Shown here: in pieces, positions 1-64,000 of the stretch | How the letters are laid out: every line of letters starts with the position of its first letter | Numbering within the stretch: position 1 is the first letter of the stretch | Assembly: GCA_029194665.1 (NCBI GenBank) | Contig: JARFXO010000007.1 | Coordinates: forward strand, 186,001-250,000 | Reading direction: 5' to 3' | From: Nitrospira sp. | GTDB lineage: Bacteria > Nitrospirota > Nitrospiria > Nitrospirales > Nitrospiraceae | Length of the DNA stretch: 64,000 nt | The notes under the pieces: generated by a model | Told to the model about the DNA's origin: nothing | The model's database searches: none | The model's input: only the letters and a program-made list of their open reading frames with translations | Made by a program: the position numbers and the translations under genes

Positions 1-930
1 GGCGAAGCCGAGGCGCGCATGCGGGCGATGGAGCAGGAAAAACACCTCCAAACCGATCAGATCCGTGCCCTGACAGGGACCGTTGTCGCATTGACCGGGC
101 AGTTGGCGGAACGTCCGGCATCGCAGAGGGCTGAGCTCATCACTGCCGCGCTGGAAGCACTGGGCCGTGGAGACACAGCCGGTGCCGAAGCGGAATTCGA
201 GCGGGTGCTGCGAGAGCGGAGCGTGGCAGCTCAAGTCGCAGCGCACGAGGCCGCAGAGGCGGCACGTCACATCGCCAACCTGGCGTTGCTGAGCGACATC
301 GGCAAGGCGGTGCGCTACTATCGCCGCGCATGCGAACTGGAACCCAGTCATGCCAATAGCTGGCGTCTTCTCGGGCAGGCTCAGATGCTCGTGGGGAATA
401 CCAATGAGGCGAACCATGCCCTCACCCGTGCGCTGGAGGAAGCTGAAAGGAGCAGCGATAGCTGGGATCGGATGGTGGCTTTGACCATTCTAGGCGATCT
501 CGCTTTACGCACTGAACACCTCGGCGAAGCGTTGGAGCGGTATACCGCGGCGCGGAATATTGTAGTGGAGGAGGCGGCACGCGATCCTGCCAACACCGAG
601 TGGCAGCGGGACCTTTCCGTCAGTCACAACAAGATCGGTGATGTGTTGGTGGCGCAGGGGGACGGGCCGGGCGCCCTCACGGCGTACCGCAAAGGGCTCG
701 CGATTGGTGAAGCGCTGGCGGCACGCGATCCCGCCAACACCCAGTGGCAGAATGATGTTGCTGTTTCCTGCGCCAAACTCGGTACGCACGCGGGCATCAC
801 GGCCGATGAGCGGCGGAGTTATCTGCAGCGCGGTCTCAAGATTCAGCAGAATTTGAAAACGAGTGGTCGTTTAGCGCCTAACCAGGACTGGATTGGCTGG
901 TTCACTGAGCGGCTGAACGAAATCAAGTAG
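1..930 (+). CDS. TPR-repeat protein, 5' end outside window
   Basis: The frame is open from base 1, so the first in-window ATG at 19 is probably internal and the gene begins upstream. The visible ~309 residues are alpha-helical and Ala/Glu/Arg-rich. They carry tetratricopeptide repeats, including two near-identical units (around residues 190-260) with the motif ARDPANTxWQxD followed by a KxGDVL-type helix. TPR arrays act as protein-protein interaction scaffolds; the missing N-terminal part would define the role (effector, NTPase or protease fusions are common with this repeat type). It ends in TAG just before a strong hairpin shared with the convergent FKBP gene. Family assignment is firm, function unknown. 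Confidence 0.8.
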   Translation, partial: GEAEARMRAMEQEKHLQTDQIRALTGTVVALTGQLAERPASQRAELITAALEALGRGDTAGAEAEFERVLRERSVAAQVAAHEAAEAARHIANLALLSDIGKAVRYYRRACELEPSHANSWRLLGQAQMLVGNTNEANHALTRALEEAERSSDSWDRMVALTILGDLALRTEHLGEALERYTAARNIVVEEAARDPANTEWQRDLSVSHNKIGDVLVAQGDGPGALTAYRKGLAIGEALAARDPANTQWQNDVAVSCAKLGTHAGITADERRSYLQRGLKIQQNLKTSGRLAPNQDWIGWFTERLNEIK

Positions 931-985
931 AGGCAGTAGCCTTCCGACATTTCACGGCGCTGGCCTACAGTGAGCGACTGATCTT

Positions 986-1010
986 GTGCGGGGCGATTAC
1001 CGCCCCGCAC
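986..1010. terminator. Bidirectional hairpin terminator
   Basis: Perfect 10-bp inverted repeat GTGCGGGGCG / CGCCCCGCAC with a 5-nt loop (ATTAC), placed between two convergent genes (stops at 930 and 1024). No clear T-run follows on either strand, so Rho-independent termination is inferred from stem strength and position. Confidence 0.65.
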
Positions 1011-1023
1011 CAACAGGATGAAA

Positions 1024-1566
1024 TTACTTCGATGATGCTTGCGCGACGTCCAGGACTTTGACATCGAAATGGAGTGTTTTGCCGGCCAGCGGATGGTTGA
1101 AATCCAGGACGACCGTATCGTTTTTCACTTCGGAAACACGCGGAAAAACCTTTTTCCCCTCAGCGGTTTTTCCCTCCAACTGTGCTCCAACCTTCTGAGC
1201 ATCCGCCGGTATTTTGTTTTTGTCGATCTCCTGAAATGCTTTCGGATCGACGGTGCCGTAGCCGTCGGTTGGGGCTACCGAGAACTTCTTTTTCTCGCCG
1301 ACCGCCATCCCCTCGATCTGTTTCTCGACCCCAGGAATAATTTGATGACTGCCCTGAGTGACTCTTAACGGTTCCTTACCGACGTTGGTATCGACGACTG
1401 ATTGATCGTCCAGTTTCAGGGTGTACTCCAGGCTCACTTGTTTTCCGTTCGAGACCGTCGTCGCTGAGGCTCCTTTCTTCTGGTCTCCGGCGCATGCAGC
1501 CACCGTCGATAACAAGAGAACTGCGCTCCAAGTAGACAGCGCAAAGAATAGGTATGGGCGTCTCAT
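1024..1566 (-). CDS. FKBP-type peptidyl-prolyl isomerase lipoprotein
   Basis: 180 residues. A signal sequence ends in a lipobox (VAAC, Cys at about residue 25), so the protein should be a lipidated envelope isomerase. The mature part has a SlyD-like FKBP fold: the VSLEYTLKLDDQSVVDTN strand, IIPGVEKQIEGMAVGEKK, and an insert-in-flap region before LDFNHPLAGKTLHFDVKVLDV. It would catalyse prolyl cis-trans isomerisation during folding of exported proteins. GGAGG lies 5 nt before the ATG. It is monocistronic, reading away from the next minus-strand gene and ending at the shared hairpin. Confidence in the family is high; substrates are unknown. Confidence 0.9.
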   Translation of the reverse strand: MRRPYLFFALSTWSAVLLLSTVAACAGDQKKGASATTVSNGKQVSLEYTLKLDDQSVVDTNVGKEPLRVTQGSHQIIPGVEKQIEGMAVGEKKKFSVAPTDGYGTVDPKAFQEIDKNKIPADAQKVGAQLEGKTAEGKKVFPRVSEVKNDTVVLDFNHPLAGKTLHFDVKVLDVAQASSK

Positions 1567-1792
1567 TGGGACCTCCTGTGAGAAGTGATTCGTGTGTAGA
1601 CTGGAAGGGTCGCGGGACCGGATGCGCGACAGGACGGGCGATCGGTTCCAGACTATGTTGCTGGGTTACTCGTCACGCTACCACATGAGTGCGCGTGATG
1701 CTACCCACAATTTCCTGAGCATCCTACCGTGATACAGCGCGAGGAAGGCGATGTCGCCACTGAGCCATGGCAATAGGCCCGGCCACGATGCT

Positions 1793-2284
1793 TCACGTGC
1801 CGTCGTAAGCCTGTTGGATCTTTTGAAGGTCCGGTTTCGTCATTTGCAGGATGGCCTCCATCACTCGTTCGGATCGCTTGGGATCTTTGTCTCGCAGCAT
1901 CTTGTCCCATTCCGGAGAGACGATTTGCCATGAGAGCCCATACTTATCCTTCAGCCAGCCACATGGCCCAGGTTCCCCGCCTTGGGAGAGTTTGTCCCAC
2001 ATCTCGTCGATTTCAGCTTGCGTCTCGCACTTCACCATAAACGAGACTGCCTCGGTGAATTTGAAGAGAGGGCCGCCGTTCAAGGCCACGAATTCCTGGT
2101 TTTCGATCTCGAACGTGACGGTCATCACCGATCCCTTCGGCCGTCCGACGTGGGCGCCGGCTTCTCCATAGCGTGTTATGGGACCCATCCTCGAACGCGT
2201 GAATATCGACAGATAGAACTGTGCCGCTTCTTCGGCTTGGTCGTCGAACCACAGGCAAGGGGTAATTCGTTGTATAGTAGGCAT
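1793..2284 (-). CDS. VOC superfamily protein, PhnB-like
   Basis: About 164 residues; the ATG at 2284 was chosen because GAGGAG sits just upstream, whereas the longer reading begins with a GTG without a site. It contains the PhnB/3-demethylubiquinone methyltransferase-like vicinal oxygen chelate fold: ITPCLWFDDQAEEAAQFY at the start, VMTVTFEIENQEFVALNGG, the WDKLSQGGEPGPCGWLKD segment and GLSWQIVSP. Such proteins bind a metal and act in detoxification or ring chemistry, but most PhnB-like members have no proven reaction. It is the downstream member of a VOC pair with the gene starting at 2812, about 60 bp away. Confidence 0.85.
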   Translation of the reverse strand: MPTIQRITPCLWFDDQAEEAAQFYLSIFTRSRMGPITRYGEAGAHVGRPKGSVMTVTFEIENQEFVALNGGPLFKFTEAVSFMVKCETQAEIDEMWDKLSQGGEPGPCGWLKDKYGLSWQIVSPEWDKMLRDKDPKRSERVMEAILQMTKPDLQKIQQAYDGT

Positions 2285-2347
2285 TGTGTCCCTTTCTCCT
2301 CGCACGTGGACTGTGAATGAGGCTGTATTCTGATGTAACTCGAACGG

Positions 2348-2812
2348 TCAGCCGCAGGCCTTTCTTGCCGCCTCCTTCAATTCTTCTTGGTTGACGTCTC
2401 GAACGTGCGTGGCGATCGACCACTGGTGCCCAAAGGGATCTTCCAGCAGGCCATAACGATCTCCCCAGAACATGTCTGCGACCGGCATCATGATTTTCGC
2501 GCCGGATGCGACGGCTTGGTTGAAGACCGCCTCCACATCTTGGACATAGAGATGGATGGTGACCGGCGAACCTTTCAACGACTTCGGCCCGAATGAGTTG
2601 TGATCGGGAAATTCATCGACGAGCATGATGGGAGAGTTGCCGATTTGGATCAGGCCATGGAGAAGTTTTCCCTCTGGTCCTGGTACCTGGCACAGCTCCA
2701 CGGCATTGAAGGCCTTCTTGTAAAATTCAATTGCATCGGCGGCACCGGCGCACACCAAGTGCGGGGTCACAGTATGCATCCCATCTGGAATCGGCTTGAC
2801 CGGCTTGTTCAT
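2348..2812 (-). CDS. Glyoxalase/VOC-family protein
   Basis: 154 residues with one complete VOC module. Features include VTPHLVCAGAADAIEFYKK, LIQIGNSPIMLVDEFP, a VTIHLYVQDVEAVFNQA strand-helix and the C-terminal RYGLLEDPFGHQWSIATH typical of PhnB-type glyoxalase-like proteins. The start ATG has GGAG 7 nt upstream. It is transcribed with the other VOC gene to its left. A metal-dependent role on small toxic electrophiles is the family expectation; substrate unknown. Confidence 0.87.
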   Translation of the reverse strand: MNKPVKPIPDGMHTVTPHLVCAGAADAIEFYKKAFNAVELCQVPGPEGKLLHGLIQIGNSPIMLVDEFPDHNSFGPKSLKGSPVTIHLYVQDVEAVFNQAVASGAKIMMPVADMFWGDRYGLLEDPFGHQWSIATHVRDVNQEELKEAARKACG

Positions 2813-2871
2813 CGCGTGCTCCTTTCGGTTGATTGTTCGGGTGACTTATTCTTGGTTTCTCTGTGCGGGAA

Positions 2872-3168
2872 CTATCCTCCCGCCATGGCTCCCACGATCA
2901 GGAACGGCTCGCTTCCCGTGACAACGGCGTCGGGCAGGGGAGCATCCGGCGATTCATGGGACAGATCCTGCTCACAGGCAAAGAAACGGATAAACGGTCT
3001 GCGTTTGAGCGTCACGTGATCACGGACAGTTCCCCGTAACACCGGATAGCTGGCTTCAAGCGCGTCGAGGACCGCCCGTTGCGTCACCGGACCGTCGACA
3101 TCAAGAGTCACTTCACCGTTGACGCGCGCCAGGGTCCGCAAATGCTGTGGCAATATCACTCGAACCAT
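2872..3168 (-). CDS. MoaD/ThiS-family ubiquitin-like protein
   Basis: 98 residues from the ATG at 3168, which has AAGGAG 9 nt upstream; an upstream start at 3192 lacks a site. The sequence has a beta-grasp pattern ([29 protein letters not shown]) and ends in Gly-Gly (AMAGG), the C-terminus that MoaD and ThiS use for adenylation and sulfur transfer. Partner genes such as MoeB, MoaE or ThiF are not in the window, so it may serve molybdopterin, thiamin or another sulfur-carrier route. It sits at the head of the VOC group. Confidence 0.75.
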
Positions 3169-3191
3169 GGGCGCTGGCTCCTTGCTCAGCA

Positions 3192-3270
3192 CGTTATTCG
3201 TTAAACGTGAATTGTTAAACGTAGCGAATCATGATTCTTGCGATTCACGAATAACGGTTAACGAGTAACG
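3192..3270. repeat. Imperfect long palindrome (REP-like)
   Basis: A 79-nt intergenic imperfect palindrome. The outer arms are CGTTATTCGTTAAAC and GTTAACGAGTAACG, and the exact centre is GAATCATGATTC (3226-3237). It lies upstream of the MoaD-like gene on the minus strand, in an AT-richer patch. The shape fits a REP-type extragenic palindrome; a single copy was noticed in this window. Confidence 0.5.
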
Positions 3271-3426
3271 TCACGCGAGCGTCTGCACCTCTACCGATAA
3301 AACCGTTGGGCAAATCCCGCTGCGGGTGCCGACCAGCAGGCAAATGCTGCTCATAAATGACCCCTTCCTCGTGATGATCGGCTTTCGGCGGGCAGCCGTC
3401 AGCCGCTTCGTCAACTCGTCGTCCGA

Positions 3427-4026
3427 TTACGGTTTCCTGCTGTAGATGATCTCCAGGAACTTCATTTCTTTTTCCTTTCCATGAGCGCCGTACATCTCGA
3501 ACGTTGGGTTGTTGACATCGGCGAGTCTCCAGACCGCACGGTGCGTCATCTTGCCGCCGCCCGGCTCAGGATGTGAGCCTCGCAGCGTAATGGTCTTACC
3601 ATCGGCGCTCGCCGTGCCTTCCATGAAGAAAATGCCGGTCCCCATCGTATCGATCCAGGCGGTCACATATTTCTTGGTCAGATTATCGTACCCATCGAGC
3701 CCGATCCCAGAGAAGGGCTGCCCCATCATTTGGGCGTTGTACTCTTGATAGAGAAATCGCCCATCGAGCACCATTTTCATCTCCGCCGTGCCGGTGGATT
3801 CCGTCGGCGGCTTGCCCGGCTCCATCCACTCCTTGGTCTGAGTCGTCCAGCTGCCGGCTAATGTTGCGAACAGCTTGTGCGGCTCGCCGGGTGTCGCTAA
3901 CTTTTTCCAGACTTCCATCATCGCCTGCGGATCCATCGGTTGTTCGTGCTTCTTCTCCTTCGCGAAAACTGGCACGGCAGTCAGCATGATGCACAATGTG
4001 GTCACTGCCAAGGGTTTCAACTGCAT
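3427..4026 (-). CDS. Secreted DUF1579 protein (copy 1)
   Basis: 199 residues. It has a Sec signal peptide (about residues 1-22, ending VPVFA) followed by a DUF1579 beta-barrel-like domain with GSWTTQTKEWMEPGKPP, GYDNLTKKYVTAWIDTMG and ITLRGSHPEPGGGKMTHRAVW. A paralogue at 10617-11216 matches it over its full length. DUF1579 members are of unknown biochemical function and often travel with YciI, VOC and SRPBCC genes, as they do here. AGGAGG precedes the ATG. An ECF-like promoter lies 62 nt upstream (4088-4115). Export to periplasm is predicted; ligand unknown. Confidence 0.88.
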   Translation of the reverse strand: MQLKPLAVTTLCIMLTAVPVFAKEKKHEQPMDPQAMMEVWKKLATPGEPHKLFATLAGSWTTQTKEWMEPGKPPTESTGTAEMKMVLDGRFLYQEYNAQMMGQPFSGIGLDGYDNLTKKYVTAWIDTMGTGIFFMEGTASADGKTITLRGSHPEPGGGKMTHRAVWRLADVNNPTFEMYGAHGKEKEMKFLEIIYSRKP

Positions 4027-4087
4027 GGTGGCCTCCTTGTTGGTTATTAAGCCTCGAATCTTGGCTTACATGGTGGTTTTCATACCA

Positions 4088-4115
4088 TAGTCGCTCGCTG
4101 ATGACGAAATCGACA
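4088..4115 (-). promoter_or_regulatory. ECF-sigma-like promoter of DUF1579 gene
   Basis: Reading the minus strand, TGTCGATTTC is followed by CGACTA with 16 nt between TGTCGA and CGACTA. The same two blocks recur at 14016-14044 and 15817-15845, each 40-70 nt before a small-protein gene. Conservation in otherwise unrelated intergenic DNA argues for a shared promoter. The -35 TGTCGA and -10 CGA-type blocks match what I recall for ECF42-type sigma factors. Confidence 0.6.
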
Positions 4116-4185
4116 TGCCGCTTAACTTTTATAGTCAAGGTTTGAAGTTCATCTTCTTTCTCCTCCAGACAGCCGACTCTGTACC

Positions 4186-5322
4186 TTAATTTATTGGTAT
4201 CCATTCGTATCGGCCGGTAGGTTGGCCCGCTACCAGCGAAAGGACAGCCTCGATCATGACTCTATTGAACGTCTCGGCCTCCTCGAACGGCGGGTGATGG
4301 GCGGAGCGTTCGAACCAGATCAGTTGTTTGCTTGGAGCATCGATGGACTCGAAGTATGAAGCTGCGAGCGTCGATGGAACTTGCCAATCATGACGACCGA
4401 GCAGAAAAAGCACGGGCATCTCGAACTTGTTGTAGATGGTGAGATCAAGCCGTGAGAACTCAGGCCAGAGATGCTCCAACGAGAAGCGATTACCACGTCC
4501 GAACAGAATGAGGTCGATAACGTTGGCCTCGTCGGTGTTCAGCGCCGCCCAAATTAGTTTGCCGGTCGAAAGATTGGTATGGAACGAACCACCGAATCGC
4601 TCCACCCAGCGGCGAGAGATCAACATCTCATCGACTGTGTGGGGAGGAGGTCCGATAGTGTTCAGCTCTTTGACCGCTTTCTCATTGCCGCTTGTTCTCG
4701 CCTGTGTTATCGCGTAGGCGTACGAGAGTCGCTCACCTTCCGGCATATTGGCCACCTGTCCAATCCCCACATAGGCTGCAACCTTTTCCGGATGGTGAAC
4801 GGCATAGATCGTGCCGAGAGCGGTCCCCCAGGATTCGCCGAGTAAGACGACGTGATCCTTATGAAATCGTTTCCGGATCAATTCGACGACATCATCCAGG
4901 TCGCGGAGAAACTGTGCGATCGTCATCGATTCCGGTGGAATGCCGGTGCGGAAGGAGCGTCCCGTTCCGCGCTGCTCCCAATTCACCACCAAGAAGTGCT
5001 GTTCCAGCTCGGAATTGAAATAGCGATAGAGGGCCGCCTCACTGACCCCTGGACCGCCGTGCAAGATCAGCAAAGCCGGATTGTGCGTATCGATGCCTCG
5101 AAACCAGAGCTGTTGTGGGATGCCGCCGATAGAAACAGTCTCCATGGCGGCAATACTCCCTGGGATGATCCGCCCTTGGCTATCCCGAAAGGGAGCGGTA
5201 TGGGTGCAACCATGCAAATAAAACGAGAGAACAGCAGCGAAAACAATGACTCGCGCCGGCCATGAAAAGTCCACTGTTTGATACCGTGCCTTCAGCGACT
5301 TGTGTCGTTCTTTCTTAAACAT
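4186..5322 (-). CDS. S33-type alpha/beta hydrolase lipoprotein (prolyl aminopeptidase-like)
   Basis: 378 residues. The N-terminal hydrophobic segment ends in LHGC (Cys39), a possible lipobox. The hydrolase core has the oxyanion motif LILHGGPG (86-92), WEQRGTGRS, the nucleophile elbow GESWG (Ser164), an acid in GRHDWQVP and a His in SAHHPPFEE, as in proline iminopeptidases (S33). It would hydrolyse peptides or esters at the envelope; peptidase activity is not certain from sequence alone. The start overlaps the end of the upstream membrane-protein gene by 8 bp, implying translational coupling in a three-gene operon (6301 to 4186). Confidence 0.85.
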   Translation of the reverse strand: MFKKERHKSLKARYQTVDFSWPARVIVFAAVLSFYLHGCTHTAPFRDSQGRIIPGSIAAMETVSIGGIPQQLWFRGIDTHNPALLILHGGPGVSEAALYRYFNSELEQHFLVVNWEQRGTGRSFRTGIPPESMTIAQFLRDLDDVVELIRKRFHKDHVVLLGESWGTALGTIYAVHHPEKVAAYVGIGQVANMPEGERLSYAYAITQARTSGNEKAVKELNTIGPPPHTVDEMLISRRWVERFGGSFHTNLSTGKLIWAALNTDEANVIDLILFGRGNRFSLEHLWPEFSRLDLTIYNKFEMPVLFLLGRHDWQVPSTLAASYFESIDAPSKQLIWFERSAHHPPFEEAETFNRVMIEAVLSLVAGQPTGRYEWIPIN

Positions 5323-5737
5323 TCCGACGTTGCCCAGCTCCAGCCGCTGCTTCCTTCATGGCCAGTTGATACAGATAACATGCTAAGCTCGCGAGGAAGA
5401 CGGCGTACCAGGTCCAATTCCGGCCGGGAATAAAGTGAGCGCTGATATGCCCCAAGAACATATCCATCCATGGTTCATGGGTCCCCATCAAGAAGTTCCA
5501 AAGGATGTCAGGAAACATGGCGACGACATGGCCGACAAAGATCCATCGCAAAGGATATCGGAGGATGCGCCCTGACAGCCACATGATAAGCGCCATCATG
5601 ATGGGCACGGTTGAGGCGCCCACAAACAAATGCAGGAACCAATGGAACCGTCCGTCATTCTGACGATACGATATGTAGAGAAATACTTCCGCTGCAATGA
5701 ACAACGACCAGGACCACATGCGGGAATGGATAATCAT
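5315..5737 (-). CDS. Four-helix integral membrane protein, unknown
   Basis: 140 residues with about four hydrophobic segments (roughly 8-25, 35-55, 65-85, 108-128). The loop between helices 3 and 4 is rich in His and Trp (HEPWMDMFLGHISAHFIPG), which could bind a metal. I do not recognise the family. It begins 15 bp after the stop of the membrane-anchored protein upstream and overlaps the S33 hydrolase by 8 bp, so the three are probably made together at the inner membrane. Confidence 0.7.
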   Translation of the reverse strand: MIIHSRMWSWSLFIAAEVFLYISYRQNDGRFHWFLHLFVGASTVPIMMALIMWLSGRILRYPLRWIFVGHVVAMFPDILWNFLMGTHEPWMDMFLGHISAHFIPGRNWTWYAVFLASLACYLYQLAMKEAAAGAGQRRNV

Positions 5738-5752
5738 GTTCGTGACCCACCA

Positions 5753-6301
5753 CTACATCTCGCTGAGCAGCAGTTTGATCTCCCACGCTCGTCGATCGTA
5801 TCCAGGGTCGAGAGTGCGGAATCGTATGAAGCCGGATGAGTCGACCAGAACGTATCCGACCGGATAGCCGCCATCGATCGGCCTGCGTAGTTCAAAGGCC
5901 CCGGCTACGGCCTCATCCGGATCGACTAGAACGCGATCAATGCGCGCTTCAATAATAGGCCGTGACCCATCGTGAGTGACGACCACGAGTTCCGCGTTTC
6001 TCGTAAGGTCGGATTGGTCGGCCAGATCGTGAAACAGGTGTCGTCCGGTCAAATCACGATCAAAAATGATCACCGTCGGCCGGTCGGTGAAACTCATGGC
6101 CGGCACCTTCGGCGCCAGTCCTTGTCTTGGCGGCAAAAGCACACCCGTGCGTTGTTGAGCTTGATCAGGATCGTTTAGAGGATTCCGTTGATATTCGGCA
6201 AGGCCGAGCAGCCCGGCAAACAATAACGCGACGGCCATCCACAACCGCACGTAACGATGGAAGATCACTCGATGGAACACTGTCCTCTCGTTGTACGGCA
6301 C
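5753..6301 (-). CDS. Membrane-anchored thioredoxin/peroxiredoxin-like protein without cysteines
   Basis: 182 residues. One N-terminal transmembrane anchor (about 15-33) is followed by an extracytoplasmic domain. The strand order resembles a peroxiredoxin-like fold: RPTVIIFDRDL, AELVVVTHDG, VLVDPDEAVAGAFELRR, VGYVLVDSSGFIRFRTLD. No cysteine occurs in the protein, so redox catalysis of the usual kind is excluded and a binding or scaffold role is more likely. It is the first gene of the operon with the four-helix protein and the S33 hydrolase. Fold assignment is by eye. Confidence 0.55.
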   Translation of the reverse strand: MPYNERTVFHRVIFHRYVRLWMAVALLFAGLLGLAEYQRNPLNDPDQAQQRTGVLLPPRQGLAPKVPAMSFTDRPTVIIFDRDLTGRHLFHDLADQSDLTRNAELVVVTHDGSRPIIEARIDRVLVDPDEAVAGAFELRRPIDGGYPVGYVLVDSSGFIRFRTLDPGYDRRAWEIKLLLSEM

Positions 6302-6376
6302 CCTACGACCTCAACTTCGCGCGAATGCTCAGCAGTCTTTCTTCCGCGTCATCCTGCCCTCTGCTGGATGTGTCAT

Positions 6377-7528
6377 TCACAGGCGATCTCTTCCACGTAC
6401 ATCCGTCAACTGCTCCACCAGCCAAGTGTATAGATGTGTTGACACCTTGGGACAGTACAGAGCCGAACCGGAAGCCAATAGTTGGGATCTGGTTTCGTGC
6501 TCCGACTCGATAAACAATCCACGATACCCGAGCCAGCCGAACAACCAGGTATCATCTTCGATGGCGACCGGTACCTGCGCGCAACGCGAGAGCGAAGGCT
6601 CAACTATATAGGCCGCGGCCAGGAGATCGAACGGATAGAAGCCGTCAACGCCGATGTCCTCCTCCCAATAGGTGAGCCATGGGCGGGCATGATGGGCGAC
6701 CCATGCAGCAGCCCCACCTCGTGCGTCCATCTTGTCGAGGCACGAAGCATCCAGAAGGATATCCCTCGCCGCCTCGTAGGGAAGGAGTGTCAGGGGCAAA
6801 CCCATCGCGAGAACGATCGCGGCGGCTTGTTCGTCTTCCGTCAAGTTGAAGTCTCTGAAAATTGGACCATGTCCCAAGAACGAGTGTGCCGTGCCTCCTT
6901 CGACTGGATGGAATACATGCCCTTTTCGACGACCCATCACTGCAACGAGTCGCGTCACGTTGACTTGCAGTTGGGGACGGTCCTTCAATGCAAGCGCGAT
7001 GTTCGTCAGCGGGCCTAGGGCGACAATGGCGAGGGGTTCTTCTTCAAGAGCTTTGCGCAACGCTTCAGACGCTTCCCGTGGCCGAATGCTTTCGATCGCT
7101 TCTTCTTGCTTGATTGGCTCGGATGCTCCTCGGTATACCGGGATCGCACGCCGTCTGCTGGTTTCGAGGAGAGCGATCAGATCGCGCGTCGTGCGATCCG
7201 TTCCGTCGAGGGGGGCATTTCCAAAAATTGTGGAAATGCCAACAAGTTGGACATGACCCTGTTGCGCAAGGAGCAGAATTGCAAAACAATCATCCGGATC
7301 GGTCCGCTGGCCAAGCCCACAGGCGGCATCGGTGTCGATCCAAACCCGGATAGGAGAAGTAGAGAAGGGTTCGGCAGGATGAAGTTGGATCGGTTCCGAG
7401 AGAACTTCTCCGGTTCGCCAAATTTTGATGGGTAGCATCAACGAAATCACGAGGGCTACGATTCCTAGAAGCGCCAAAATGCCGGCTGTTCGAAAGCCAA
7501 TGCGAAGGAGCCGCAAAACAGTGTCCAT
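6377..7528 (-). CDS. Membrane-anchored inosine-uridine-type nucleoside hydrolase
   Basis: 383 residues. An N-terminal hydrophobic helix (about 12-34) precedes a nucleoside hydrolase domain that starts at RVWIDTD (Asp65, Asp67). The usual calcium-binding DxDPGxDD motif is present in stretched form: DTD, then about eleven residues, then DPDD (Asp79/Asp80). Other family signs are GISTIFGNAPLD, IVALGPLTNIALAL and the late FYPFDLLAAAY segment with a metal-ligand Asp. The expected reaction is hydrolysis of the N-glycosidic bond of ribonucleosides outside the cytoplasm for base salvage. The insertion in the first metal motif is unusual and could change substrate choice. Confidence 0.85.
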   Translation of the reverse strand: MDTVLRLLRIGFRTAGILALLGIVALVISLMLPIKIWRTGEVLSEPIQLHPAEPFSTSPIRVWIDTDAACGLGQRTDPDDCFAILLLAQQGHVQLVGISTIFGNAPLDGTDRTTRDLIALLETSRRRAIPVYRGASEPIKQEEAIESIRPREASEALRKALEEEPLAIVALGPLTNIALALKDRPQLQVNVTRLVAVMGRRKGHVFHPVEGGTAHSFLGHGPIFRDFNLTEDEQAAAIVLAMGLPLTLLPYEAARDILLDASCLDKMDARGGAAAWVAHHARPWLTYWEEDIGVDGFYPFDLLAAAYIVEPSLSRCAQVPVAIEDDTWLFGWLGYRGLFIESEHETRSQLLASGSALYCPKVSTHLYTWLVEQLTDVRGRDRL

Positions 7529-7539
7529 GATAGACGCTC

Positions 7540-7623
7540 TTACAGTGAGAGGGTTGTCATCCGGTCGATGCGGATCTGTTCATCAAAGGTGGTGAACCCG
7601 ACATGGTAGGGCGGAAGATTCAT
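7540..7623 (-). CDS. Possible 27-residue ORF upstream of nucleoside hydrolase
   Basis: ATG at 7623 follows a weak AAGGAATC site, and the frame stops with TAA at 7540, 12 nt before the nucleoside hydrolase start. The peptide begins MNLPPYHVGFTTF. Coding status is uncertain; it may be a leader peptide or the remnant of a longer gene. The rest of 7624-7717 shows nothing recognisable. Confidence 0.25.
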   Translation of the reverse strand: MNLPPYHVGFTTFDEQIRIDRMTTLSL

Positions 7624-7717
7624 AAACGATTCCTTATGCAGTGCTCAGAAACATCTTAGGTGTGTGACCGACGAGGAATCTCTATGATGTCGCCGCTGAA
7701 GCTCATCTGCGATCCTC

Positions 7718-8578
7718 CTAGACGGGCTGGAGGACCGATGCATAGTCGCGGGCGAAGTCCCCGAACCGTCGCGGATCACCCCCAGTCACGCGCTTGATGT
7801 CGTCGGTGACACGGCTTGCACCGTCCTCTCGATAAAACCGTTCAAGGTCGATGAGCCAGTCGGCGATCTCGTTGGGCGTGCCCTGAGCCAGCATGCCGGC
7901 CTTTATGTCTTCCGGGGGAAGGTTGATGTGGCGGATCGTTCGCCCGAGCGCCTTCGAAAGCTCGCCGGCTAACTCGTCATACGTCAGTGCCTGCGGTCCC
8001 GTAAGCGTATAGGCTTGCCCCTCGTGGTTCGTGCCGGTCAGTGCTCGAACGGCCACCGCAGCGATGTCCCGCACATCCACATGACTGATTCGTGCGTCTC
8101 CACTGGAACTGTAGAACACCGATTCGGCTCTGATCGTGCCGCCCATGAACGTGACCGCATTCTGCATGAAGCTGTTCGGGCGAAGAAACGTCCAGGCCAT
8201 CCCGCTGGATTCGATTCTCCTCTCGACGGCCCGATGGACGCGCGCGATGGTGTACCTCTCTTCGTGGGCAGCCATGACCGATTGCTTGACAATATGCGGG
8301 ATGCCTCCCTGTTTTGCTGCTTCGACGGCATTGAGTTCGAGCTGCGTTTGATTCGGCAGGGTCGGCCCAAGCAGGAATAACTTGTCACACCCCTGAAAGG
8401 CTGCGCGAAGGGTCTCGGGTCTGTTGTAGTCGATAACGACCGCGTCGATCCCTCGTGTATGTGCAGCTTCTGCCGTCCGGCGAGAAAAGTACCCGGCTCG
8501 AAACGGCGCGTGGGCTGTTCCCAGTTGCTTGACCACCTCACTGCCTACTGTCCCGCTTGCTCCCGTCACACAGATCAT
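7718..8578 (-). CDS. NmrA/QOR2-like NAD(P)-binding oxidoreductase
   Basis: 286 residues of an atypical short-chain dehydrogenase. It opens with the Rossmann glycine motif GASGTVG (residues 5-11) and continues with DAVVIDYNRPETLRAAFQGCDKLFLLGP, a TFLRPNSFMQNA segment and ISHVDVRDIAAVAVRAL, as in NmrA-like and quinone oxidoreductase 2 proteins. The C-terminal half is the usual substrate or partner domain. Likely an NADPH sensor or small-molecule reductase in the cytoplasm. GGAGG-like AAGGAGGTACC precedes the ATG. Monocistronic. Confidence 0.87.
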   Translation of the reverse strand: MICVTGASGTVGSEVVKQLGTAHAPFRAGYFSRRTAEAAHTRGIDAVVIDYNRPETLRAAFQGCDKLFLLGPTLPNQTQLELNAVEAAKQGGIPHIVKQSVMAAHEERYTIARVHRAVERRIESSGMAWTFLRPNSFMQNAVTFMGGTIRAESVFYSSSGDARISHVDVRDIAAVAVRALTGTNHEGQAYTLTGPQALTYDELAGELSKALGRTIRHINLPPEDIKAGMLAQGTPNEIADWLIDLERFYREDGASRVTDDIKRVTGGDPRRFGDFARDYASVLQPV

Positions 8579-8808
8579 GGTCGGTACCTCCTTGTCTGAT
8601 GACTCCTGTCATTCTGTTTCCACCGCCTGCTGTATCCGATGGGTAGTTGGGGTTTCGTGGCTTGCGTCATGTTGGTGCCCCTTGATTCCGTCTATGCTGC
8701 CTAACCTAAAACATGTTCATTGCTCCCTTTCGGGGCTGCCTTGCGCGAATAGCGGGCAGGCTTTTGATGCTTTAGAACTCTCCCCTGTCACGTGATTCAC
8801 GGTTCTGT

Positions 8809-9882
8809 TCACCTTCCAGGCGAAGCCAAACGGGCGAGCATCCCCTTGACCGCGACGATCTGGTTGCCGCTTTTCTTGTAATAATCGGAATCATCGTAAC
8901 CCCACCAATCCCAGCAGGCATTCGGGTTGAAAATATAGCCGAGAGTCCAAAAAGTCTTCCAGTTCCATCCGAAACGGGCAATGGTCTGTGGATACACGAC
9001 GATGATGTCGTTGCTGTCAGCCCATTCGTTGTACCCACCCTTCTTGTAAAATCGATCCCCGATTGCATCGTAGTGTTGGAGGCAGCCATGAAATGCTACG
9101 TGTACGCGACATCTAGTCGAAGCACAAGAACGAGGGAGATAAGCAAAGCCGGAGTCCCGCATGCCGTGTGAATAGGCATCGCCGCCCAGGAACTCCGTTT
9201 GGTCGAATTCAACAAACGTACCGCTTAGCTCGCGCGATGGCGGGTTAAGAGAACCGTAAATGTGTTTCAGCAAGTGTTCTGCGGCGCTATACGAGCAATT
9301 ATTGATGTAAGGGCTCTCAGAGGTCGGGCAGGCGTTTGCCGTACTGTCCTCTACAATCATGCCGTGCCCTGCGCGCAAGTTATTGTTGTACTCGATGTCG
9401 GCTGGGTCGACGTAGTGCTCGTAATATCGGTTCAAAGCATCCATGACAGGCTGATGGATGATCGTGTCGTTGGTCCCGGAAAAGAGCCAGACCCTCGCAT
9501 TCTTCAAATGGACGGAATCGTCCACGTCACGTGAGCGAACCAACTCGTCGGTTGTGGCTATCAAATGGTTAAGATCTGGTAACGGATAGGATGAATCAGG
9601 ATCCATGCAGTTATGCGTGGCCCTCCATACGCTGTCTTCGGCACAGTTGTAAGGCCCACCGGCGATGATCCCCACACCTTTGATCATGCTGGAATACGCG
9701 ACATGGAATTGAACCGCCATATAGCCGCCGGAAGATACGCCTGACAGGGAAGTCTGAGAGAGATCGGCGTTGTAAGGAGGCAGCGTCTCTACCGCATAGA
9801 GCGAAACAGGAAAGAACAACGTAAGGACCGACCACAGAACCATCAACGTAGGACAACCATAGGCTTCGTCAAGCTGCTTCAT
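8809..9882 (-). CDS. Secreted short-chain PHA depolymerase (type 2 catalytic domain)
   Basis: 357 residues from the ATG at 9882, which has GGGAG upstream; longer readings lack a site. A signal peptide ending SLYA (about residue 30) leads to an alpha/beta hydrolase with lipase box GVSSG (Ser50) in LSGVSSGGYMAVQFH, then GIIAGGPYNCA, SGTNDTIIHQ (probable acid) and LRAGHGM (probable His). This pattern is typical of extracellular type 2 denatured-PHA depolymerases. Several cysteines (NCMD, NNCS, SCASTRC, HGCL) suggest disulfides, consistent with export. It would cleave poly(3-hydroxybutyrate) outside the cell. PHA synthesis genes occur at 47299-53124, so the genome encodes both making and degrading the polymer. 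Confidence 0.82.
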   Translation of the reverse strand: MKQLDEAYGCPTLMVLWSVLTLFFPVSLYAVETLPPYNADLSQTSLSGVSSGGYMAVQFHVAYSSMIKGVGIIAGGPYNCAEDSVWRATHNCMDPDSSYPLPDLNHLIATTDELVRSRDVDDSVHLKNARVWLFSGTNDTIIHQPVMDALNRYYEHYVDPADIEYNNNLRAGHGMIVEDSTANACPTSESPYINNCSYSAAEHLLKHIYGSLNPPSRELSGTFVEFDQTEFLGGDAYSHGMRDSGFAYLPRSCASTRCRVHVAFHGCLQHYDAIGDRFYKKGGYNEWADSNDIIVVYPQTIARFGWNWKTFWTLGYIFNPNACWDWWGYDDSDYYKKSGNQIVAVKGMLARLASPGR

Positions 9883-10251
9883 GACTATCTCCCTCACGGC
9901 TTTGTTTAAAGAAGTAACATGCTCATCGCCTGCATTCTTGAGCTGCACCCAGGCGCACTTTGCTCCGCAGGAGGGTCCCAGTGTCAAGGTGGTGTATGGA
10001 GGTCAGTACATCTGAGACGCCGAGCCTCGGGACTGGATTTAGGGGAGCTTACCCCTTTTCTCTTGCGCAACAGCGATCAGTCCATCGTGCACGAGCCGTT
10101 TGACTAATCTTTCAGCATTAGCCGGGCCGAAACGTGACCTGTGTCCGGCGATCGGACATGCCAGGAAGTCAGCCTTTCTATTGAAAACGCCGGCGGTACC
10201 ACATACGGATACCCTGCAGTTTGACGTATGAACCCGTGTTAGCCTTGCGAC
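9883..10251. other. Intergenic stretch with an open frame but no start
   Basis: No convincing gene. On the minus strand, the frame of the truncated YciI gene stays open for 70 more codons after its TAG, to a TAA at 10039-10041, but offers no start codon. The rest shows nothing recognisable. Confidence 0.3.
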
Positions 10252-10515
10252 CTACAGGTAAAAGTAGCCGCCGATGGTTTCCTTGGATTCGGCGAACGAG
10301 TCGTCGGTTACGATGCGTCCGTTCTTGCCGGAAACAAGCCTGCCCTCCCGGTGCAATCGATGGCCGTCTGTGCATTTCCCTTCCTGCACGAGGCATTCGA
10401 ACCACGTAGCCCAGTCAGACACGACTTTTCGAAGTTGTTCCGGCGGCAGCTGCTTCGACCAGTCGGTGCCGCGAAAAAGTAACATGTAATCAGGTTGTGG
10501 TGTTGGCGTGCTCAT
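10252..10515 (-). pseudogene. Truncated YciI/DGPF-type protein
   Basis: 87 residues from ATG 10515 (GAGGGAACT upstream). It reads as the first two thirds of a YCII-domain protein: YMLLFRGTDW, LRKVVSDWATWFECLVQEGK, a G-R-L-V substrate region and FAESKETIGGYFYL. It then stops exactly where family members continue with the conserved EEA-helix and CP motif. YciI-like proteins are small dimeric alpha+beta proteins of mostly unknown function. The missing third strand and helix suggest an inactive remnant, though a short functional form cannot be excluded. A full-length relative lies at 15333-15773. Confidence 0.6.
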
Positions 10516-10616
10516 AGTTCCCTCTTTGATGAACGAGCGGGGTTGTTCGACAGGGTGACGATCGATGTCGCAGGTGAATCCAAAGATGAGGGGCTCCCTT
10601 TCTTCAGACCGTCTCA

Positions 10617-11216
10617 CTACTGCTTACGCGCATAGGTGATCTCCATTTCCTTCATTTCCTTCTCGCCCTTGTGGGCCCCGTACATCTCGAAGATCTGGCT
10701 GTTCTGATCGACGAGTTTCCAAACCGCCCGATGGGTCATGTGGCCGCCACCCGGCTCAGGATGTGAGCCTCGTAGTGTAATCGTTTTCCCGTCGGAGCTC
10801 GCCGTGCCCTCCATGACGAAGATTCCCGTGCCCATCGAATCCATCCAGGTCGACACATACTTCTTGCGCAAGTTGTCATAGCCGGTCGTCCCGATGCCCG
10901 AATACGGTTGGCCCATCATGCTGCCGGTGAACTCCTGCTGGAGAAACCGTCCATCCAGGACCGACTTCATTTCGACCGTGCCGCTTGATTCCATGGGAGG
11001 CTTGCCGGGTTCCATCCATTCTTTGGTTGTTGTGGTCCAGCTCCCGGCCAGACTTGCGAGCTGTTTGTGGGGCTCGCCGGGCGTGGCCAATTTTTGCCAC
11101 ATCTCCATCATTGCTTTCTCATCCATGGGCTTCTCGTGTTTCTTCTCTTTCGCCATAACCGGCGAGGCGATCAGCATGAGACATAATGTGGTCACGGCGA
11201 ATTGTTTCAACTGCAT
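10617..11216 (-). CDS. Secreted DUF1579 protein (copy 2)
   Basis: 199 residues from ATG 11216, preceded by AAGGAGG at 5 nt. It has a Sec signal peptide ending ASPVMA and then the DUF1579 domain with the same landmarks as copy 1 (GSWTTTTKEWMEPGKPP, GYDNLRKKYVSTWMDSMG, RGSHPEPGGGHMTHRAVW). Identity with 3427-4026 is high along the whole protein and even the signal peptide, pointing to a fairly recent duplication. Unlike copy 1 it has no ECF-like promoter in front; it probably shares a transcript with the VOC gene ending 72 bp upstream. Periplasmic; function unknown. Confidence 0.87.
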   Translation of the reverse strand: MQLKQFAVTTLCLMLIASPVMAKEKKHEKPMDEKAMMEMWQKLATPGEPHKQLASLAGSWTTTTKEWMEPGKPPMESSGTVEMKSVLDGRFLQQEFTGSMMGQPYSGIGTTGYDNLRKKYVSTWMDSMGTGIFVMEGTASSDGKTITLRGSHPEPGGGHMTHRAVWKLVDQNSQIFEMYGAHKGEKEMKEMEITYARKQ

Positions 11217-11288
11217 GGCGGCCTCCTTGTGGGCTAAGTATTGAGTTGTTGAGTAAAGTAGCAAGCGTGTGCTCGCAATGATCAGTGC

Positions 11289-11696
11289 CTATTCTTCCTG
11301 CACCTGCGTCTCGTCCATCCAGAACAGTTCCCAGATATGGCCGTCCGGGTCTTCGAAGCTTCTCGTGAACATGAAGCCGAAGTCTTTAGGCGCGTAGGCT
11401 TCTTTCCCGCCGGCCTTGATTGCCTTGTCCGCGAGCTCGTTCACCTTCGCTTTGCTCTCAACGGCAAGTGCCGTGAGCACTTCAAGCGTTTTGTGTGCGT
11501 CGGCTATCGGCTTTTTCGTAAACTCCTTCACCTTGTCGTGGGTCAGCAGCATGGCGTAGATGTCGTCGCTCATGACCATGCAGGCTGCGTTCTTGTCCGT
11601 GAATTGCGGATTGAACGAGAAACCGATCGTCTTGAAAAAATCCATCGATTTGCTGAGATCCTTGACGGGAAGATTGACGAAGATTTTGCTGACCAT
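11289..11696 (-). CDS. VOC-family glyoxalase/bleomycin-resistance-like protein
   Basis: 135 residues: KIFVNLPVKDLSKSMDFFKTIGF at the start, an inserted helix (KTLEVLTALAVESKAKVNELADKAIKAG region), and the closing FTRSFEDPDGHIWELFW that carries the metal-ligand Glu of VOC enzymes. This DUF-like VOC subgroup is common next to YciI and SRPBCC genes. Probably a small-molecule binding or detoxification protein in the cytoplasm; reaction unknown. GGAGG lies 6 nt before the ATG. Confidence 0.88.
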   Translation of the reverse strand: MVSKIFVNLPVKDLSKSMDFFKTIGFSFNPQFTDKNAACMVMSDDIYAMLLTHDKVKEFTKKPIADAHKTLEVLTALAVESKAKVNELADKAIKAGGKEAYAPKDFGFMFTRSFEDPDGHIWELFWMDETQVQEE

Positions 11697-11752
11697 GGTT
11701 GCCTCCTACTGTATTCACGACCCTCTCATGTGGGATTTCAGGCCATTCCTGC

Positions 11753-12208
11753 TCATCCAAGCCGGGCTACGGACACCAAGGCGGTGAGCATCGCGCCGCA
11801 GACTACGAGGTCGAGCGGCAACCGGCCCCTGCTTCGCCGAGTCCAGGATCGAGCGGCATCCGCTTCGATGGCAGCCGGATCCATCCTCTCGAAAGCCAAG
11901 GCCTGTGGGATGAAGTCGAATGCAGACCAGATTCTCATCGCAGCATGGCCGGCCAGGGCGATGAGCAGCGGCGTCCGGACGGTTGATTCGTTCCAAACGA
12001 CAATCAGCGCGACGATCAGCAATAATTCGAACGTCGTGTGAGCAGGAATCCAGAAGCGCTTGCGGTTGATGCCCCCGCGTTGCGGCTGGACCAGGTCCGG
12101 TCGACGAGGCCAAAAGGGGTCGATGACCAGATATTCGTACAGGCCTCCCCCGAGCGAAGCGAACGCGAGGACTGCGGCCAAGGCGACAAAAACAATTGGA
12201 CTTGCCAT
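11753..12208 (-). CDS. Four-TM membrane protein, unknown
   Basis: 151 residues with hydrophobic segments near 5-25, 57-77, 79-97 and 130-148. Between the first two helices is a conserved-looking YEYLVIDPFWPRRPDLVQP stretch followed by NRKRFWIPAHTTFE. It resembles small DUF1772-like membrane proteins of this type of gene cluster, but I cannot name the family firmly. The AHSA1 gene upstream ends 10 bp before its start, so the two are co-transcribed. Role unknown. Confidence 0.72.
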   Translation of the reverse strand: MASPIVFVALAAVLAFASLGGGLYEYLVIDPFWPRRPDLVQPQRGGINRKRFWIPAHTTFELLLIVALIVVWNESTVRTPLLIALAGHAAMRIWSAFDFIPQALAFERMDPAAIEADAARSWTRRSRGRLPLDLVVCGAMLTALVSVARLG

Positions 12209-12218
12209 GAGTGATCTC

Positions 12219-12677
12219 CTAGTTCCAATTATCGATTTTGATATCTCTGGGAGCAGGTCTGCCCTTACCGGTTTCGACGAGTTCCTTGAGACTCATCAAA
12301 AACACGGCCCACTTTGTGCTGCAGTGGGCGGTAAACTCACCGGACTCCTTCCAGTTGCGATGGCCGAACAACACGATCGCGAATTCGTTTTCTTGTTTCA
12401 AATCGAAGCCGATTTCCGTCCCGATCCATTCCTCAGGCCCTTTGACACACTTCCACTGAACCTTTTTGAATGGCTCTTGCTTCAACACTTCCATCTCGAA
12501 TCCACCGATAATCTTCCCATTGAGATCATGGAATTGAAATTCTATGGTTTTGCCGACGTCAGCGACCCCTCTCGTGCTCTCCGTCCACCAAAGAGCAAGT
12601 CCCTCGATCGTCGAGAGCGCCCAAAAAACCTTGTCAGGACCAGCCTTGATTCCTACGCGATGAAGGATTTCCGTCAT
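12219..12677 (-). CDS. AHSA1/SRPBCC-domain protein
   Basis: 152 residues of the START-like SRPBCC fold in its AHSA1 form: the opening ILHRVGIKAGPDKVFWALS, LALWWTESTRG, a central FGHRNWKESGEFTAHCSTKWAVFLMSLK and a C-terminal helix. The fold makes a deep hydrophobic pocket for lipids or aromatic molecules. Prokaryotic AHSA1 proteins often co-occur with YciI and VOC proteins in stress-type clusters, as here. Upstream (12728-12733) lies a copy of the -35 block seen in the shared promoter. Cytoplasmic; ligand unknown. Confidence 0.88.
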   Translation of the reverse strand: MTEILHRVGIKAGPDKVFWALSTIEGLALWWTESTRGVADVGKTIEFQFHDLNGKIIGGFEMEVLKQEPFKKVQWKCVKGPEEWIGTEIGFDLKQENEFAIVLFGHRNWKESGEFTAHCSTKWAVFLMSLKELVETGKGRPAPRDIKIDNWN

Positions 12678-12704
12678 GTCATATCTCCATATTGAGACAA
12701 GATT

Positions 12705-12733
12705 GAACTGATCAATAATCTAAGAAATCGACA
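12705..12733 (-). promoter_or_regulatory. Candidate ECF-like promoter, -35 block only
   Basis: The minus strand has an exact TGTCGATTTC block in front of the AHSA1 gene, as at the three better matches. The sequence 17 nt downstream is CAGTTC rather than CGACTA, so only half the motif is conserved. Confidence 0.3.
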
Positions 12734-12755
12734 GTCCATTTTCTAACCCGGGCCG

Positions 12756-13331
12756 TTAGCTGACTCCGTAGATCAGGCTGACACGACCACCCTGCACCTG
12801 CTGAACGTTCTGTAGTTGAAGTCCGTGACGACGAGTCATCATTGCAAAGAGCGTCTTTCCTCCACCGGCGATCAGGGGATACACAATCAGCCGGAGTTCA
12901 TTCACCAGCCCGGCTTCAATACAGCTCTCTGTCGTGTGGGCACCTCCAACGAGATAGATGTCTTTGCCAGGCCGCTGCTTGAGGGCAGTGATGTCTTCGA
13001 GTCTCCGGACGAAACTCGTCTTCGGCCAACGTACCGAAGTCGGTGTGCTAGACAGGACATAGTGGGGGACCTGCGCGGCGAAGCGGGCCCATTCGATCTC
13101 AGCCGACGTCGGCGCCTTGCCGGTCATCGGTAGGGGTTTGGCAGGCTCATTCTGTATCGCGGTCCAATACTGCTCGTAGCCGGGGTACATGCCTGCTCCA
13201 AGCAGGCATGCGTCGACTTGAGACATCATGCCGTAGTCGTCCGACCACGCTTCTACCCAATCCGCATATCCCTCCGGCCCCTCGATCTTCCCGTCCACCG
13301 AAACTTTCATCGCAGCGATCAGCTTTCGCAT
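12756..13331 (-). CDS. RibD C-terminal/dihydrofolate-reductase-like protein
   Basis: 191 residues from ATG 13331 (GAGGAA 7-8 nt upstream). It shows the RibD_C/DHFR-like fold: RKLIAAMKVSVDGKIEGPEG at the N-terminus, VDACLLGAGMYPGY, the NADPH-contact segment DIYLVGGAHTTESCIEAGLVNELRLIVYPLIAGGGKTLF. It would be an NADPH-dependent reductase of a pteridine-like or other small molecule; true RibD or FolA activity is unlikely. Its start overlaps the TGA of an in-frame DUF1428 remnant in TGATG fashion, so translation may be coupled to that short peptide. Confidence 0.87.
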   Translation of the reverse strand: MRKLIAAMKVSVDGKIEGPEGYADWVEAWSDDYGMMSQVDACLLGAGMYPGYEQYWTAIQNEPAKPLPMTGKAPTSAEIEWARFAAQVPHYVLSSTPTSVRWPKTSFVRRLEDITALKQRPGKDIYLVGGAHTTESCIEAGLVNELRLIVYPLIAGGGKTLFAMMTRRHGLQLQNVQQVQGGRVSLIYGVS

Positions 13332-13411
13332 CACAATTCCTCTTTCGTGTGCACATAGACTTTCAGGTGCTTCTTCGGCCGAGAGAATACAAATCCATCA
13401 ATGTAGTGCAT
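13331..13411 (-). pseudogene. DUF1428 gene fragment (26 codons)
   Basis: From the ATG at 13411 the peptide MHYIDGFVFSRPKKHLKVY aligns with the first residues of the intact DUF1428 protein at 14368-14730 (MRYVDGFVLPVPKKNLKSY) and then ends in TGA at 13331-13333. As in the intact copy it directly follows an SRPBCC gene. It is therefore the residue of a duplicated SRPBCC-DUF1428 pair. It now serves at most as a leader peptide whose stop overlaps the RibD-like start. Confidence 0.75.
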
Positions 13412-13421
13412 GCGATGTCAC

Positions 13422-13949
13422 TTATCCTTCAGCGATCGTTTTGAGATTGGCCAAGCCGGCCTCGAAATCTTTGCCGACCATGCGGTCCATATCGAAGAGC
13501 AGGTGAATGACCTTCGCGATGTACGGCAAGGAGCCCTGCATAGACCAGGTCACATTGGTACCATCACCCACCGGTTGGAGCGTAAACTCGACGACGTTGT
13601 GGGCCTCGAAGGGATCAATCATGTTCAAGTTCATCGTAACCTTGGAAGGGTGCGATGACTCGGTAATCTCGATGTTTCCCTTGCCGACTTCCTTGTTACC
13701 GTCGAACGCATACTCAGCGCCTTTGCCGCTGCGAGGACCGCTGTAGGCCCCCTTCATGTTGGGATCCTTCTTTTCATAAGGGTTCCAGGTATTGAAGCTA
13801 CGCATGTCGTTGAGGAGCGGAAAAATCTTATCCGCCGGTGAGTTGATGCTCGCGGTGCGCTGAACGCGAAAGGTGTCAGTCTGCATCGCGGCGTAGATCA
13901 GCACCGACGCGACCAGAACGATGATGGTGAGGGTGATGATCTTGAACAT
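13422..13949 (-). CDS. Membrane-anchored SRPBCC (polyketide-cyclase-like) protein, copy B
   Basis: 175 residues. An N-terminal hydrophobic helix (about 3-22) precedes an SRPBCC domain with RTASINSPADKIFPLLNDMRSFNTWNPYEKKDP, GKGAEYAFDGN and a C-terminal long helix ending GLANLKTIAEG. It is paralogous over its full length to 14745-15269. The domain offers a pocket for hydrophobic ligands; the anchor places it at the membrane. The ECF-like promoter at 14016-14044 lies 67 nt upstream, so copy B appears to be a transcription unit of its own leading into the DUF1428 fragment and the RibD-like gene. Confidence 0.88.
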   Translation of the reverse strand: MFKIITLTIIVLVASVLIYAAMQTDTFRVQRTASINSPADKIFPLLNDMRSFNTWNPYEKKDPNMKGAYSGPRSGKGAEYAFDGNKEVGKGNIEITESSHPSKVTMNLNMIDPFEAHNVVEFTLQPVGDGTNVTWSMQGSLPYIAKVIHLLFDMDRMVGKDFEAGLANLKTIAEG

Positions 13950-14007
13950 GGTGTCCTTCCTCTCTTCCTCGTGTTAGCGCATCGTTCTAAGGAGACTTGT
14001 GGGCTTC

Positions 14008-14328
14008 TTACTCATTAGTCGAACGAGCGCGACTGAAATCGACAGACCACAACTCGTTTAGATTTCGTTCTGGTCCGTTCACCCCCTGGCTCGCTCGAAT
14101 ATGTCGCCACTCCACGAACCATCGTACGGCGAGAAGCAGAAACCCGAGCGTGCCCAGGACAAAGCTCCAGGCATCCAAATAGAGCGCCCAAAGCAGAGTG
14201 CCCAGATCGGTCTTTCCGAACACTTGATGCGCGAGTAACTCCAGTCCGAGACTAAGGAAGAGCAGCAGGCCGACGATGCCGGTCGGCCACCCGATATGTT
14301 GTATCCTTCCGTCTCCTTGGATCTTCAC
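14008..14328 (-). CDS. Small two-TM membrane protein
   Basis: 106 residues with two hydrophobic helices (about 16-33 and 50-70), separated by a short segment containing HQVFGKTDLG, and a polar C-terminus. No family recognised. The gene lies between DUF1428 and SRPBCC copy B; its 3' end contains the ECF-like promoter that serves the next gene. Likely cytoplasmic-membrane located. Confidence 0.65.
   Translation of the reverse strand: MKIQGDGRIQHIGWPTGIVGLLLFLSLGLELLAHQVFGKTDLGTLLWALYLDAWSFVLGTLGFLLLAVRWFVEWRHIRASQGVNGPERNLNELWSVDFSRARSTNE
14016..14044 (-). promoter_or_regulatory. ECF-sigma-like promoter of SRPBCC copy B
   Basis: Minus-strand TGTCGATTTC followed by CGACTA with 17 nt between TGTCGA and CGACTA. 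It shares CTCGTTCGACTA exactly with the copy at 15817-15845. It overlaps the last codons of the upstream two-TM gene and lies 67 nt before the SRPBCC start. Confidence 0.62.
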
Positions 14329-14367
14329 AGCATCACCTTTTCGTTTCTCTGCCGCCGTTCTTCCCAG

Positions 14368-14730
14368 TTACCTCATATCGACCAGCACCTTGAACCCACC
14401 GTAGGCCATGCGCTTGACATCGAACGGCATAGCCTTCCCGTCGCACATTCCACTGATACGAGGGTCCTTCATGACCTTGGCGTTCACCCGATCGCGATGC
14501 GTGCGGGATTTGTAGACGATCCATGAAAACACCACCGTCTCGCCGGCTTTGAGTTTGGCCAATCGGGGAAACGGGAGGCCCATCTTCACCTTGATGTCGT
14601 CGCCGACACACTCACGGTATTCCAGCGCGCCGTGCTCTCTCCAGATCTTGGCGGCCTTCGTGGCTATCTGAAAATACGACTTGAGGTTCTTCTTCGGAAC
14701 GGGCAAGACAAATCCATCGACGTAACGCAT
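14368..14730 (-). CDS. DUF1428 family protein
   Basis: 120 residues from ATG 14730, preceded by GAGGAGG at 9 nt; a start at 14748 inside the previous gene has no site. The protein shows the whole DUF1428 pattern: RYVDGFVLPVPKKNLKSYF, WREHGALEYRECVGDD, ETVVFSWIVYKSRTHRDRVN, MPFDVKRMAYGGFKVLVD. DUF1428 adopts a dimeric alpha/beta-barrel like other small ligand-binding or monooxygenase-type proteins; function unknown. It follows SRPBCC copy A by 14 bp. A truncated duplicate of its 5' end is at 13331-13411. Confidence 0.88.
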   Translation of the reverse strand: MRYVDGFVLPVPKKNLKSYFQIATKAAKIWREHGALEYRECVGDDIKVKMGLPFPRLAKLKAGETVVFSWIVYKSRTHRDRVNAKVMKDPRISGMCDGKAMPFDVKRMAYGGFKVLVDMR

Positions 14731-14744
14731 GGGAGTGGTCCTCC

Positions 14745-15269
14745 TCATTGTTCAGCGATCGTTTTGAGATTGGCCAAGCCGGTCTCGAACTGCGGTTCGA
14801 CCACCTTTTCACAATTCATGAAGAGACTCATGACCTTCGCCATGAAGGGTTGCGCGCCGTACATGGCCCAAGTGACGTTCGTGACTCCGCCTCGCGGCTC
14901 CAGCGTGAACTCGGCGAAGTTGTGGGCTTCGAACGGCTTGAGGAAATCCAATTTCAGCCTGATCTTCGAAGGAGCTGCCTCCATGATTTCCATGCCCCCT
15001 GTGCCCACTTTGCTGTTGCCTTCCCACTGATACTGCGCGCCCTTGCCTTGGGACGCACCGCTAAAGGATCGTTTCAATTCTGGGTCCAGCTTCTCCCAAG
15101 GCGACCAGACCAGCCAATGCTGGAAGTCGCTGAGGAACGGAAAGATCTTCTCCGGCGGCGCGTTGATGATCGTCGAACGCTGAAGACGAAAGGTATCTGG
15201 TTTCGTGGCAGCATAGATCAGCAGCGTTGCGACAAGGAGAATCATGACGGCGATAATGATGTTGAGCAT
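14745..15269 (-). CDS. Membrane-anchored SRPBCC (polyketide-cyclase-like) protein, copy A
   Basis: 174 residues with an N-terminal membrane helix (about 3-22), then an SRPBCC domain: STIINAPPEKIFPFLSDFQHWLVWSPWEKLDP, GKGAQYQWEGNSKVG, FAEFTLEPRGGVTNVTWAMYG, ending GLANLKTIAEQ. Paralogue of 13422-13949. It is the upstream partner of DUF1428. No ECF-like box lies directly in front; the YciI gene, which has one, ends 63 bp upstream, so the three genes are probably one transcript (YciI, SRPBCC, DUF1428). Confidence 0.88.
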   Translation of the reverse strand: MLNIIIAVMILLVATLLIYAATKPDTFRLQRSTIINAPPEKIFPFLSDFQHWLVWSPWEKLDPELKRSFSGASQGKGAQYQWEGNSKVGTGGMEIMEAAPSKIRLKLDFLKPFEAHNFAEFTLEPRGGVTNVTWAMYGAQPFMAKVMSLFMNCEKVVEPQFETGLANLKTIAEQ

Positions 15270-15332
15270 GGGGGGCTTCCTTTCTCTGTTTTGACCGGGC
15301 TCTCACCCCTAAACGCGTGAGCCGTTCCCTGA

Positions 15333-15773
15333 TTATCGTTTTCCGCCCTTCTTGAGTTGCTCGGCTTTCTCAAAGACTCGTTGCTCCTGCTCTCTCAGTT
15401 CCGGGGTGAACTCCGCGCCAAAGTCGTCCGCCTCGAACACCTGGCGAATTTCGATCTCTGATTCTCCTGGCATGGGGTTTGGGCAGCGTTTGACCCATTC
15501 GATTGCTTCTTCCTTCGACTTTACTTGCCAGATCCAGTAGCCGGCGATCAGTTCTTTGGTTTCGGCAAAGGGGCCGTCGATCACGGTGCGAGTCTTTCCC
15601 GAAAATCTGACGCGTGCACCCTTCGAACTCGGCTGGAGCCCTTCACCAGCAAGCATCACCCCAGCCTTCACCAGTTCTTCGTTGAATTTGCCCATTTCGG
15701 TCAGCAGTTGCGTGCTCGGCATGACACCAGCTTCCGACTCTTCTGTCGCCTTCACAATGACCATGAATCGCAT
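15333..15773 (-). CDS. YciI/DGPF-domain protein
   Basis: 146 residues from ATG 15773, preceded by GAGGAG at 6 nt. It carries a full YCII domain: MRFMVIVKATEESEAG, GVMLAGEGLQPSSKGARVRFSG, the DGPFAETKELIAGYWIWQ signature that gives the DGPF name, and EAIEWVKRCPNP. A charged C-terminal helix follows. DGPF proteins are genomically tied to ECF41/ECF42-type sigma factors in many bacteria, and here the gene has the best match to an ECF-like promoter (15817-15845). Biochemical role unknown. Confidence 0.9.
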   Translation of the reverse strand: MRFMVIVKATEESEAGVMPSTQLLTEMGKFNEELVKAGVMLAGEGLQPSSKGARVRFSGKTRTVIDGPFAETKELIAGYWIWQVKSKEEAIEWVKRCPNPMPGESEIEIRQVFEADDFGAEFTPELREQEQRVFEKAEQLKKGGKR

Positions 15774-15816
15774 ATCAATCTCCTCTGTCTGTTCGGCCAA
15801 TGGTTCCGTCGATCTG

Positions 15817-15845
15817 TAGTCGAACGAGTAGACCCGAAATCGACA
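15817..15845 (-). promoter_or_regulatory. ECF-sigma-like promoter of YciI gene
   Basis: Minus-strand TGTCGATTTC, then CGACTA, with 17 nt between TGTCGA and CGACTA; 44 nt upstream of the YciI start. Same blocks at 4088-4115 and 14016-14044. Between 15846 and 16111 I see nothing else recognisable. Confidence 0.65.
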
Positions 15846-16111
15846 GCGATCTTCAATGCTCTTCTACATTCCAAAATACTTTGTGATTTCCACCATATTC
15901 AGACGGCTGTGAGAGCGTCACGCGGCGCTTGCGCCATAGCCTGGATCCAAATTTGCGGCCAGGCTAAGACTGGGCGCAGTTATCCCCGGTCTGATGAGGG
16001 CCTACTGGGCGGCTAGGATGGCAACCAACGTGAAGGCCAGGAAAAAATGGAGGCTGACTGTAGGTGTGAATGCTTCCACTCATTTCTTTTGCTGCAGATC
16101 GATGATACGGG

Positions 16112-16384
16112 CTAACGTGAGCCGGTGATTTCTTCGACGAGGTGACCGGTACAGCATCCGGTTGCGATCAATTGAGCTCCCTCTCGCCACAGCTGTTTCA
16201 ACAGAAGCTTACCGTCCTCTCCGACAAAGGTCACACCAGTGAGGTCCACGACGAAAGGGACTGCTTCGGCCGATTGCATAGTTCGCCACTCATGCTCGAG
16301 TTCACCCACCCAGGGTCCGGTCAGGCTGCCCTCCAGTCTGAGTCGCATCGTATTCGAATTCTTTTCGGAGGTAATCTTCAGCAT
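16112..16384 (-). CDS. STAS-like domain protein
   Basis: 90 residues. MRLRLEGSLTGPWVGELEHEW and VPFVVDLTGVTFVGEDGKLLLKQL match the beta-alpha pattern of STAS domains (SpoIIAA-like). In anti-anti-sigma factors the helix after the VDLTGV strand carries the phospho-acceptor Ser/Thr; here the position reads VGEDGK, so the acceptor may be absent. It lies 38 bp downstream of the RND permease and could be its last operon member. Role unknown, possibly a regulatory binding module. Confidence 0.75.
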   Translation of the reverse strand: MLKITSEKNSNTMRLRLEGSLTGPWVGELEHEWRTMQSAEAVPFVVDLTGVTFVGEDGKLLLKQLWREGAQLIATGCCTGHLVEEITGSR

Positions 16385-16422
16385 GCAAATATCCTTGGAA
16401 CTGTTCCATCACAACCATCGAC

Positions 16423-19400
16423 TCATGCGGGTGTTTCCATCGTGAGCAATTTCTTCCCTTCGAGATTAAACGACACCGCGTCAGGCTCTATGACCGGTTG
16501 GTGTTGTGCCGCGATCAACGAGTAAAACACGGGAACAACGAACAGCGTGAAGATCGTGCCGACGGTCATCCCCGTGACCAAGACCATGCCGATGCTGTTG
16601 CGTGCTGCGGCGCCGGGCCCGGATACCAACACCAGGGGAAGATGTCCGAAGACTGTGGCCGCCGATGTCATCAGTACCGGCCGCAGTCTGGTCAAGGCAG
16701 CCTCACGCGCCGCGTCGAGACGAGCGAGTCCGTGGGCTTGAAGCTTGTTGGCGAATTCCACGATCAAGATGCCGTTCTTCGCGATCAACCCGACCAGCGT
16801 GATCAACCCGACTTGTGAGTAAATGTTGATGGTCGTGAAATCCAAGAACGTAAAGACCAGCGCGCCGGAGATCGCGAGCGGCACTGAGCCCAACAAGACG
16901 ATCAGCGGATCTCGGAAACTGTGGAACTGAGCGGCCAGTACCAAATAAATGAGCACGACGGCGAAGCCCAGTGTGACGGTCAATGCAGCGCTCTCTTGGC
17001 GGATCTGTCTGGACTCGCCCGCATAATCGAGCATGACAGGAGGATTGCTCGCCTTCGCCGCAGCCGTTTCCAGCACCCGCAGTCCTTGATCTTTCGTGAC
17101 GCCGGGCTTGACGCCGCCGAAGATGCGCACGGCGTTCCGCTGCTGAAAACGGTTCAAGGTGCGTGGCGCGGTACTCGTTTCGATGTGCGTGAATGTCGAC
17201 ACCGGCACCAGCTGGCCGCCCGGCGTCTTGATCTTCAAATCGAGCAGGGGACCGACGGTCGAACGGTCCTTGTCGCCCAGCTGCGGGATGACCTTATAGC
17301 TTCGATCGAAGTAGTTGAACCGGTTCACATAGGCGCCACCGAGCATGGTGCCGAGTTCCCGGCCGATTCCGGCCAGGTCGAACCCAAGATCGGCGAGACG
17401 CTCCCGATCCAGCACGACGCGCGCTTCGGGCAAATCGATCTTTAGATTTGTATCGACGTACAAGAACATGCCGCTCTGCCACCCGGCGTTCAGGACCGCC
17501 CCCGTCGTTTCGAGCAATCGCTCGATCGGCAGGTCGCTCTGCAAGAGCAGTTCGACGTCATATTGGCCCGGCGTCGGCAGAGGCGGGTCCAAACGTGGGA
17601 AGACTCGCAGACCCGGCACCTGAGAGACCAGGCCGAACATCTCACCGTACATTGCCTCAGTCGAGCGTGTCCGTTCGTGCCAGTCCTTCGCGACCAGGCC
17701 CCCAAACCCGCCCCAGGACGTCGTCAACGACCAGGTGAACTTCGTTTCCGGAAGGGACGTGATGGCTTGGACGACGTTCAGATGCTCGCGGTTGCTGGCG
17801 GCAACCGTCGAGTCCGGGGACGCTTCGAAGAACAAGCTGATGTGGCTTTGATCCTCAACCGGCGCGAGTTCTTGTCGCGAAAACAGGTACAACGGCCAGA
17901 TCATGGCCATGATCAGCAATGATGCTGTCACGATTCCCCAACGCATGGTCAATGCGCCGTCGAGCAGCCAGGCGTAGACGCGGCGCGCCTCTTCGAACCG
18001 TCGGTTGACGAAGGCGGTCAACCGGCCTTCCTTCCCTTGCGGGTGGACGAACCGCGAGCTCATGACCGGCGAGAGCGTGATGGCGACGACGCCAGACAAT
18101 ACCACTGCTACGGCGAGCGTGATGGCAAACTCCAAGAAGAGCGAGCCGGTCAACCCGCCCTGGAATCCGATCGGCGTGTAGACCGTCGCCAGCGTGATCG
18201 TCATGGCGATGATCGGACCGAGCAGTTCGCGGGCTCCGATCAGAGCCGCATCGATCCGCGACTTGCCTAGGCGCACGTGCCGTTCCACGTTCTCGACGAC
18301 GACGATCGCGTCGTCCACGACCAACCCGACCGAGAGCACGATCGCGAGCAGCGTCAGGAGATTGAGGCTGAAGCCGAACGCAACCATGAAGATAGCCGCG
18401 CCGATCAGCGACACCGGCATCGCGACGAGGGGGACGAGCGCGGTTCGGACCGAGCCCATAAAGAGGAACACGACGACTGCGACGATCAAGATCGTCTCAG
18501 ACAATGTCTTCGTGATTTCCGTCAGTGCATTCCGCATGAACATCGTGCCGTCCCACACCAGCTGCATGTCGATGTCGGGGGGCAGCGTGGGCCGGATGCG
18601 CTCCATCTCGTCGACCAACCGATGCTGGACCTCGATTTCATTCACACCCGGTACCGGCCAGATCCCGAGGTACACGCCTTCCGTCTCGTTGTACTTGGCG
18701 ATCATGTCGGCTTCTTCGGCCTCGCGCTCGACCTTCGCCACATCTTTTAGCCGGACGATGGCCCCGCCTCGGTCGGCGACGATCAGCTCCTCGAACTCGG
18801 CGGCGGAGCGAAGGTCGGTGTTCGCGAGCAGGTTGATCTGGGCGAAGTTTCCCTTCGTCCGCCCGACCGCGGCCAGGTAGTTGTTGCGCCGCAGCGCGTT
18901 CTGCACGTCTCCGGGCGACAGGTTGAAGGATGCGAGGCGGTCGGGATCGATCCAGATGCGCATGGCGATTTGGCGACCGCCTTCGAAGGTGACTCGCTGG
19001 ATGCCGGCGAGTGTGGACAGTTGCGGCTGGAGCGTGCGCAGCAGCCAGTCCGTGACGGCAGGCACAGTTCGTTCGCTGGAGGCGAAGCTGAGGTAGAACG
19101 AAGCGTAGGGCCGGTCGGCCCGCTGCAGCTCGATCACCGGCGGCTCCGCTTCCGTCGGCAATTCCGCCCTAACTTGTTGGAGTCGTGCCGTGACTTCGGC
19201 CAACGCCGCCGTACTGTTATGGTTGAGTTTCAGGTGTACCGTGACCGTGCTGACACCGGCCCGGCTGGTTGACTCCACGTAATCGACGCCGCTGATCGCG
19301 GAGACAACTCGCTCAATCGGTGTGCTCAAAAATCCACGAACCGTTTCGGCGCTCGCGCCGTAGTAGACGGTTGTGATGATGACCGATGAGCTTTCGATCT

Positions 19401-19518
19401 GCGGGTACTGCTGCACAGGCAAGGACATCAACGCTCGCCAACCGACGAGGATGATCACGAGGTTGACGACCACGGCAAGGACCGGATGCTTGATAAAAAT
19501 GTCTGTGAATGAGCGCAT
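16423..19518 (-). CDS. RND efflux permease (HAE1/AcrB-like)
   Basis: 1031 residues from ATG 19518 (AAGGAT upstream); the N-terminus MRSFTDIFIKHPVLAVVVNL is the usual start of the family. Twelve hydrophobic helices in the 1+6+5 arrangement with two large periplasmic loops. Family marks include VQQYPQIESSSVIITT, the GVDYVESTSRAG segment, VVDDAIVVVENVERH in TM4 with the proton-relay aspartates, and GLIAKNGILIVEFAN near TM10. It exports drugs, lipids or solvents using the proton gradient, together with the adaptor encoded just upstream. No outer-membrane channel gene is adjacent. Confidence 0.95.
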   Translation of the reverse strand: MRSFTDIFIKHPVLAVVVNLVIILVGWRALMSLPVQQYPQIESSSVIITTVYYGASAETVRGFLSTPIERVVSAISGVDYVESTSRAGVSTVTVHLKLNHNSTAALAEVTARLQQVRAELPTEAEPPVIELQRADRPYASFYLSFASSERTVPAVTDWLLRTLQPQLSTLAGIQRVTFEGGRQIAMRIWIDPDRLASFNLSPGDVQNALRRNNYLAAVGRTKGNFAQINLLANTDLRSAAEFEELIVADRGGAIVRLKDVAKVEREAEEADMIAKYNETEGVYLGIWPVPGVNEIEVQHRLVDEMERIRPTLPPDIDMQLVWDGTMFMRNALTEITKTLSETILIVAVVVFLFMGSVRTALVPLVAMPVSLIGAAIFMVAFGFSLNLLTLLAIVLSVGLVVDDAIVVVENVERHVRLGKSRIDAALIGARELLGPIIAMTITLATVYTPIGFQGGLTGSLFLEFAITLAVAVVLSGVVAITLSPVMSSRFVHPQGKEGRLTAFVNRRFEEARRVYAWLLDGALTMRWGIVTASLLIMAMIWPLYLFSRQELAPVEDQSHISLFFEASPDSTVAASNREHLNVVQAITSLPETKFTWSLTTSWGGFGGLVAKDWHERTRSTEAMYGEMFGLVSQVPGLRVFPRLDPPLPTPGQYDVELLLQSDLPIERLLETTGAVLNAGWQSGMFLYVDTNLKIDLPEARVVLDRERLADLGFDLAGIGRELGTMLGGAYVNRFNYFDRSYKVIPQLGDKDRSTVGPLLDLKIKTPGGQLVPVSTFTHIETSTAPRTLNRFQQRNAVRIFGGVKPGVTKDQGLRVLETAAAKASNPPVMLDYAGESRQIRQESAALTVTLGFAVVLIYLVLAAQFHSFRDPLIVLLGSVPLAISGALVFTFLDFTTINIYSQVGLITLVGLIAKNGILIVEFANKLQAHGLARLDAAREAALTRLRPVLMTSAATVFGHLPLVLVSGPGAAARNSIGMVLVTGMTVGTIFTLFVVPVFYSLIAAQHQPVIEPDAVSFNLEGKKLLTMETPA

Positions 19519-19573
19519 GCGGATATCCTTCTTGTGCCTTTTCGACTGAATTAATGGCTGCTGTGCAATTGAC

Positions 19574-20674
19574 TCAGCGGTTCGCTTTACCCTGTTCCCC
19601 GATGACGGCCACCAGCACACCGTCGCGTAACTTGAAGGAGCCGGATGCCGCCACCATCTCATCGGCCGACAACCCTGTGTGGATGACGATCTCGTCGCCG
19701 ACCATCGCGCCGCTTTCGACGGACCTCACATGCGCCCGCATCTTCTGCTCTTGATCCGGCGCGATGACAAATACCTGATCGCCTCCCGGCCCCTTGCGCA
19801 ACGCACTGACCGGAACGGAGACCGCCTTCCGGAGGGGCCCGACCGGCACGCGCACCCGGACCGACGTGCCGGGGGCCAGCCTATGGCTTGTATCATCAAC
19901 CCGCGCCCGTACCATGGCATTGCGAGTCGTCGGATCTATCCGCGCATCGAGGGCGACGATGTTGGCTCTGGTGGCCGATGCTTCTCCGGCCGCGAACACC
20001 TCGACCATCTCCCCATCCCGTAAGCCGGATGCAACTTGCTGTGCCACCGTGAAATCAACATGCACCGCATCGCTCACGCCCTGGAGCGTTGTGAGCAATG
20101 TTCCTTCGTTCAGGTATTGGCCGGGGTGAACATCGGCGATCCCGACGTGCGCCAGGAACGGAGCTCGAATCGTCTTCTTGGCGATGATCGCCTTGGTACG
20201 GGCAATCTGGGCCTGGGCAATATCCAAGTCGGCACGAGCTCGGTCGACTTCCTCCTGAGTTGTGGCGAGTTCCTGATTGAGGTTCTGCCGACGATTGAGC
20301 ACCGTCTTGGCGAGAGAGGCCTGGGCTTCCTGCGCCCGCAACTCCGCTTCCTCGACGGAAACGTCGAGCGCGACCAGCAAGGTGCCGGCTTCTACGATCT
20401 GTCCCGGCGTGAGCCGGACTTCGCGGACAGTCCCGGCGAGTTCGTTCTTCAGCATGACCGAACGTAAGGCCAGAACCGTACCGATCGAGGTGGTGGTCTG
20501 TCGATGTTCAATGTCTCTGGCAGCAGCTGCCATGACCGATTCCATCGGCTCCGGTTGTCTGGCGGAAGCCTCGGCACTGGCTTGGATGGTCCCGTACTTC
20601 CATACTCCCAAGCTGGTCACGATCCCGATGATGCCGAGTAACAGCAATAAGTTGAACCACCCACGACGATTCAT
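19574..20674 (-). CDS. RND periplasmic adaptor (membrane fusion protein)
   Basis: 366 residues from ATG 20674 with AGGAGGG upstream. One N-terminal membrane helix (about 8-27), then split lipoyl halves (LAGTVREVRLTPGQIVEAGTLL and APFLAHVGIADVHPGQYLNEG), a coiled-coil hairpin (about 120-165) and a beta-barrel/proximal domain. It links the permease (55 bp downstream) to an outer-membrane channel. The hairpin is short for a typical AcrA, as in MexH/CusB-like adaptors. Confidence 0.94.
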   Translation of the reverse strand: MNRRGWFNLLLLLGIIGIVTSLGVWKYGTIQASAEASARQPEPMESVMAAAARDIEHRQTTTSIGTVLALRSVMLKNELAGTVREVRLTPGQIVEAGTLLVALDVSVEEAELRAQEAQASLAKTVLNRRQNLNQELATTQEEVDRARADLDIAQAQIARTKAIIAKKTIRAPFLAHVGIADVHPGQYLNEGTLLTTLQGVSDAVHVDFTVAQQVASGLRDGEMVEVFAAGEASATRANIVALDARIDPTTRNAMVRARVDDTSHRLAPGTSVRVRVPVGPLRKAVSVPVSALRKGPGGDQVFVIAPDQEQKMRAHVRSVESGAMVGDEIVIHTGLSADEMVAASGSFKLRDGVLVAVIGEQGKANR

Positions 20675-21005
20675 GATCGATACCCTCCTGCCCACTGGCC
20701 TGAATCTGACAGAGGGGATTCAGCAATGGACGTTCCAGTAAGAGTGGCGAACCGGTAAAATGTGTAACCCATGAATATAATGGTGAAATATTTATTTCGC
20801 TGGAGAAATCTTGGAACAAGAAGAAAGGCATTGCCGATGCGACTCTGCCGTCAGTTCGACAGGTGCCGAAATATCGGCGCAAATCACTCAGATTAAGGAG
20901 CGCAGAACCGAGGCTGGATGCGCACTCTCGTTCGTGGAGACGAACTCCGGAATGTTTGGAAAGCTATAGCGCCGCGATTATACCCGGTTTGTTCCTTCAC
21001 GTGTA
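20675..21005. other. Intergenic region upstream of RND operon
   Basis: About 330 bp without a gene. An AT-rich patch (20758-20800) is the most likely promoter area for the minus-strand RND operon; no operator or repressor gene was recognised. Confidence 0.3.
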
Positions 21006-21326
21006 TCATTGCTCTTTCGGCCAGTAGTCCCGTTGAAATTCCTTCAAGACTCCGTCAGGGCCGAACGTGAGAACCTTATTCCAACCCTGAGCACCGCCGT
21101 AGCCCCGAAACTCCCATCGCAAGACTTCTCCACCGTCTCCGGCTTTCGCTCGCTTCGTCGGCCGTCCCCATTCGCGCAGATAGTAATCTTTCGTCTTCAC
21201 ACCCACCTCTTGCCGCATCTGCGCGTCAAACGCCTCCCAACGTTGTTCCAAGGTCCAATAACATCCGGAGAGGAGCGGTACGGTGACAGCCAACACAACA
21301 GAGAGCAGGAAGGTCACGGACTTCAT
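21006..21326 (-). CDS. Small lipoprotein, unknown
   Basis: 106 residues. The signal peptide ends in LLSGC (lipobox, Cys22). The mature part is polar and rich in Trp/Arg, with YYLREWGRPTKRAKAGDGGEV and VLTFGPDGVLKEF, the latter resembling the closing strand of SmpA/BamE-like lipoproteins. A GAGG site precedes the ATG. It is transcribed after the arylamine N-acetyltransferase gene, 33 bp apart. A role in the outer membrane is possible but not shown. Confidence 0.75.
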   Translation of the reverse strand: MKSVTFLLSVVLAVTVPLLSGCYWTLEQRWEAFDAQMRQEVGVKTKDYYLREWGRPTKRAKAGDGGEVLRWEFRGYGGAQGWNKVLTFGPDGVLKEFQRDYWPKEQ

Positions 21327-21359
21327 GGTACACCTCTGGAATTCATGAGAAGTCTTGAA

Positions 21360-22220
21360 TCATGGCGCGTTCGCTATCAGCCGTGCCAGTGCCCCGTCGA
21401 GTTCAGGCGCGTCCGGCAGAACGATCCGAAACTCTCCTTCAAGCGTTTCCCGCATATCGGTCACGCTCGTAATCAGCCGCCGATCTTTACCGCCGGTTCG
21501 ATGATGCACGGTCAGTTGGTTGTTGAGCAGCCCATATCGTCGATCCGGTGCCGGTCGGGCCGCCAGCAGGCCGGTCACAAACCGAGAATTCGGGTGGGTG
21601 GAGATGTACCAATTTGCCATTTCGTAATCGGGCAACAATTGCTCGGCCAAGCTGAACCGGTACAACGAGACCCAGTCGTCGCCGATTTTGACTTGCTCGA
21701 TAAATTCCTCAAATTCCTGCTGGGCCTTCACCAGACGGAACGGTTCATGCGGGGTGGTTTGTTCAATATCAATTTCGAGCCGTAATGGGCCGGTCAGCGT
21801 CACCCCACCGAATCCGACATCCACAACGTAGCGCCCTCCGTCGAGATCGACCAGCAGCAACATATGACTCCGGGGCGGCACGGCTCCTTCCGGCATGTTC
21901 CATAGCACGCGCGCCGCCAGTCCGGTGACGCAAAACCCCAGCGCGTCGAGCGCATGTTTGAGCAGGAGGTTCTGCTCGAAGCAATAACCCCCGCGACCGT
22001 CCCGCACCAGCTTCTGCTGAAGCGACTCGGCATCCAAGCGAACCGGCCATCCCATCAAGGGATTCAGATTTTCAAACGGAATGGTCTCGGTGTGCAGGAG
22101 CTGGATGATCGCCAGAGTATCCAGCGTCGGACGGCGTGCTCCCTCGTAGCCGATACGCTTGAAATAGGCGTCTAAGTTGATTTTTGCCGACGGAGTCCGT
22201 TGCAGCGTTGGACTATCCAT
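21360..22220 (-). CDS. nat: Arylamine N-acetyltransferase
   Basis: 286 residues, the normal family length. The Cys-His-Asp triad is visible: Cys80 in RGGYCFEQN, His119 in PRSHMLL and Asp134 in VVDVGFGG. ETIPFENLNPLMG near residue 50 is the usual N-terminal signature. It transfers acetyl from acetyl-CoA to arylamines, hydrazines or related amines in the cytoplasm. GGAG lies 7 nt before the ATG. It heads a two-gene unit with the small lipoprotein. Confidence 0.94.
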   Translation of the reverse strand: MDSPTLQRTPSAKINLDAYFKRIGYEGARRPTLDTLAIIQLLHTETIPFENLNPLMGWPVRLDAESLQQKLVRDGRGGYCFEQNLLLKHALDALGFCVTGLAARVLWNMPEGAVPPRSHMLLLVDLDGGRYVVDVGFGGVTLTGPLRLEIDIEQTTPHEPFRLVKAQQEFEEFIEQVKIGDDWVSLYRFSLAEQLLPDYEMANWYISTHPNSRFVTGLLAARPAPDRRYGLLNNQLTVHHRTGGKDRRLITSVTDMRETLEGEFRIVLPDAPELDGALARLIANAP

Positions 22221-22871
22221 GCATGCTCCTGAGAGCCAGTACGGCTGTACCCGTCTCGTCGTGACAGGATGCGATCATGCCGTAGGCTCCGTGTAGTATA
22301 CCCAAAACTTCGGCAACAAGAGGCTTATGGCGGCGACCGCGAACACGCAAGCTGCTGCGACAGATCACACGACTCACAGGGTGACGCTCACGCGTTCATG
22401 CCGGATTCAGGTTCAATGAACTGATGGATATTGGCATTCCCTGCATGGTGCTCAAGAAGCGCTTCGCCGCCGACAGGCTTGGTTTCAGCTCTACGCCACA
22501 ACCAAGAATGCGGGCTTGGTTAGGACCAACCCAAACAGGAACGAGCCAAGCGCATCGGTTGTCGACTGATCAGTAGCGCTCAGAATTGAAAGGATGTCTG
22601 TGATCTTCAGGGTTTTTCAGGGCACCAGGAGAGGATCACATTGGGGTCAGAATGTTATTGTGCTCGGGGACATCCCGATATCATGAGTCGTTCTCTCAGA
22701 ATTTCACTCTGATCCGATTGGTAGGTACATAACTCCTATGAGGCTTGTTCACGACGTTTTGGGAGGGAAAAATTTCGCATTGTACGTTGTCCGTATTTGT
22801 GATTAGCTGGAGCGGGAAGTCCGAAATCAGCATATCTTTGGACAGTGAATGCACAGAAGAGGCCACAGGAC
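22221..22871. other. Intergenic region before hybrid kinase
   Basis: About 650 bp with no recognisable gene; the last 250 bp are AT-richer and should hold the promoter of the kinase gene. A short stretch around 22420-22490 could be a decayed coding remnant, but no family is recognisable. Confidence 0.3.
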
Positions 22872-25064
22872 ATGATTGAGCTGCTCTCCCGTGACCATAC
22901 GATCCTTGAACGGCCCTATATGGTTTATTGTCCTTTCGGGATAGATGAGAATGGCAAGAAGGTTCAGGACGTAAGTGGTATCAGCGTGCGCGCTATGGTG
23001 ACTTTTTTGGAGCAGTACGTTACACAACGTGATGGAGGCGCTGCCGGAACAGAAGCCGTGTCAAAAGCTTGTGAGTTGTTGAATAGTCGCGTTCTAGATG
23101 TCGCCTATCATGTGAACCCCAAATTCCTGCGAAATGTCTGGAATAGCTATAGTTACGAGTTCACCATGTATTTGCGAGAGTTCTGCGAACAGATCACCGG
23201 AGACCCTGAATTTCACTTTAAAATTGGGCAGGAAGGCTACCTTTTGTCGCCTCTGATGATTTTATTGCGCCCCTTAACGATTTCACAAATGTTTGCCATG
23301 CTTCCCCGTATTCTGCCGAAGTTCTCCACACAGTTCATTGTTGAAACGATTTCTTCCTCCGCAAGCGGCGGTATTGTGAAAATAAGGTTTACTGATCGCG
23401 TCCTCGAGGAGTTCGGCCCGTATCGCATGCGTTGTACCTGGATGGTCTGCCAGGGCTTAAAAGGTGCCATGACCAACACTCCTGTTAGAGTTCATGGAAT
23501 GCCTCCTCTCACTCTTTATGAAAAGAGTTGCATGGGGAACGGCGATGAGGCGTGTGAAATCGATGCTTCTTGGGCGCCGGAACCGACACGAAATTGGGTA
23601 TGGCCTATGGTATCTGCGTTGATAGGATTGTTCCTCTTCATCGGTATCCGACATCGATACCCAATGGTGACATCCACCGAAGCGATTCTGGTTTCCCTTC
23701 TACCATTCGGGATGTGGGCACTCGGTTTTGCAACGCAAAAGAGACTCTATTCAGTTATCCTAGAGCAGCATGAGACAGAGTACGGACGACAAGAAGAACT
23801 ACGTGAGGCCTACATGGAACAACAGCAAACCAGCATGGAATTGCGACGTAAGGTCATCGAGCTGACTGAGTTGCGTGACGAACTCCAGACTCTGAACCTT
23901 GGTCTAGAATCTCGAGTTCAATCCCGGACAGCAGAGCTACAAGCCGTGAACGCGAAGTTGATCGAGATGGACCAGGTTAAGTCACGATTTATCGCGCATG
24001 TGTCTCACGAACTACGTACCCCTCTGACGAGTATGACGGGCTTTACCGAGAACATGCTTGATGGCATCACCGGCTCTCTGAATGACAAACAAACACATTC
24101 TTTGAAACGGATCGCAGCTAATGCGGGCCATCTCGGTCGGATGATCGACAACCTTCTTGACCAAGCCAGCATCGAGGCCGGAAAGATTCGTCTGTCGCTC
24201 ATGGAAGTATCGTTGTCTGCCGTGATTGTTGAAGCCGTCGACCAGATGCGACCCTTGCTTGAGGAAAAACATCACATCATGAATGCAAGAATCGATGATG
24301 ATGTGACGGCCTGGGTCGACCCGGATAAGATCAGCCAAATTGTGACGAATCTGGTCTCCAACGCGATCAAATATACTCGAGAAGGTGGGTGCATCGGTAT
24401 CCGGCTTTTACGCACCAATGAATATGCGACGGTAGTCATCTCTGATACCGGTGAAGGAATTCCAGCTGAATTGGTCCCCTGCTTGTTTGACCCGTTCTTC
24501 CGTGTGAATCGTTCGGAGAAAAACATCGTAAAAGGTCTTGGGCTTGGCCTCTCGATAGTGAAACAGTTAGTTGAGTTGCACGGTGGACATATTGATGTGC
24601 AGAGTACGCCACATCAAGGAACAGAATTTCGATTCACCGTACCTTTGATTCAAGCCCCCGCTGTCATAGGCGTTCCGCAGAACGTTACGAGGCGCACAAT
24701 TCTGGTCGTGGACGACGATGCTGATATTCGACAGATGTTGAGCGACCGTTTGGAAGCGAGCGGATATGATGTCCTCTCCGCCCGTGATGGTGCAGAAGCT
24801 CTTGATGTGTTGGCCCTACGCTCGATTCACGGCATGATTCTCGATATAGGGATGCCTGGTCTTGATGGTCTAGACGTATTGGCACGAATCCGAGCGAACC
24901 ACGCGTACTTGCCTATTGTGATGATCACAGCCGCTGCATCGGAAGGGCGGGCTTCTGCAGCCATGCTTGCCGGTGCCCAGGCCTATCTCCTCAAGCCGCT
25001 TAATGGAAGCCAGTTTCAGCAGGCCGTTGACCAATGGTTCGGCGCTACCGTTGGTAATACGTAA
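22872..25064 (+). CDS. Hybrid sensor histidine kinase with C-terminal receiver
   Basis: 730 residues from ATG 22872 (AGAGG at 9 nt); a GTG at 22845 is an alternative. The N-terminal ~230 residues form a sensor region shared with 40224-42959, ending in a Cys-rich C-MGNGDEAC-E motif like V4R-type ligand-binding domains. Two hydrophobic helices, a coiled coil, HisKA (phospho-His in AHVSHELRTPL), an HATPase with DTGEGIP and GLGLGLSIVKQL, and a receiver domain (VVDDDADIR, acceptor Asp in ILDIGMPG, LKPLN) follow. Autophosphorylation passes to the internal Asp; the output partner is not in the neighbourhood. It lacks the GAF domain of its paralogue. Confidence 0.92.
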   Translation: MIELLSRDHTILERPYMVYCPFGIDENGKKVQDVSGISVRAMVTFLEQYVTQRDGGAAGTEAVSKACELLNSRVLDVAYHVNPKFLRNVWNSYSYEFTMYLREFCEQITGDPEFHFKIGQEGYLLSPLMILLRPLTISQMFAMLPRILPKFSTQFIVETISSSASGGIVKIRFTDRVLEEFGPYRMRCTWMVCQGLKGAMTNTPVRVHGMPPLTLYEKSCMGNGDEACEIDASWAPEPTRNWVWPMVSALIGLFLFIGIRHRYPMVTSTEAILVSLLPFGMWALGFATQKRLYSVILEQHETEYGRQEELREAYMEQQQTSMELRRKVIELTELRDELQTLNLGLESRVQSRTAELQAVNAKLIEMDQVKSRFIAHVSHELRTPLTSMTGFTENMLDGITGSLNDKQTHSLKRIAANAGHLGRMIDNLLDQASIEAGKIRLSLMEVSLSAVIVEAVDQMRPLLEEKHHIMNARIDDDVTAWVDPDKISQIVTNLVSNAIKYTREGGCIGIRLLRTNEYATVVISDTGEGIPAELVPCLFDPFFRVNRSEKNIVKGLGLGLSIVKQLVELHGGHIDVQSTPHQGTEFRFTVPLIQAPAVIGVPQNVTRRTILVVDDDADIRQMLSDRLEASGYDVLSARDGAEALDVLALRSIHGMILDIGMPGLDGLDVLARIRANHAYLPIVMITAAASEGRASAAMLAGAQAYLLKPLNGSQFQQAVDQWFGATVGNT

Positions 25065-25294
25065 GGTTGCATGAAGAACTGCGGTGCAGGGAAACTGAGC
25101 ATCAGCCACTGTTTCATGCAGAAGTCACCGTGGATGAAGTGAGGATAAAATGGGACAGGCAGGATTTTCTCACAATAGGGTCAGCAACTGTCTGTGCTGT
25201 CAAGAGTTGAACTGGGCGTTTTTTGGTTCACCCATGAAAATTTGTCGCATACAATTGGCGTAGGAACGACGATCGCCAGTGAGTCCAGGCTCTC

Positions 25295-25675
<381 letters not shown>

Positions 25676-25826
25676 CCGTCCGCTTAGAAGGCTGATGGCC
25701 TAAACCAGCCTGTCTAGAAAATTGTAGTTTGTCCCAAGCACGTGGGGTTTCAGGCAGGCTCACCACTGAGATAAGCCTGCCATGGTGATCTCTCGACGGA
25801 TGAGGTCATGAGCGGGTTCAGCTGAA

Positions 25827-26135
25827 CTACTTCTTCTTGCCTATTGTTCCTTGCAGGAGAGATTTCCATTCGTCCCGGTTGACGGACGGCATCGTCGTAA
25901 TCTCAATATGACCCATCGAGGCATTCAATACTGCTGCTTTCATGGCCGCCTTATTATCTGGAAAGTCCCAAATGGCGACGACGTCGTATTCGCCCAGGCA
26001 ATAGTAGGCCTGGATCAGCTTGCCGCCGAGCGTCTGGGCGTTCTTCTTGACCATGTCGGCGCGTTCAATCCCTTTGTCTTTCATGGTTTGAAGACCGTGC
26101 TGCGTGAACTTGATGAGGCTGACGTAACTCGGCAT
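25827..26135 (-). CDS. GYD-domain protein
   Basis: 102 residues matching the GYD family over its full length: SYVSLIKFTQHGLQTMKD, GGKLIQAYYCLGEYDVVAIWDFPDNKAAMKAAV and GHIEITTMPSVNRDEW. These small ferredoxin-like-fold proteins are of unknown function. AGGAGG precedes the ATG. It stands alone downstream of the NDH-2 operon. Confidence 0.88.
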   Translation of the reverse strand: MPSYVSLIKFTQHGLQTMKDKGIERADMVKKNAQTLGGKLIQAYYCLGEYDVVAIWDFPDNKAAMKAAVLNASMGHIEITTMPSVNRDEWKSLLQGTIGKKK

Positions 26136-26370
26136 GGTAAACCTCCTTGGTGGGTCGACGCATAGGGAGCGTCGGGTTGCGGGATTTTAGACGCTTTCGG
26201 ACGGCCAACACAAGCGAGAAGTCACGTGGATGGTTAAGTTCGGAATCCACATTCTTTACGACCGTCTCTCCCTGCAATCGCTGATATACCGCTGTGACCA
26301 GCTTGGCGACGAGTTCCCACAGCTTCTTCCTCCGGTCGTACGATATGTGGGGGAGTCGTTCATGGTGCAA
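26136..26370 (-). pseudogene. Possible decayed small gene
   Basis: An open frame on the minus strand (from about 26370, TTG start) encodes a protein-like stretch with YDRRKKLWELVAKLVTAVYQ and NHPRDFSLVLAVRKRLKSRNP. It runs out of plausible sequence where the GYD gene begins, continuing 71 bp into it. Charged-hydrophobic alternation looks coding, but there is no ribosome site and no recognised family. It could be the C-terminal fragment of a lost gene. The remaining bases to 26461 show nothing. Confidence 0.3.
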
Positions 26371-26461
26371 GCCGGATCGCGGCGGGCTGGGCTAGGCTTT
26401 GTCCCCATTTCACGGTAGTCCGCAGTCTGGCTGGCGTGAGCTGAGGCGAGGCGTGACGGTT

Positions 26462-27778
26462 TCAGGCAGGGTTCTGCCGCTTTGCGGTCCCATGCGGGAT
26501 ACGAGAGCGCTTCGTTCGAAAGTGGACCAGATCCTTCGAGAAGAGCACATCCAGCGTCCAGTCCAAGGCCACAAGCACTTTCTTCTCAAAGCGAGGCAGT
26601 TTCAGCAAGTAGATTGTCCGCCACAGCCACCAGGCGATGAAGCCAGAGAAGTTCACGCCGAGAATGTTCGCGACCCCGGTCCGCTTCCCGATGGGCGCCA
26701 GGAGCCCGAGCGTCGAGTAGACGAAGGGCTTCATGCGCTCCCCTCGCAGGGTGGCCAGGATATTCCGCGCCGCCACTCGCCCTTCACGCAGCGCATGTTG
26801 CGCGGTCGGGGGGTGGGAGCCACCGGTCTTGAGATCCGGCACGAGCGCACAGTCGCCGAAGGCCCAGAGGCCCGACCAGCCGGGCACTTCCAGGTACTCG
26901 TTGACGAGGACCCGGCCTTTCGTTTTCGGACAGGGCAGGGTGTCCAAGAGGGCATGCGGGCTGGTGCCGGCGGTCCAGACCAGCGTATTGGTCGGCACCG
27001 TCGTCCCATCGCTGAGGGTGACGTCGTGGTCCGTCACGGCGGTGACTTTACAGTGCGCATGGATTTCCACCTGCTGCTCCGCGAGTTTGCGCTGCGCATA
27101 GGCGCCGAGTTCCTCTCCCAGTTCCGGCAAGATGACCTTGCCCGCACTGACCAGAATGATCCGCAGCATGTCCGCCCGCAGATGCGGAAAGAACTGCACC
27201 GCCTCCCGCAGAAAGTCATTCATGGCCGCGATGGTCTCGACCCCGGCAAACCCGCCGCCGGCCACAACGTAATTCAGGAGGGGCGCCCGGAGTGACGCCC
27301 CGCACTCATAGTCCGCCTCTTCCAGGTTTGCGATGAGGTGGTTGCGCAGCACAATCGCATCATCCAACGATTTCATGGTGAGCGCCCGGTCTGCCAAGCC
27401 GGGGATGTTGAAGAAGTTCGTGGTGGACCCGAGGGCCAGCACCAGGTGGTCGTAGGGCAGCGAGTGGCAATGGACCTCGTGCCCATGCGACAGACCGACG
27501 CGCTTGTGCGCGAGATCGATGGCTTCGATCTCGCCATGAAAAAAGGTCACGCGACGCAACAGCCGGCGGATTGGGCTGACGATATTGGTGATATCCAGGT
27601 CGCTCGCCGCGACTTCATGCAGCATCGGGGTGAAGAGGAAAAAGTTGTCCTGGTTGACGAGGGTGACGTCCAAGTCGGCGCCGCGCGCCAGGGCGCGTTC
27701 GAATTCCAACGCGGCATACATCCCGCCGAAGCCCCCACCCAGAATCACCACGCGTGGCTTGCCGTTTAACATCGTCAT
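26462..27778 (-). CDS. ndh: Type II NADH dehydrogenase (NDH-2)
   Basis: 438 residues. Two Rossmann motifs: VVILGGGFGGMYAA near the N-terminus for FAD and VVAGGGFAGVETI for NADH. GLWAFGDCALVPD is the second FAD signature, and a C-terminal amphipathic region (FSGFIAWWLWRTIYLLKLP) mediates membrane attachment. It oxidises NADH and reduces quinone without pumping protons. The start at 27778 overlaps the TGA of the UspA gene (ATGA), so the two are translationally coupled; the link of a stress protein with NDH-2 suggests redox or energy-stress use. Confidence 0.93.
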   Translation of the reverse strand: MTMLNGKPRVVILGGGFGGMYAALEFERALARGADLDVTLVNQDNFFLFTPMLHEVAASDLDITNIVSPIRRLLRRVTFFHGEIEAIDLAHKRVGLSHGHEVHCHSLPYDHLVLALGSTTNFFNIPGLADRALTMKSLDDAIVLRNHLIANLEEADYECGASLRAPLLNYVVAGGGFAGVETIAAMNDFLREAVQFFPHLRADMLRIILVSAGKVILPELGEELGAYAQRKLAEQQVEIHAHCKVTAVTDHDVTLSDGTTVPTNTLVWTAGTSPHALLDTLPCPKTKGRVLVNEYLEVPGWSGLWAFGDCALVPDLKTGGSHPPTAQHALREGRVAARNILATLRGERMKPFVYSTLGLLAPIGKRTGVANILGVNFSGFIAWWLWRTIYLLKLPRFEKKVLVALDWTLDVLFSKDLVHFRTKRSRIPHGTAKRQNPA

Positions 27779-28323
27779 GCCACCACCCAAATCGCAAATC
27801 CCTTGGCGGCGTGCAGGAGATGGTCGGTTGTGCCGCCGCCGAAGATCTGTTTGATCCGCGATATTCCCTGCCGTCCCACGGCAATGGTATCGTGATGCCC
27901 GCTGCGGGCCTCTTCGAGGATGTTTCTGGCAATATCGTCGTCATGACCATACTTCACCGCCACGCGGTTCATGTCGAACCCGGATTGTGCCAGTGTTTCG
28001 CATGCCTCCTTCAGGACATGACATTCGGATTCCCGCTCCTTCTGAATCCAGGCGTCCTGCTCATTGCGCAACTGTACGCTCAATTGCGCCTCGACCGCTG
28101 GATTCTCCGATCCACCATGTTCCAGGAACCTCCGCGGCATGGGTTTGAGCACATGAAAGAGGGTGATGACGGCGTTGGGCGTTCGGCTCAGCAGAGATCC
28201 GACATACTGGACCACGCGATGGGAGTTTTCGGACTCGTCCACAGCCAGCAGAATTCGCCCAGCGACCGATAGATTTGTCTCCTTGTCTACACTCTCTGCT
28301 TTTTGCTCTACCTCTTGAAGCAT
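27775..28323 (-). CDS. Universal stress protein (UspA family)
   Basis: 182 residues from ATG 28323, with AAGGAGG 7 nt upstream. RILLAVDESENSHRVVQYV is the Usp opening strand-helix, and GRQGISRIKQIFGGGTTDHLLHAA is the G2xG9xG(S/T) ATP-binding loop. Cytoplasmic stress protein, probably nucleotide-binding. It overlaps the NDH-2 gene by four bases. Confidence 0.92.
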   Translation of the reverse strand: MLQEVEQKAESVDKETNLSVAGRILLAVDESENSHRVVQYVGSLLSRTPNAVITLFHVLKPMPRRFLEHGGSENPAVEAQLSVQLRNEQDAWIQKERESECHVLKEACETLAQSGFDMNRVAVKYGHDDDIARNILEEARSGHHDTIAVGRQGISRIKQIFGGGTTDHLLHAAKGFAIWVVA

Positions 28324-28496
28324 GGACACACCTCCTTGGCACGTTTTATCTAGAGTTATGCCATCACAGTTGTGCGGCATGAGTGTTTGAAGCTCTCCTT
28401 GAGTCGAACAGCGACATTCTCTTTGTACGACCTACTCCATAGATGAATAGAATTATCTTGGTCGAGAGCACAGTTGTTCAAGACAGTCGGCTTATC

Positions 28497-28619
28497 TCAC
28501 CCCCCCTTCAACCCCGGCATGACGAACCACACAATTCCCAGCACTACGAACCACAACATCAGCCCAAACGAGCTGACCGCACTGACCATCACAAGACAAC
28601 AGAGGAGGATAAGCGACAC
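28497..28619 (-). CDS. 40-residue membrane protein
   Basis: GTG at 28619, 12 nt after the receiver gene stop, with TGAGGT overlapping that stop as ribosome site; TGA at 28497. The peptide is almost entirely hydrophobic (SLILLCCLVMVSAVS then FGLMLWFVVLGIVWFVMPG, ending LKGG), so it should span the membrane once or twice. Placement and ribosome site suggest coupling to the zinc-ribbon/receiver operon. No family recognised. The 173 bp to the UspA gene hold that gene's promoter. Confidence 0.55.
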   Translation of the reverse strand: MSLILLCCLVMVSAVSSFGLMLWFVVLGIVWFVMPGLKGG

Positions 28620-28631
28620 CCGGTCTTGACC

Positions 28632-29045
28632 TCACATGAATTCACACACCACTGCCCGCACGGATTCCCGTTCCACTCTCTGAGTCATGGCCAAGCTCAG
28701 CATGCTCAACAGGATGTCCGTGTCAGACGACTTTCGAACCCAGGCAAAAGCTCTCAGTGCCTGCGCCAGGTCGTACATATCCCAGTCGACTTCCGTGAAT
28801 AGAATGATCGGTGGCTCGGGCCAGGTCGCTCGAGATTGCTTCAGGAGATCGAGCCCATGAAGATCAGGAACGTGCGAGTCGATGACGACTGCATCAAAGT
28901 GGCGAAACTGCATCTCGTATAGTGCGTGAATCCCATCAGGCACCTGCACAACGACAAATCCCTCCTGCGCTAGTATTGCGTCGAGAGGCAGTAGCGTTGT
29001 CTCGGGATCATGGATGAGTAGCAAACGTTTCCCATAGCCGATCAT
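28632..29045 (-). CDS. Stand-alone receiver (response-regulator) domain protein
   Basis: 137 residues. RLLLIHDPETT, acceptor Asp56 in AVVIDSHVPDLHGLDLL, IILFTEV and a Lys near residue 106 in VRKSSD follow the CheY fold. The usual acidic pair near the N-terminus is reduced to HD, so phosphorylation may be weak. There is no output domain. Its start overlaps the stop of the zinc-ribbon gene (ATGA). Possible phospho-sink or protein-interaction regulator. Confidence 0.85.
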   Translation of the reverse strand: MIGYGKRLLLIHDPETTLLPLDAILAQEGFVVVQVPDGIHALYEMQFRHFDAVVIDSHVPDLHGLDLLKQSRATWPEPPIILFTEVDWDMYDLAQALRAFAWVRKSSDTDILLSMLSLAMTQRVERESVRAVVCEFM

Positions 29046-29251
29046 GGTCTTCTCCTCTCCGATGGCGTGCTGCGATTCGGCCGCTCCACTGCACCGTCGT
29101 TCCTCTCTCCCAGCGAACCTGCCTGCATCGAACTTTCAATCTCGTCGCAATGACAGTAGGGACCATCGATTACCGCCCACCCGCAGACCAATTCGTCCAT
29201 CGCAGCGGCAAGATCGGCTGCCGACATTCCTCCGCAACGTGGACAACTCAT
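29042..29251 (-). CDS. Small zinc-ribbon-like protein
   Basis: 69 residues with CPRCGG at residues 3-8 and a second pair in YCHCDE around 32-37, a possible four-cysteine zinc site. AAAGGAG lies 4 nt before the ATG. It ends in ATGA overlap with the receiver gene, so they are translationally coupled. The tail after residue 45 is polar. DNA- or protein-binding is possible; function unknown. Confidence 0.7.
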   Translation of the reverse strand: MSCPRCGGMSAADLAAAMDELVCGWAVIDGPYCHCDEIESSMQAGSLGERNDGAVERPNRSTPSERRRP

Positions 29252-29534
29252 CCCGCTCCTTTCCTTCGATCATCTCACCCGAGGAGACCTGTGCACTAGT
29301 CGGCCTGCAGAGGCTCCAAGAGGTTGTGAGCACCGAAAAGCCATGGACTGTAGTAAACACCATCGCCCCACTCAGAAGGATAGGACCAAGGCGCTCGTGC
29401 ATGTGGGAGTCGGCTGGAGTTGGCTGTGGGAATTGTCCGACAGGGTAGCGACTCGGCAGAGTAGGGGCGTTATGGGTGGAGGGATACTGGCGGTGAACTA
29501 CGTCGTGAGGACAGAGAGGGGTCGGCTGTCGTGA

Positions 29535-30173
29535 TCATTCCACGAGGTGATGTTGTACCGCGTAGCGCGCCAGGTCTGCATTGGTCTTGAGATTCAGCTT
29601 CTCTAGGATGCGGGTACGGTAGGTACTGATGGTTTTGATGCTGAGGGACAGTTGGTCGGAGATCTCCGTGATCGTACTGCCGCCGGCAATCAGACGAAAC
29701 ACCTGGTCTTCGCGATCGGACAAGGAATTGTGAGGCGGTCGCTCGTGGTCGCTCTGTTGATGAAGGTGCGAGGCCAGGAGTTCAGCCGTCTTGGGTGTGA
29801 TGTATTTCCCTCCGCGCGAAACCACCTTGATGGCCTGCACCAATTCTTGGGGAGCGCTTTCCTTCGTCAGATAGCCGGCTCCACCGGCACGTAACACACG
29901 TACGGCAAACTGGTCCTCCGGATGCATGCTCAATACCAACACGGGAAGGTTTGGGAAGAGCCGTTTCAGTTCGTGCAACCCCTCCAACCCGCCGCGTCCC
30001 GGCATGGTTAAATCCAATACAACTACATCCCAGCGGCGTTGCTGTGCTTGCTCGACCAACTCATGGACGTTCGAAGCCTCACCGATCACGGCTCCGGAAA
30101 ACTCATCGGTGAGAATCTGCGTCAGACCTCGGCGCAGGTACGGGTGATCGTCTGCCAGGAGAATGTTAATCAT
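29535..30173 (-). CDS. NarL/FixJ-type response regulator
   Basis: 212 residues from ATG 30173. Receiver domain: NILLADDHPYLRRGL, acceptor Asp in VVLDLTMPGRGG, VLVLSMH, and Lys in YLTKESAP. C-terminal LuxR-type helix-turn-helix: LSDREDQVFRLIAGGSTITEISDQLSLSIKTISTYRTRILEKL. A DNA-binding transcription regulator phosphorylated by the PAS kinase encoded upstream, whose stop overlaps its start by 8 bp. The 283-bp stretch at 29252-29534 shows no gene and should contain the promoter of the zinc-ribbon operon. Confidence 0.93.
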   Translation of the reverse strand: MINILLADDHPYLRRGLTQILTDEFSGAVIGEASNVHELVEQAQQRRWDVVVLDLTMPGRGGLEGLHELKRLFPNLPVLVLSMHPEDQFAVRVLRAGGAGYLTKESAPQELVQAIKVVSRGGKYITPKTAELLASHLHQQSDHERPPHNSLSDREDQVFRLIAGGSTITEISDQLSLSIKTISTYRTRILEKLNLKTNADLARYAVQHHLVE

Positions 30174-32277
30174 CGCTTGTCGGAGATCGCGGCATCCTGA
30201 CGGTGACCGTTGTTCCGATTCCCGGCCTGCCCTGAATGTCGAACGCACCGCCCTGCTGTTTGGCACGTAGACGCATCCCCAGCAGGCCGAATGCTTTCGG
30301 CCCGGACTTTTCATCGGGGGTGATGCCTTGGCCGTTGTCCCTGATTTGCATGATCACATGGTCGCGGGTTTCTTCCAGTCTGATGTCCACATTGCTAGCA
30401 TGGGCATGCCGAGCCACGTTCGTCAAGACCTCCTGGAGGATGCGAAAGAGCGCGGTCGATTGCTGATCCCCCACACCAATCCGGTCCGGCGAAATACTGG
30501 TCGTACAGGCAATTCCGGTCCGATGGCGAAACTCACGCGCTTGCCATTCAACCGCGGCTTCCAGGCCGAGTTGATCCAACACACCGGGCCGTAACGTCGT
30601 CGCGATCTCCCGCACCGATTGAATGGTGGAATCCACGAGCTCCAGCGACGAAGCCAATCGTGACAGGACAGCAGATGGCTCGAACGAGCCGTTCGATTCC
30701 ATAATTTGCTTGTAGACCCACGATACATCCAGTTTTAAGCCCGTCAAGGCCTGCCCCAGCACATCATGAGCCTCCAACGCGATCCTTCCTCGTTCTTCTT
30801 CACGCACCGACTCCAAGCGAACTGCCAGCGCCGCAAGTTGGTTGCGGGAATTAAGCAGCGCCTCCTCTCCGCGCTTTCGATCAGTGATATCCATCGAACA
30901 GCCGACGATGCCGATTGGAGCACCGCTGTCATTCCGCAGCAAGACGAGCGACAGGTGGGCAACCCGTAGTGCTCCGGACTTGGTGCGTCTCCGGATTTCG
31001 ACCTGATGGGTCCCTTTGGCCTTGACAGGAGTAAGCACGTCACGTTCCAGGAAGTCGCTGTCCTCCATTGGGTAGACAAATGAGATATGTTTGCCGAGGG
31101 CCTCGTATACCGTATATCCAAGCAATCGTTCCGCCCCGTGATTCCAGCTCGTCACATAGCCGTTCATATCAACCGTGATCACCGTTTCTTGGATTTGATT
31201 GATGATGTCGGCCTGTCTCCGAATCAGTTCATCCGTTTGTCGTTGTGCGGTGATGTCGGCGAAGAGGCCGACGAGTTCTTGAGAGGTTCCATCTGACCGT
31301 CGGATCAACACCGCTTGGTCACGGAACCAGCGGTACTGGCCGTCGTATGTCTGCCAGCGGTACTCAGTCGCCAGTGCGCCGGTTTGGGACAGGTTGTTGA
31401 ACTCCGCCAGAGTCTTCTCTTGATCGTCGGGATGGAGCCGCGATGCCCAAAGGGATGAGTTATCCACAAAACTGTTTGGTGGATAACCGGTCACCGTCTC
31501 ACTGTTCTCGCTCACCCACAAGGCCCCATAGTCTCCCGAAGGCCTCGCGGAATACATCACAATGGGCAAACTGCGCAAAATTAAGGCTTGGCGGGCGTGC
31601 CCCACCATGACGGCTGTCTCAGCCTGGCGGCGTTTCGCCAAGTCGTAAAAGATCACGAGCCCTCCGCCGCCGGCAAGGACAATGGTCAAGAGGGTTCCAC
31701 CAAAAATGAGCGACAATGTGAACGCAGCAGCGCTGTCTGTGTGCTTCGACCAGCCGGCCAGTAACATCTGCTCCTGCTCCCGCATCTTCCCGAGCACGAC
31801 TTTGATCTTATTCATCGTCTCTGTACCGGCGTCGAGATGCGCCTTCATCTCATGGATGTCTATCTTGTCAACATCCCTGAGGTCGATGACTGTTCGGGAT
31901 TGTGTCAACCTCAAGTCGATCAGACGGTGCAACGTCAGCACGTGTTCTCGCTGAACCTGACTGTCCAACGTCTGGGCAGCAAGGGTGCGCAAGACTGCCT
32001 CTATGGTCTGACGCTTTTCACGAGATGATTGTAGGTATTGCCGTTCACCTGTCAGCAGATCGATCAGTTGCCTGGATTCCAAGTCCTCTAGGAGGAGAAG
32101 CAGCTGCTCAATCGTTTCTCTGATCTCATGCGTTTGCACGACTCGGGATTCATGATCGATGAGGTCAGCCGCACTACGATAAGAAACGATCCCGATTCCA
32201 AGCAAGAGAATGAACGCAGCGCCGAGGCCCACCGCAAGCTTTTTCTCAAGCGAAACCTGGATCAGACGTTCAAACAT
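30166..32277 (-). CDS. CHASE3-PAS sensor histidine kinase (NarX-like)
   Basis: 703 residues from ATG 32277 (GGAGG at 7 nt). Order: TM helix (about 12-32), CHASE3 extracytoplasmic domain, TM helix (about 180-205), two PAS/PAC units (the first with the HPDDQEK and YRWQTYDGQYRWFRD type PAS fold, the second with VDMNGYVTSWNHGAERLLGY), HisKA_3 with phospho-His in LEAHDVLGQALTGL, and HATPase with NVARHAHASNV and DNGQGI. Partner of the NarL-type regulator encoded immediately downstream with overlapping ends. The signal is unknown. Confidence 0.93.
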   Translation of the reverse strand: MFERLIQVSLEKKLAVGLGAAFILLLGIGIVSYRSAADLIDHESRVVQTHEIRETIEQLLLLLEDLESRQLIDLLTGERQYLQSSREKRQTIEAVLRTLAAQTLDSQVQREHVLTLHRLIDLRLTQSRTVIDLRDVDKIDIHEMKAHLDAGTETMNKIKVVLGKMREQEQMLLAGWSKHTDSAAAFTLSLIFGGTLLTIVLAGGGGLVIFYDLAKRRQAETAVMVGHARQALILRSLPIVMYSARPSGDYGALWVSENSETVTGYPPNSFVDNSSLWASRLHPDDQEKTLAEFNNLSQTGALATEYRWQTYDGQYRWFRDQAVLIRRSDGTSQELVGLFADITAQRQTDELIRRQADIINQIQETVITVDMNGYVTSWNHGAERLLGYTVYEALGKHISFVYPMEDSDFLERDVLTPVKAKGTHQVEIRRRTKSGALRVAHLSLVLLRNDSGAPIGIVGCSMDITDRKRGEEALLNSRNQLAALAVRLESVREEERGRIALEAHDVLGQALTGLKLDVSWVYKQIMESNGSFEPSAVLSRLASSLELVDSTIQSVREIATTLRPGVLDQLGLEAAVEWQAREFRHRTGIACTTSISPDRIGVGDQQSTALFRILQEVLTNVARHAHASNVDIRLEETRDHVIMQIRDNGQGITPDEKSGPKAFGLLGMRLRAKQQGGAFDIQGRPGIGTTVTVRMPRSPTSDD

Positions 32278-32446
32278 TGACCCGCCTCCTTGCACGTGCG
32301 CGGAGTAAGACGGTCGCTAAACACGTGCGGCGTCTCCTGTCGTAGCCTGAGTCACATCCACGCTGTCAGGGTTCACGAAACATTGCTCAGTACCGATGCC
32401 GGCGTGGCGGAATTCGATTGCCGCTTCCACGGCGAGACATTGTGGC

Positions 32447-33058
32447 TCAGTCGAATTTCTCTGACCTACCCGACGAACGCCGAAGCCTCATCACCATGAT
32501 TAGCCCCACCACGATCATCAGGGCTCCCATGCCGATCCATCTGAACATCTGGTGAAGGGTTGTGGAAGAGGTCACCCATTCCTCACCAAGCAGATAGCCC
32601 GCCGTGATAAACGTGGCGGACCAAAGGATCGCGCCGCTGTAGGCAAAAATCGCAAAGGTGGGATATCGAAGTCCGGATGCACCTAACATCAGTGCGCCCA
32701 GATGCCGCAGACCCGGTACAAAGTAGGCAACAAGGAGTCCATACTTTCCCCATTGGCTGACCCACTGCTGCGCAGTACGAAAGCTGGTGTGGTCGATATG
32801 GAGCCATGGCCCTACTGTCGTGGGGACGCGTGCCCCCAAGAGATGACCCAGGCCGTAACTGATCGTGATCCCACAGGCGCTGCCCACCACAGCGGCTGAC
32901 AGTGAGAGCGCTGTCGACAATTCACCTTTAAAACTCAAATAGCCGACAAAGAGCAGCAGCGTTTCATCGGGGATTGGGAGGCCGACAATCCCTAGCATGA
33001 GGAGGAGGACAATGGCAGGGTATTCATAGTTGTGAACCCAAGCTAGCATTGTCTCCAT
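32447..33058 (-). CDS. DedA/SNARE-associated family membrane protein
   Basis: 203 residues from ATG 33058. Multiple membrane helices and the DedA/VTT signature: LMLGIVGLPIPDETLLLFVGYLSFKG near the start and the GKYGLLVAYFVPGLRHLGALMLGASG motif with conserved Gly-Arg. The family includes flippases for undecaprenyl phosphate or phosphatidylethanolamine and is needed for envelope homeostasis. It precedes the CHASE3 kinase gene by 170 bp on the same strand. Confidence 0.9.
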   Translation of the reverse strand: METMLAWVHNYEYPAIVLLLMLGIVGLPIPDETLLLFVGYLSFKGELSTALSLSAAVVGSACGITISYGLGHLLGARVPTTVGPWLHIDHTSFRTAQQWVSQWGKYGLLVAYFVPGLRHLGALMLGASGLRYPTFAIFAYSGAILWSATFITAGYLLGEEWVTSSTTLHQMFRWIGMGALMIVVGLIMVMRLRRSSGRSEKFD

Positions 33059-33089
33059 GATGTTCCGCTCACTGTCTGTTAATCGATCC

Positions 33090-33129
33090 ACACCGGCTGG
33101 GATGGCTTCGCCAGGTTCCCAGCCGGTGT
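33090..33129. other. Perfect 13-bp hairpin in front of dedA-type gene
   Basis: ACACCGGCTGGGA / TCCCAGCCGGTGT with a 14-nt loop, 32 nt upstream of the DedA start on the minus strand, no T-run. It would lie in the 5' leader if transcription starts further upstream. Possible attenuator or processing site. Confidence 0.4.
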
Positions 33130-33544
33130 CGGCATGAGACCATTGTATACCGACTGCGAGGGCGGTTGTTGTTCACGAATGTCGATGGTGACAAGACCGA
33201 CGATAGTCAGACCGGACCAATGGCTGTAGGAACCGGTGGATGTTTGGTCTGTCCTTACGACGATCCAAGATCATCCTCCTTCGTGATCGCTTAGGTTAAG
33301 CGGAAGGGGACGAAGGTATGAGCGGGCGATGCGTTACGTGCAACCGGAGGTCTCCGCCCCGCACTGCTTGCTGCGCGATGACGGCCTCAATAGCAGAAGT
33401 CGATTTTGATAGAGCAGGGGCTTGGTAGACGCTGTGAAAAACGTGAGGTTCGAGGCTACCTCACGCCGGCTATTTGAGCTGCACGGCCATGCATCCGACG
33501 GTCACGCACGGGGCCGATAAGCAGAGGATTCAGGCCAACCTGGT
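33130..33544. other. Intergenic region left of IS21
   Basis: About 415 bp without a convincing gene. It contains a hairpin CGTGAGGT / ACCTCACG (33442-33465) in a context that looks like a dispersed extragenic repeat. Confidence 0.35.
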
Positions 33545-33550
33545 AATGCT
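33545..33550. repeat. IS21 target-site duplication, left
   Basis: AATGCT immediately before the left terminal repeat; identical to 35797-35802. Confidence 0.85.
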
Positions 33551-33603
33551 TGTCAGCGGTCATGCAATAATCCCCAGATGTGGTCAATGAATTCTCCCCA
33601 CCC
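33551..33603. repeat. IS21 left terminal inverted repeat
   Basis: Begins TGTCA and ends TCCCCACCC. It matches the reverse complement of 35744-35796 at about 39 of 53 positions by eye, with shared blocks CCCCAG, TGGTCA and TCCCCACCC. Confidence 0.85.
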
Positions 33604-33693
33604 TCTCACCGAAGGAGGGATGTGATGGAACTTGACGATAGCAAGGAGACAACGATCATACCGTCCCAGGTAGACCACACTCGGGAGGTATGT

Positions 33694-34962
33694 ATGGTGG
33701 ATCAAGAGCGGTGGGCGGAGATTCGACGGTTGCGTCATGAAGAGCGGGGATCCATTTCAGGGATTGCGCGGCGGTTGGACCTGGATCGGAAGACCGTGCG
33801 GCGCAGTCTGCAGCAGACGACGTGGCAACCCTATCGCCGAGCGGCGATGACGGAGACGCTGCTGACCGCCCATGCCGACTTTGTGCGGACCCGTGCGTCG
33901 CAGGTTAATTATTCGGCGCGGATTCTCTATCAGGAACTGCGAGCGAGCCACGAGTACATCGGCAGTTATGAGACGGTGAAGCGAGGGGTGGCGCCGCTGC
34001 GTGAGGGTCAGCTGCAGGCGGAGCGGGCCCTCCTCCGCTTTGAGACACCGCCGGGCCAGCAGAGTCAGATTGATTGGGGCCAAGCCACCGTGCCCTTCCG
34101 CGCCGGCCCGACGGTGGTGCACGTGTTCGTGTTGACGTTGGGGTTCAGCCGACGTGGGTTCTATTACGCCTGTGCCGATGAGCGGCTGGCGCAGTTTCTC
34201 GAGGCCCATGAACGGGCTTTTGCGCATTTCGGTGGCCACACGCGAGAGCATCTGTATGACCGACCGCGAACCGTCTGTTATGCGGATGAGACGGGGCGGC
34301 GGCTCTGGAATCCCACCTTCAAAGCCTTCGCCGACTATTGGGGCTTTGAGCCGCGCGTGTGTCGGCCCTATCGGGCCCAGACCAAGGGTAAGGTCGAATC
34401 CGGCGTGAAATATCTGAAACGGAACTTTCTGCCGGGACGAACGTTTGTCGATCTGGTGGACTTTCAAACCCAACTTGACGAATGGACCGCGACAATTGCC
34501 GACCGCCGCATCCATGGCACGACGCATGAGGAGCCACTCGTCCGGTTTGCGCGAGAACGCAACCACCTGGTCCCGCTGGCGGACCAGCGCGCCTTCCAGC
34601 AGGAGGCGCGCGTCTCACGGATCGTGGCCGAGGACTATTTGGTCAGCCTGGCGACGAACCGCTACTCCGTGCCCTTCCGGCTCATTGGTCAGCGGGTTGA
34701 AGTGCAACGACGGGGGGACACGGTCCACATCTTTCACCGTGACCAAGAGATCGCGACGCACCCGGTGCTCCCGGGCCAGCACCAATTCCGAATCCAGCCC
34801 GAGCACGGCCCTGGAGCCAGTGCGCGTCTCGCCCGCCACCGTCGGTCCACGGTGAGCGATCGGTCCCCTCGCCCCGATGCCTTGCCGGAGGTCGAAGTGC
34901 GGGATCTGGCCTGGTACGAGGCGGTGTGTGAGCGCACGGCGTCGCAGGAGGGGCGGCCATGA
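33694..34962 (+). CDS. istA: IS21 transposase IstA
   Basis: 422 residues from ATG 33694 (GGGAGG upstream); an in-frame reading from 33580 also exists. N-terminal helix-turn-helix (ISGIARRLDLDRKTVRRSL), then an rve-type DDE integrase core: Asp127 in QSQIDWGQATVPF, Asp in EHLYDRPRTV and Glu in KGKVESGVKYLKRNF. A C-terminal SH3-like domain follows (YSVPFRLIGQRVEVQRRGD). It catalyses strand transfer of IS21. The stop overlaps the start of istB (ATGA). Confidence 0.95.
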   Translation: MVDQERWAEIRRLRHEERGSISGIARRLDLDRKTVRRSLQQTTWQPYRRAAMTETLLTAHADFVRTRASQVNYSARILYQELRASHEYIGSYETVKRGVAPLREGQLQAERALLRFETPPGQQSQIDWGQATVPFRAGPTVVHVFVLTLGFSRRGFYYACADERLAQFLEAHERAFAHFGGHTREHLYDRPRTVCYADETGRRLWNPTFKAFADYWGFEPRVCRPYRAQTKGKVESGVKYLKRNFLPGRTFVDLVDFQTQLDEWTATIADRRIHGTTHEEPLVRFARERNHLVPLADQRAFQQEARVSRIVAEDYLVSLATNRYSVPFRLIGQRVEVQRRGDTVHIFHRDQEIATHPVLPGQHQFRIQPEHGPGASARLARHRRSTVSDRSPRPDALPEVEVRDLAWYEAVCERTASQEGRP

Positions 34963-35741
34963 ACGCGGCGCAACTGGAACGGCTCCGTGACCAACTCACG
35001 CGCCTACGGCTCTTGAAGAGTCGGGAGCGGCTGGAGGCCCTCTTACAAGAAGCGGCCGTCAAGGAGCTGCCCTATGCCGACTTCCTCGACCAGGTGCTCG
35101 GCGAAGAAGTCGCGTCCAAGACCGCGAAGAACATTGCGATGCGGACGAGTTTGGCGCGATTTCCATTCGTCAAGAGTCTGGAGGTCTTCGACTTCAGCTA
35201 CCAGCCTTCGTTGGATAAGAAGCAGATTCAGCAGGTGGCGACCTGCCACTTCATCGAGCACGGCGAGAATGTCGTGATCTTGGGGCCGCCCGGTGTGGGC
35301 AAAAGCCACCTGGCCATCGGGCTAGGGCTGCAAGCCATTGCCCAGGGCTATCGGGTGTTGTTCACGACAGCCGCCGCCATGATCGCTACGCTGACTCGGG
35401 CGCTCACGGAGAATCGGCTGGAGGACAAGCTGAAGCTCTATACCATTCCCCGGTTGCTGATCATTGATGAGATCGGCTATCTGCCCATTGACCGCACCGG
35501 GGCCAACTTGTTCTTTCAGCTCATCTCACGCCGCTATGAGAAGGGGCCGATGATTTTGACCAGTAACCAGAGTTTCGGGGCTTGGGGCGAGGTGTTTGGC
35601 GACCGGGTGCTGGCGACTGCGATCCTGGATCGGGTGCTCCACCACGCGATCACCATCAACATCCGGGGCCATTCCTACCGGCTGAAGGAGAAACTCAAAG
35701 CCGGACTTGTGCGGGTCGAAGAAGCGTCAACGACAACCTAA
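34959..35741 (+). CDS. istB: IS21 helper ATPase IstB
   Basis: 260 residues. Walker A GPPGVGKSHLAIG, Walker B LLIIDEIGYL, and the AAA+ sensor region ILTSNQSFGAWGEVF identify the IstB ATPase that helps IstA find and strand-transfer into target DNA. Translation is coupled to istA by a four-base overlap. The C-terminal HAITINIRGHSYRLKEK is the normal family ending. Confidence 0.95.
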   Translation: MNAAQLERLRDQLTRLRLLKSRERLEALLQEAAVKELPYADFLDQVLGEEVASKTAKNIAMRTSLARFPFVKSLEVFDFSYQPSLDKKQIQQVATCHFIEHGENVVILGPPGVGKSHLAIGLGLQAIAQGYRVLFTTAAAMIATLTRALTENRLEDKLKLYTIPRLLIIDEIGYLPIDRTGANLFFQLISRRYEKGPMILTSNQSFGAWGEVFGDRVLATAILDRVLHHAITINIRGHSYRLKEKLKAGLVRVEEASTTT

Positions 35742-35743
35742 CG

Positions 35744-35796
35744 GGGTGGGGAATTTTCGATGACCATAACTGGGGCAATTTGGATGACCCTTGACA
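35744..35796. repeat. IS21 right terminal inverted repeat
   Basis: Ends TGACA on the plus strand, complementary to the left end; begins 2 nt after the istB stop. Confidence 0.85.
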
Positions 35797-35802
35797 AATG
35801 CT
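35797..35802. repeat. IS21 target-site duplication, right
   Basis: AATGCT immediately after the right terminal repeat; identical to 33545-33550. The following 35803-36175 shows no gene. Confidence 0.85.
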
Positions 35803-36175
35803 CACCTGGCGCAAGCCGATCCCTTATGCGAAGCAGCGAGCGAGGACCAGCCAAGCTCGCAAAGCCAGCCTGCTGGCCGAAGAGAGGGTTGGACGAATCC
35901 GGTTCGAGGGCCACTGCTAAAGGTAGTCAGAGTACTCCAGCCTCGCCGCCTCGATCGGTTCCACCTCAGAGGGCAGACCCACAACACCGGCACATCTCAC
36001 CGTTTCGCGGATGCGAGCCTCTAGCGTTTGTACGCACAGGCGAAACTTAATTTTGTTGAAATGTGCCAGTTTATTGTGGAGCTACGACAAGGTACAGACC
36101 CCCAATGAAAGGCTGTTCTCTTTCATGTCTGTGAGCAGACTGGCGCTCCAGCGAGGAATGCTCCCCTCGGCAGGC

Positions 36176-36277
36176 TCACTGCCTGGTGATACCAAGTAAG
36201 TTGGTGAGCAAAGCCGTGATTGCAACAACGACTCCGATGCCGATAAACCCGTAAATCATGATTTTTATATGGTCCAT
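36176..36277 (-). CDS. 33-residue membrane protein
   Basis: ATG at 36277 preceded by AAGGAGGTGCGT, one of the best ribosome sites in the window; TGA at 36176. The peptide begins MDHIKIMIYGFIGIG and continues VVVAITALLTNLLG, a single transmembrane helix with a short basic end (TRQ). It is divergent from the alpha-dioxygenase operon, about 400 bp away. No family recognised; the ribosome site and composition make it a likely real miniprotein. Confidence 0.6.
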   Translation of the reverse strand: MDHIKIMIYGFIGIGVVVAITALLTNLLGITRQ

Positions 36278-36684
36278 ACGCACCTCCTTGTTAGGGCCGC
36301 ATCATGGCATAAGCAGCCTTCATCATACAAGGCCTTACAGTTCAATATACCCCGAAAGTTGTTTCCACCTGGATGCCCATTCCACCATAGACATTCTAGG
36401 GTAAATACCCTCTTGATTATTGACCTGTATCCTGGGTGTATCCTTTTCGGATAGTCCTGTATCGGAACAGATACCGGTAAAAGTCCTAGTCGGAAATCAG
36501 ACTGATCCTCCTTCACATCTGTCTCGGCGATCACTACGAGTGCAACCACAAGTCATTCCTTGTGTTTGACCGTTTTCCCAGACATCGCTCCACAGAGCCT
36601 GTCCGATACGTTGCATGCGTCCATGTCTTGCATAAGCGAAAGGGTCTGAAGAAGGAACAACCTAGGAGCAGCCGGGAGGACACC
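36278..36684. other. AT-rich divergent regulatory region
   Basis: About 400 bp between the miniprotein and the alpha-dioxygenase-like gene, AT-richer than its surroundings and likely to hold both promoters. An inverted GTATC-N6-GATAC occurs near 36460. A GTG at 36562 would extend the oxygenase in frame but lacks a ribosome site. Confidence 0.4.
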
Positions 36685-38526
36685 ATGAGACGCTCGGGTA
36701 GGGCATTGCGCGTGATGGCGTGGTGTTATAGGGCATTGAACCGTATGGTCCCGTGGCACCGATTGCCGAAACTGCTGGGGCTTCTCAACCTGATCGCCCT
36801 TCAGCACGACCTTCGGCGATGGAATTTATACGACACGACCCCGTTTGCAGAAAACACGGGCAAGCGATGTCCATTTCATGCGACCGATCTTTCGGCACGA
36901 CGGGCGGAGGGATCGCATAATGACCTGCAATACCCTTCGATGGGACAGGCAGGAACGCCGTTCGGCCGCAACTGTCCGTTGAATGCGATCCCAGTCTCGC
37001 AAGACCCCGGTGGCGAGAACCCCAGTCCCAAGACCGTCAGCCGTGTGCTCTTGACACGCACACAGTTCATTCCGGCCACCTCGGTGAATCTGCTCCTTGC
37101 CGCCTGGATTCAGTTTCAGGTGCATGACTGGTTCAATCATAAACGAAGCGATTACCCGGATACGCCGATTCGCTTAGGACCAGGCGACGAATGGCATGAG
37201 GACCCGATGATGGTCCGCAAAACCAACGAAGCGCCACGCTCGCGGGGCTGTCCCGCCTCCATGCCGGTCTTCTTAAACACCGGAACGCACTGGTGGGACG
37301 GATCCCAACTGTACGGAAGCGATGTCACCCGCCAACAGCTGGTCCGCGGTGAGGAGCAGTATGGCAAGCTCATGCTCATCGACGGACGCCTCCCATCGAT
37401 GGCAACCATCGACGCGGACCAGCCAGGTATTGATCTCACGGGCTTCAACGACAATTATTGGATTGGCCTCAGCATGTTTCACACGCTTTTTGCGCTGGAG
37501 CACAACGCGATCTGCGAAGCCCTGCACGTCAGCTATCCGTTATGGACCGATGAACAACTCTTCCAAAAAGCCCGCCTGATCAACAGCGCCCTCATGGCCA
37601 AAATCCACACCGTGGAATGGACGCCCGCATTGCTGCAGCACCCAACGGCCGATCGCGCGATGCGGATCAATTGGTGGGGCGCGTTCGGAGAACAGATTCG
37701 CAAGCGATTCGGGCGATTGAGCGACAACGACGTGTTGGGAGGACTTCCAGGGTCTCCCACGGATCATCATGGCGTTCCCTATTCCCTGACCGAGGAGTTT
37801 GTCGCCGTCTATCGGCTGCATCCATTGATTCCCGACGACTATCGGTTCAACTCGCTCACAGACCCGACAGCTTGTCACTACAAGAGCTTCAGAGAAGTCG
37901 AAGGCAACAACACGCGCCCCCTGATGGATCAGCTGGGCGTCGAGAACCTGTGGTTCTCGTTCGGTCTGGCACATCCCGGGAAACTCACGCTGGGCAACTT
38001 TCCTCGCTTCCTTCAAGATTTCAAGCGGATCAAGCTGCTTCAGGACGGCAAGGAGGAGATCCTGGATGTGGCCGCGATCGACGTCTTCCGGGATCGTGAA
38101 CGGGCGGTGCCTCGGTACAACAACTTCAGACGCATGTTGCGCATGCGCCCTGTCCGGAGCTTCGAAGAGTTAAACCGTGAATGGGCGAAAACACTCCGGG
38201 ATGTGTATGACAATGATGTTGAGCGCATCGACACCCTGGTCGGGTTGCTCGCTGAAGAGCCGCCTGAGGGCTTTGCGATCAGCGACACTGCATTTCGTAT
38301 CTTTACGCTCATGGCGCCGCGGAGGCTGAAGAGCGATCGGTTCTTCACGGCTGATTTTCGCCCGGAGGTGTATACCCCCATGGGAATCGATTGGGTGCAG
38401 ATGAACGACCTGACGAGCGTCCTGCTTCGCCACTATCCGACGCTCGCTCCGGCCCTACAGGGATTGGGCAATGCGTTTTTCCCTTGGCATAACATTCACG
38501 AACCGGCTGGACACAAACCGACCTGA
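36685..38526 (+). CDS. Alpha-dioxygenase/cyclooxygenase-like haem peroxidase
   Basis: 613 residues from ATG 36685 (GGGAGG at 5 nt), close to the length of plant alpha-dioxygenases (about 640). Animal-type haem peroxidase fold with distal His147 in QFQVHDWFNH, HWWDGSQLYG, a NDNYWIGLSMFHTLFALEHN helix, KIHTVEWTPALL, and EEFVAVYRLHPL carrying Tyr376 and His379. The Y-x-x-H spacing is the catalytic tyrosine and proximal haem ligand of cyclooxygenase/alpha-DOX. GVPYSLTEEF is strongly alpha-DOX-like. Expected reaction: O2 addition to the alpha-carbon of fatty acids to 2-hydroperoxides. First gene of an operon with a lipoxygenase-like gene and a sensor kinase. Confidence 0.88.
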   Translation: MRRSGRALRVMAWCYRALNRMVPWHRLPKLLGLLNLIALQHDLRRWNLYDTTPFAENTGKRCPFHATDLSARRAEGSHNDLQYPSMGQAGTPFGRNCPLNAIPVSQDPGGENPSPKTVSRVLLTRTQFIPATSVNLLLAAWIQFQVHDWFNHKRSDYPDTPIRLGPGDEWHEDPMMVRKTNEAPRSRGCPASMPVFLNTGTHWWDGSQLYGSDVTRQQLVRGEEQYGKLMLIDGRLPSMATIDADQPGIDLTGFNDNYWIGLSMFHTLFALEHNAICEALHVSYPLWTDEQLFQKARLINSALMAKIHTVEWTPALLQHPTADRAMRINWWGAFGEQIRKRFGRLSDNDVLGGLPGSPTDHHGVPYSLTEEFVAVYRLHPLIPDDYRFNSLTDPTACHYKSFREVEGNNTRPLMDQLGVENLWFSFGLAHPGKLTLGNFPRFLQDFKRIKLLQDGKEEILDVAAIDVFRDRERAVPRYNNFRRMLRMRPVRSFEELNREWAKTLRDVYDNDVERIDTLVGLLAEEPPEGFAISDTAFRIFTLMAPRRLKSDRFFTADFRPEVYTPMGIDWVQMNDLTSVLLRHYPTLAPALQGLGNAFFPWHNIHEPAGHKPT

Positions 38527-38593
38527 TTGAGGAGCCTCGACCGCTGGAAGCGGCGCAAACCCATTGGCTCCTTCTCGTGAAGGAGGCTGGCTT

Positions 38594-40231
38594 ATGTCGT
38601 TGATGACCACATTACAATGGACCATTCGGAAGGGATTCTGGAACTTCGTGGCGAAGAGAAAATATAGACGCAATATCCCGATGGTGGTCGATCATCCTCA
38701 TCGAACGCCTGCTCGTCTTCAATTGATCCCTTTGGTACAGGTGTATCCGAGCATCCCGATCAGCGATATTTGGATCGCCGATCATCCACTACAAGACGAG
38801 GGCCGCGCCAAGCGGGGAATGCTACGGCGATTGTTGACCAGGCTGTATCCGAAATTCTTTCCAGAAGAACTGGTCCTGCGCGTTTTAGCATGGCTCTATA
38901 CCACCACATGTGGTCCTATGCAGCCGGGCCGCCCCGAGATTCCGGCTGATCCCTATGTCGCCCTGGATCAAGCCTATACCAAAGGACACCGCCGGACGGT
39001 GATACACACGTCGGCAGCGTTGACCCTTGATCCGAAGAGAACGCTGAAGCCGCCCACCTTGCCGCCCGAGCTGGAACAGTTCCCGGATCTCGGTATGCTG
39101 GCCTTGCGGGGGCCTTATGCCGGTTACTTGAAGAAGGTGAAAGGTTCTCGTGCACAGTACGAGTGGGATTTGCGTGAGCTCTCATCGTACGAGTCATATC
39201 CAGACCTCTACGAACCCTGGGCTCACGTGCTGTTCCAATTCCATGAGCAAGACGCCTCGCTCAAACCCTGTCGGATTGAATGTCAACTTGGAACGATTGT
39301 CCCGGACGATCCTGAGTGGCCGCTTGCATCGCGCATTGCTGTCTGTGCCGCCACGACCCATACCGCCCTCGTACGGCACTGGACCTGGACCCATTTGGTC
39401 GGCGGGGAGCTCTTCGCGTTTGCGACCCGCACAAAACTGAGCGACTCTCATCCGCTTTACCGACTCCTCTGGCCGCACCTGGTCGGGACACAGGCCAGCA
39501 ACCGGCTGGCGACGTTAGGTCAACTGGTGCCGGGCGGCGATTTTGAAGCAGTCTACAGCTTGACCTACAAAGGCCTCTGTCATTTGATCAGCAAGTCGAC
39601 CGCAACCTTCCGGTTGGGTAGCTTCGATCCCAGGGAAGACCGGCATCATCGCGACATGGGGGGAAGAGTTCCTACCCCGACACTCGACAATTGCAAGCGC
39701 CTGTTTCGAATCATGCAGGCCCATGCGTACCGGTACTTCCGGCTCTACTACACCGACGAGGCGATACGGTACGATGAACAGATACAAGACTGGGTCGGCG
39801 AGTTGGACCGATTGCTTCCAAACGGTCTCGGGCTCCCCCCGGTCAAGCTGGGATGTGCCTCGCTCGCCAACGTGGTCGCCAAACTGATGTATATGGAATG
39901 CGTGCACCATGAGCAGGTCGGCACGCACTGTTGGAACTATCAATTATGGGCACACACACATCCGGTGCGTGTCTATCGCGACAATCGCCGTGTACCTGAA
40001 GACGTCTACCAACGATTGGTCAACACCAACTATATTCTCAATATTGTGCGCACCCCCTTGTTGAGCGATTTGACGAATCTGGCGCTGGAGGGCGAGCGAA
40101 TGGAAGAAGCGGAGCGAGTCTTTCGAGTCTTTACGGATCGGCTCCGAGCCGTAGAGCATGCGATGGAGCAGGAGCCGTGGGCTTCATGGAAGATCTACCC
40201 TGTCCAACTTGAGGTCAGCATTAATGCCTGA
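38594..40231 (+). CDS. Lipoxygenase-like non-haem iron protein
   Basis: 545 residues from ATG 38594 (AAGGAGG at 8 nt). The lipoxygenase core is visible: HWTWTH (His262, His267; H-x4-H iron ligands), then ELFAFATRTKLSDSHPLYRLL and PH at 294-295, GGDFEAVYSL, and a third ligand candidate His438/439 in MECVHHEQVG. The residue four after the third His, usually Asn, is Gly. The protein ends VSINA rather than the Ile carboxylate ligand of classical enzymes. No N-terminal PLAT domain. It probably oxygenates polyunsaturated or other fatty acids, but the altered ligands leave activity open. It lies between the alpha-DOX gene and the kinase. Confidence 0.75.
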   Translation: MSLMTTLQWTIRKGFWNFVAKRKYRRNIPMVVDHPHRTPARLQLIPLVQVYPSIPISDIWIADHPLQDEGRAKRGMLRRLLTRLYPKFFPEELVLRVLAWLYTTTCGPMQPGRPEIPADPYVALDQAYTKGHRRTVIHTSAALTLDPKRTLKPPTLPPELEQFPDLGMLALRGPYAGYLKKVKGSRAQYEWDLRELSSYESYPDLYEPWAHVLFQFHEQDASLKPCRIECQLGTIVPDDPEWPLASRIAVCAATTHTALVRHWTWTHLVGGELFAFATRTKLSDSHPLYRLLWPHLVGTQASNRLATLGQLVPGGDFEAVYSLTYKGLCHLISKSTATFRLGSFDPREDRHHRDMGGRVPTPTLDNCKRLFRIMQAHAYRYFRLYYTDEAIRYDEQIQDWVGELDRLLPNGLGLPPVKLGCASLANVVAKLMYMECVHHEQVGTHCWNYQLWAHTHPVRVYRDNRRVPEDVYQRLVNTNYILNIVRTPLLSDLTNLALEGERMEEAERVFRVFTDRLRAVEHAMEQEPWASWKIYPVQLEVSINA

Positions 40232-42959
40232 TGTATCGGCAAGCCCGCTTGCTGCCGACGCCCTTGTGTCGGACAGCGAGGAGCAGAAGGAGTTGTTGAC
40301 TCTGGAGCACACGATCCTCGATCGTCCGCTGATGAAATTTCGGCCGTTTGGGAAGGATGAGCAGGGGCAGAAAATTTCCGACGTGAGCGGAACCCTCGTC
40401 GTGTCTGCGATCCAACATCTCGAACATTGTGTGGAAAAATCCAGCGGAGCGGCGGCTGTCCAGACTGTCGAACAGTTATGCCGGCTGCTCAATGGACGTA
40501 TTCCGGATCCTTCCTACCATGTGACGCCCGCATTTTTGCGAAAAGAATGGAACAGCTATTCCTATGAATTCTTGAGCTATCTGCGGGAATTCTGCAAGCA
40601 GCTCTCGGGTGATCCGCAGTTTCATTACAATACCGGCCTGACCACCGTCATTTCCCCGGTGTTTCGAGTTCTGGGGCGCCCGTTTACCCTTGCCCAGTTC
40701 TCCAAGCTTGCGTTGTACTGGACCCAACGGTACACGCAGGGGACCGTCGAGTGCGAGATCGCCGACGTCACAAATTGCTCGATGATCTATCGGCTTCGTT
40801 TTACCGAGCATACGCTGAAGCAGTTTGGACCGTATCTCAAAGCCTGTGCCCATCAGGTCTGTGCTTCGACCAAGGGACGAATAGTGGCGGCTCCGTCGCT
40901 CATTCACGGAGGACCGCCCGCAAGAGTGACGGATCGGACTTGTATCGTCGACGGGGCACCCTGGTGTGAATGGGAGGTACGCTGGCAGCACGAGCCGCGA
41001 CAAACATTTTGGTCTGCTTGGACTTTCGTGCCGGGAGTCGCGGCGTGGCTGTACCTCCATTATTTCTATCCCATGGTGTCCGGAATCGAGGCGTTGTTGT
41101 TGGCGACGGTGCCCACCTTGGCGGCGGGAATGTTGTCCGAATCCCGTCAACGGGCCGCGAATCGCAAACGCGAGTCGTTAATCAACGAGCAAACGCAGTT
41201 TGTCGAAGAACGGTACACAGAACTCAAGGACGCGTACCTCGATCAGGAACAGACCCGTGTCGAACTCCGTCGCAAAGTGAGTCAGCTTACCGCGCTCCAC
41301 CGCGCAGGCCTCTCGTTCGGATCGACGCTCGACCGCGAACCACTAGTGCAGACCGTCCTGGAGACCCTCATCCAGGATCTCCACTACGATCGAGCCATGA
41401 TCAGCTTTTACGACCCGGTACGTCGGGTTCTTCACAGCGGCAGGGTCGTCGGAGTCTCCGATGACATCGCAGAGTTCGTCCGTCGGCGGGAGCTGCCGGT
41501 GTCCGATCCCGACGAATTTCCGGCGTCGGCGCTGAGCGCCGGCAAGCCGGTGCTGATTCGCGACATCAAGACCGTTTGGGCGCGTCTGCATCCGATGAAT
41601 CAGCAATTGGCTGCATGGACCGGCACGAATTCGGTGATCTGGGTGCCGCTGAAAGCGAAGGACCGTCTGCTCGGCACGCTCACGGTTGACCGTACTGCGC
41701 CGAACAGCTTGACGGACGATGACCTGGAATTAATGGAGACGGTCTCCAGCCAGGTGGCCATCGCTCTGGACAACGCCTCGGCGTACGCACAGATTGAGGA
41801 GCTGAATACCGGGTTGGAAGCCAAAGTCCAGGAACGGACGGCAGAGTTGGAACGTGCGGACCAGATCAGGTCGAGCTTCTTGTCGCATGTCTCGCATGAG
41901 TTACGAACGCCGCTCACGTCGGTGAAGGGCTACGTGGAGAACCTCCTCGATGGGCTGACCGGTCCGTTGAACAGCAAACAGCAACGGTACCTGGGGCGCA
42001 TCTCCGACAATCTCGAGCGACTGATCAGGATGATCACCGACCTCCTTGACCGAACCCGCATTGAAACGGGCCAGCTTGCCCTCTGCCCGGCGGAGGTGGA
42101 TTTGGAACGTTGCGTGGCGGAGGTCATCGAACAGCTTCGACCCTTGGCGAAGGAAAAACAGCAGCTGCTGACGAGTCATTATCCACCTTCAGTACTCATT
42201 GTCTGGGTCGACCGGGATCGGTTGATCCAAATCCTCACCAACTTGGTGCACAACGCCATCAAATTCACGCCGACGGAGGGACGTATCGACGTGTCGGTGT
42301 TCGCCTCCGATAGGGCCTTCGCCACGATTCGCGTCCGCGATACGGGGCCTGGGATTCCCGAGGAGGCATTGGCAAAGATCTTCGATCCGTTCTACCGGAC
42401 AGTCCAAAAACGACCGCAACGCACCGAAGGGCAAGGGCTCGGTTTAGGCCTCTCTATCGTGAAGACGCTCGTCGAACTCCATAGCGGCCGGATCACTGTA
42501 TGCAGCGAACCGGGGCAGGGTTCCGAATTTTCCGTGACGCTCCCCCTCATCCCAGCCGCCCCGTTGGCAGCAGCGCATGACCAACCGGTCTCGAAGCGAT
42601 TGCTGATCGTGGATGACGACCCGGACATTCGACAACTCTTGGCCGATCGCTTGGCCGCCGAGGGCTACGAAACCGAACCGGCGATCGACGGGGTGCAGGC
42701 CCTCCAGGCCATGCAGGAACGCCGGTTTGCCGGAGTCCTATTGGACATCGGCCTTCCACAGTTGGATGGACTCGAGGTCCTCCGTCAGGTGCGACGGTGG
42801 AACCAACAAACTCCCATCGTCGTGATCACGGCGGCGCAATCGAAGGACCTCGCCGTGCGTGCCATCAGCCTAGGCGCTCAGGCCTATGTGTTGAAGCCGT
42901 TCAACCTATCGGAACTCCATCATGCCGTCCGGAGTTGGTTCGCAAACCCTTCTCTATAG
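40224..42959 (+). CDS. Hybrid sensor kinase with GAF and receiver domains
   Basis: 911 residues from ATG 40224 (GAGG at 9 nt), overlapping the lipoxygenase-like gene by 8 bp. The N-terminal ~240 residues match the sensor region of 22872-25064 (LEHTILDRPLMKFRPFG, EWNSYSYEFLSYLREFCKQ, C-IVDGAPWC-E). Two membrane helices follow, then a coiled coil, a GAF domain (about 370-530), HisKA with SHVSHELRTPL, HATPase with DTGPGIPEEAL and GLGLGLSIVKTL, and a receiver with Asp in LLDIGLPQLDG and LKPFN. Likely senses a lipid-related or redox signal and reports on or controls the oxygenase operon. Confidence 0.92.
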   Translation: MPDVSASPLAADALVSDSEEQKELLTLEHTILDRPLMKFRPFGKDEQGQKISDVSGTLVVSAIQHLEHCVEKSSGAAAVQTVEQLCRLLNGRIPDPSYHVTPAFLRKEWNSYSYEFLSYLREFCKQLSGDPQFHYNTGLTTVISPVFRVLGRPFTLAQFSKLALYWTQRYTQGTVECEIADVTNCSMIYRLRFTEHTLKQFGPYLKACAHQVCASTKGRIVAAPSLIHGGPPARVTDRTCIVDGAPWCEWEVRWQHEPRQTFWSAWTFVPGVAAWLYLHYFYPMVSGIEALLLATVPTLAAGMLSESRQRAANRKRESLINEQTQFVEERYTELKDAYLDQEQTRVELRRKVSQLTALHRAGLSFGSTLDREPLVQTVLETLIQDLHYDRAMISFYDPVRRVLHSGRVVGVSDDIAEFVRRRELPVSDPDEFPASALSAGKPVLIRDIKTVWARLHPMNQQLAAWTGTNSVIWVPLKAKDRLLGTLTVDRTAPNSLTDDDLELMETVSSQVAIALDNASAYAQIEELNTGLEAKVQERTAELERADQIRSSFLSHVSHELRTPLTSVKGYVENLLDGLTGPLNSKQQRYLGRISDNLERLIRMITDLLDRTRIETGQLALCPAEVDLERCVAEVIEQLRPLAKEKQQLLTSHYPPSVLIVWVDRDRLIQILTNLVHNAIKFTPTEGRIDVSVFASDRAFATIRVRDTGPGIPEEALAKIFDPFYRTVQKRPQRTEGQGLGLGLSIVKTLVELHSGRITVCSEPGQGSEFSVTLPLIPAAPLAAAHDQPVSKRLLIVDDDPDIRQLLADRLAAEGYETEPAIDGVQALQAMQERRFAGVLLDIGLPQLDGLEVLRQVRRWNQQTPIVVITAAQSKDLAVRAISLGAQAYVLKPFNLSELHHAVRSWFANPSL

Positions 42960-43015
42960 AATTTGTCCTCGTCGTTCAGAAGCCAATCTTGGATACCGAC
43001 CGAAGCCAAACCTTA

Positions 43016-43987
43016 TTAAGACAGCAGTGAACGCTGTTGTGGCGGAAGGGCCGTATCGAGCAGCAAGCGGCGATGCCGCAACGCTGCCTGGGCCTCAGCC
43101 ATGGTGCATTGAACGAAAGAGATGGCGTGACCAGGCGCCAGTTGAGCGGCCAGAGGGAGGTCGGCCGAGATGACGACGGCGATTTTGGGGTATCCGCCGG
43201 TCGGCTGTCGGTCGGCCATCAGGAGAATGGGCTGCCCGTCCGGTGGGATCTGCAAGGCTCCCGTCACGGTACAGTCGGTAATGAAATGCGCTGATCGCGT
43301 GAAGGTCATCCTCGGTCCGATCAAACGATATCCCATGCGGTCGGATTGTGGAGCGACTTGGTAGGAGGAGTCAGTCAGGGTCGCGAACGACCCGAGCGAG
43401 AAGAACTCTCGTTGCGGACCAGGGACGATACGCAGGGTCGCCGATCGGCTGTAACGAGGAAGCAACTGCGAAGGCAACCGTTTCCCGATTAGACTGCCCA
43501 CGGATCGGCTGCGTCGTCCAGTGCGGAGCATGTCTCCCTGTTTCAACGGTCTTCCCTGAAGTCCACCTGTTTCGCTCGAACAGTGGGTAGAACGGCTTCC
43601 GAGAACCAGTGGGACATCGATGCCGCCGGCGATGGCGAGGTACGTACGAGACCCGGCGCGCGGCCTGCCGAAGCTCAATCGGCTGCCACGCCGGATTTCC
43701 ATGCATTCCCAAAGCGCTGTGCCCATGCCGTCGATAGACGGCGAGAGATCCGCGCCGGTGATGGCGATGATCGCGTCTCGCTCAAACTGGAGTTCAGGTC
43801 CTTTCAGGGTGAGTTCGAGGACTGCGGCGACGTCGGAATTTCCCACGAGGCGATTGGCAACTGTTGCGGCGAAGCAATCCATCGCTCCCGCAACGGTGAC
43901 GCCGTATTGTTGGTAGCCGTACCGTCCCAGGTCTTGGACCGTGGTGAACCAGCCGCTCGTCACGACTCGGATGCCGACAGGTTCCAT
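43016..43987 (-). CDS. pxpC: 5-oxoprolinase subunit C-like (KipA/PxpC) protein
   Basis: 323 residues from ATG 43987. The carboxyltransferase subunit C fold is marked by TTVQDLGRYGYQQYGVTVAGAMD, GPELQFERDAIIAITGADL, YLAIAGGIDVPLVLGSRST and a closing PDGQPILLMADRQPTGGYPKIAVV. In the usual PxpABC enzyme it works with PxpA and PxpB to hydrolyse 5-oxoproline with ATP. Neither partner is in the window, so it is an orphan or scattered locus. It is convergent with the GAF kinase gene. Confidence 0.88.
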   Translation of the reverse strand: MEPVGIRVVTSGWFTTVQDLGRYGYQQYGVTVAGAMDCFAATVANRLVGNSDVAAVLELTLKGPELQFERDAIIAITGADLSPSIDGMGTALWECMEIRRGSRLSFGRPRAGSRTYLAIAGGIDVPLVLGSRSTHCSSETGGLQGRPLKQGDMLRTGRRSRSVGSLIGKRLPSQLLPRYSRSATLRIVPGPQREFFSLGSFATLTDSSYQVAPQSDRMGYRLIGPRMTFTRSAHFITDCTVTGALQIPPDGQPILLMADRQPTGGYPKIAVVISADLPLAAQLAPGHAISFVQCTMAEAQAALRHRRLLLDTALPPQQRSLLS

Positions 43988-44103
43988 TATGTGCAACCTG
44001 CCCGAGCGATGTGTACGTCGATCGATTCGACCTCGCGCCAAACTTGACATGGCGAGAGGAACCGAAGCCAATACACTGCGACCGCCCTACGATCAACGCG
44101 AAA

Positions 44104-45126
44104 TCAGCGGTCGTACAAGGACGGTGCAGTCAGGGTGGCTGCCAAAGTCGACTCCTTCCCTACGGCATCCAGATGCTTATCGATCCATTCCGACGCGATC
44201 CGCCGTCCGATGGCATGGAGGTGCCGCAGGAAGCGCAATTCATTGTTGAGTTTGCTCGATGCGCCGAACTCGCGCAGCTCTTCGGCATGAATCTCGTGCA
44301 GTCGGGGATTCCGGCCCTTCAAGGGATGACCATCCTGATCCCTGCCTGGCAACGCGAGGACATATTTCACGGCTTCCAGTTCCAAAAATAATGCGGTGCT
44401 GAAGCTGATCTCAGTGGTCCTGTCGATGATCTCGCTGGCCTTCCAAGGCAGCTCGGGTCGAATCAACGGATTAATGCCGATGATGATCAGATCATCGACC
44501 GGAGTCTCGTGAAAGAGCGGAGCGATCGCCGGGTTCCCGGAATAGCCGCCGTCCCAGTAGGACTGACCATCGATTTCAACCGCCTGGAAAAGGTGCGGCA
44601 GGCATGCGGAGGCCAAGACTGCATCCACGGACAGTTCATCATTACTGAAGACTTTTCGCCTTCCTGTTCGGACATTGGTCGCGCACAGGAACACGCGAGC
44701 GGTATCGCTGCGCCGGAGCCGCTCAAAATCGATCGTCTCGGCGAGCAAGTCACGAACCGGATGATAGTTGAACGGGTTGAGTTTGTACGGTGACCACATC
44801 CGAGTCATCAAATCAAAAAACAGATAGACCGGTGAGGAATCGAAACTGAACCGGTCCCCTATGCCGAACGGATTGCATAATGCGGCAAGCCCGGGCATGC
44901 GGCCGACCGCCTCCCACATCGCAGTCAACGCGGCTTTGCCGCCTTTCTTGCCGTCCCGAGACAGACCGTCGGCAAGGGCGACGGTGTTGATTGCGCCGGC
45001 GCTGGTCCCGCTGATTCCCGTAATCTCAAGATCTTCTTCTTCAAGCAAGCGATCGAGCACGCCCCACGTAAAGGCGCCATGTGAGCCACCCCCTTGAAGC
45101 GCCAAATTGACTTTGCGTGTCGGCAT
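44104..45126 (-). CDS. Patatin-like phospholipase (RssA/YlbK type)
   Basis: 340 residues from ATG 45126 (GGAGG at 6 nt). N-terminal NLALQGGGSHGAFTWGVLD oxyanion loop, GISGTSAGAIN with nucleophile Ser42, and YWDGGYSG with Asp192: the Ser-Asp dyad of patatins. Predicted cytoplasmic or membrane-associated lipid acyl hydrolase. This type is often near PHA genes, where related patatins can act on granule lipids; here it follows the PHA locus on the same strand after a 297-bp gap. Confidence 0.9.
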   Translation of the reverse strand: MPTRKVNLALQGGGSHGAFTWGVLDRLLEEEDLEITGISGTSAGAINTVALADGLSRDGKKGGKAALTAMWEAVGRMPGLAALCNPFGIGDRFSFDSSPVYLFFDLMTRMWSPYKLNPFNYHPVRDLLAETIDFERLRRSDTARVFLCATNVRTGRRKVFSNDELSVDAVLASACLPHLFQAVEIDGQSYWDGGYSGNPAIAPLFHETPVDDLIIIGINPLIRPELPWKASEIIDRTTEISFSTALFLELEAVKYVLALPGRDQDGHPLKGRNPRLHEIHAEELREFGASSKLNNELRFLRHLHAIGRRIASEWIDKHLDAVGKESTLAATLTAPSLYDR

Positions 45127-45423
45127 CGATGACCTCCTGCTGGCTATTGAAGCTTTCTTGTGATGGGATCGATTGGCAGAAACCATAACGGGCACGTACC
45201 CGCGGCGTTGCTTGCGCATTCTTAGCACAGCGAGACCCAGTATTACAAACGTACGCAGCGGCCGGCCTGAACCCATTGCTTGAGCGGGACTCGCGCTGGT
45301 AGCAGTCTCATGCCGGATCTACTTGCATGACGATCTGTTGGAGCGAGTCCCGGCCGCCTGGGTAGGACCTGGAATGTCTCCAGATACCGGGTCGGGTGGC
45401 AGCCGCACAGAGACTGGACAGGC
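45127..45423. other. Intergenic region with long inverted repeat
   Basis: About 300 bp without a gene. CGGGACTCGC (45285-45294) and GCGAGTCCCG (45343-45352) form a 10-bp inverted repeat with a 48-nt loop; possible terminator of the PHA/lipase transcript. Confidence 0.35.
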
Positions 45424-46425
45424 CTAAGGGCCGGACACAAATCGAAGGAAGAGGGCAACGGCCTCTGGATCAGTCCTCAGTTCGTCATGCGTCAACCCAG
45501 GCAGCCGTTTGTTTTCAGCCCCATCTAGAGCTGGGCTGTCCGCATCCCCGACGGGCCATCCGAAGAGCCATGAGCGATAAAAGATGTCCGCTCCGGTTCC
45601 ATCATAGATCGTCATGGAACGTGCGGGGCTCGGAGTTTCACCCCTGCCGCGACCATCGTTCAGCCTCGCCAGCCAGTCGGAACCAGGAACCAGCTCGTCA
45701 CAGCCGATGAAATTATTCCAGCCAATGAACCACATCAACCAGAGCCGACGGCAGACGGTGGTGCCATGATTGGGACCGGCAATCCCCACGAACTTGCGCA
45801 CCGCCTGCGACAGCTCGGGGTTCGCTCTCATTGCGCTTCGTACGAGCGTCACGCCCAGGGAATGCGCCACAAGGTCGACTTTCGTTGCGCCCGTGTAGGC
45901 CAATACGGCGTTCACAAAGACCGTCAGGTCGGAGACATTGCTTCCGTTGTCCGTTCGACACTGCAGCGGGGGAGGATTGAGCTTGGTGGACTTCCCGTTA
46001 TATGAGATCGCCCAGAGCTCCTGCATGGTGTAGCCGGATTCCAAGAAGCGTTGCTTGACGCTGCGTCCTTCCTCATCCCAGTCCCAGGCATCTCTGGTGT
46101 TGCCATGGACGAAAATCACAGGAGGTCGACGCAGGGGATGGCCTTTCCGAATGCCGCCCCATCCTCCGAGGCGTATTCCCCACTCCTGGTCCTTGATGAG
46201 GGAAAAGTCGGAAGCGAACTCATTGTCGGCGGGCAGCGGCTTGCAGTGCGCCACCTTGTGCGAAGCCTCAACCGTCGCCGCCGACAGTGCGAACACCACG
46301 ACATACAGAGCAATCATGCAGCGCTTGACCAGAGGGGTTTGTCGACGTCGAGGCATGCCGATGTCGTCCATTGAGGCCGTAGAGACAGCCTCGGCCACCG
46401 GGACGGGGTTATCTCGCTGCGTCAT
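45424..46425 (-). CDS. Exported triacylglycerol-lipase-like alpha/beta hydrolase
   Basis: About 333 residues from ATG 46425 (start uncertain; ATG at 46371 also possible). A hydrophobic segment (about 37-53, ending TVEA) is a signal peptide or anchor. Core: PPVIFVHGNTRDAWDW oxyanion region, VDLVAHSLGVTLVRSA with nucleophile Ser189, AGPNHGT, and His in LTHDEL. The pattern fits class 2 lipases and distantly PhaZ7-type PHB depolymerases; given the PHA locus upstream, a role on polyester or lipid is plausible. The start overlaps the end of the lipoprotein gene by 17 bp. Confidence 0.78.
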   Translation of the reverse strand: MTQRDNPVPVAEAVSTASMDDIGMPRRRQTPLVKRCMIALYVVVFALSAATVEASHKVAHCKPLPADNEFASDFSLIKDQEWGIRLGGWGGIRKGHPLRRPPVIFVHGNTRDAWDWDEEGRSVKQRFLESGYTMQELWAISYNGKSTKLNPPPLQCRTDNGSNVSDLTVFVNAVLAYTGATKVDLVAHSLGVTLVRSAMRANPELSQAVRKFVGIAGPNHGTTVCRRLWLMWFIGWNNFIGCDELVPGSDWLARLNDGRGRGETPSPARSMTIYDGTGADIFYRSWLFGWPVGDADSPALDGAENKRLPGLTHDELRTDPEAVALFLRFVSGP

Positions 46426-47323
46426 CACGCGGAGGCACGGTATCGGACTGGGTCGGCTTCCATTTGCCCGAGAAAGGATTCAGGGACTTAATCGCCTTCC
46501 CAATGTGGGTATAGGTGGAGTCGATTCTCCCCTCCTCAAAGTCCTGAAGCATGGCCGACCACAGGATTTCCGCGGTGCCATCAAGCGGGATGCGCGCCTG
46601 TCCCATGACGTCGCTGGCGATCGTGACTTCTCCGGAAGAAGCCCAGACCACCCTACCGGTCCGTACATCCCAAAGCTCCAGGCCGAGTCGCAGGTTCGTG
46701 ATGCGGGTTTGGACCAGACGCCAGCCAAACAGACTGAATCGATTCTCGGTCTCCTGGCTGAATGTCGAATAGACGGGCTGAAAGACATAGTTCACGCGAC
46801 ATGCGGTCCCGATGCGCTGCAGTCGCGCCCGATCCAACACGCCGCTTCGCTCGTACGCGACGACGAGTTCTTCATAATCGGCCGCCAGGCCCGCCGCGTT
46901 GAGCTGGCTCAACACATGATGACTGGGCATCACCGTGACCGGTTGGGGGACGGATTCGGAGAGCGCTCGATCGAGTGCGGAGCTGAAGCCTTGTCGCATG
47001 CCCCTCTCGGGAAACGATGTCAATGTCTCGAGGACGGCGATCGGTTCTTGGTGGAGAACCAGGGGACTCATCGGGGAGGACAACGGCAAGGAGCGCGTCT
47101 GCGCTTGCCATTCGTAGCCGTGCCCGCATCCGCCCAACAAGGCCATTGAGCCGATCCACACAATCCCCGCGGCCAGAGCCGCCCATACGGAATATGCTTT
47201 CACCGCCGGCGCGTCTTTTCCCCGAGGTGCCGCACTTGCCGAGAAGCGTCGTGCCGGCGCGCCACGCGGCAGGGACGAGCGGGCGCCGTCGCTGCCGGTC
47301 AAGCGGCTCGTTCTTTTAGCCAT
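46409..47323 (-). CDS. Predicted lipoprotein, unknown
   Basis: 304 residues if started at ATG 47323, which overlaps phaC by 25 bp. A hydrophobic stretch followed by LLGGC (about residue 66) looks like a lipoprotein signal, so the true start may lie further in. The mature region has PVTVMPSHHVLSQLNAAGL, ACRVNYVFQPVYSTF and RLGLELWDVRTGRVVWASSGE, resembling periplasmic proteins that measure protein amounts (CsgG/LpoB-like organisation), but the family is not certain. Envelope-located; it links phaC with the lipase gene. Confidence 0.65.
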   Translation of the reverse strand: MAKRTSRLTGSDGARSSLPRGAPARRFSASAAPRGKDAPAVKAYSVWAALAAGIVWIGSMALLGGCGHGYEWQAQTRSLPLSSPMSPLVLHQEPIAVLETLTSFPERGMRQGFSSALDRALSESVPQPVTVMPSHHVLSQLNAAGLAADYEELVVAYERSGVLDRARLQRIGTACRVNYVFQPVYSTFSQETENRFSLFGWRLVQTRITNLRLGLELWDVRTGRVVWASSGEVTIASDVMGQARIPLDGTAEILWSAMLQDFEEGRIDSTYTHIGKAIKSLNPFSGKWKPTQSDTVPPRDDAAR

Positions 47324-48393
47324 TTTTCGATGGTGGGAGGGAGGTCTTTCTGCACCTTGCCGCTGACATACATGCCGATGTGCCCGACCGGGAACGACCG
47401 CAGAGTATAATCCTTGGTTCCTACATAACGCTCGAGCGCGATGGAGGAGGCAGGCGGAACGAGGTGATCCTGCTCGGCATACACATTCAACAACGGCGCC
47501 CGGATCTGAGAGAGGTTGACCGTTTTTGATCCGATCTTTACATTGCCGCTGATCAACTTGTTGCCCTGGTAGAAGTCCTTCATGAACTGTCGATAGGTCT
47601 CACCCGCTTGGTCCGGACTGTCAAAGATCCATCCCTCCATGCGGAGGAAATTGAGCAACTTTTCGTCGTTGTCCATGATGTCGATCATTTCAAGGTATTT
47701 CCCCAGGCCCAACTGAAAGGGTTTCAGCATGAGGAACCCGAGATTCATGAACTCGCCTGGGATGTTGCCGAAGGCATCGACCAAGGCATCCACGTCCATG
47801 GTGTGGGCTGTCGTACTACATCCGGCCCAGAGATTGGGCACGCCCTCTTGGACGTGAAAGTCCACCGGGGTGACCATCGTGATCAGGTTCTTGACCTTTT
47901 CGGGATAGAGCGAGGTGTAGCAGAGACTGAAGGTGCCTCCCTGACAGACTCCCAGAAGATTGATCTGCTCCAAACCATGCCATTCACGCACCACATCCAC
48001 ACAGTCGTTGATATACCCATTGATATGGTCGTCCAGGGTCAGCCATCGGTCTCCCCGGCCAGGATAGCCCCAATCGATCAGGTAGACGTCCATGCCAAGC
48101 TTCAGGAGATTGCGGACCAAGGATCTGTCTTCCTGCAGATCGACCATATAGGGCCGATTGACCAAGGCATACACGATGAGGACAGGAATGGGGAACGGCT
48201 TCTCCACCATGGGAATGTAGTGATACAAGACCACATTGTCCTCTCGATACACTTCCTCCTTTGGACTGATCCCGGCCTTGATGTCCTTTTCCCGGACATG
48301 GCTTAGGCGCTCGATTCCCGTGACGACCTTGCGGTTCAGGTCGATGAGTTCACCCATGGTCTGCTCAGGACTCAGATAGAACGGAAGCGACAT
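47299..48393 (-). CDS. phaC: Class III PHA synthase catalytic subunit
   Basis: 364 residues from ATG 48393 (AAGGAG at 8 nt), the class III length. Catalytic triad: Cys150 in the lipase-like box GVCQGG, Asp309 in YAEQDHLVPP and His338 in VGHIGMYV. It polymerises (R)-3-hydroxyacyl-CoA into polyhydroxyalkanoate on granules together with PhaE, encoded 47 bp upstream. The complete biosynthetic route lies in this transcript direction (phaA, phaB, phasin-like, phaE, phaC). Confidence 0.95.
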   Translation of the reverse strand: MSLPFYLSPEQTMGELIDLNRKVVTGIERLSHVREKDIKAGISPKEEVYREDNVVLYHYIPMVEKPFPIPVLIVYALVNRPYMVDLQEDRSLVRNLLKLGMDVYLIDWGYPGRGDRWLTLDDHINGYINDCVDVVREWHGLEQINLLGVCQGGTFSLCYTSLYPEKVKNLITMVTPVDFHVQEGVPNLWAGCSTTAHTMDVDALVDAFGNIPGEFMNLGFLMLKPFQLGLGKYLEMIDIMDNDEKLLNFLRMEGWIFDSPDQAGETYRQFMKDFYQGNKLISGNVKIGSKTVNLSQIRAPLLNVYAEQDHLVPPASSIALERYVGTKDYTLRSFPVGHIGMYVSGKVQKDLPPTIEKWLKERAA

Positions 48394-48440
48394 CTCGTAA
48401 TCTCCTTGCCGGCTCGACGCCATCCCTCGATGCAGGATGG

Positions 48441-49508
48441 TTAGCCTTGGACCGGTTGACTCTTAGCCTGGGTGGAAAGTTGCGCCTTGATGGCGCGCAG
48501 CTCTTTTTTCAGTTCCTTCACTTCTCTGCGGAGATGATAGATTCTGCGGTGGGCTTCGTCCATCTCGCTTCGGTACGGCACATGACTGGTTTTTAGAAAG
48601 ACTTCGACGATTTCGCGCTCACGGAGTCGATAGGTCATCGCCGTGTTGAGTAAGTGCCCCTGCAACTGAATGTACTGGTCGGATCGGAAGGCCTTTGCAA
48701 ATACCTGATCAATGATGTCGATCCATTGAAACAGGAGTTGCTTCAGGCTCTCAACGGTCTCGCCTTTTTCGGTCCGGGCGATCAGGTTCCGCATAAACTC
48801 TTCGAAGGCATGCGTCCAGGTTTCACCCACTTGGACTTGGTATGCAAAACTCGCCTGGCGGTACTCCACCCAGGCCGAGAATCCTTTAATGAGGTCTTCA
48901 TTCAGTTCGCGCGTATGTCCGAGACTCGGGCTCTCGATCAGACGGCCGAAGGTGCGCTCGTACGCGTTCCCATAGAGATGCATCAGCTCCACGAGGGCCG
49001 ACCCATCCCCGGTGGAAGCTTGGCCGACACGCCATGGGGCCTGCTGTAGGGACGACGCCCAGGGCTGGACGAGTTTTTGCCATTGCTCCAGATAGAGGCC
49101 CCAGAGCTCATTCGTGTCTTGGGTCGCCTTTTGCGCTGCCTGGGGAGACAGCAAGAACTGCTCACGCAACCGCTCGGTATATTTGGCCAGGACGCTGTTC
49201 CAGTCCTCGCCGGCTTCAACCTTGGGAGCGATGGCATTCCATGAGTTGAGCGAAAGTTCGAGAAAACGCAGGACACAATCTTGAGAGTTGATCAGTCGGT
49301 GCCCTACGTCCTTCGCGATTTGCTCAGCTTCGGTCGTCCAACCTTTGAACGCCTCGGTCGCAGTGTCCCGCCACTGGTCGGCCAGGGCAGGCGACACCGG
49401 CGTTGGCGTTGGTGCCGCCCGCATCAGACCCATCCAGCTTTCCCACATTTGCTTTTGAGCTTCGGTCAATGCTTTGGCCATCGTTTCGGCCTGCTCAGTC
49501 GAATACAC
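48441..49508 (-). CDS. phaE: PHA synthase PhaE subunit
   Basis: 355 residues starting at GTG 49508, with GAGGGAG at 8 nt; a longer frame back to 49622 has no site. Helical, Trp-rich protein with the PhaE landmarks: AQKQMWESWMGLM at the N-terminus, FGRLIESPSLGHTRELNEDL, and a C-terminal coiled coil (RRIYHLRREVKELKKELRAIKAQ) that binds PhaC. It activates and primes the class III synthase at the granule surface. Confidence 0.92.
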   Translation of the reverse strand: MYSTEQAETMAKALTEAQKQMWESWMGLMRAAPTPTPVSPALADQWRDTATEAFKGWTTEAEQIAKDVGHRLINSQDCVLRFLELSLNSWNAIAPKVEAGEDWNSVLAKYTERLREQFLLSPQAAQKATQDTNELWGLYLEQWQKLVQPWASSLQQAPWRVGQASTGDGSALVELMHLYGNAYERTFGRLIESPSLGHTRELNEDLIKGFSAWVEYRQASFAYQVQVGETWTHAFEEFMRNLIARTEKGETVESLKQLLFQWIDIIDQVFAKAFRSDQYIQLQGHLLNTAMTYRLREREIVEVFLKTSHVPYRSEMDEAHRRIYHLRREVKELKKELRAIKAQLSTQAKSQPVQG

Positions 49509-49551
49509 AGTATTGTCTCCCTCAAAGATTAGACCCGTTATCGCGCCCGGT

Positions 49552-50055
49552 TCAGCCTCCGGTTTTTCCCTTGGGCTTCTGAATGCCTGCGGACCACTGG
49601 CGAACCCACTCTGCCTGGCCATCCATTGCTTTCTGAATAGCGTCCTGCCATCCCTGCAAGAATTTCTGACCCTCTCCCGCCCAACTCATCCCCGTTGTCG
49701 CGGTGGGGTCCAGCTTTCTCACGACCTGGAACCAATTGGTCCAGAGTTGCCTCTGAGTCTCCGTCCATCGACTGCTCATTTCCTGACCTTGCTTGGCCCA
49801 TTCCACCATTTCCTTCGGAGTGCCCTGGCTTGCGGTGAAACTCTCCGTCCAGCGCTTGCTCCAATCGCTCTGAGCGTCCAGAATCTTCTTGATCGATTCA
49901 TCCCAGGCGTCAAGCGTCTTATCCCACACTTGACTGGAGGGAGACTTCCCGAATCCTTGGATCGCCTTCAACCAGTCGTTCCACATCTTCGTCTGGGTGT
50001 CGGTCCAGGTCTTGAACATCTCTTCTGATTGTTTGGTCCATTCCATCGTTTCCAT
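49552..50055 (-). CDS. Phasin-like protein made of two repeated units
   Basis: 167 residues from ATG 50055 (GGAGGAG upstream). Amphipathic helices with regularly spaced Trp and Gln. The sequence is a tandem duplication: residues 4-34 (KQSEEMFKTWTDTQTKMWNDW) recur at 83-113 (KQGQEMSSRWTETQRQLWTNW), and the segment 43-73 (LDAWDESIKKILDAQSDW) recurs near 128-158 (LQGWQDAIQKAMDGQAEW). The repeat also resembles the PhaE N-terminus. Likely a granule-coating phasin or PhaE-type accessory, encoded between phaB and phaE. Confidence 0.78.
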   Translation of the reverse strand: METMEWTKQSEEMFKTWTDTQTKMWNDWLKAIQGFGKSPSSQVWDKTLDAWDESIKKILDAQSDWSKRWTESFTASQGTPKEMVEWAKQGQEMSSRWTETQRQLWTNWFQVVRKLDPTATTGMSWAGEGQKFLQGWQDAIQKAMDGQAEWVRQWSAGIQKPKGKTGG

Positions 50056-50127
50056 CGCTCCTCCGTTTTCCGTCTTTGTTGTGATTGCCTTCTGTAGCGG
50101 TCTGTTCATGCATGAGAGCATGGCTTC

Positions 50128-50880
50128 TCACATGTACAGGCCCCCGTTGACACTTAAGACCTGACCGGTCACGTAGGAAGATTTTTCATCCGCCAGAAAC
50201 GCAACCGCTCGGGCAACTTCCCATGGTTCAGCCATCCGCCCCACGGGGATCGTCTCGACGATCTTCTCAATGATCTCCTTTGGGATTTTGTCCGTCATGG
50301 CGGTCTTCACGAACCCCGGTGCAACGGCGTTCACGGTGATCCCCTTCTTGGCTGTTTCCAGCGCGAGGGATTTGGTGAAGCCGATAATCCCGGCCTTGGC
50401 CGCCGCATAATTCGTCTGTCCCACATTCCCCTTTTCTCCGACCACTGAACTGATGCTGATGATGCGGCCGTACCCACGGGCGAGCATCTGATTGATCACC
50501 GCCTTGGAGCAGTAAAAGACCGAGGAAAGATCGACCGCAATCACCTGCTCCCACTCGTCGGGACTCATGTTCTTGAGGGTTCGATCCTTGGTGATCCCGG
50601 CATTATTGACAAGAATATCGATCTGGCCGAAGTCTTTGATGATCGTTTCGACCAGAGCCGTGACTTCCGCATATTTAGCGAGATCCGCTTTGTAGAGCTT
50701 TGCTCGATAGCCTTCTTGGGTAAACCCCTTGAGAAAATCTGCCGCCACGTTGTCCGGTTCGACAAGGTAGTGGAGGGCGAGGGCAGCCCCTTCCTTCGCC
50801 ATCTGGGACGCGATCACCTGGCCGATCCCTCCCACTGCTCCAGTCACCAGCGCCACTCGACCCTTCAATGCATCTCCCAT
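50128..50880 (-). CDS. phaB: Acetoacetyl-CoA reductase
   Basis: 250 residues of the SDR family: NADPH motif TGAVGGIG (13-20), NNAG at 92-95, catalytic Ser145, Tyr158 and Lys162 (YAAAK), and a C-terminal SSYVTGQVLSVNGGLYM. It reduces acetoacetyl-CoA to (R)-3-hydroxybutyryl-CoA, the monomer for PHA synthase. It resembles FabG closely; the position in the PHA cluster supports the PhaB call. Confidence 0.93.
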   Translation of the reverse strand: MGDALKGRVALVTGAVGGIGQVIASQMAKEGAALALHYLVEPDNVAADFLKGFTQEGYRAKLYKADLAKYAEVTALVETIIKDFGQIDILVNNAGITKDRTLKNMSPDEWEQVIAVDLSSVFYCSKAVINQMLARGYGRIISISSVVGEKGNVGQTNYAAAKAGIIGFTKSLALETAKKGITVNAVAPGFVKTAMTDKIPKEIIEKIVETIPVGRMAEPWEVARAVAFLADEKSSYVTGQVLSVNGGLYM

Positions 50881-50951
50881 GTGTCTGCCTCTTTGTGTCC
50901 AGTATGGTTATCGTTCGCACAGCCGGTCGCACCGACCATGGTGAAGTCGGT

Positions 50952-52130
50952 TCAGCTCAAGAGTTCGACCGCCACGGCGACCGCCTCTCCGCCGCCGATG
51001 CAAGGGCTTGCGATCCCTCGCTTCAGACCCATCCGCTTCAGTGCGTACAGCAACGTGGTCAACATTCGAGCACCGGTCGCGCCGAGGGGATGGCCGAGTG
51101 CGACCGCCCCGCCATGGACGTTCAATCGGGCCGGATCGATCCTCAGTTCCTTCATGGCGGCCATCGGCACGACCGCGAACGCCTCATTCACCTCATAGAG
51201 ATCGATCTGAGCCGCATCGACTCGCAGCTTGCTCAACAAGGCCGAAATGGCCTGGATCGGCGCGATGGTGAACCACTCTGGAGCGATCGCCTTTTGAGTG
51301 TACCCGAGGATTCTTGCCAGTGGGACCACACCCATCGACTCGGCTCGTTCCTCGGAGAGGAGCACCATGGCGGCCGCGCCATCGTTCATGCCGGAGGCAT
51401 TCCCTGCCGTGATGGTTCCGCCCTGCTTAAAGGCTGGCTTGAGCTTGCGCAATTTGGCCTCGTCGAATCGTGCAAGCCGTTCATCATCGCCGACAACGAT
51501 GGGCTTCGGTTTCCCCGGCACCTCAATCTCCATGATTTCGCCGCGGAACCAGCCTTCCTGCCTGGCCTTCAGCGCTCTACCATAGCTCTGCACCGCGAAA
51601 TTGTCCTGTTCTTCGCGCGAGAGTTGATACTTTTCAGCGCACAACTCACCGCAGGCGCCCATGGAGAGGTTCCCGTACGGATCCCAGAGTCCATCCTTGA
51701 TCATGCTGTCGGTGAGTTCTCCATGCCCCACTTGGTATCCGGACCTGGCCCGCTCCAGGATATAGGGAGCCCGGCTCATACTTTCCATGCCGCCTGCCAC
51801 AATGACATCGGCGTCTCCTGATTGAATCGACTGGCAACCCAGCATGACGGCTTTCAACCCTGATCCACAGACTTTATTCACCGTCGTGGCACAGACGGTA
51901 TCAGCGAGCCCCGCTCCCTTTGCTGCTTGCCTGGCAGGAGCCTGGCCAAGGCCTGCTGAAAGCACATTTCCCATAATGACTTCATCCACCGCTTCGGGCT
52001 GGACATGGGCCCGCCGCAACGCTTCCCCGATGACACGACCTCCCAACTCGGTGGCGCTCACGGTGCTCAGCGACCCGTTGAGATTCCCGATCGGCGTGCG
52101 TACTGCCCCAGCTATGATTACTTGTCGCAC
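50952..52130 (-). CDS. phaA: Acetyl-CoA acetyltransferase (beta-ketothiolase)
   Basis: 392 residues from GTG 52130, with AAGGAGG at 6 nt. Acyl-accepting Cys88 in NKVCGSGLKAV, the GMESMSRAPY loop, the HPLGATGAR His region and the C-terminal CIGGGEAVAVAVE Cys are all present. It condenses two acetyl-CoA to acetoacetyl-CoA, the first PHA step. First gene of the main PHA transcript. Confidence 0.95.
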   Translation of the reverse strand: MRQVIIAGAVRTPIGNLNGSLSTVSATELGGRVIGEALRRAHVQPEAVDEVIMGNVLSAGLGQAPARQAAKGAGLADTVCATTVNKVCGSGLKAVMLGCQSIQSGDADVIVAGGMESMSRAPYILERARSGYQVGHGELTDSMIKDGLWDPYGNLSMGACGELCAEKYQLSREEQDNFAVQSYGRALKARQEGWFRGEIMEIEVPGKPKPIVVGDDERLARFDEAKLRKLKPAFKQGGTITAGNASGMNDGAAAMVLLSEERAESMGVVPLARILGYTQKAIAPEWFTIAPIQAISALLSKLRVDAAQIDLYEVNEAFAVVPMAAMKELRIDPARLNVHGGAVALGHPLGATGARMLTTLLYALKRMGLKRGIASPCIGGGEAVAVAVELLS

Positions 52131-52491
52131 AACCCACCTCCTTGTTTGAGATTCGAGCGCTGATCCATAAAGAAGTGTTCCTAGATTGCTGCGACGTAGG
52201 ATTTAGAGTGAGCGAGCCAATACTAGACTCATCCGATCCTGCTGTCTAGATCCTGTCCGTCCGCGAGCAGTTAGACGTCCCCCTCACTCAGAAGTGTCGG
52301 TTGCCGGATGACCTCTGAATCGATAAACCGAATAGTTAGGAAAGACGCCGAAATGCTGAGGAAAAGTTTCCGAGGTCCTCGATACCGACGAACCAACAGC
52401 ACACTGACATAGATGGCATCACGTCATAGGCTAAGGGGCACGTCCGGTCGCCCCTTAGCCATAACACCACTGTTCTATGCAAGTTTCGGAT
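52131..52491. other. Intergenic region between phasin gene and phaA
   Basis: About 360 bp without a gene, containing the terminator-like hairpin at 52429-52460 and presumably the phaA promoter; no clear -35/-10 pair stood out. Confidence 0.35.
52429..52460 (-). terminator. Hairpin downstream of phasin gene
   Basis: GGCTAAGGGGC / GCCCCTTAGCC, perfect 11-bp stem with a 10-nt loop, 32 nt after the phasin stop on the minus strand. No T-run, so the termination mechanism is inferred. Confidence 0.55.
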
Positions 52492-53124
52492 TTACGAAGG
52501 AATCATCACGTTCAACACTTGCTTGTTGATCTCGCGAACGTATGTCCTCGACGGGGCCGCCACCGAGCGCTCGTAATATCCGAATGAGTTCTCGGCAATC
52601 GTCTCCGAATGTTTGAAGATTGGCTCGATCGCAGCCAGAACGACGCCGGTCGACTGCTTTGTCAAGCCTGGAATCGGACTTGCCACGCTCGACTGTCTCT
52701 GGGCCTCCTCTTGCTTCTGCGCTTGATCTTCCACCCAATCTTTCCACCAAGTCAGGACTTGACGCGACCCTGACAAGCCCTGTTTGAACGAATCCCTAAT
52801 CAAGCGCTCGTTGTCTTCCTGCCATTGCAGGCACAGGTTCAAGCCTTGAAGATATCCGTCCTTCCAGTTCTTTGCCATTTCTCTGTACCCTTCCGTCACT
52901 CTTTCTCCGTTTGTCCCTTCAGTAGCCATGTCTGACCTCCTCAATTCTTGTTGTGTAGGTGATGGTTCCTTTTGTTCCTGTCGGCTCGTGTGCACTGCTT
53001 CTTTTGTAGCGACTGTCGCTACGGGAACCGGCGGCTCGAGCCGAGGGGCCGATTCGGTTCCGTGGCTCTTCCCGATTTCTTTGCCGATTTCTTTGTCGCC
53101 TCTCTTTGTGTGTTTTGCTGCCAT
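52492..53124 (-). CDS. Phasin family protein
   Basis: 210 residues from ATG 53124. The N-terminal ~65 residues are polar and low-complexity (KHTKRGDKEIGKEIGKSHG). A second in-frame ATG at 52929 has a better ribosome site (GAGGAGG), so a 145-residue form beginning MATEGTNGER is equally possible. The C-terminal part has phasin-like amphipathic helices (GLNLCLQWQEDNERLIRDSF, VLAAIEPIFKHSETIAENSFGYYERS) that coat PHA granules. Separate transcript upstream of phaA. Confidence 0.72.
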   Translation of the reverse strand: MAAKHTKRGDKEIGKEIGKSHGTESAPRLEPPVPVATVATKEAVHTSRQEQKEPSPTQQELRRSDMATEGTNGERVTEGYREMAKNWKDGYLQGLNLCLQWQEDNERLIRDSFKQGLSGSRQVLTWWKDWVEDQAQKQEEAQRQSSVASPIPGLTKQSTGVVLAAIEPIFKHSETIAENSFGYYERSVAAPSRTYVREINKQVLNVMIPS

Positions 53125-53722
53125 AACCACCCCCTCTATCAACTACCAGCAATCAATTGGAGCCGACGCTTCTCGCGCAAGCCGTCGCGAGCGACAAGCG
53201 CGAATAATTTGCACTCCTAACACATCTCTTGCCTACGAGTCCAGAAAAATATTTCGAGGCTGATTCGCTGGGCAGGTGTGAGAGTCTGACTCGGATGAGA
53301 CCACAGTCCTGACGCGACGCATCAGAACTTACTACAAAAGACTATCGCAGATCAAGTACCCCGTATCAGGTTTGGGCCGGGACGGGGGCTACATAATAGG
53401 AGAGGGGGCCCGTTCAGCCCTGCCAGAATTTAATACTGACAGTACTTAATGCTAGCTTTAAGAGAGATTCTTCCCTATACTCGCGGACCATTAGACCAGG
53501 GCCACTTGCTCCTACCGCAGCAAGTCGGTCGGCCCAGCTCATGTCGCAGTGAAGGAAATCAACGTCAGTCGCCTCCGAGCAATTGACCAGGAGAGGATGG
53601 CATTACGGCATCATGGTCCTACAGGAAAAGAGACCCACATCATGAAGGCTTGGACGCTCCATCTCAGCATCACCCGATCACACATTGCCCAACGACATTC
53701 ATAGATCAGGAGGAGGTTCGCA
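53125..53722. other. Divergent intergenic region
   Basis: About 600 bp between the phasin gene (minus) and the barrel gene (plus). It contains the palindrome at 53430-53449 and AT-rich promoter-like sequence around it; no gene seen. Confidence 0.4.
53430..53449. promoter_or_regulatory. Palindromic operator-like site
   Basis: TTAATACTGACAGTACTTAA, a near-perfect palindrome centred on TACTG-A-CAGTA in an AT-rich patch of the divergent region. Shape and position suit a dimeric repressor binding site, regulator unknown. Confidence 0.4.
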
Positions 53723-54880
53723 ATGCACAACGGATCGCGATCAAGAAAACTGGTTTCCTATGGAACGATGCTGCTCTTGTCATGGAGCCTGATGCTCATG
53801 GGATTGCCGGTTGCCTATTCGCAACCGACGTCCGAACAGCCTGTTCCGGCAGAACCGGTCCCCACAGAGCCGGTCCCCAGTCAGCAGCCACCTACCACGA
53901 CGCCGACGGAAGCTGAACGGGCCAAGGGGGCCGAGCAGCTGAAAAAAGCCGAACCAACGAAAGGGGTCGAACCGGAAACGAGAATTGAACGGAAACTGGT
54001 GCGCCCGAGCGAAACGTATGTGGCAGGGTTCGGTGGCTATACCTTCGGCGGTGGGCTAAGTGACGTGGAAGGTACGGGAATCCTGTCCGGAGTTCGGGGC
54101 AATGATCGCGATCTTGCTAGTTCGGTCGTCTACGGTGGAAAGGTCGGGCATTTCTTCGGCGATCGAATGGATTGGTTGGGCCTGGAGATGGAGGCGTACA
54201 ACACGACTCCCCATGTGGAGCAGGACGGTCAGTTGCCAGGGATCCACCAGCGAGTCACGACCTTGGCCTTCAATGTGGTCGGCCGGCTCAAATTCGGCTG
54301 TGAAACGAAAACAGAGCGAACAGAGACGCGAACGGAGCGAGCGGGGACGCGGACGGGTGAAGGCACCTACGTGGAGCGGAAGCATCCGACGACGGGAGAG
54401 CCGTACAGAGAACGGCGAGATCCGAGCACCGGAGACATATACATGGAATACATGGAGCGGCGAGATCCGAAGACGGGAGAGCTGTACGTGGATCGGGTAG
54501 ATGCGAAAACGGGAGAGGTGATCCACGTGGAGCGAGCTGTGATGGAACGAGCTGTGAAGGCGACCCATGACATTCGCTATGAAACTCACTATGAGCGGGA
54601 GTTTTGCCGGTTGCAACCCTATGGCGGGGTAGGGCTTGGGGTCTTCTTTGCCCATCTGTCGAACAGCGGCAGCGGCGCCTCCGACAACGCTGTGCCGGGC
54701 TTCAATGCCTTGGCTGGTCTGCGCTATTTCATTACCGAGCGCATCGCACTGTTTGGTGAATATAAATACAATTTTGCGGCCTTCGATTACACCCCCGATG
54801 GCTCTCTCGGAGGAGCAGCAGGAGTGAAGGCCGACTACATGATTAATCATGTAGTCGGAGGGCTCTCGCTCCACTTCTAA
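53723..54880 (+). CDS. Outer-membrane beta-barrel protein with tandem-repeat loop
   Basis: 385 residues (AGGAGG at 6 nt). Signal peptide ending AYSQ (about residue 33), a Pro/Glu-rich linker (35-85), then a small OmpA/porin-like barrel: TYVAGFGGYTFGGGL, DWLGLEMEAYNTTP, GLGVFFAHLS, and a final strand ending in Phe (GLSLHF). An inserted hydrophilic segment (about 196-283) replaces a loop. It has charged repeats such as RRDPSTGDIYME and RRDPKTGELYVD, preceded by TERTETRTERAG. Outer-membrane located; the loop would be surface exposed. Ligand unknown. Confidence 0.8.
   Translation: MHNGSRSRKLVSYGTMLLLSWSLMLMGLPVAYSQPTSEQPVPAEPVPTEPVPSQQPPTTTPTEAERAKGAEQLKKAEPTKGVEPETRIERKLVRPSETYVAGFGGYTFGGGLSDVEGTGILSGVRGNDRDLASSVVYGGKVGHFFGDRMDWLGLEMEAYNTTPHVEQDGQLPGIHQRVTTLAFNVVGRLKFGCETKTERTETRTERAGTRTGEGTYVERKHPTTGEPYRERRDPSTGDIYMEYMERRDPKTGELYVDRVDAKTGEVIHVERAVMERAVKATHDIRYETHYEREFCRLQPYGGVGLGVFFAHLSNSGSGASDNAVPGFNALAGLRYFITERIALFGEYKYNFAAFDYTPDGSLGGAAGVKADYMINHVVGGLSLHF
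54831..54858. repeat. Perfect 28-nt palindrome inside the barrel gene
   Basis: CCGACTACATGATT followed directly by its reverse complement, 22 nt before the stop codon. It encodes part of the last strands (DYMINHVVG), so it is both coding and able to form a hairpin or bind a dimer. Confidence 0.8.
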
Positions 54881-54924
54881 CAGGCCGCTAGGAAAAAGTA
54901 AGAATTACGTCGGGAGGGGCCGTC

Positions 54925-57900
54925 ATGGCAAAGCCAAAGGCGAAGCAGCGAGGACGGTCCCTCTCATCCCCCCCATCTAAACGACAGCGGCCGAGCCGCC
55001 GAGACGCAAAGGACGTGCAAGGTCGAAAAGAGTTTGTCGCCTATTCCTACCGCGAAGACCAGATCGAGGACGCCCTGGCGACGGGCAAGGACTCCGACCT
55101 ACTGAAGTCCTATTTTGGCGAGACCCAGTATCAAGAGCTGCGAGGGCTGGCGACAGAGGCTCAACGTAGGACAGTCCGAGGTGGCCAGCGGGTGCTGATT
55201 TTGCCCGGCATCATGGGGTCGACGATCGGAAAAGGTCGTTCGATTCGTGACGATGTGTTGTGGTTTGATCCGGTCGATATTGCGCGGGGGAGGCTGACTC
55301 AGCTCGCCCTCGATGGGTCGACCAACAATTTCACGGCATTGGGGGCCATTCCACTAGCCTATACAGGGTTGAGTTTGCGATTGAAGTCGGCGGGCTTCGA
55401 TGCGGATTTTCACTATTACGACTGGCGAAAGGGCTTGGATGTCCTGGGGAAGGAATTGGTGGCTCAGCTGCAACAAGAACCAGCAGCACAGGTAGCGCTT
55501 GTGGCACACAGTATGGGAGGGTTGGTCGTGCGAGCGGCTGTGGCACGAGACTCGTCCGTGACAAGGAAGATCAGTCGTCTGGTGATGATTGGAACCCCGA
55601 ACCATGGATCGTTCGCGCCGGTGCAAGCGATTCGGGCCGTCTACCCAGTGGTCAAGCAAGTCGCCGCCATCGATCTGGTGCACGATGCGGAGGAGCTGTC
55701 GTCGCTGGTGTTCACGACGTTCCCTGGTCTGTACCAACTGCTCCCGACCAAGGAGGTGTTCGACGACATCGATCTGTTCGATGTCGATTCCTGGCCGACC
55801 GAAGGTCCCAAGCCGCAGCAGTCCCTCCTGACACAGGTGCCGCCGGTTCAGCAGTCGCTCGCGCCGGCTGATGATCGATTCTTCCTCATCGCCGGCGTGA
55901 ACCAGGAAACGGTCGTCGATGTGGAGCTGCGTGACAATGAATTCGTGTATGAGCAGTCCAACGAGGGTGATGGAACGGTGCCGAAAGCGTTTGCTGAACT
56001 GGAGGGAACGAAGACCTATTATATAGAAGAATCACACGGCAGTCTGCCCAACAATCGCACCGTCGCTCAAGCGACCATTGACATCCTGCAGCAGGGCGAT
56101 ACCTCGCTGTTGCCTCAGCAATGGGCACCGAGCCAGCGCAGCACGGCCCGCGCCCTGCCGGAGCAGGAGCTCCGCATCCCGGCCTATGGGGGTCGTAAAG
56201 GGAAGGAGTTGACCGAGCAGGACATTCGGCACGCTCTGGACGGCTTTGTCGCTCCTGACAGTCGGGAACAACCGGTTGTGGCTGGCGCCCCAGCCGCCGC
56301 GGCAGCAGCGCAACCAACTCTGCTTGAGCAGCCGTTGAATCAGGTGATCGTCGGCCGTCGAAGGCAGCATCGCCTCGACATCCGACTGGCGCTGGGCAGC
56401 ATCACGGAGTTGGACAGTCGCGCCTACGTGTTGGGCATCTACCGCAATGTCGCTCCCAGCGGCCCGGCGGATGCGCTCGATGAACGGATGGGTGGGGCCA
56501 TTAGAGATTTTACGGCGAGGCGGATGTTCGCCGGCAATGTGGGCGAGGTGTTCGTGATGCCGACCGGCCGCCACCCGCTCCAAGCGGACTTCATCATCTT
56601 CGCCGGGCTCGGCGACTTCGATCAGTTCAGCGATACCGTCTTGCAGGTAAGCGCAGAGAATATCGTTCGCACCTGTATCCGAACGAGCGTCGAAGAATTC
56701 GGCACGGTTTTGCTGGGAGGGCGGAGCGGCCAAGACATCGACAGGGCCTTGCAGGATTTGCTGACTGGCTTTTTCCGTGCGCTGAAAGATACGGACGGGG
56801 ACCATTGGTTCAGACGAATTACGGTGTGTGAGATGAACCAGCAGCGCTATCAAGACATTCGCTCGGCACTCTTGCGGCTTGCGACCACTCCGCTCTTCGA
56901 TGACATTGAAGTCACGTTCGATGAGGTGCGGCTCAAGCCTCCGTTGGTACCCAGCGGGCTTCGTGCTCCGAAAGGTCCCGAGCCGGCCTACTTGCTGGTC
57001 CGGCAGGAGACGCCCGATCAGGACAAGGGCATGCTCAGCTTGACGTCATCCATCCTGACGCCGGGATCCAAGGCCAGCGTCATCACGGATACGCAACAGC
57101 TTACGAGCGAGGACCTGGATCGGCACTTTAAAAAGGTGGAGTCGTCGTCCTTCAATCTTGACATGCTGACTCGATTCGGCGATGAGTTGGCGCAGCTCGT
57201 GCTTCCGCAGCGAATCCTCGCGGTACTGCCACAAATGAAACAGCAACATCTGGTCGTGGTGCATGATGCCCCATCCTCACGTATCCCTTGGGAGACGATC
57301 CAGATCGACGGATGGGCACCGGCGATCAGTCAGGGTTTGAGCCGGCGCTATCTTGCCGGTAACTTGTCGGTGGCGAAGTGGTTGGAACAGCGGCAGCGTA
57401 CCGATAAGCTCAAACTCCTCCTCGTCGTGAACCCCACTCAAGATTTGCCGGGAGCCGAGAGGGAAGGGGAGCGGGTTGAGAGTCTCTTCAGCGCTCAACC
57501 GGGGGTCGTTGTTGAAAAAATCCATGGCCCACAAGCCACGAAGGCCGCGTTGCTGACGAAGTTCCAATCCGGTGCCTACGATGTCGTCCACTATGCCGGA
57601 CATGCGTTCTTTGACCCTCGCATGCCGGCTCGCAGCGGCATTCTGTGCCACGGGAAAGAAATACTAAATGGCGCGGATTTGGCGGCTATCGGCAATCTTC
57701 CGAGCCTGGTCTTCTTCAATGCCTGTGAAGCGGGCCGTATCAGGAAGCCGCCGGAAAGGAAGCGGCGAGACCTCGATATGGATCAGCGCATCGAGCGGGC
57801 GGTGGGATTGGCGGAGGCGTTCTTGCGCGGAGGCGTGGCAAATTACGTGGGAACGTACTGGCCGGTCGGAGACCAGGCAGCTGAAGCCTTTGCGCAAACC

Positions 57901-58044
57901 TTCTACATGGAACTGTTACGGCAGAAGACGATCGGCGCGGCCCTCCTGGCCGGCAGAGAAAGGGTCCGCACCGAGCTCAAATCGATCGACTGGGCCGACT
58001 ACATTCATTACGGCAGCTACGATTTCGCGCTGAAACAGACGTAA
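54925..58044 (+). CDS. Lipase - M17N-like - CHAT protease fusion protein
   Basis: 1039 residues (GGGAGG at 9 nt). Three parts are visible. Residues ~70-400: alpha/beta hydrolase of the PGAP1/LCAT type with LPGIMGSTIG and nucleophile Ser196 in AHSMGG, GTPNHGS, DGTVP and ESHGSLPNN. Residues ~475-640: a macro-like domain resembling the N-domain of leucyl aminopeptidases (GEVFVMPTGRHPLQADFIIFAGLGDFD). Residues ~760-1035: a CHAT caspase-like protease with His893 in HYAGHA and Cys934 in FFNACEAG. No signal peptide. CHAT proteases act in programmed responses and defence; a joined lipase suggests a self-contained effector. Regulation and target unknown. Confidence 0.85.
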   Translation: MAKPKAKQRGRSLSSPPSKRQRPSRRDAKDVQGRKEFVAYSYREDQIEDALATGKDSDLLKSYFGETQYQELRGLATEAQRRTVRGGQRVLILPGIMGSTIGKGRSIRDDVLWFDPVDIARGRLTQLALDGSTNNFTALGAIPLAYTGLSLRLKSAGFDADFHYYDWRKGLDVLGKELVAQLQQEPAAQVALVAHSMGGLVVRAAVARDSSVTRKISRLVMIGTPNHGSFAPVQAIRAVYPVVKQVAAIDLVHDAEELSSLVFTTFPGLYQLLPTKEVFDDIDLFDVDSWPTEGPKPQQSLLTQVPPVQQSLAPADDRFFLIAGVNQETVVDVELRDNEFVYEQSNEGDGTVPKAFAELEGTKTYYIEESHGSLPNNRTVAQATIDILQQGDTSLLPQQWAPSQRSTARALPEQELRIPAYGGRKGKELTEQDIRHALDGFVAPDSREQPVVAGAPAAAAAAQPTLLEQPLNQVIVGRRRQHRLDIRLALGSITELDSRAYVLGIYRNVAPSGPADALDERMGGAIRDFTARRMFAGNVGEVFVMPTGRHPLQADFIIFAGLGDFDQFSDTVLQVSAENIVRTCIRTSVEEFGTVLLGGRSGQDIDRALQDLLTGFFRALKDTDGDHWFRRITVCEMNQQRYQDIRSALLRLATTPLFDDIEVTFDEVRLKPPLVPSGLRAPKGPEPAYLLVRQETPDQDKGMLSLTSSILTPGSKASVITDTQQLTSEDLDRHFKKVESSSFNLDMLTRFGDELAQLVLPQRILAVLPQMKQQHLVVVHDAPSSRIPWETIQIDGWAPAISQGLSRRYLAGNLSVAKWLEQRQRTDKLKLLLVVNPTQDLPGAEREGERVESLFSAQPGVVVEKIHGPQATKAALLTKFQSGAYDVVHYAGHAFFDPRMPARSGILCHGKEILNGADLAAIGNLPSLVFFNACEAGRIRKPPERKRRDLDMDQRIERAVGLAEAFLRGGVANYVGTYWPVGDQAAEAFAQTFYMELLRQKTIGAALLAGRERVRTELKSIDWADYIHYGSYDFALKQT

Positions 58045-58052
58045 GACGCACG

Positions 58053-58601
58053 TCACTGGGGATGTGCTTTGAACATCAGGACCGCTTCGTGGTCTTCGTT
58101 CATCAAGACGAGTTGTCCGTCTTCGGCATTCCAGAGTCTCGTCCTTTCGAGACCGGTCAAGAATGCCCGCTCCTGTTCCATGAGCCCTGGGCAAAACTTT
58201 CGCGTGGTGGCCAAGCCGACAAATCTCACGTTCCGGTCCGCTGATTCGAAGTGCCCCTGTAAGCCATTGCAACCCGTAAAGCCCTCTACCTTTCGGCTAC
58301 CTGAAACGAGGCGGAAATAGGCCCTGGGTCCTGAACCTGCCTGGACTGATCGATCACCAATTTGGATGAGCGCCCACTCGCGGTCCAGGAGGTCTGCCTG
58401 TTGCACCGTTCCATTCCCGATTCTGGTGGCCGTTCCACCGTGCGATGTTCCCTCACGAGGAGGCACTGAGAGTGGTTCTCCGAGCGGCCATATCAGCAGG
58501 CCGCTCGCGCCGACGAGATTATTCATCGCTGCTGACCGACTGACCTCGATGCCCATGAGGGCCATACCGAAAATGACAAGGCTGATGAACACAGGCGTCA
58601 T
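58053..58601 (-). CDS. META-domain (HslJ-like) exported protein
   Basis: 182 residues. An N-terminal hydrophobic segment (about 3-20) for export or anchoring, a linker, then a META domain: DREWALIQIGDRSV, VEGFTGCNGLQGHFE, FCPGLMEQERAFLTGLERT, as in HslJ. Two cysteines may form a disulfide. META domains are found in envelope stress proteins and protease-associated proteins. It starts 3 nt after the stop of the trypsin-like gene, so the two are one operon; an inhibitor or chaperone role for the protease is possible. Confidence 0.8.
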   Translation of the reverse strand: MTPVFISLVIFGMALMGIEVSRSAAMNNLVGASGLLIWPLGEPLSVPPREGTSHGGTATRIGNGTVQQADLLDREWALIQIGDRSVQAGSGPRAYFRLVSGSRKVEGFTGCNGLQGHFESADRNVRFVGLATTRKFCPGLMEQERAFLTGLERTRLWNAEDGQLVLMNEDHEAVLMFKAHPQ

Positions 58602-58604
58602 GGC

Positions 58605-59519
58605 TCACTTGGCATGGTCATTGATCCACTTCACGTATTTCGACACACGGGCATAGACGCCCGGCTTATCTTCTCTTGCGCAACCTTCTCCCCAGCTCAC
58701 CACACCGGCCAGCGCATACAGGTCGTTGTCCATCTTTACCGCCAATGGGCCTCCGCTGTCCCCTTGGCACGAATCCATCCCACCTTCCTGATGGCCCGCA
58801 CACAGCATATTGTCGGTGATGGCGCCGTCATAGGAACCTTCAGCGTTGCATGTCTTCCTGTCCACAACAGGCACGGTCGCGCGCTGGAGCTTCGGCGAGA
58901 CCTCACCGTTCTCTTTCGTGTATCCCCATCCGGTGATGAGGACCGGTTCACCGGCTTTCACCTTCGACTTTTCTTCCTGCGCGGTGATCAGGCGTATGGG
59001 CGCACGCAGGCTCGAGGCTTTCACGCGTCTGGAGAGCTTCAGCAAGGCCACGTCGTTGTCATTGGTATTGGCGTTGTATTTACCGTGAATGATGATTTGT
59101 TTGACCGAGCTTCGTTTCCCGCCCGACCTGAGATCATCGGTCCCTGAGATGATGTCGATTTGATCCGGCATGGTGCCTCGACTGACGCAATGCGCCGCCG
59201 TTAGGACCCAGTTGGGTTTGATCAGAGATCCGCCGCAGAAGTGTCCGGTCAGGTTTGAGGTGGATTCCGCCGCGACGATCGACACCTGCCAGGGGCTGTC
59301 CTTGATCTCCGCGTCCTCGCCGCCGACGATCCGCGGGCGAAACCGGATTCCTTCCAAGTGTCCCTTGCCCTCCGACCGGCTCACGGCGTCGATCAGCGGT
59401 ACAGACCCCTTCTCTTCCAGTTCATTCACGGCCTTGTTGTATGATTCTTCCTTGACCGGCACCCCCGCGATGGCCGGAACGCCGATCAACAATGTGACGA
59501 TGAGCATCAGGATCGACAT
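58605..59519 (-). CDS. Secreted trypsin-like serine protease (S1A)
   Basis: 304 residues from ATG 59519 (GGAGG at 6 nt). Signal peptide to about residue 18, a propeptide, then an activation site after Arg63 (RPR before IVGGEDA). Catalytic His110 in TAAHC, Asp156 in NDNDVALL and Ser255 in CQGDSGGP are all present. Asp249 six residues before the Ser indicates trypsin-type cleavage after Lys/Arg. The closing VVSWGEGCAREDKPGVYARV is typical of animal-like trypsins, uncommon in bacteria. A secreted zymogen coupled to the META protein gene. Confidence 0.94.
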   Translation of the reverse strand: MSILMLIVTLLIGVPAIAGVPVKEESYNKAVNELEEKGSVPLIDAVSRSEGKGHLEGIRFRPRIVGGEDAEIKDSPWQVSIVAAESTSNLTGHFCGGSLIKPNWVLTAAHCVSRGTMPDQIDIISGTDDLRSGGKRSSVKQIIIHGKYNANTNDNDVALLKLSRRVKASSLRAPIRLITAQEEKSKVKAGEPVLITGWGYTKENGEVSPKLQRATVPVVDRKTCNAEGSYDGAITDNMLCAGHQEGGMDSCQGDSGGPLAVKMDNDLYALAGVVSWGEGCAREDKPGVYARVSKYVKWINDHAK

Positions 59520-59640
59520 CGTGCGCCTCCTTTTCTGAGATTGGTCCCGCACGCCACTTGGTGCCTGTGACGATACAGTACCTGGGTAGAGGTCACCTCT
59601 ATAGGTGATTCCTCCTATGAAGTCAACCGCAGCTATTCTA

Positions 59641-59777
59641 AGCAGGCTGCGGAAAAACTCGATTACTGCACTTCGACGGGCTCAGTGCGAACGGAAAAAC
59701 TCAGTAAATTCAATGGCCGCTCCGTTCGTCCTGAGGCTCTCGAAGGATGAACGGAGGGTTTTTCCGCAACCTGCTAA
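59641..59777. repeat. MITE-like element with terminal inverted repeats
   Basis: 137 bp with ends AGCAGGCTGCGGAAAAAC and, inverted, AGCAGGTTGCGGAAAAAC (one mismatch in 18). Inside are smaller repeats of the CTTCGACGGGCTCAGTGCG and GTTCGTCCTGAGGCT kind. Too short to encode a transposase; fits a miniature mobile or extragenic repeat. No target duplication is obvious. Confidence 0.7.
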
Positions 59778-59905
59778 AAGTACGCAGCAGCGAAAAGAGG
59801 AGTGAAACAAAGTGGCAGAGAAAAACGGGAAAAGCAGACAACTCAGGCTGCTTTGTCTGAAAAACACGGAAAAGAGGAAGTAGGCGTCGTCCCGACGCTG
59901 CCGGC

Positions 59906-59934
59906 TTGACAGCCATTCACCCGGTCTGTACCTT
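59906..59934 (+). promoter_or_regulatory. Sigma70-type promoter of patatin gene
   Basis: TTGACA, a 17-nt spacer, then TACCTT. The expected start of transcription (about 59941) is only a few bases before the ATG at 59944, and no ribosome site precedes that ATG, so the mRNA would be leaderless or nearly so. Confidence 0.55.
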
Positions 59935-59943
59935 CCTCATCCC

Positions 59944-61368
59944 ATGAAGTGGGCCGCTCTCTGTACACTGATCGTGCTGATCGCTCTTGTGAGCGTGATG
60001 TTCGGCGGCGAGTATGTGCGCCCCACCATGAACGAGCCGCTTCCCAAGTGGAATCCTGAGTACGGATATCGCTTCGCCAATCTTCCGCCCTCGTTGGAGG
60101 GCAGCACGGACAGTCTCTTTCTCGTGGCCTCCTTCTCCGGAGGCGGCGCGCGCGCGGCCGCCCTCTCCTACGGCGTGCTGCCGGAGTTGGCCCGGACGCC
60201 GATCGTCTGGGAAGGCTATCGGAAAACTCTCGCCGACGAACTCAGTATCATCAACGCGCTCTCAGGGGGCAGCTTCACTGCGGCCTATTATGCCCTCTAT
60301 CACGATCGGATTTTTCGGGACTTTGAATCTCGCTTTCTGCGAAAGGATTGGGAAGATGAACTGCGCACGCGGATCTTACATTCTCCCGGCAATTGGTTGC
60401 GGCTCCTGTCTCCCTATTTCGGGCGGGCGCACATCTTTGCCGAACTCCTGGACAAAGAACTGTTCGATGGGGCGACGTTCAATGATCTCGTCTCAAGCAC
60501 TCAGCGGCCGATCGTCTTCATTCACGCCTCCGACATGGCCACCGTCTCGCGGTTCGAATTCAACCAGCGACAGTTCGACCTGATCTGCTCCGATCTCAGC
60601 AAGTTCCCGCTGGCGGTGGCGACCGCCGCATCGAGCGCCCTCCCTTTGGTTCTCAGCCCCATTTCGTTGAAGAACTACGCCGGACAGTGCGGACTTGACC
60701 CGCCGGCATACCTGACCGAGACCAAGCGTACCTCCTGGGGTCGAAGGCGCGCCGCCGAGCTACGGTCATATTTTGATTCCGAGAAGCGCCCGTACATCCA
60801 TCTGTTGGACGGTGGACTGGCTGATAACCTCGGCATGCGCAATATGTTGGAACTCTCAGCCCTTGTGGAAGATCTCGACTCTACGTTCCAGATCCTCGGG
60901 GTGAAGAAGGTCCGAAAACTCGTGTTTCTGATGGTGAGCGCGGAGACCGATCCGAATCTGAGTCATTACCACCTGGATGAACTGCCCAGCCTCACACGGG
61001 TGTTGAATGCGTTGGTCGACATCCCGATCAACCGGTATTCCGACGACACCTTGGAGATGATGCACCAGGCCGTCACGCAGTGGCAGGTACAACTTCGCCA
61101 GCGTGCCAGGACCGAGAAGAGCGTCTTCGCACCCGATGCGGATATCTACTTGATCGACGCGAGTTTGTCGGAGTTGGAAGACCCGGAAGAACTATCGCGC
61201 CTTATGAGCATTCCCACGAATCTGGCACTGACCGGTGCTCAAGTGGACGACCTGCTGCTGGCCGCTTCCAAACTCGTCAGGACCGACAAAGAATTTCAAC
61301 GCCTCCTACGGGACCTGGAGACGGAAGCTGCAAAAACTCCATTGATCAGTCGGCGGACCACTCATTGA
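59944..61368 (+). CDS. Patatin-like phospholipase with membrane anchor
   Basis: 474 residues. An N-terminal hydrophobic segment (about 4-22) anchors or exports it. Patatin motifs: oxyanion loop SFSGGGARAAALS (65-75), nucleophile Ser107 in NALSGGSF, and Asp289 in LLDGGLADN. A long C-terminal helical part follows. Predicted envelope lipid acyl hydrolase, distinct from the cytoplasmic-type patatin at 44104-45126. No Shine-Dalgarno site before the ATG (see promoter entry). The 3' end overlaps the convergent FAD reductase by 7 bp. Confidence 0.85.
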   Translation: MKWAALCTLIVLIALVSVMFGGEYVRPTMNEPLPKWNPEYGYRFANLPPSLEGSTDSLFLVASFSGGGARAAALSYGVLPELARTPIVWEGYRKTLADELSIINALSGGSFTAAYYALYHDRIFRDFESRFLRKDWEDELRTRILHSPGNWLRLLSPYFGRAHIFAELLDKELFDGATFNDLVSSTQRPIVFIHASDMATVSRFEFNQRQFDLICSDLSKFPLAVATAASSALPLVLSPISLKNYAGQCGLDPPAYLTETKRTSWGRRRAAELRSYFDSEKRPYIHLLDGGLADNLGMRNMLELSALVEDLDSTFQILGVKKVRKLVFLMVSAETDPNLSHYHLDELPSLTRVLNALVDIPINRYSDDTLEMMHQAVTQWQVQLRQRARTEKSVFAPDADIYLIDASLSELEDPEELSRLMSIPTNLALTGAQVDDLLLAASKLVRTDKEFQRLLRDLETEAAKTPLISRRTTH

Positions 61369-62417
61369 GGCCGTCGCACGGCCCGGCGGGCCAGGGGATA
61401 GAGCAGCAGCCGGAGCACCGGCTTGGTGTAGATCTTCGACCAAAAGGCTCGCTGATTCCGTGCGCGGCTGCTGAGGCGCACGAGGAGGTCATACCCTGGT
61501 TGCCCCATGAATTCGTACCAGTAGCGATTGATCAGCGAGGTCCGCAGCTGACTGCCTAATGAAGTTCGGCACAATCGATCGTACTGCGAACCTTCAATGA
61601 TACTGCGAGCGGCGAGGTGGCCGGAGACCATCGCCTGTCTGATGCCGAAGCCGAACAGATAATCCTGTAATCCCGCCGCCTCGCCGACGTAGCGTCGCCG
61701 GCCACTGACCAACGGCCTGGTCAGGTCAAACGTGCCGTAGCCGCCAAAGTGTTGCACGTTGCGCATCGTGAGGCCCACGAGATCCTGAACACGGGTTATG
61801 GTTCGCTCCAGACAGGCCTTGCCCGCTGAAAACTGATCGTAGAGCACCGTGGCCAACGTGCCTCGTCCCTCCGCGACCAGCAGGTAGGCATAGCCCTTGG
61901 GGGCGAGCCGGTTATCCAGCAGCACGGCCGCCTGCTCATGCATGTCGGTGTCGAAGACACAGCCGACGGCGATCGCGCAAGCCTGGCGGGGTCCCATCGC
62001 GACAATGTCTGTTTCTGTTTCCGTCGCAACACTCTCAAAGCGTATATCCACTCCGAGATCGAGCGCCTGCCGCTTCAGCGCGCTGTCCAGAGAACCGGGC
62101 TTCGCGCCTCGTCGAATCAGGTAGGCATGGGGTTCTGCAAACGTCACGTGCGCGGCGCTGCGCGGGCCGTACGACGATAAGCGGGTGATCGGTCGGCAGT
62201 AAAAGTCAGGCTGGATTCCGAGTCGGCGAATCGTGTCCAGGGTATCTTCTTCCGAGGTCCAGTTCTCCAACGCCTGATAATCTTCGCAGAACCGCATGCC
62301 CACGTCCGGCCGGCGCTCGTGCACGACGACCTGCTGCCCTGCACGGGCCAAGGTGATCGCAGCGGTTAAGCCGGCGGGACCGGCTCCTGCGATAGAGATG
62401 GGCTGAGACTGCTGCAT
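61362..62417 (-). CDS. FAD-dependent oxidoreductase, geranylgeranyl-reductase family
   Basis: 351 residues. The FAD motif GAGPAGLTAAITLARAG (11-27) and HERRP near residue 34 open the protein; YVGEAAGLQDYLFGFGIRQAM is the second FAD region typical of GGR/lipid-saturating flavoproteins. A C-terminal helical section lies around residues 290-345. It would reduce isoprenoid or other lipid double bonds in the membrane plane. Monocistronic; convergent overlap with the patatin gene. Confidence 0.87.
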   Translation of the reverse strand: MQQSQPISIAGAGPAGLTAAITLARAGQQVVVHERRPDVGMRFCEDYQALENWTSEEDTLDTIRRLGIQPDFYCRPITRLSSYGPRSAAHVTFAEPHAYLIRRGAKPGSLDSALKRQALDLGVDIRFESVATETETDIVAMGPRQACAIAVGCVFDTDMHEQAAVLLDNRLAPKGYAYLLVAEGRGTLATVLYDQFSAGKACLERTITRVQDLVGLTMRNVQHFGGYGTFDLTRPLVSGRRRYVGEAAGLQDYLFGFGIRQAMVSGHLAARSIIEGSQYDRLCRTSLGSQLRTSLINRYWYEFMGQPGYDLLVRLSSRARNQRAFWSKIYTKPVLRLLLYPLARRAVRRPQ

Positions 62418-62535
62418 GGCGGAGGATTATAGGCAGCCCTGGGCCTGACGTAAACGAAATGTGAGAGCAGATGAAAATCCAAGGAAAGTTCGATGGAGAA
62501 TTGACTTCGATCCGTGCAAGCGCCAGGATGGACTT

Positions 62536-63549
62536 ATGCGCCAAATTGCCAATCCTCCAAACCCATTTGAGTCGCACCATCGGGACCTGCTTGAACCGGC
62601 CGGCCCAGCCAAGCTGACAGTCTATGCGGACGACAGTCGGGAGATTTTAAGCCGTAACGAGAGCCCGGATTTACCTTTTCGATGGAGCGTGAATCCCTAT
62701 CGAGGCTGCTTCCATGCCTGTGCCTATTGTTACGCGCGTCCTTCGCATGAGTATTGGGGATTCGGCGCCGGAACCGATTTCGAGAGCAAGATCGTGGTGA
62801 AGGAGGATGCACCGCAGCTGCTGCGGCGTGCCTTTGACAAGCCGTCCTGGCATGGAGAACTGATTGTGTTTTCTGGTAACACGGACTGTTACCAACCGCT
62901 TGAGGCAGAGTACGGATTGACCCGTGCCTGTTTGGAGGTCTGCGCGGATTATCGGAACCCTGTCGGTATCATCACAAAAGGCGCATTGATTCTTCGTGAT
63001 CTGGACCTGTTGCTTCGGTTGCGCCGGGAAGCTTCGGTACTGGTGTATTTCAGTATTCCCTTCGCCTCGGACGATACGGCTCGCAAGGTGGAACCGCATG
63101 CGCCCTCGATCACGAAGCGGTTCTCGGCCATGAAGGCAGTTGCCGACGCCGGCATTCCGACAGGAATTTCCATTGCCCCTGTCATTCCCGGTCTTAATGA
63201 TGATGATATTCCCTCCTTGCTGGATCGCGCCTATTGTGCCGGATCCCGTACTGCTACATATAACTTGGTGAGATTATCCGGCAGCCTGGAGCCGGTGTTC
63301 TTGGAACGGATGCAGGAGGCCTTTCCCGAACGGATCGGAAAGATCACCCATCGGCTCCGTGAGGTCAGGGGCGGGACGTTGTCCGAGAGCCGATTTTTCA
63401 AGCGGCAGGCCGGACAGGGACCCTATTGGGAGCTGATCGAGCAGTTATTCGCTCTTGCGAAACGGAGGGTGGGATTTCCTGAAGATGACATGACCATCAT
63501 CCCTCAAACGTTTCGACGTCCAGGCGCTCAACAGATGTCGCTGTTTTGA
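62536..63549 (+). CDS. PA0069-type radical SAM protein (SPL-like)
   Basis: 337 residues from ATG 62536; a GTG at 62461 is also in frame. The [4Fe-4S] cluster Cys58, Cys62, Cys65 (GCFHACAYCYARP) binds S-adenosylmethionine. Family marks are RWSVNPYRGC before the cluster, FSGNTDCYQPLE, GIITKGALILRDLDLL and SIAPVIPGLNDDDI. This branch is related to spore photoproduct lyase-like enzymes, reaction unknown. It is followed by the rhodanese gene 16 bp downstream, probably one transcript. Confidence 0.9.
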   Translation: MRQIANPPNPFESHHRDLLEPAGPAKLTVYADDSREILSRNESPDLPFRWSVNPYRGCFHACAYCYARPSHEYWGFGAGTDFESKIVVKEDAPQLLRRAFDKPSWHGELIVFSGNTDCYQPLEAEYGLTRACLEVCADYRNPVGIITKGALILRDLDLLLRLRREASVLVYFSIPFASDDTARKVEPHAPSITKRFSAMKAVADAGIPTGISIAPVIPGLNDDDIPSLLDRAYCAGSRTATYNLVRLSGSLEPVFLERMQEAFPERIGKITHRLREVRGGTLSESRFFKRQAGQGPYWELIEQLFALAKRRVGFPEDDMTIIPQTFRRPGAQQMSLF

Positions 63550-63565
63550 AGAAAGCAGAGGAGAC

Positions 63566-63931
63566 ATGAAACATAATCCGGGGTTCTTACAACTTGTCGA
63601 ACAGGCGAAACGACGCGTCAAGGAGTGTGGCGTGGCCGAGGTGAAGGCTCGTCTCGACCGGGGCGAGCGGTTCCATTTCATCGATGTTCGGGAGGATCAC
63701 GAATTCGCCAAGGACCATGCTCGAGGCGCTCGACATCTTGGGAAGGGGATTATTGAGCGGGATATCGAGTCGGTGGTTCCTGATAAGCAGGACTCAGTCG
63801 TGCTCTATTGTGGCGGCGGCTATCGGTCGGCGCTGGCAGCTGATGCGTTGCAGCAGATGGGGTATGAGAATGTGCTCTCTATGGATGGAGGGATCAGCGC
63901 ATGGCGGGAGGCAGGGTACCCGTTGGAATAG
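63566..63931 (+). CDS. Rhodanese-like sulfurtransferase
   Basis: 121 residues, a single rhodanese domain: FHFIDVREDHEFAKDHARGARHLGKG and the active-site loop YCGGGYRSAL with Cys82. MDGGISAWREAGYP is the usual ending. It could carry persulfide sulfur in the cytoplasm. GAGGAG lies directly upstream of the ATG; shares a transcript with the radical SAM gene. Confidence 0.93.
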   Translation: MKHNPGFLQLVEQAKRRVKECGVAEVKARLDRGERFHFIDVREDHEFAKDHARGARHLGKGIIERDIESVVPDKQDSVVLYCGGGYRSALAADALQQMGYENVLSMDGGISAWREAGYPLE

Positions 63932-63949
63932 CTTGAGTGCCGTCCCAGG

Positions 63950-64000
63950 TTACTTGTTCACTCGATCGAACTCCTTTATCACCTGCTCGGTCAGATCGAT
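63950..64000 (-). CDS. C-terminal end of probable OmpH/Skp-like chaperone
   Basis: The minus strand reads IDLTEQVIKEFDRVNK and stops at TAA 63950-63952. This matches the usual tail of Skp/OmpH periplasmic chaperones (DLTxxVI..LN). Only 16 residues are in the window, so the call rests on that short match. Confidence 0.5.
   Translation of the reverse strand: MDLTEQVIKEFDRVNK

Follow-up and report, generated by a model that had tools for sequence, protein, structure and literature searches.

Within a 64,000-nucleotide stretch of Nitrospira sp. DNA, hereafter the window (the whole of the sequence analyzed), we find an α-dioxygenase gene (DOX), a lipoxygenase gene (LOX) and a hybrid sensor kinase gene in a row, and we propose that this locus is a fatty-acid oxygenation operon, probably, though far from certainly, one in which DOX and LOX act on a shared fatty acid and the kinase binds a fatty acid or a product. 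The part of this proposal that concerns the two enzymes, namely that they make oxygenated fatty acids in a coupled manner, has good support from the operon structure, the recurrence of the pair across phyla and natural DOX-LOX fusions.

Three genes are predicted to form one operon

A sequence-only reading of the same DNA had located the three genes and an 8-bp overlap of the kinase gene with the LOX stop; the positions as well as the overlap (40224-40231) proved correct. The features discussed below are as follows.

36547..36564, + strand: palindrome CACAAG-N6-CTTGTG upstream of DOX, a tentative candidate regulator site
36685..38526, + strand: α-dioxygenase gene (DOX), ATG to stop, 613 aa; animal heme peroxidase superfamily
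38594..40231, + strand: lipoxygenase gene (LOX) of a non-canonical subfamily, ATG to stop, 545 aa
39377..39394, + strand: LOX iron-site motif HWTWTH (His262, His267), which aligns with HxxxxH of known LOXs
39908..39922, + strand: third LOX iron ligand His439 and Gly443, placed by conservation
40226..40228, + strand: C-terminal Ala545 of LOX, where known LOXs have Ile
40224..42959, + strand: hybrid sensor histidine kinase gene, ATG to stop, 911 aa
40275..41015, + strand: N-terminal sensor domain of the kinase, with Cys208, Cys213, Asp237, Cys240 and Cys248 (kinase numbering)

The spacer between DOX and LOX measures 67 bp, the ATG of the kinase lies inside the end of LOX, and each of the three genes is preceded by a plausible ribosome-binding site (GGGAGG for DOX and GAAGGAGG for LOX). 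The order DOX/LOX/kinase, for which the sequence-only reading had proposed a search elsewhere, is kept in many genomes and recurs in other Nitrospirales. This arrangement points to a single operon. A scan of positions 36000 to 43100 for sigma-70 promoters returned no more matches than chance. The palindrome upstream of DOX is the single match of its kind within the window (chance expectation of 0.10 with one mismatch allowed), and it is also present in the two closest genomes, G107 and Nitrospira sp. LK70, the latter with a LOX 94% identical to ours.

Several neighboring features deserve mention in their own right. An IS21-type element (istA/istB) occupies window positions 33551-35803, upstream of DOX; it is absent there from LK70 and G107, in which the flanks are joined, and the DOX upstream region is intact despite the element further upstream. 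Another kinase, with a sensor domain of the same family, is encoded at window positions 22845-25064, 11.6 kb upstream of DOX, and lies on a long branch of the sensor tree. Just past the operon, on the reverse strand, lie genes for a patatin-like phospholipase (44104-45276) and a class-2 lipase (45424-46428). The window holds no obvious DNA-binding partner for the kinase receiver domain. Two acyl desaturase-like genes occur in the source genome, as do further animal-heme-peroxidase genes (C2:449734-451848, C3:644415-645002 and C6:360889-361473; L002-L006), one of which sits in a 3005-codon open frame.

DOX is predicted to be an α-dioxygenase with its catalytic residues retained

DOX matches the Pfam family An_peroxidase (PF03098; E = 1.5e-99), and its nearest solved structures are plant α-dioxygenases, among which 4hhr is matched by residues 14-602 of 613 (phmmer, E = 1.4e-114) with 39% identity over 571 aligned residues. 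By these matches DOX is a full-length α-dioxygenase homolog within the heme peroxidase superfamily. Alignment to 4hhr places His147, Tyr376 and His379, which the sequence-only reading had already singled out, at the distal His, the radical Tyr and the proximal His, respectively, and His308, Thr313 and Arg547 at the carboxylate-binding residues; these catalytic and carboxylate-binding roles are those of the Arabidopsis enzyme. Tyr376, His379, Thr313 and Arg547 are invariant across the 19 alignment rows, and His308 is kept in all 18 rows that have a residue there (one gap). His147 is found in 13 of the 19 rows, with Gly or Arg in five and one gap; the distal His is only partly conserved also in a published α-dioxygenase survey (PMC8720084). 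From this pattern we predict that DOX is an α-dioxygenase that binds heme and carries out 2-hydroperoxidation of fatty acids.

LOX is modeled as a complete catalytic domain with an altered iron site

LOX is recognizable by sequence only in its iron-site half, to which its match to PF00305 (E = 1.5e-10) is confined, and no N-terminal PLAT domain was recognized in its 545 residues. An AF2 model built from a 23-row alignment spanning phyla (pLDDT, 87.6) superposes on every class of LOX, with 387-467 residues aligned; the Z score is 33.8 against 5-LOX (7ttj; rmsd of 2.5 over 387 residues), 33.5 against rabbit 15-LOX and 33.2 against the P. aeruginosa LOX. The model indicates a complete LOX catalytic domain and contains the iron site that had been read from HWTWTH and His439 in the sequence. 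A pseudogene or a non-LOX protein is ruled out by the LOX fold and the conserved His residues. Broken relatives occur in G043, where LOX is split, and in G045, where DOX is split.

All three putative iron-binding histidines (His262, His267 and His439) are invariant in relatives: HWTWTH is unchanged in 31 alignment rows, and His439 in all 30 rows with residues at this position. The same 30 rows all have Gly at position 443, where a fourth ligand (Asn, His or Ser) would be expected. In known LOXs the carboxylate of a C-terminal Ile binds the iron; here the C terminus reads Asn-Ala in 27 of 29 rows and Asn-Gly in the other two. In the model, Ala545 is matched to the residue that ends 5-LOX (673), 15-LOX (663), PA-LOX (685) and soybean LOX-1 (839), and in this superposition the C-terminal residue occupies the ligand position. 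The absence of the C-terminal Ile and of the Asn ligand, first remarked in the window protein, is thus a property of the whole subfamily, a distinct group of LOXs seen in at least five phyla. Glycine at the fourth-ligand position together with the C-terminal Ala could change or even abolish normal LOX chemistry. Furthermore, position 306, presumably the Coffa stereo-determinant, is occupied by Ala, Val, Gly or Thr depending on the member, so that stereochemistry may differ between them.

DOX and LOX recur as neighbors across phyla and as fusions in Nitrospira

When the LOX alignment was used to scan 84,980 genomes, 27 loci emerged; the search was seeded by conserved peptides and will miss distant LOXs. 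Comparison of the open reading frames in these loci revealed DOX next to LOX in Myxococcota (Pyxidicoccus and Sorangium), Actinomycetota (Pseudonocardia, Mycolicibacterium and others), Pseudomonadota (Rubrivivax and a Burkholderiales MAG), Acidobacteriota (an Acidobacteria MAG) and Nitrospirota. Some loci stop at contig borders, where adjacency cannot be judged; wherever the contigs permit the check, DOX lies beside the subfamily LOX, save in one Nitrospira lineage (g17; G138 and G158-G160), which has LOX and kinase without an adjacent DOX. The order of the two genes varies, and in some loci they lie on opposite strands, which argues for repeated rearrangement with proximity retained. Moreover, DOX and LOX are fused into a single protein of 1592 aa in the complete genome of the isolate N. 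moscoviensis (NZ_CP011801) and of 1741 aa in a second Nitrospira (G048), both with an N-terminal hydrophobic segment and, separating the two enzymes, a multi-TM linker of about 9-12 hydrophobic segments. Because adjacency is widespread and fusions occur, the DOX-LOX pair is very likely a functional unit. That the genes are chance neighbors with unrelated functions is hardly credible: we found no point in favor of it, and it is contradicted by the recurrence of the pair in several phyla with differing gene orders, by the two fusions and by the 8-bp overlap of LOX and kinase.

While the constant pairing or fusion with DOX fits two oxygenases acting together, it would also suit a second step, in which the LOX-fold protein is not a dioxygenase and instead acts on what DOX makes, perhaps by isomerizing or cleaving the hydroperoxide. 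The fixation of Gly443 and of the Ala/Gly C terminus across the whole subfamily points in the same direction. Nevertheless, with the LOX fold intact, the three His invariant and the C terminus superposing on the ligand position, we regard such a role as unlikely and prefer to see LOX as an oxygenase.

A second, longer DOX-like heme peroxidase (about 970-1060 aa) is common in one Nitrospira genus (L045, L049 and similar g17 loci; L074 2995-6177; L138 1-1686), and in G385 it lies only a few genes away from LOX-kinase. The G048 fusion is itself preceded by a patatin-like gene. RoxA-like diheme cytochrome c genes (PF21419; L074 9522-11057, L093 5207-6799 and L102 1067-2686), of the family of the rubber oxygenase RoxA, add a third oxygenase type to the cluster, beside DOX-LOX in Nitrospira G048 and Rubrivivax and beside LOX in Rhodoferax, where LOX alone is visible before the contig ends. 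It is tempting to read these genes as a sign that, rather than a fatty acid, the enzymes oxygenate some other unsaturated aliphatic chain (e.g., an isoprenoid, carotenoid or hydrocarbon), the more so as the FadL/TodX proteins considered below carry aromatic and other hydrocarbons too. However, DOX retains His308 and Arg547, which hold the fatty-acid carboxylate, and two diheme peroxidases of P. aeruginosa, PA2077/PA2078, together convert oleate to oxylipins (PMC5155153), so that such cytochromes also fit fatty acids. A substrate of this other kind therefore seems improbable to us, and we continue to favor a fatty acid.

The kinase sensor domain is modeled with an H-NOX/V4R fold

Pfam recognizes GAF, HisKA, HATPase_c and REC domains in the kinase, behind a sensor for which a sequence-profile search against solved structures gave nothing usable. 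An AF2 model of this sensor domain (pLDDT, 89.8) matches the H-NOX domain of sGC with a Z score of 13.8 (rmsd of 3.0 over 170 residues), and the same structure search returns MopR, PoxR and DmpR, which sense phenols, as well as Bet3, a TRAPP subunit that binds palmitate. The modeled fold is that of H-NOX/V4R domains. Thus, the label "V4R-like" given by the sequence-only reading stands at the level of the fold, but not at that of Pfam, where V4R (PF02830) has no match in the window kinase and matches only a few relatives below the cut-off (best E = 0.0013, 19.2 bits versus a cut-off of 31).

Cys208, Cys213, Cys240 and an Asp or Glu at position 237 are kept in the aligned kinases, and so is Cys248 with one exception. 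The resulting pattern, Cys, Asp/Glu-x2-Cys-x7-Cys, is present in all 14 sensor rows; it may correspond to the V4R zinc site of MopR, with which it would agree in spacing from position 237 onward. A gas or heme sensor of the H-NOX type would fit the fold but was rejected, as the heme signature is missing: the sensor alignment has no invariant His that could be the H-NOX proximal His, and the heme motif Y.S.R occurs in one of 14 rows and is absent from the window kinase. Some relatives carry more than one sensor, with three tandem domains in the G166 kinase (L072 1599-4394) and several copies in the kinase reading frame of L133 (G171).

The kinase is linked to LOX in Nitrospirales and more widely to fadL

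All 22 checkable Nitrospirales loci, that is, those with sequence downstream of LOX (L105, L106, L104 and L138 included), have the sensor kinase next after LOX, across three families; in one of them (G048) the RoxA-like gene lies between the two. No kinase of this type was found beside DOX-LOX in other phyla, so that among the genomes searched the link is limited to Nitrospirales. The kinase family itself is far more common than LOX: it occurs in 101 of 120 well-sequenced Nitrospiraceae genomes, mostly without LOX, which is present in 20 of 175 genomes. What accompanies the kinase instead is fadL/todX, a gene for a fatty-acid porin, located beside it on the same strand in at least 67 of 122 places and, in 62 of these, 2.0-2.5 kb downstream of the sensor, i.e., directly after the kinase. 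Two of the three kinase paralogs in the source genome are beside fadL; one overlaps it by 8 bp, and the other shares its neighborhood with fadL and with genes for a DyP-type peroxidase and a sigma-54 response regulator. Likewise, the g17 locus with LOX, kinase and fadL corresponds to kinase-fadL alone in G046, G049 and G051. Because the family is common without LOX and usually found beside fadL, the kinase would at root be a sensor linked to hydrophobe or fatty-acid uptake. Judged by this gene context, a sensor of hydrophobes was recruited to the enzymes, with no clear dedication to oxylipins.

On the sensor tree, the LOX-linked kinases require three changes, compared with a mean of 16.7 after shuffling. 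They fall into a main clade, which also encloses a group lacking LOX, and a second clade (G048 and G166). These two genomes also stand apart from the main Nitrospirales group on the LOX tree, where the LOX of G166 groups with one from Acidobacteria and that of G048 with mycobacterial and burkholderial sequences. The simplest reading of the trees is that LOX and the kinase family joined at least twice, while losses and long branches permit other histories.

These observations bear on an alternative in which the locus serves the catabolism or detoxification of polyunsaturated fatty acids of external origin (plants, algae or protists), with the kinase sensing the incoming fatty acid or hydrocarbon and no oxylipin signaling. 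The pairing of the kinase family with fadL, without LOX, in most Nitrospiraceae is what it would lead one to expect, as are the paralog beside fadL, the DyP-type peroxidase and the sigma-54 regulator, and the lipase genes near the operon. On the other hand, the operon shows no gene for an aldehyde dehydrogenase, a CoA ligase or beta-oxidation, each LOX of Nitrospirales that could be checked has the kinase after it, and the LOX-linked kinases cluster on the tree. We consider catabolism possible, though on the unlikely side.

A proposed mechanism and its significance

According to the fatty-acid oxygenation reading that we prefer, DOX and LOX would share one pool of free long-chain unsaturated fatty acids, either in the cytoplasm or at the inner membrane, a membrane association being suggested by the fusion linker; these fatty acids would probably be taken up from outside via FadL or released by lipases. 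DOX would add a C2 hydroperoxide, leading to a 2-hydroxy acid or a Cn-1 aldehyde, while LOX would insert oxygen at an internal position of the chain, so that together they would yield a doubly oxygenated or chain-shortened oxylipin. The kinase, derived from FadL-linked hydrophobe sensors, might then bind either the fatty acid or an oxygenated product of it in the V4R-type domain and, by signaling through its histidine kinase and receiver domains, tune uptake, detoxification or lifestyle; we are less sure of these last steps. Counting against the proposal as a whole are the commonness of the kinase family without LOX, the syntenic kinase-fadL loci that lack LOX, and g17 with no adjacent DOX. 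In addition, Nitrospira membranes are not known to contain 1,4-diene fatty acids, which puts a 1,4-diene substrate of LOX in doubt.

The sequence-only reading had suggested both the production of oxidized fatty acids and a response to them. Production of oxylipins by DOX and LOX is likely in view of the operon, its recurrence and the fusions, whereas the response fares less well, given a kinase family found mostly without LOX and beside fadL. Oxylipin sensing by the kinase is plausible at a tentative level, and sensing of a fatty acid or another hydrophobe is somewhat more probable. A self-contained oxylipin signaling pathway, in which DOX and LOX, joined in some species as a single bifunctional membrane protein, yield a dual-oxygenated fatty acid with the help of a non-canonical three-His LOX site, and a dedicated V4R-type kinase receptor was recruited from fatty-acid-uptake sensors, possibly more than once, is a doubtful extension of our proposal.

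The purpose of bacterial LOXs is an open question in the field, and, within the literature searched, proven prokaryotic oxylipin signaling rests on P. aeruginosa. With a DOX-LOX pair present in several phyla and fused in a cultivated nitrifier, together with a kinase of the fadL-associated type, this question becomes testable in defined proteins. The altered iron site of this LOX subfamily and the natural bifunctional DOX-LOX enzymes are also of interest for oxygenase mechanism and biocatalysis, and the locus hints that nitrite oxidizers respond to fatty acids around them.

Comparison with known systems

Earlier work describes bacterial LOXs and α-dioxygenases, fusions of catalase with LOX, and an oxylipin quorum system in P. 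aeruginosa; in open-access papers, the scope of our search, we found no description of a DOX-LOX pair or operon, of a DOX-LOX fusion or of a LOX in Nitrospira. The window DOX resembles plant and cyanobacterial α-dioxygenases (those of Arabidopsis and rice, 4hhr/4kvj, and CalDOX and LepDOX, PMC8720084) in its full-length homology and shares their catalytic Tyr, proximal His, substrate-binding His/Thr/Arg and distal His; unlike them, it is paired with or, in its relatives, fused to LOX. The survey of these enzymes covers five bacterial phyla, Nitrospirota not among them, and does not mention lipoxygenase (PMC8720084). With mini-LOXs that lack PLAT (Cyanothece CspLOX2, 5med; Enhygromyxa, 8x8f) and the secreted LoxA of P. 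aeruginosa (4g33), the window LOX has in common the fold, the three iron His and a C terminus at the iron, at about 15-20% identity in structure alignments, but it differs by Gly in place of Asn/His/Ser, by Ala/Gly in place of the C-terminal Ile and by its usual DOX partner.

The sensor shares its fold with the V4R phenol sensors MopR, PoxR and DmpR and with H-NOX domains. However, the former are sigma-54 activators, in contrast to the GAF hybrid kinase found here, in whose family Pfam V4R stays below its cut-off, and the latter carry a heme signature that is missing in the window sensor. Oxygenase genes beside a regulator are likewise found in the oxylipin-dependent quorum sensing system of P. 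aeruginosa (PA2077/PA2078 diol synthase and OdsR), which uses diheme peroxidase-type oxygenases and a LysR regulator with a demonstrated oxylipin response (PMC6377657), whereas the Nitrospira locus has an α-dioxygenase, a LOX and a hybrid kinase as the putative sensor. Finally, cyanobacterial catalase-LOX fusions and heme dioxygenases associated with catalase-related proteins also join oxylipin enzymes by fusion or tandem genes, the LOX or heme dioxygenase making a hydroperoxide that the catalase-like enzyme converts (PMC11719350); DOX-LOX, by contrast, joins two primary dioxygenases of different classes.
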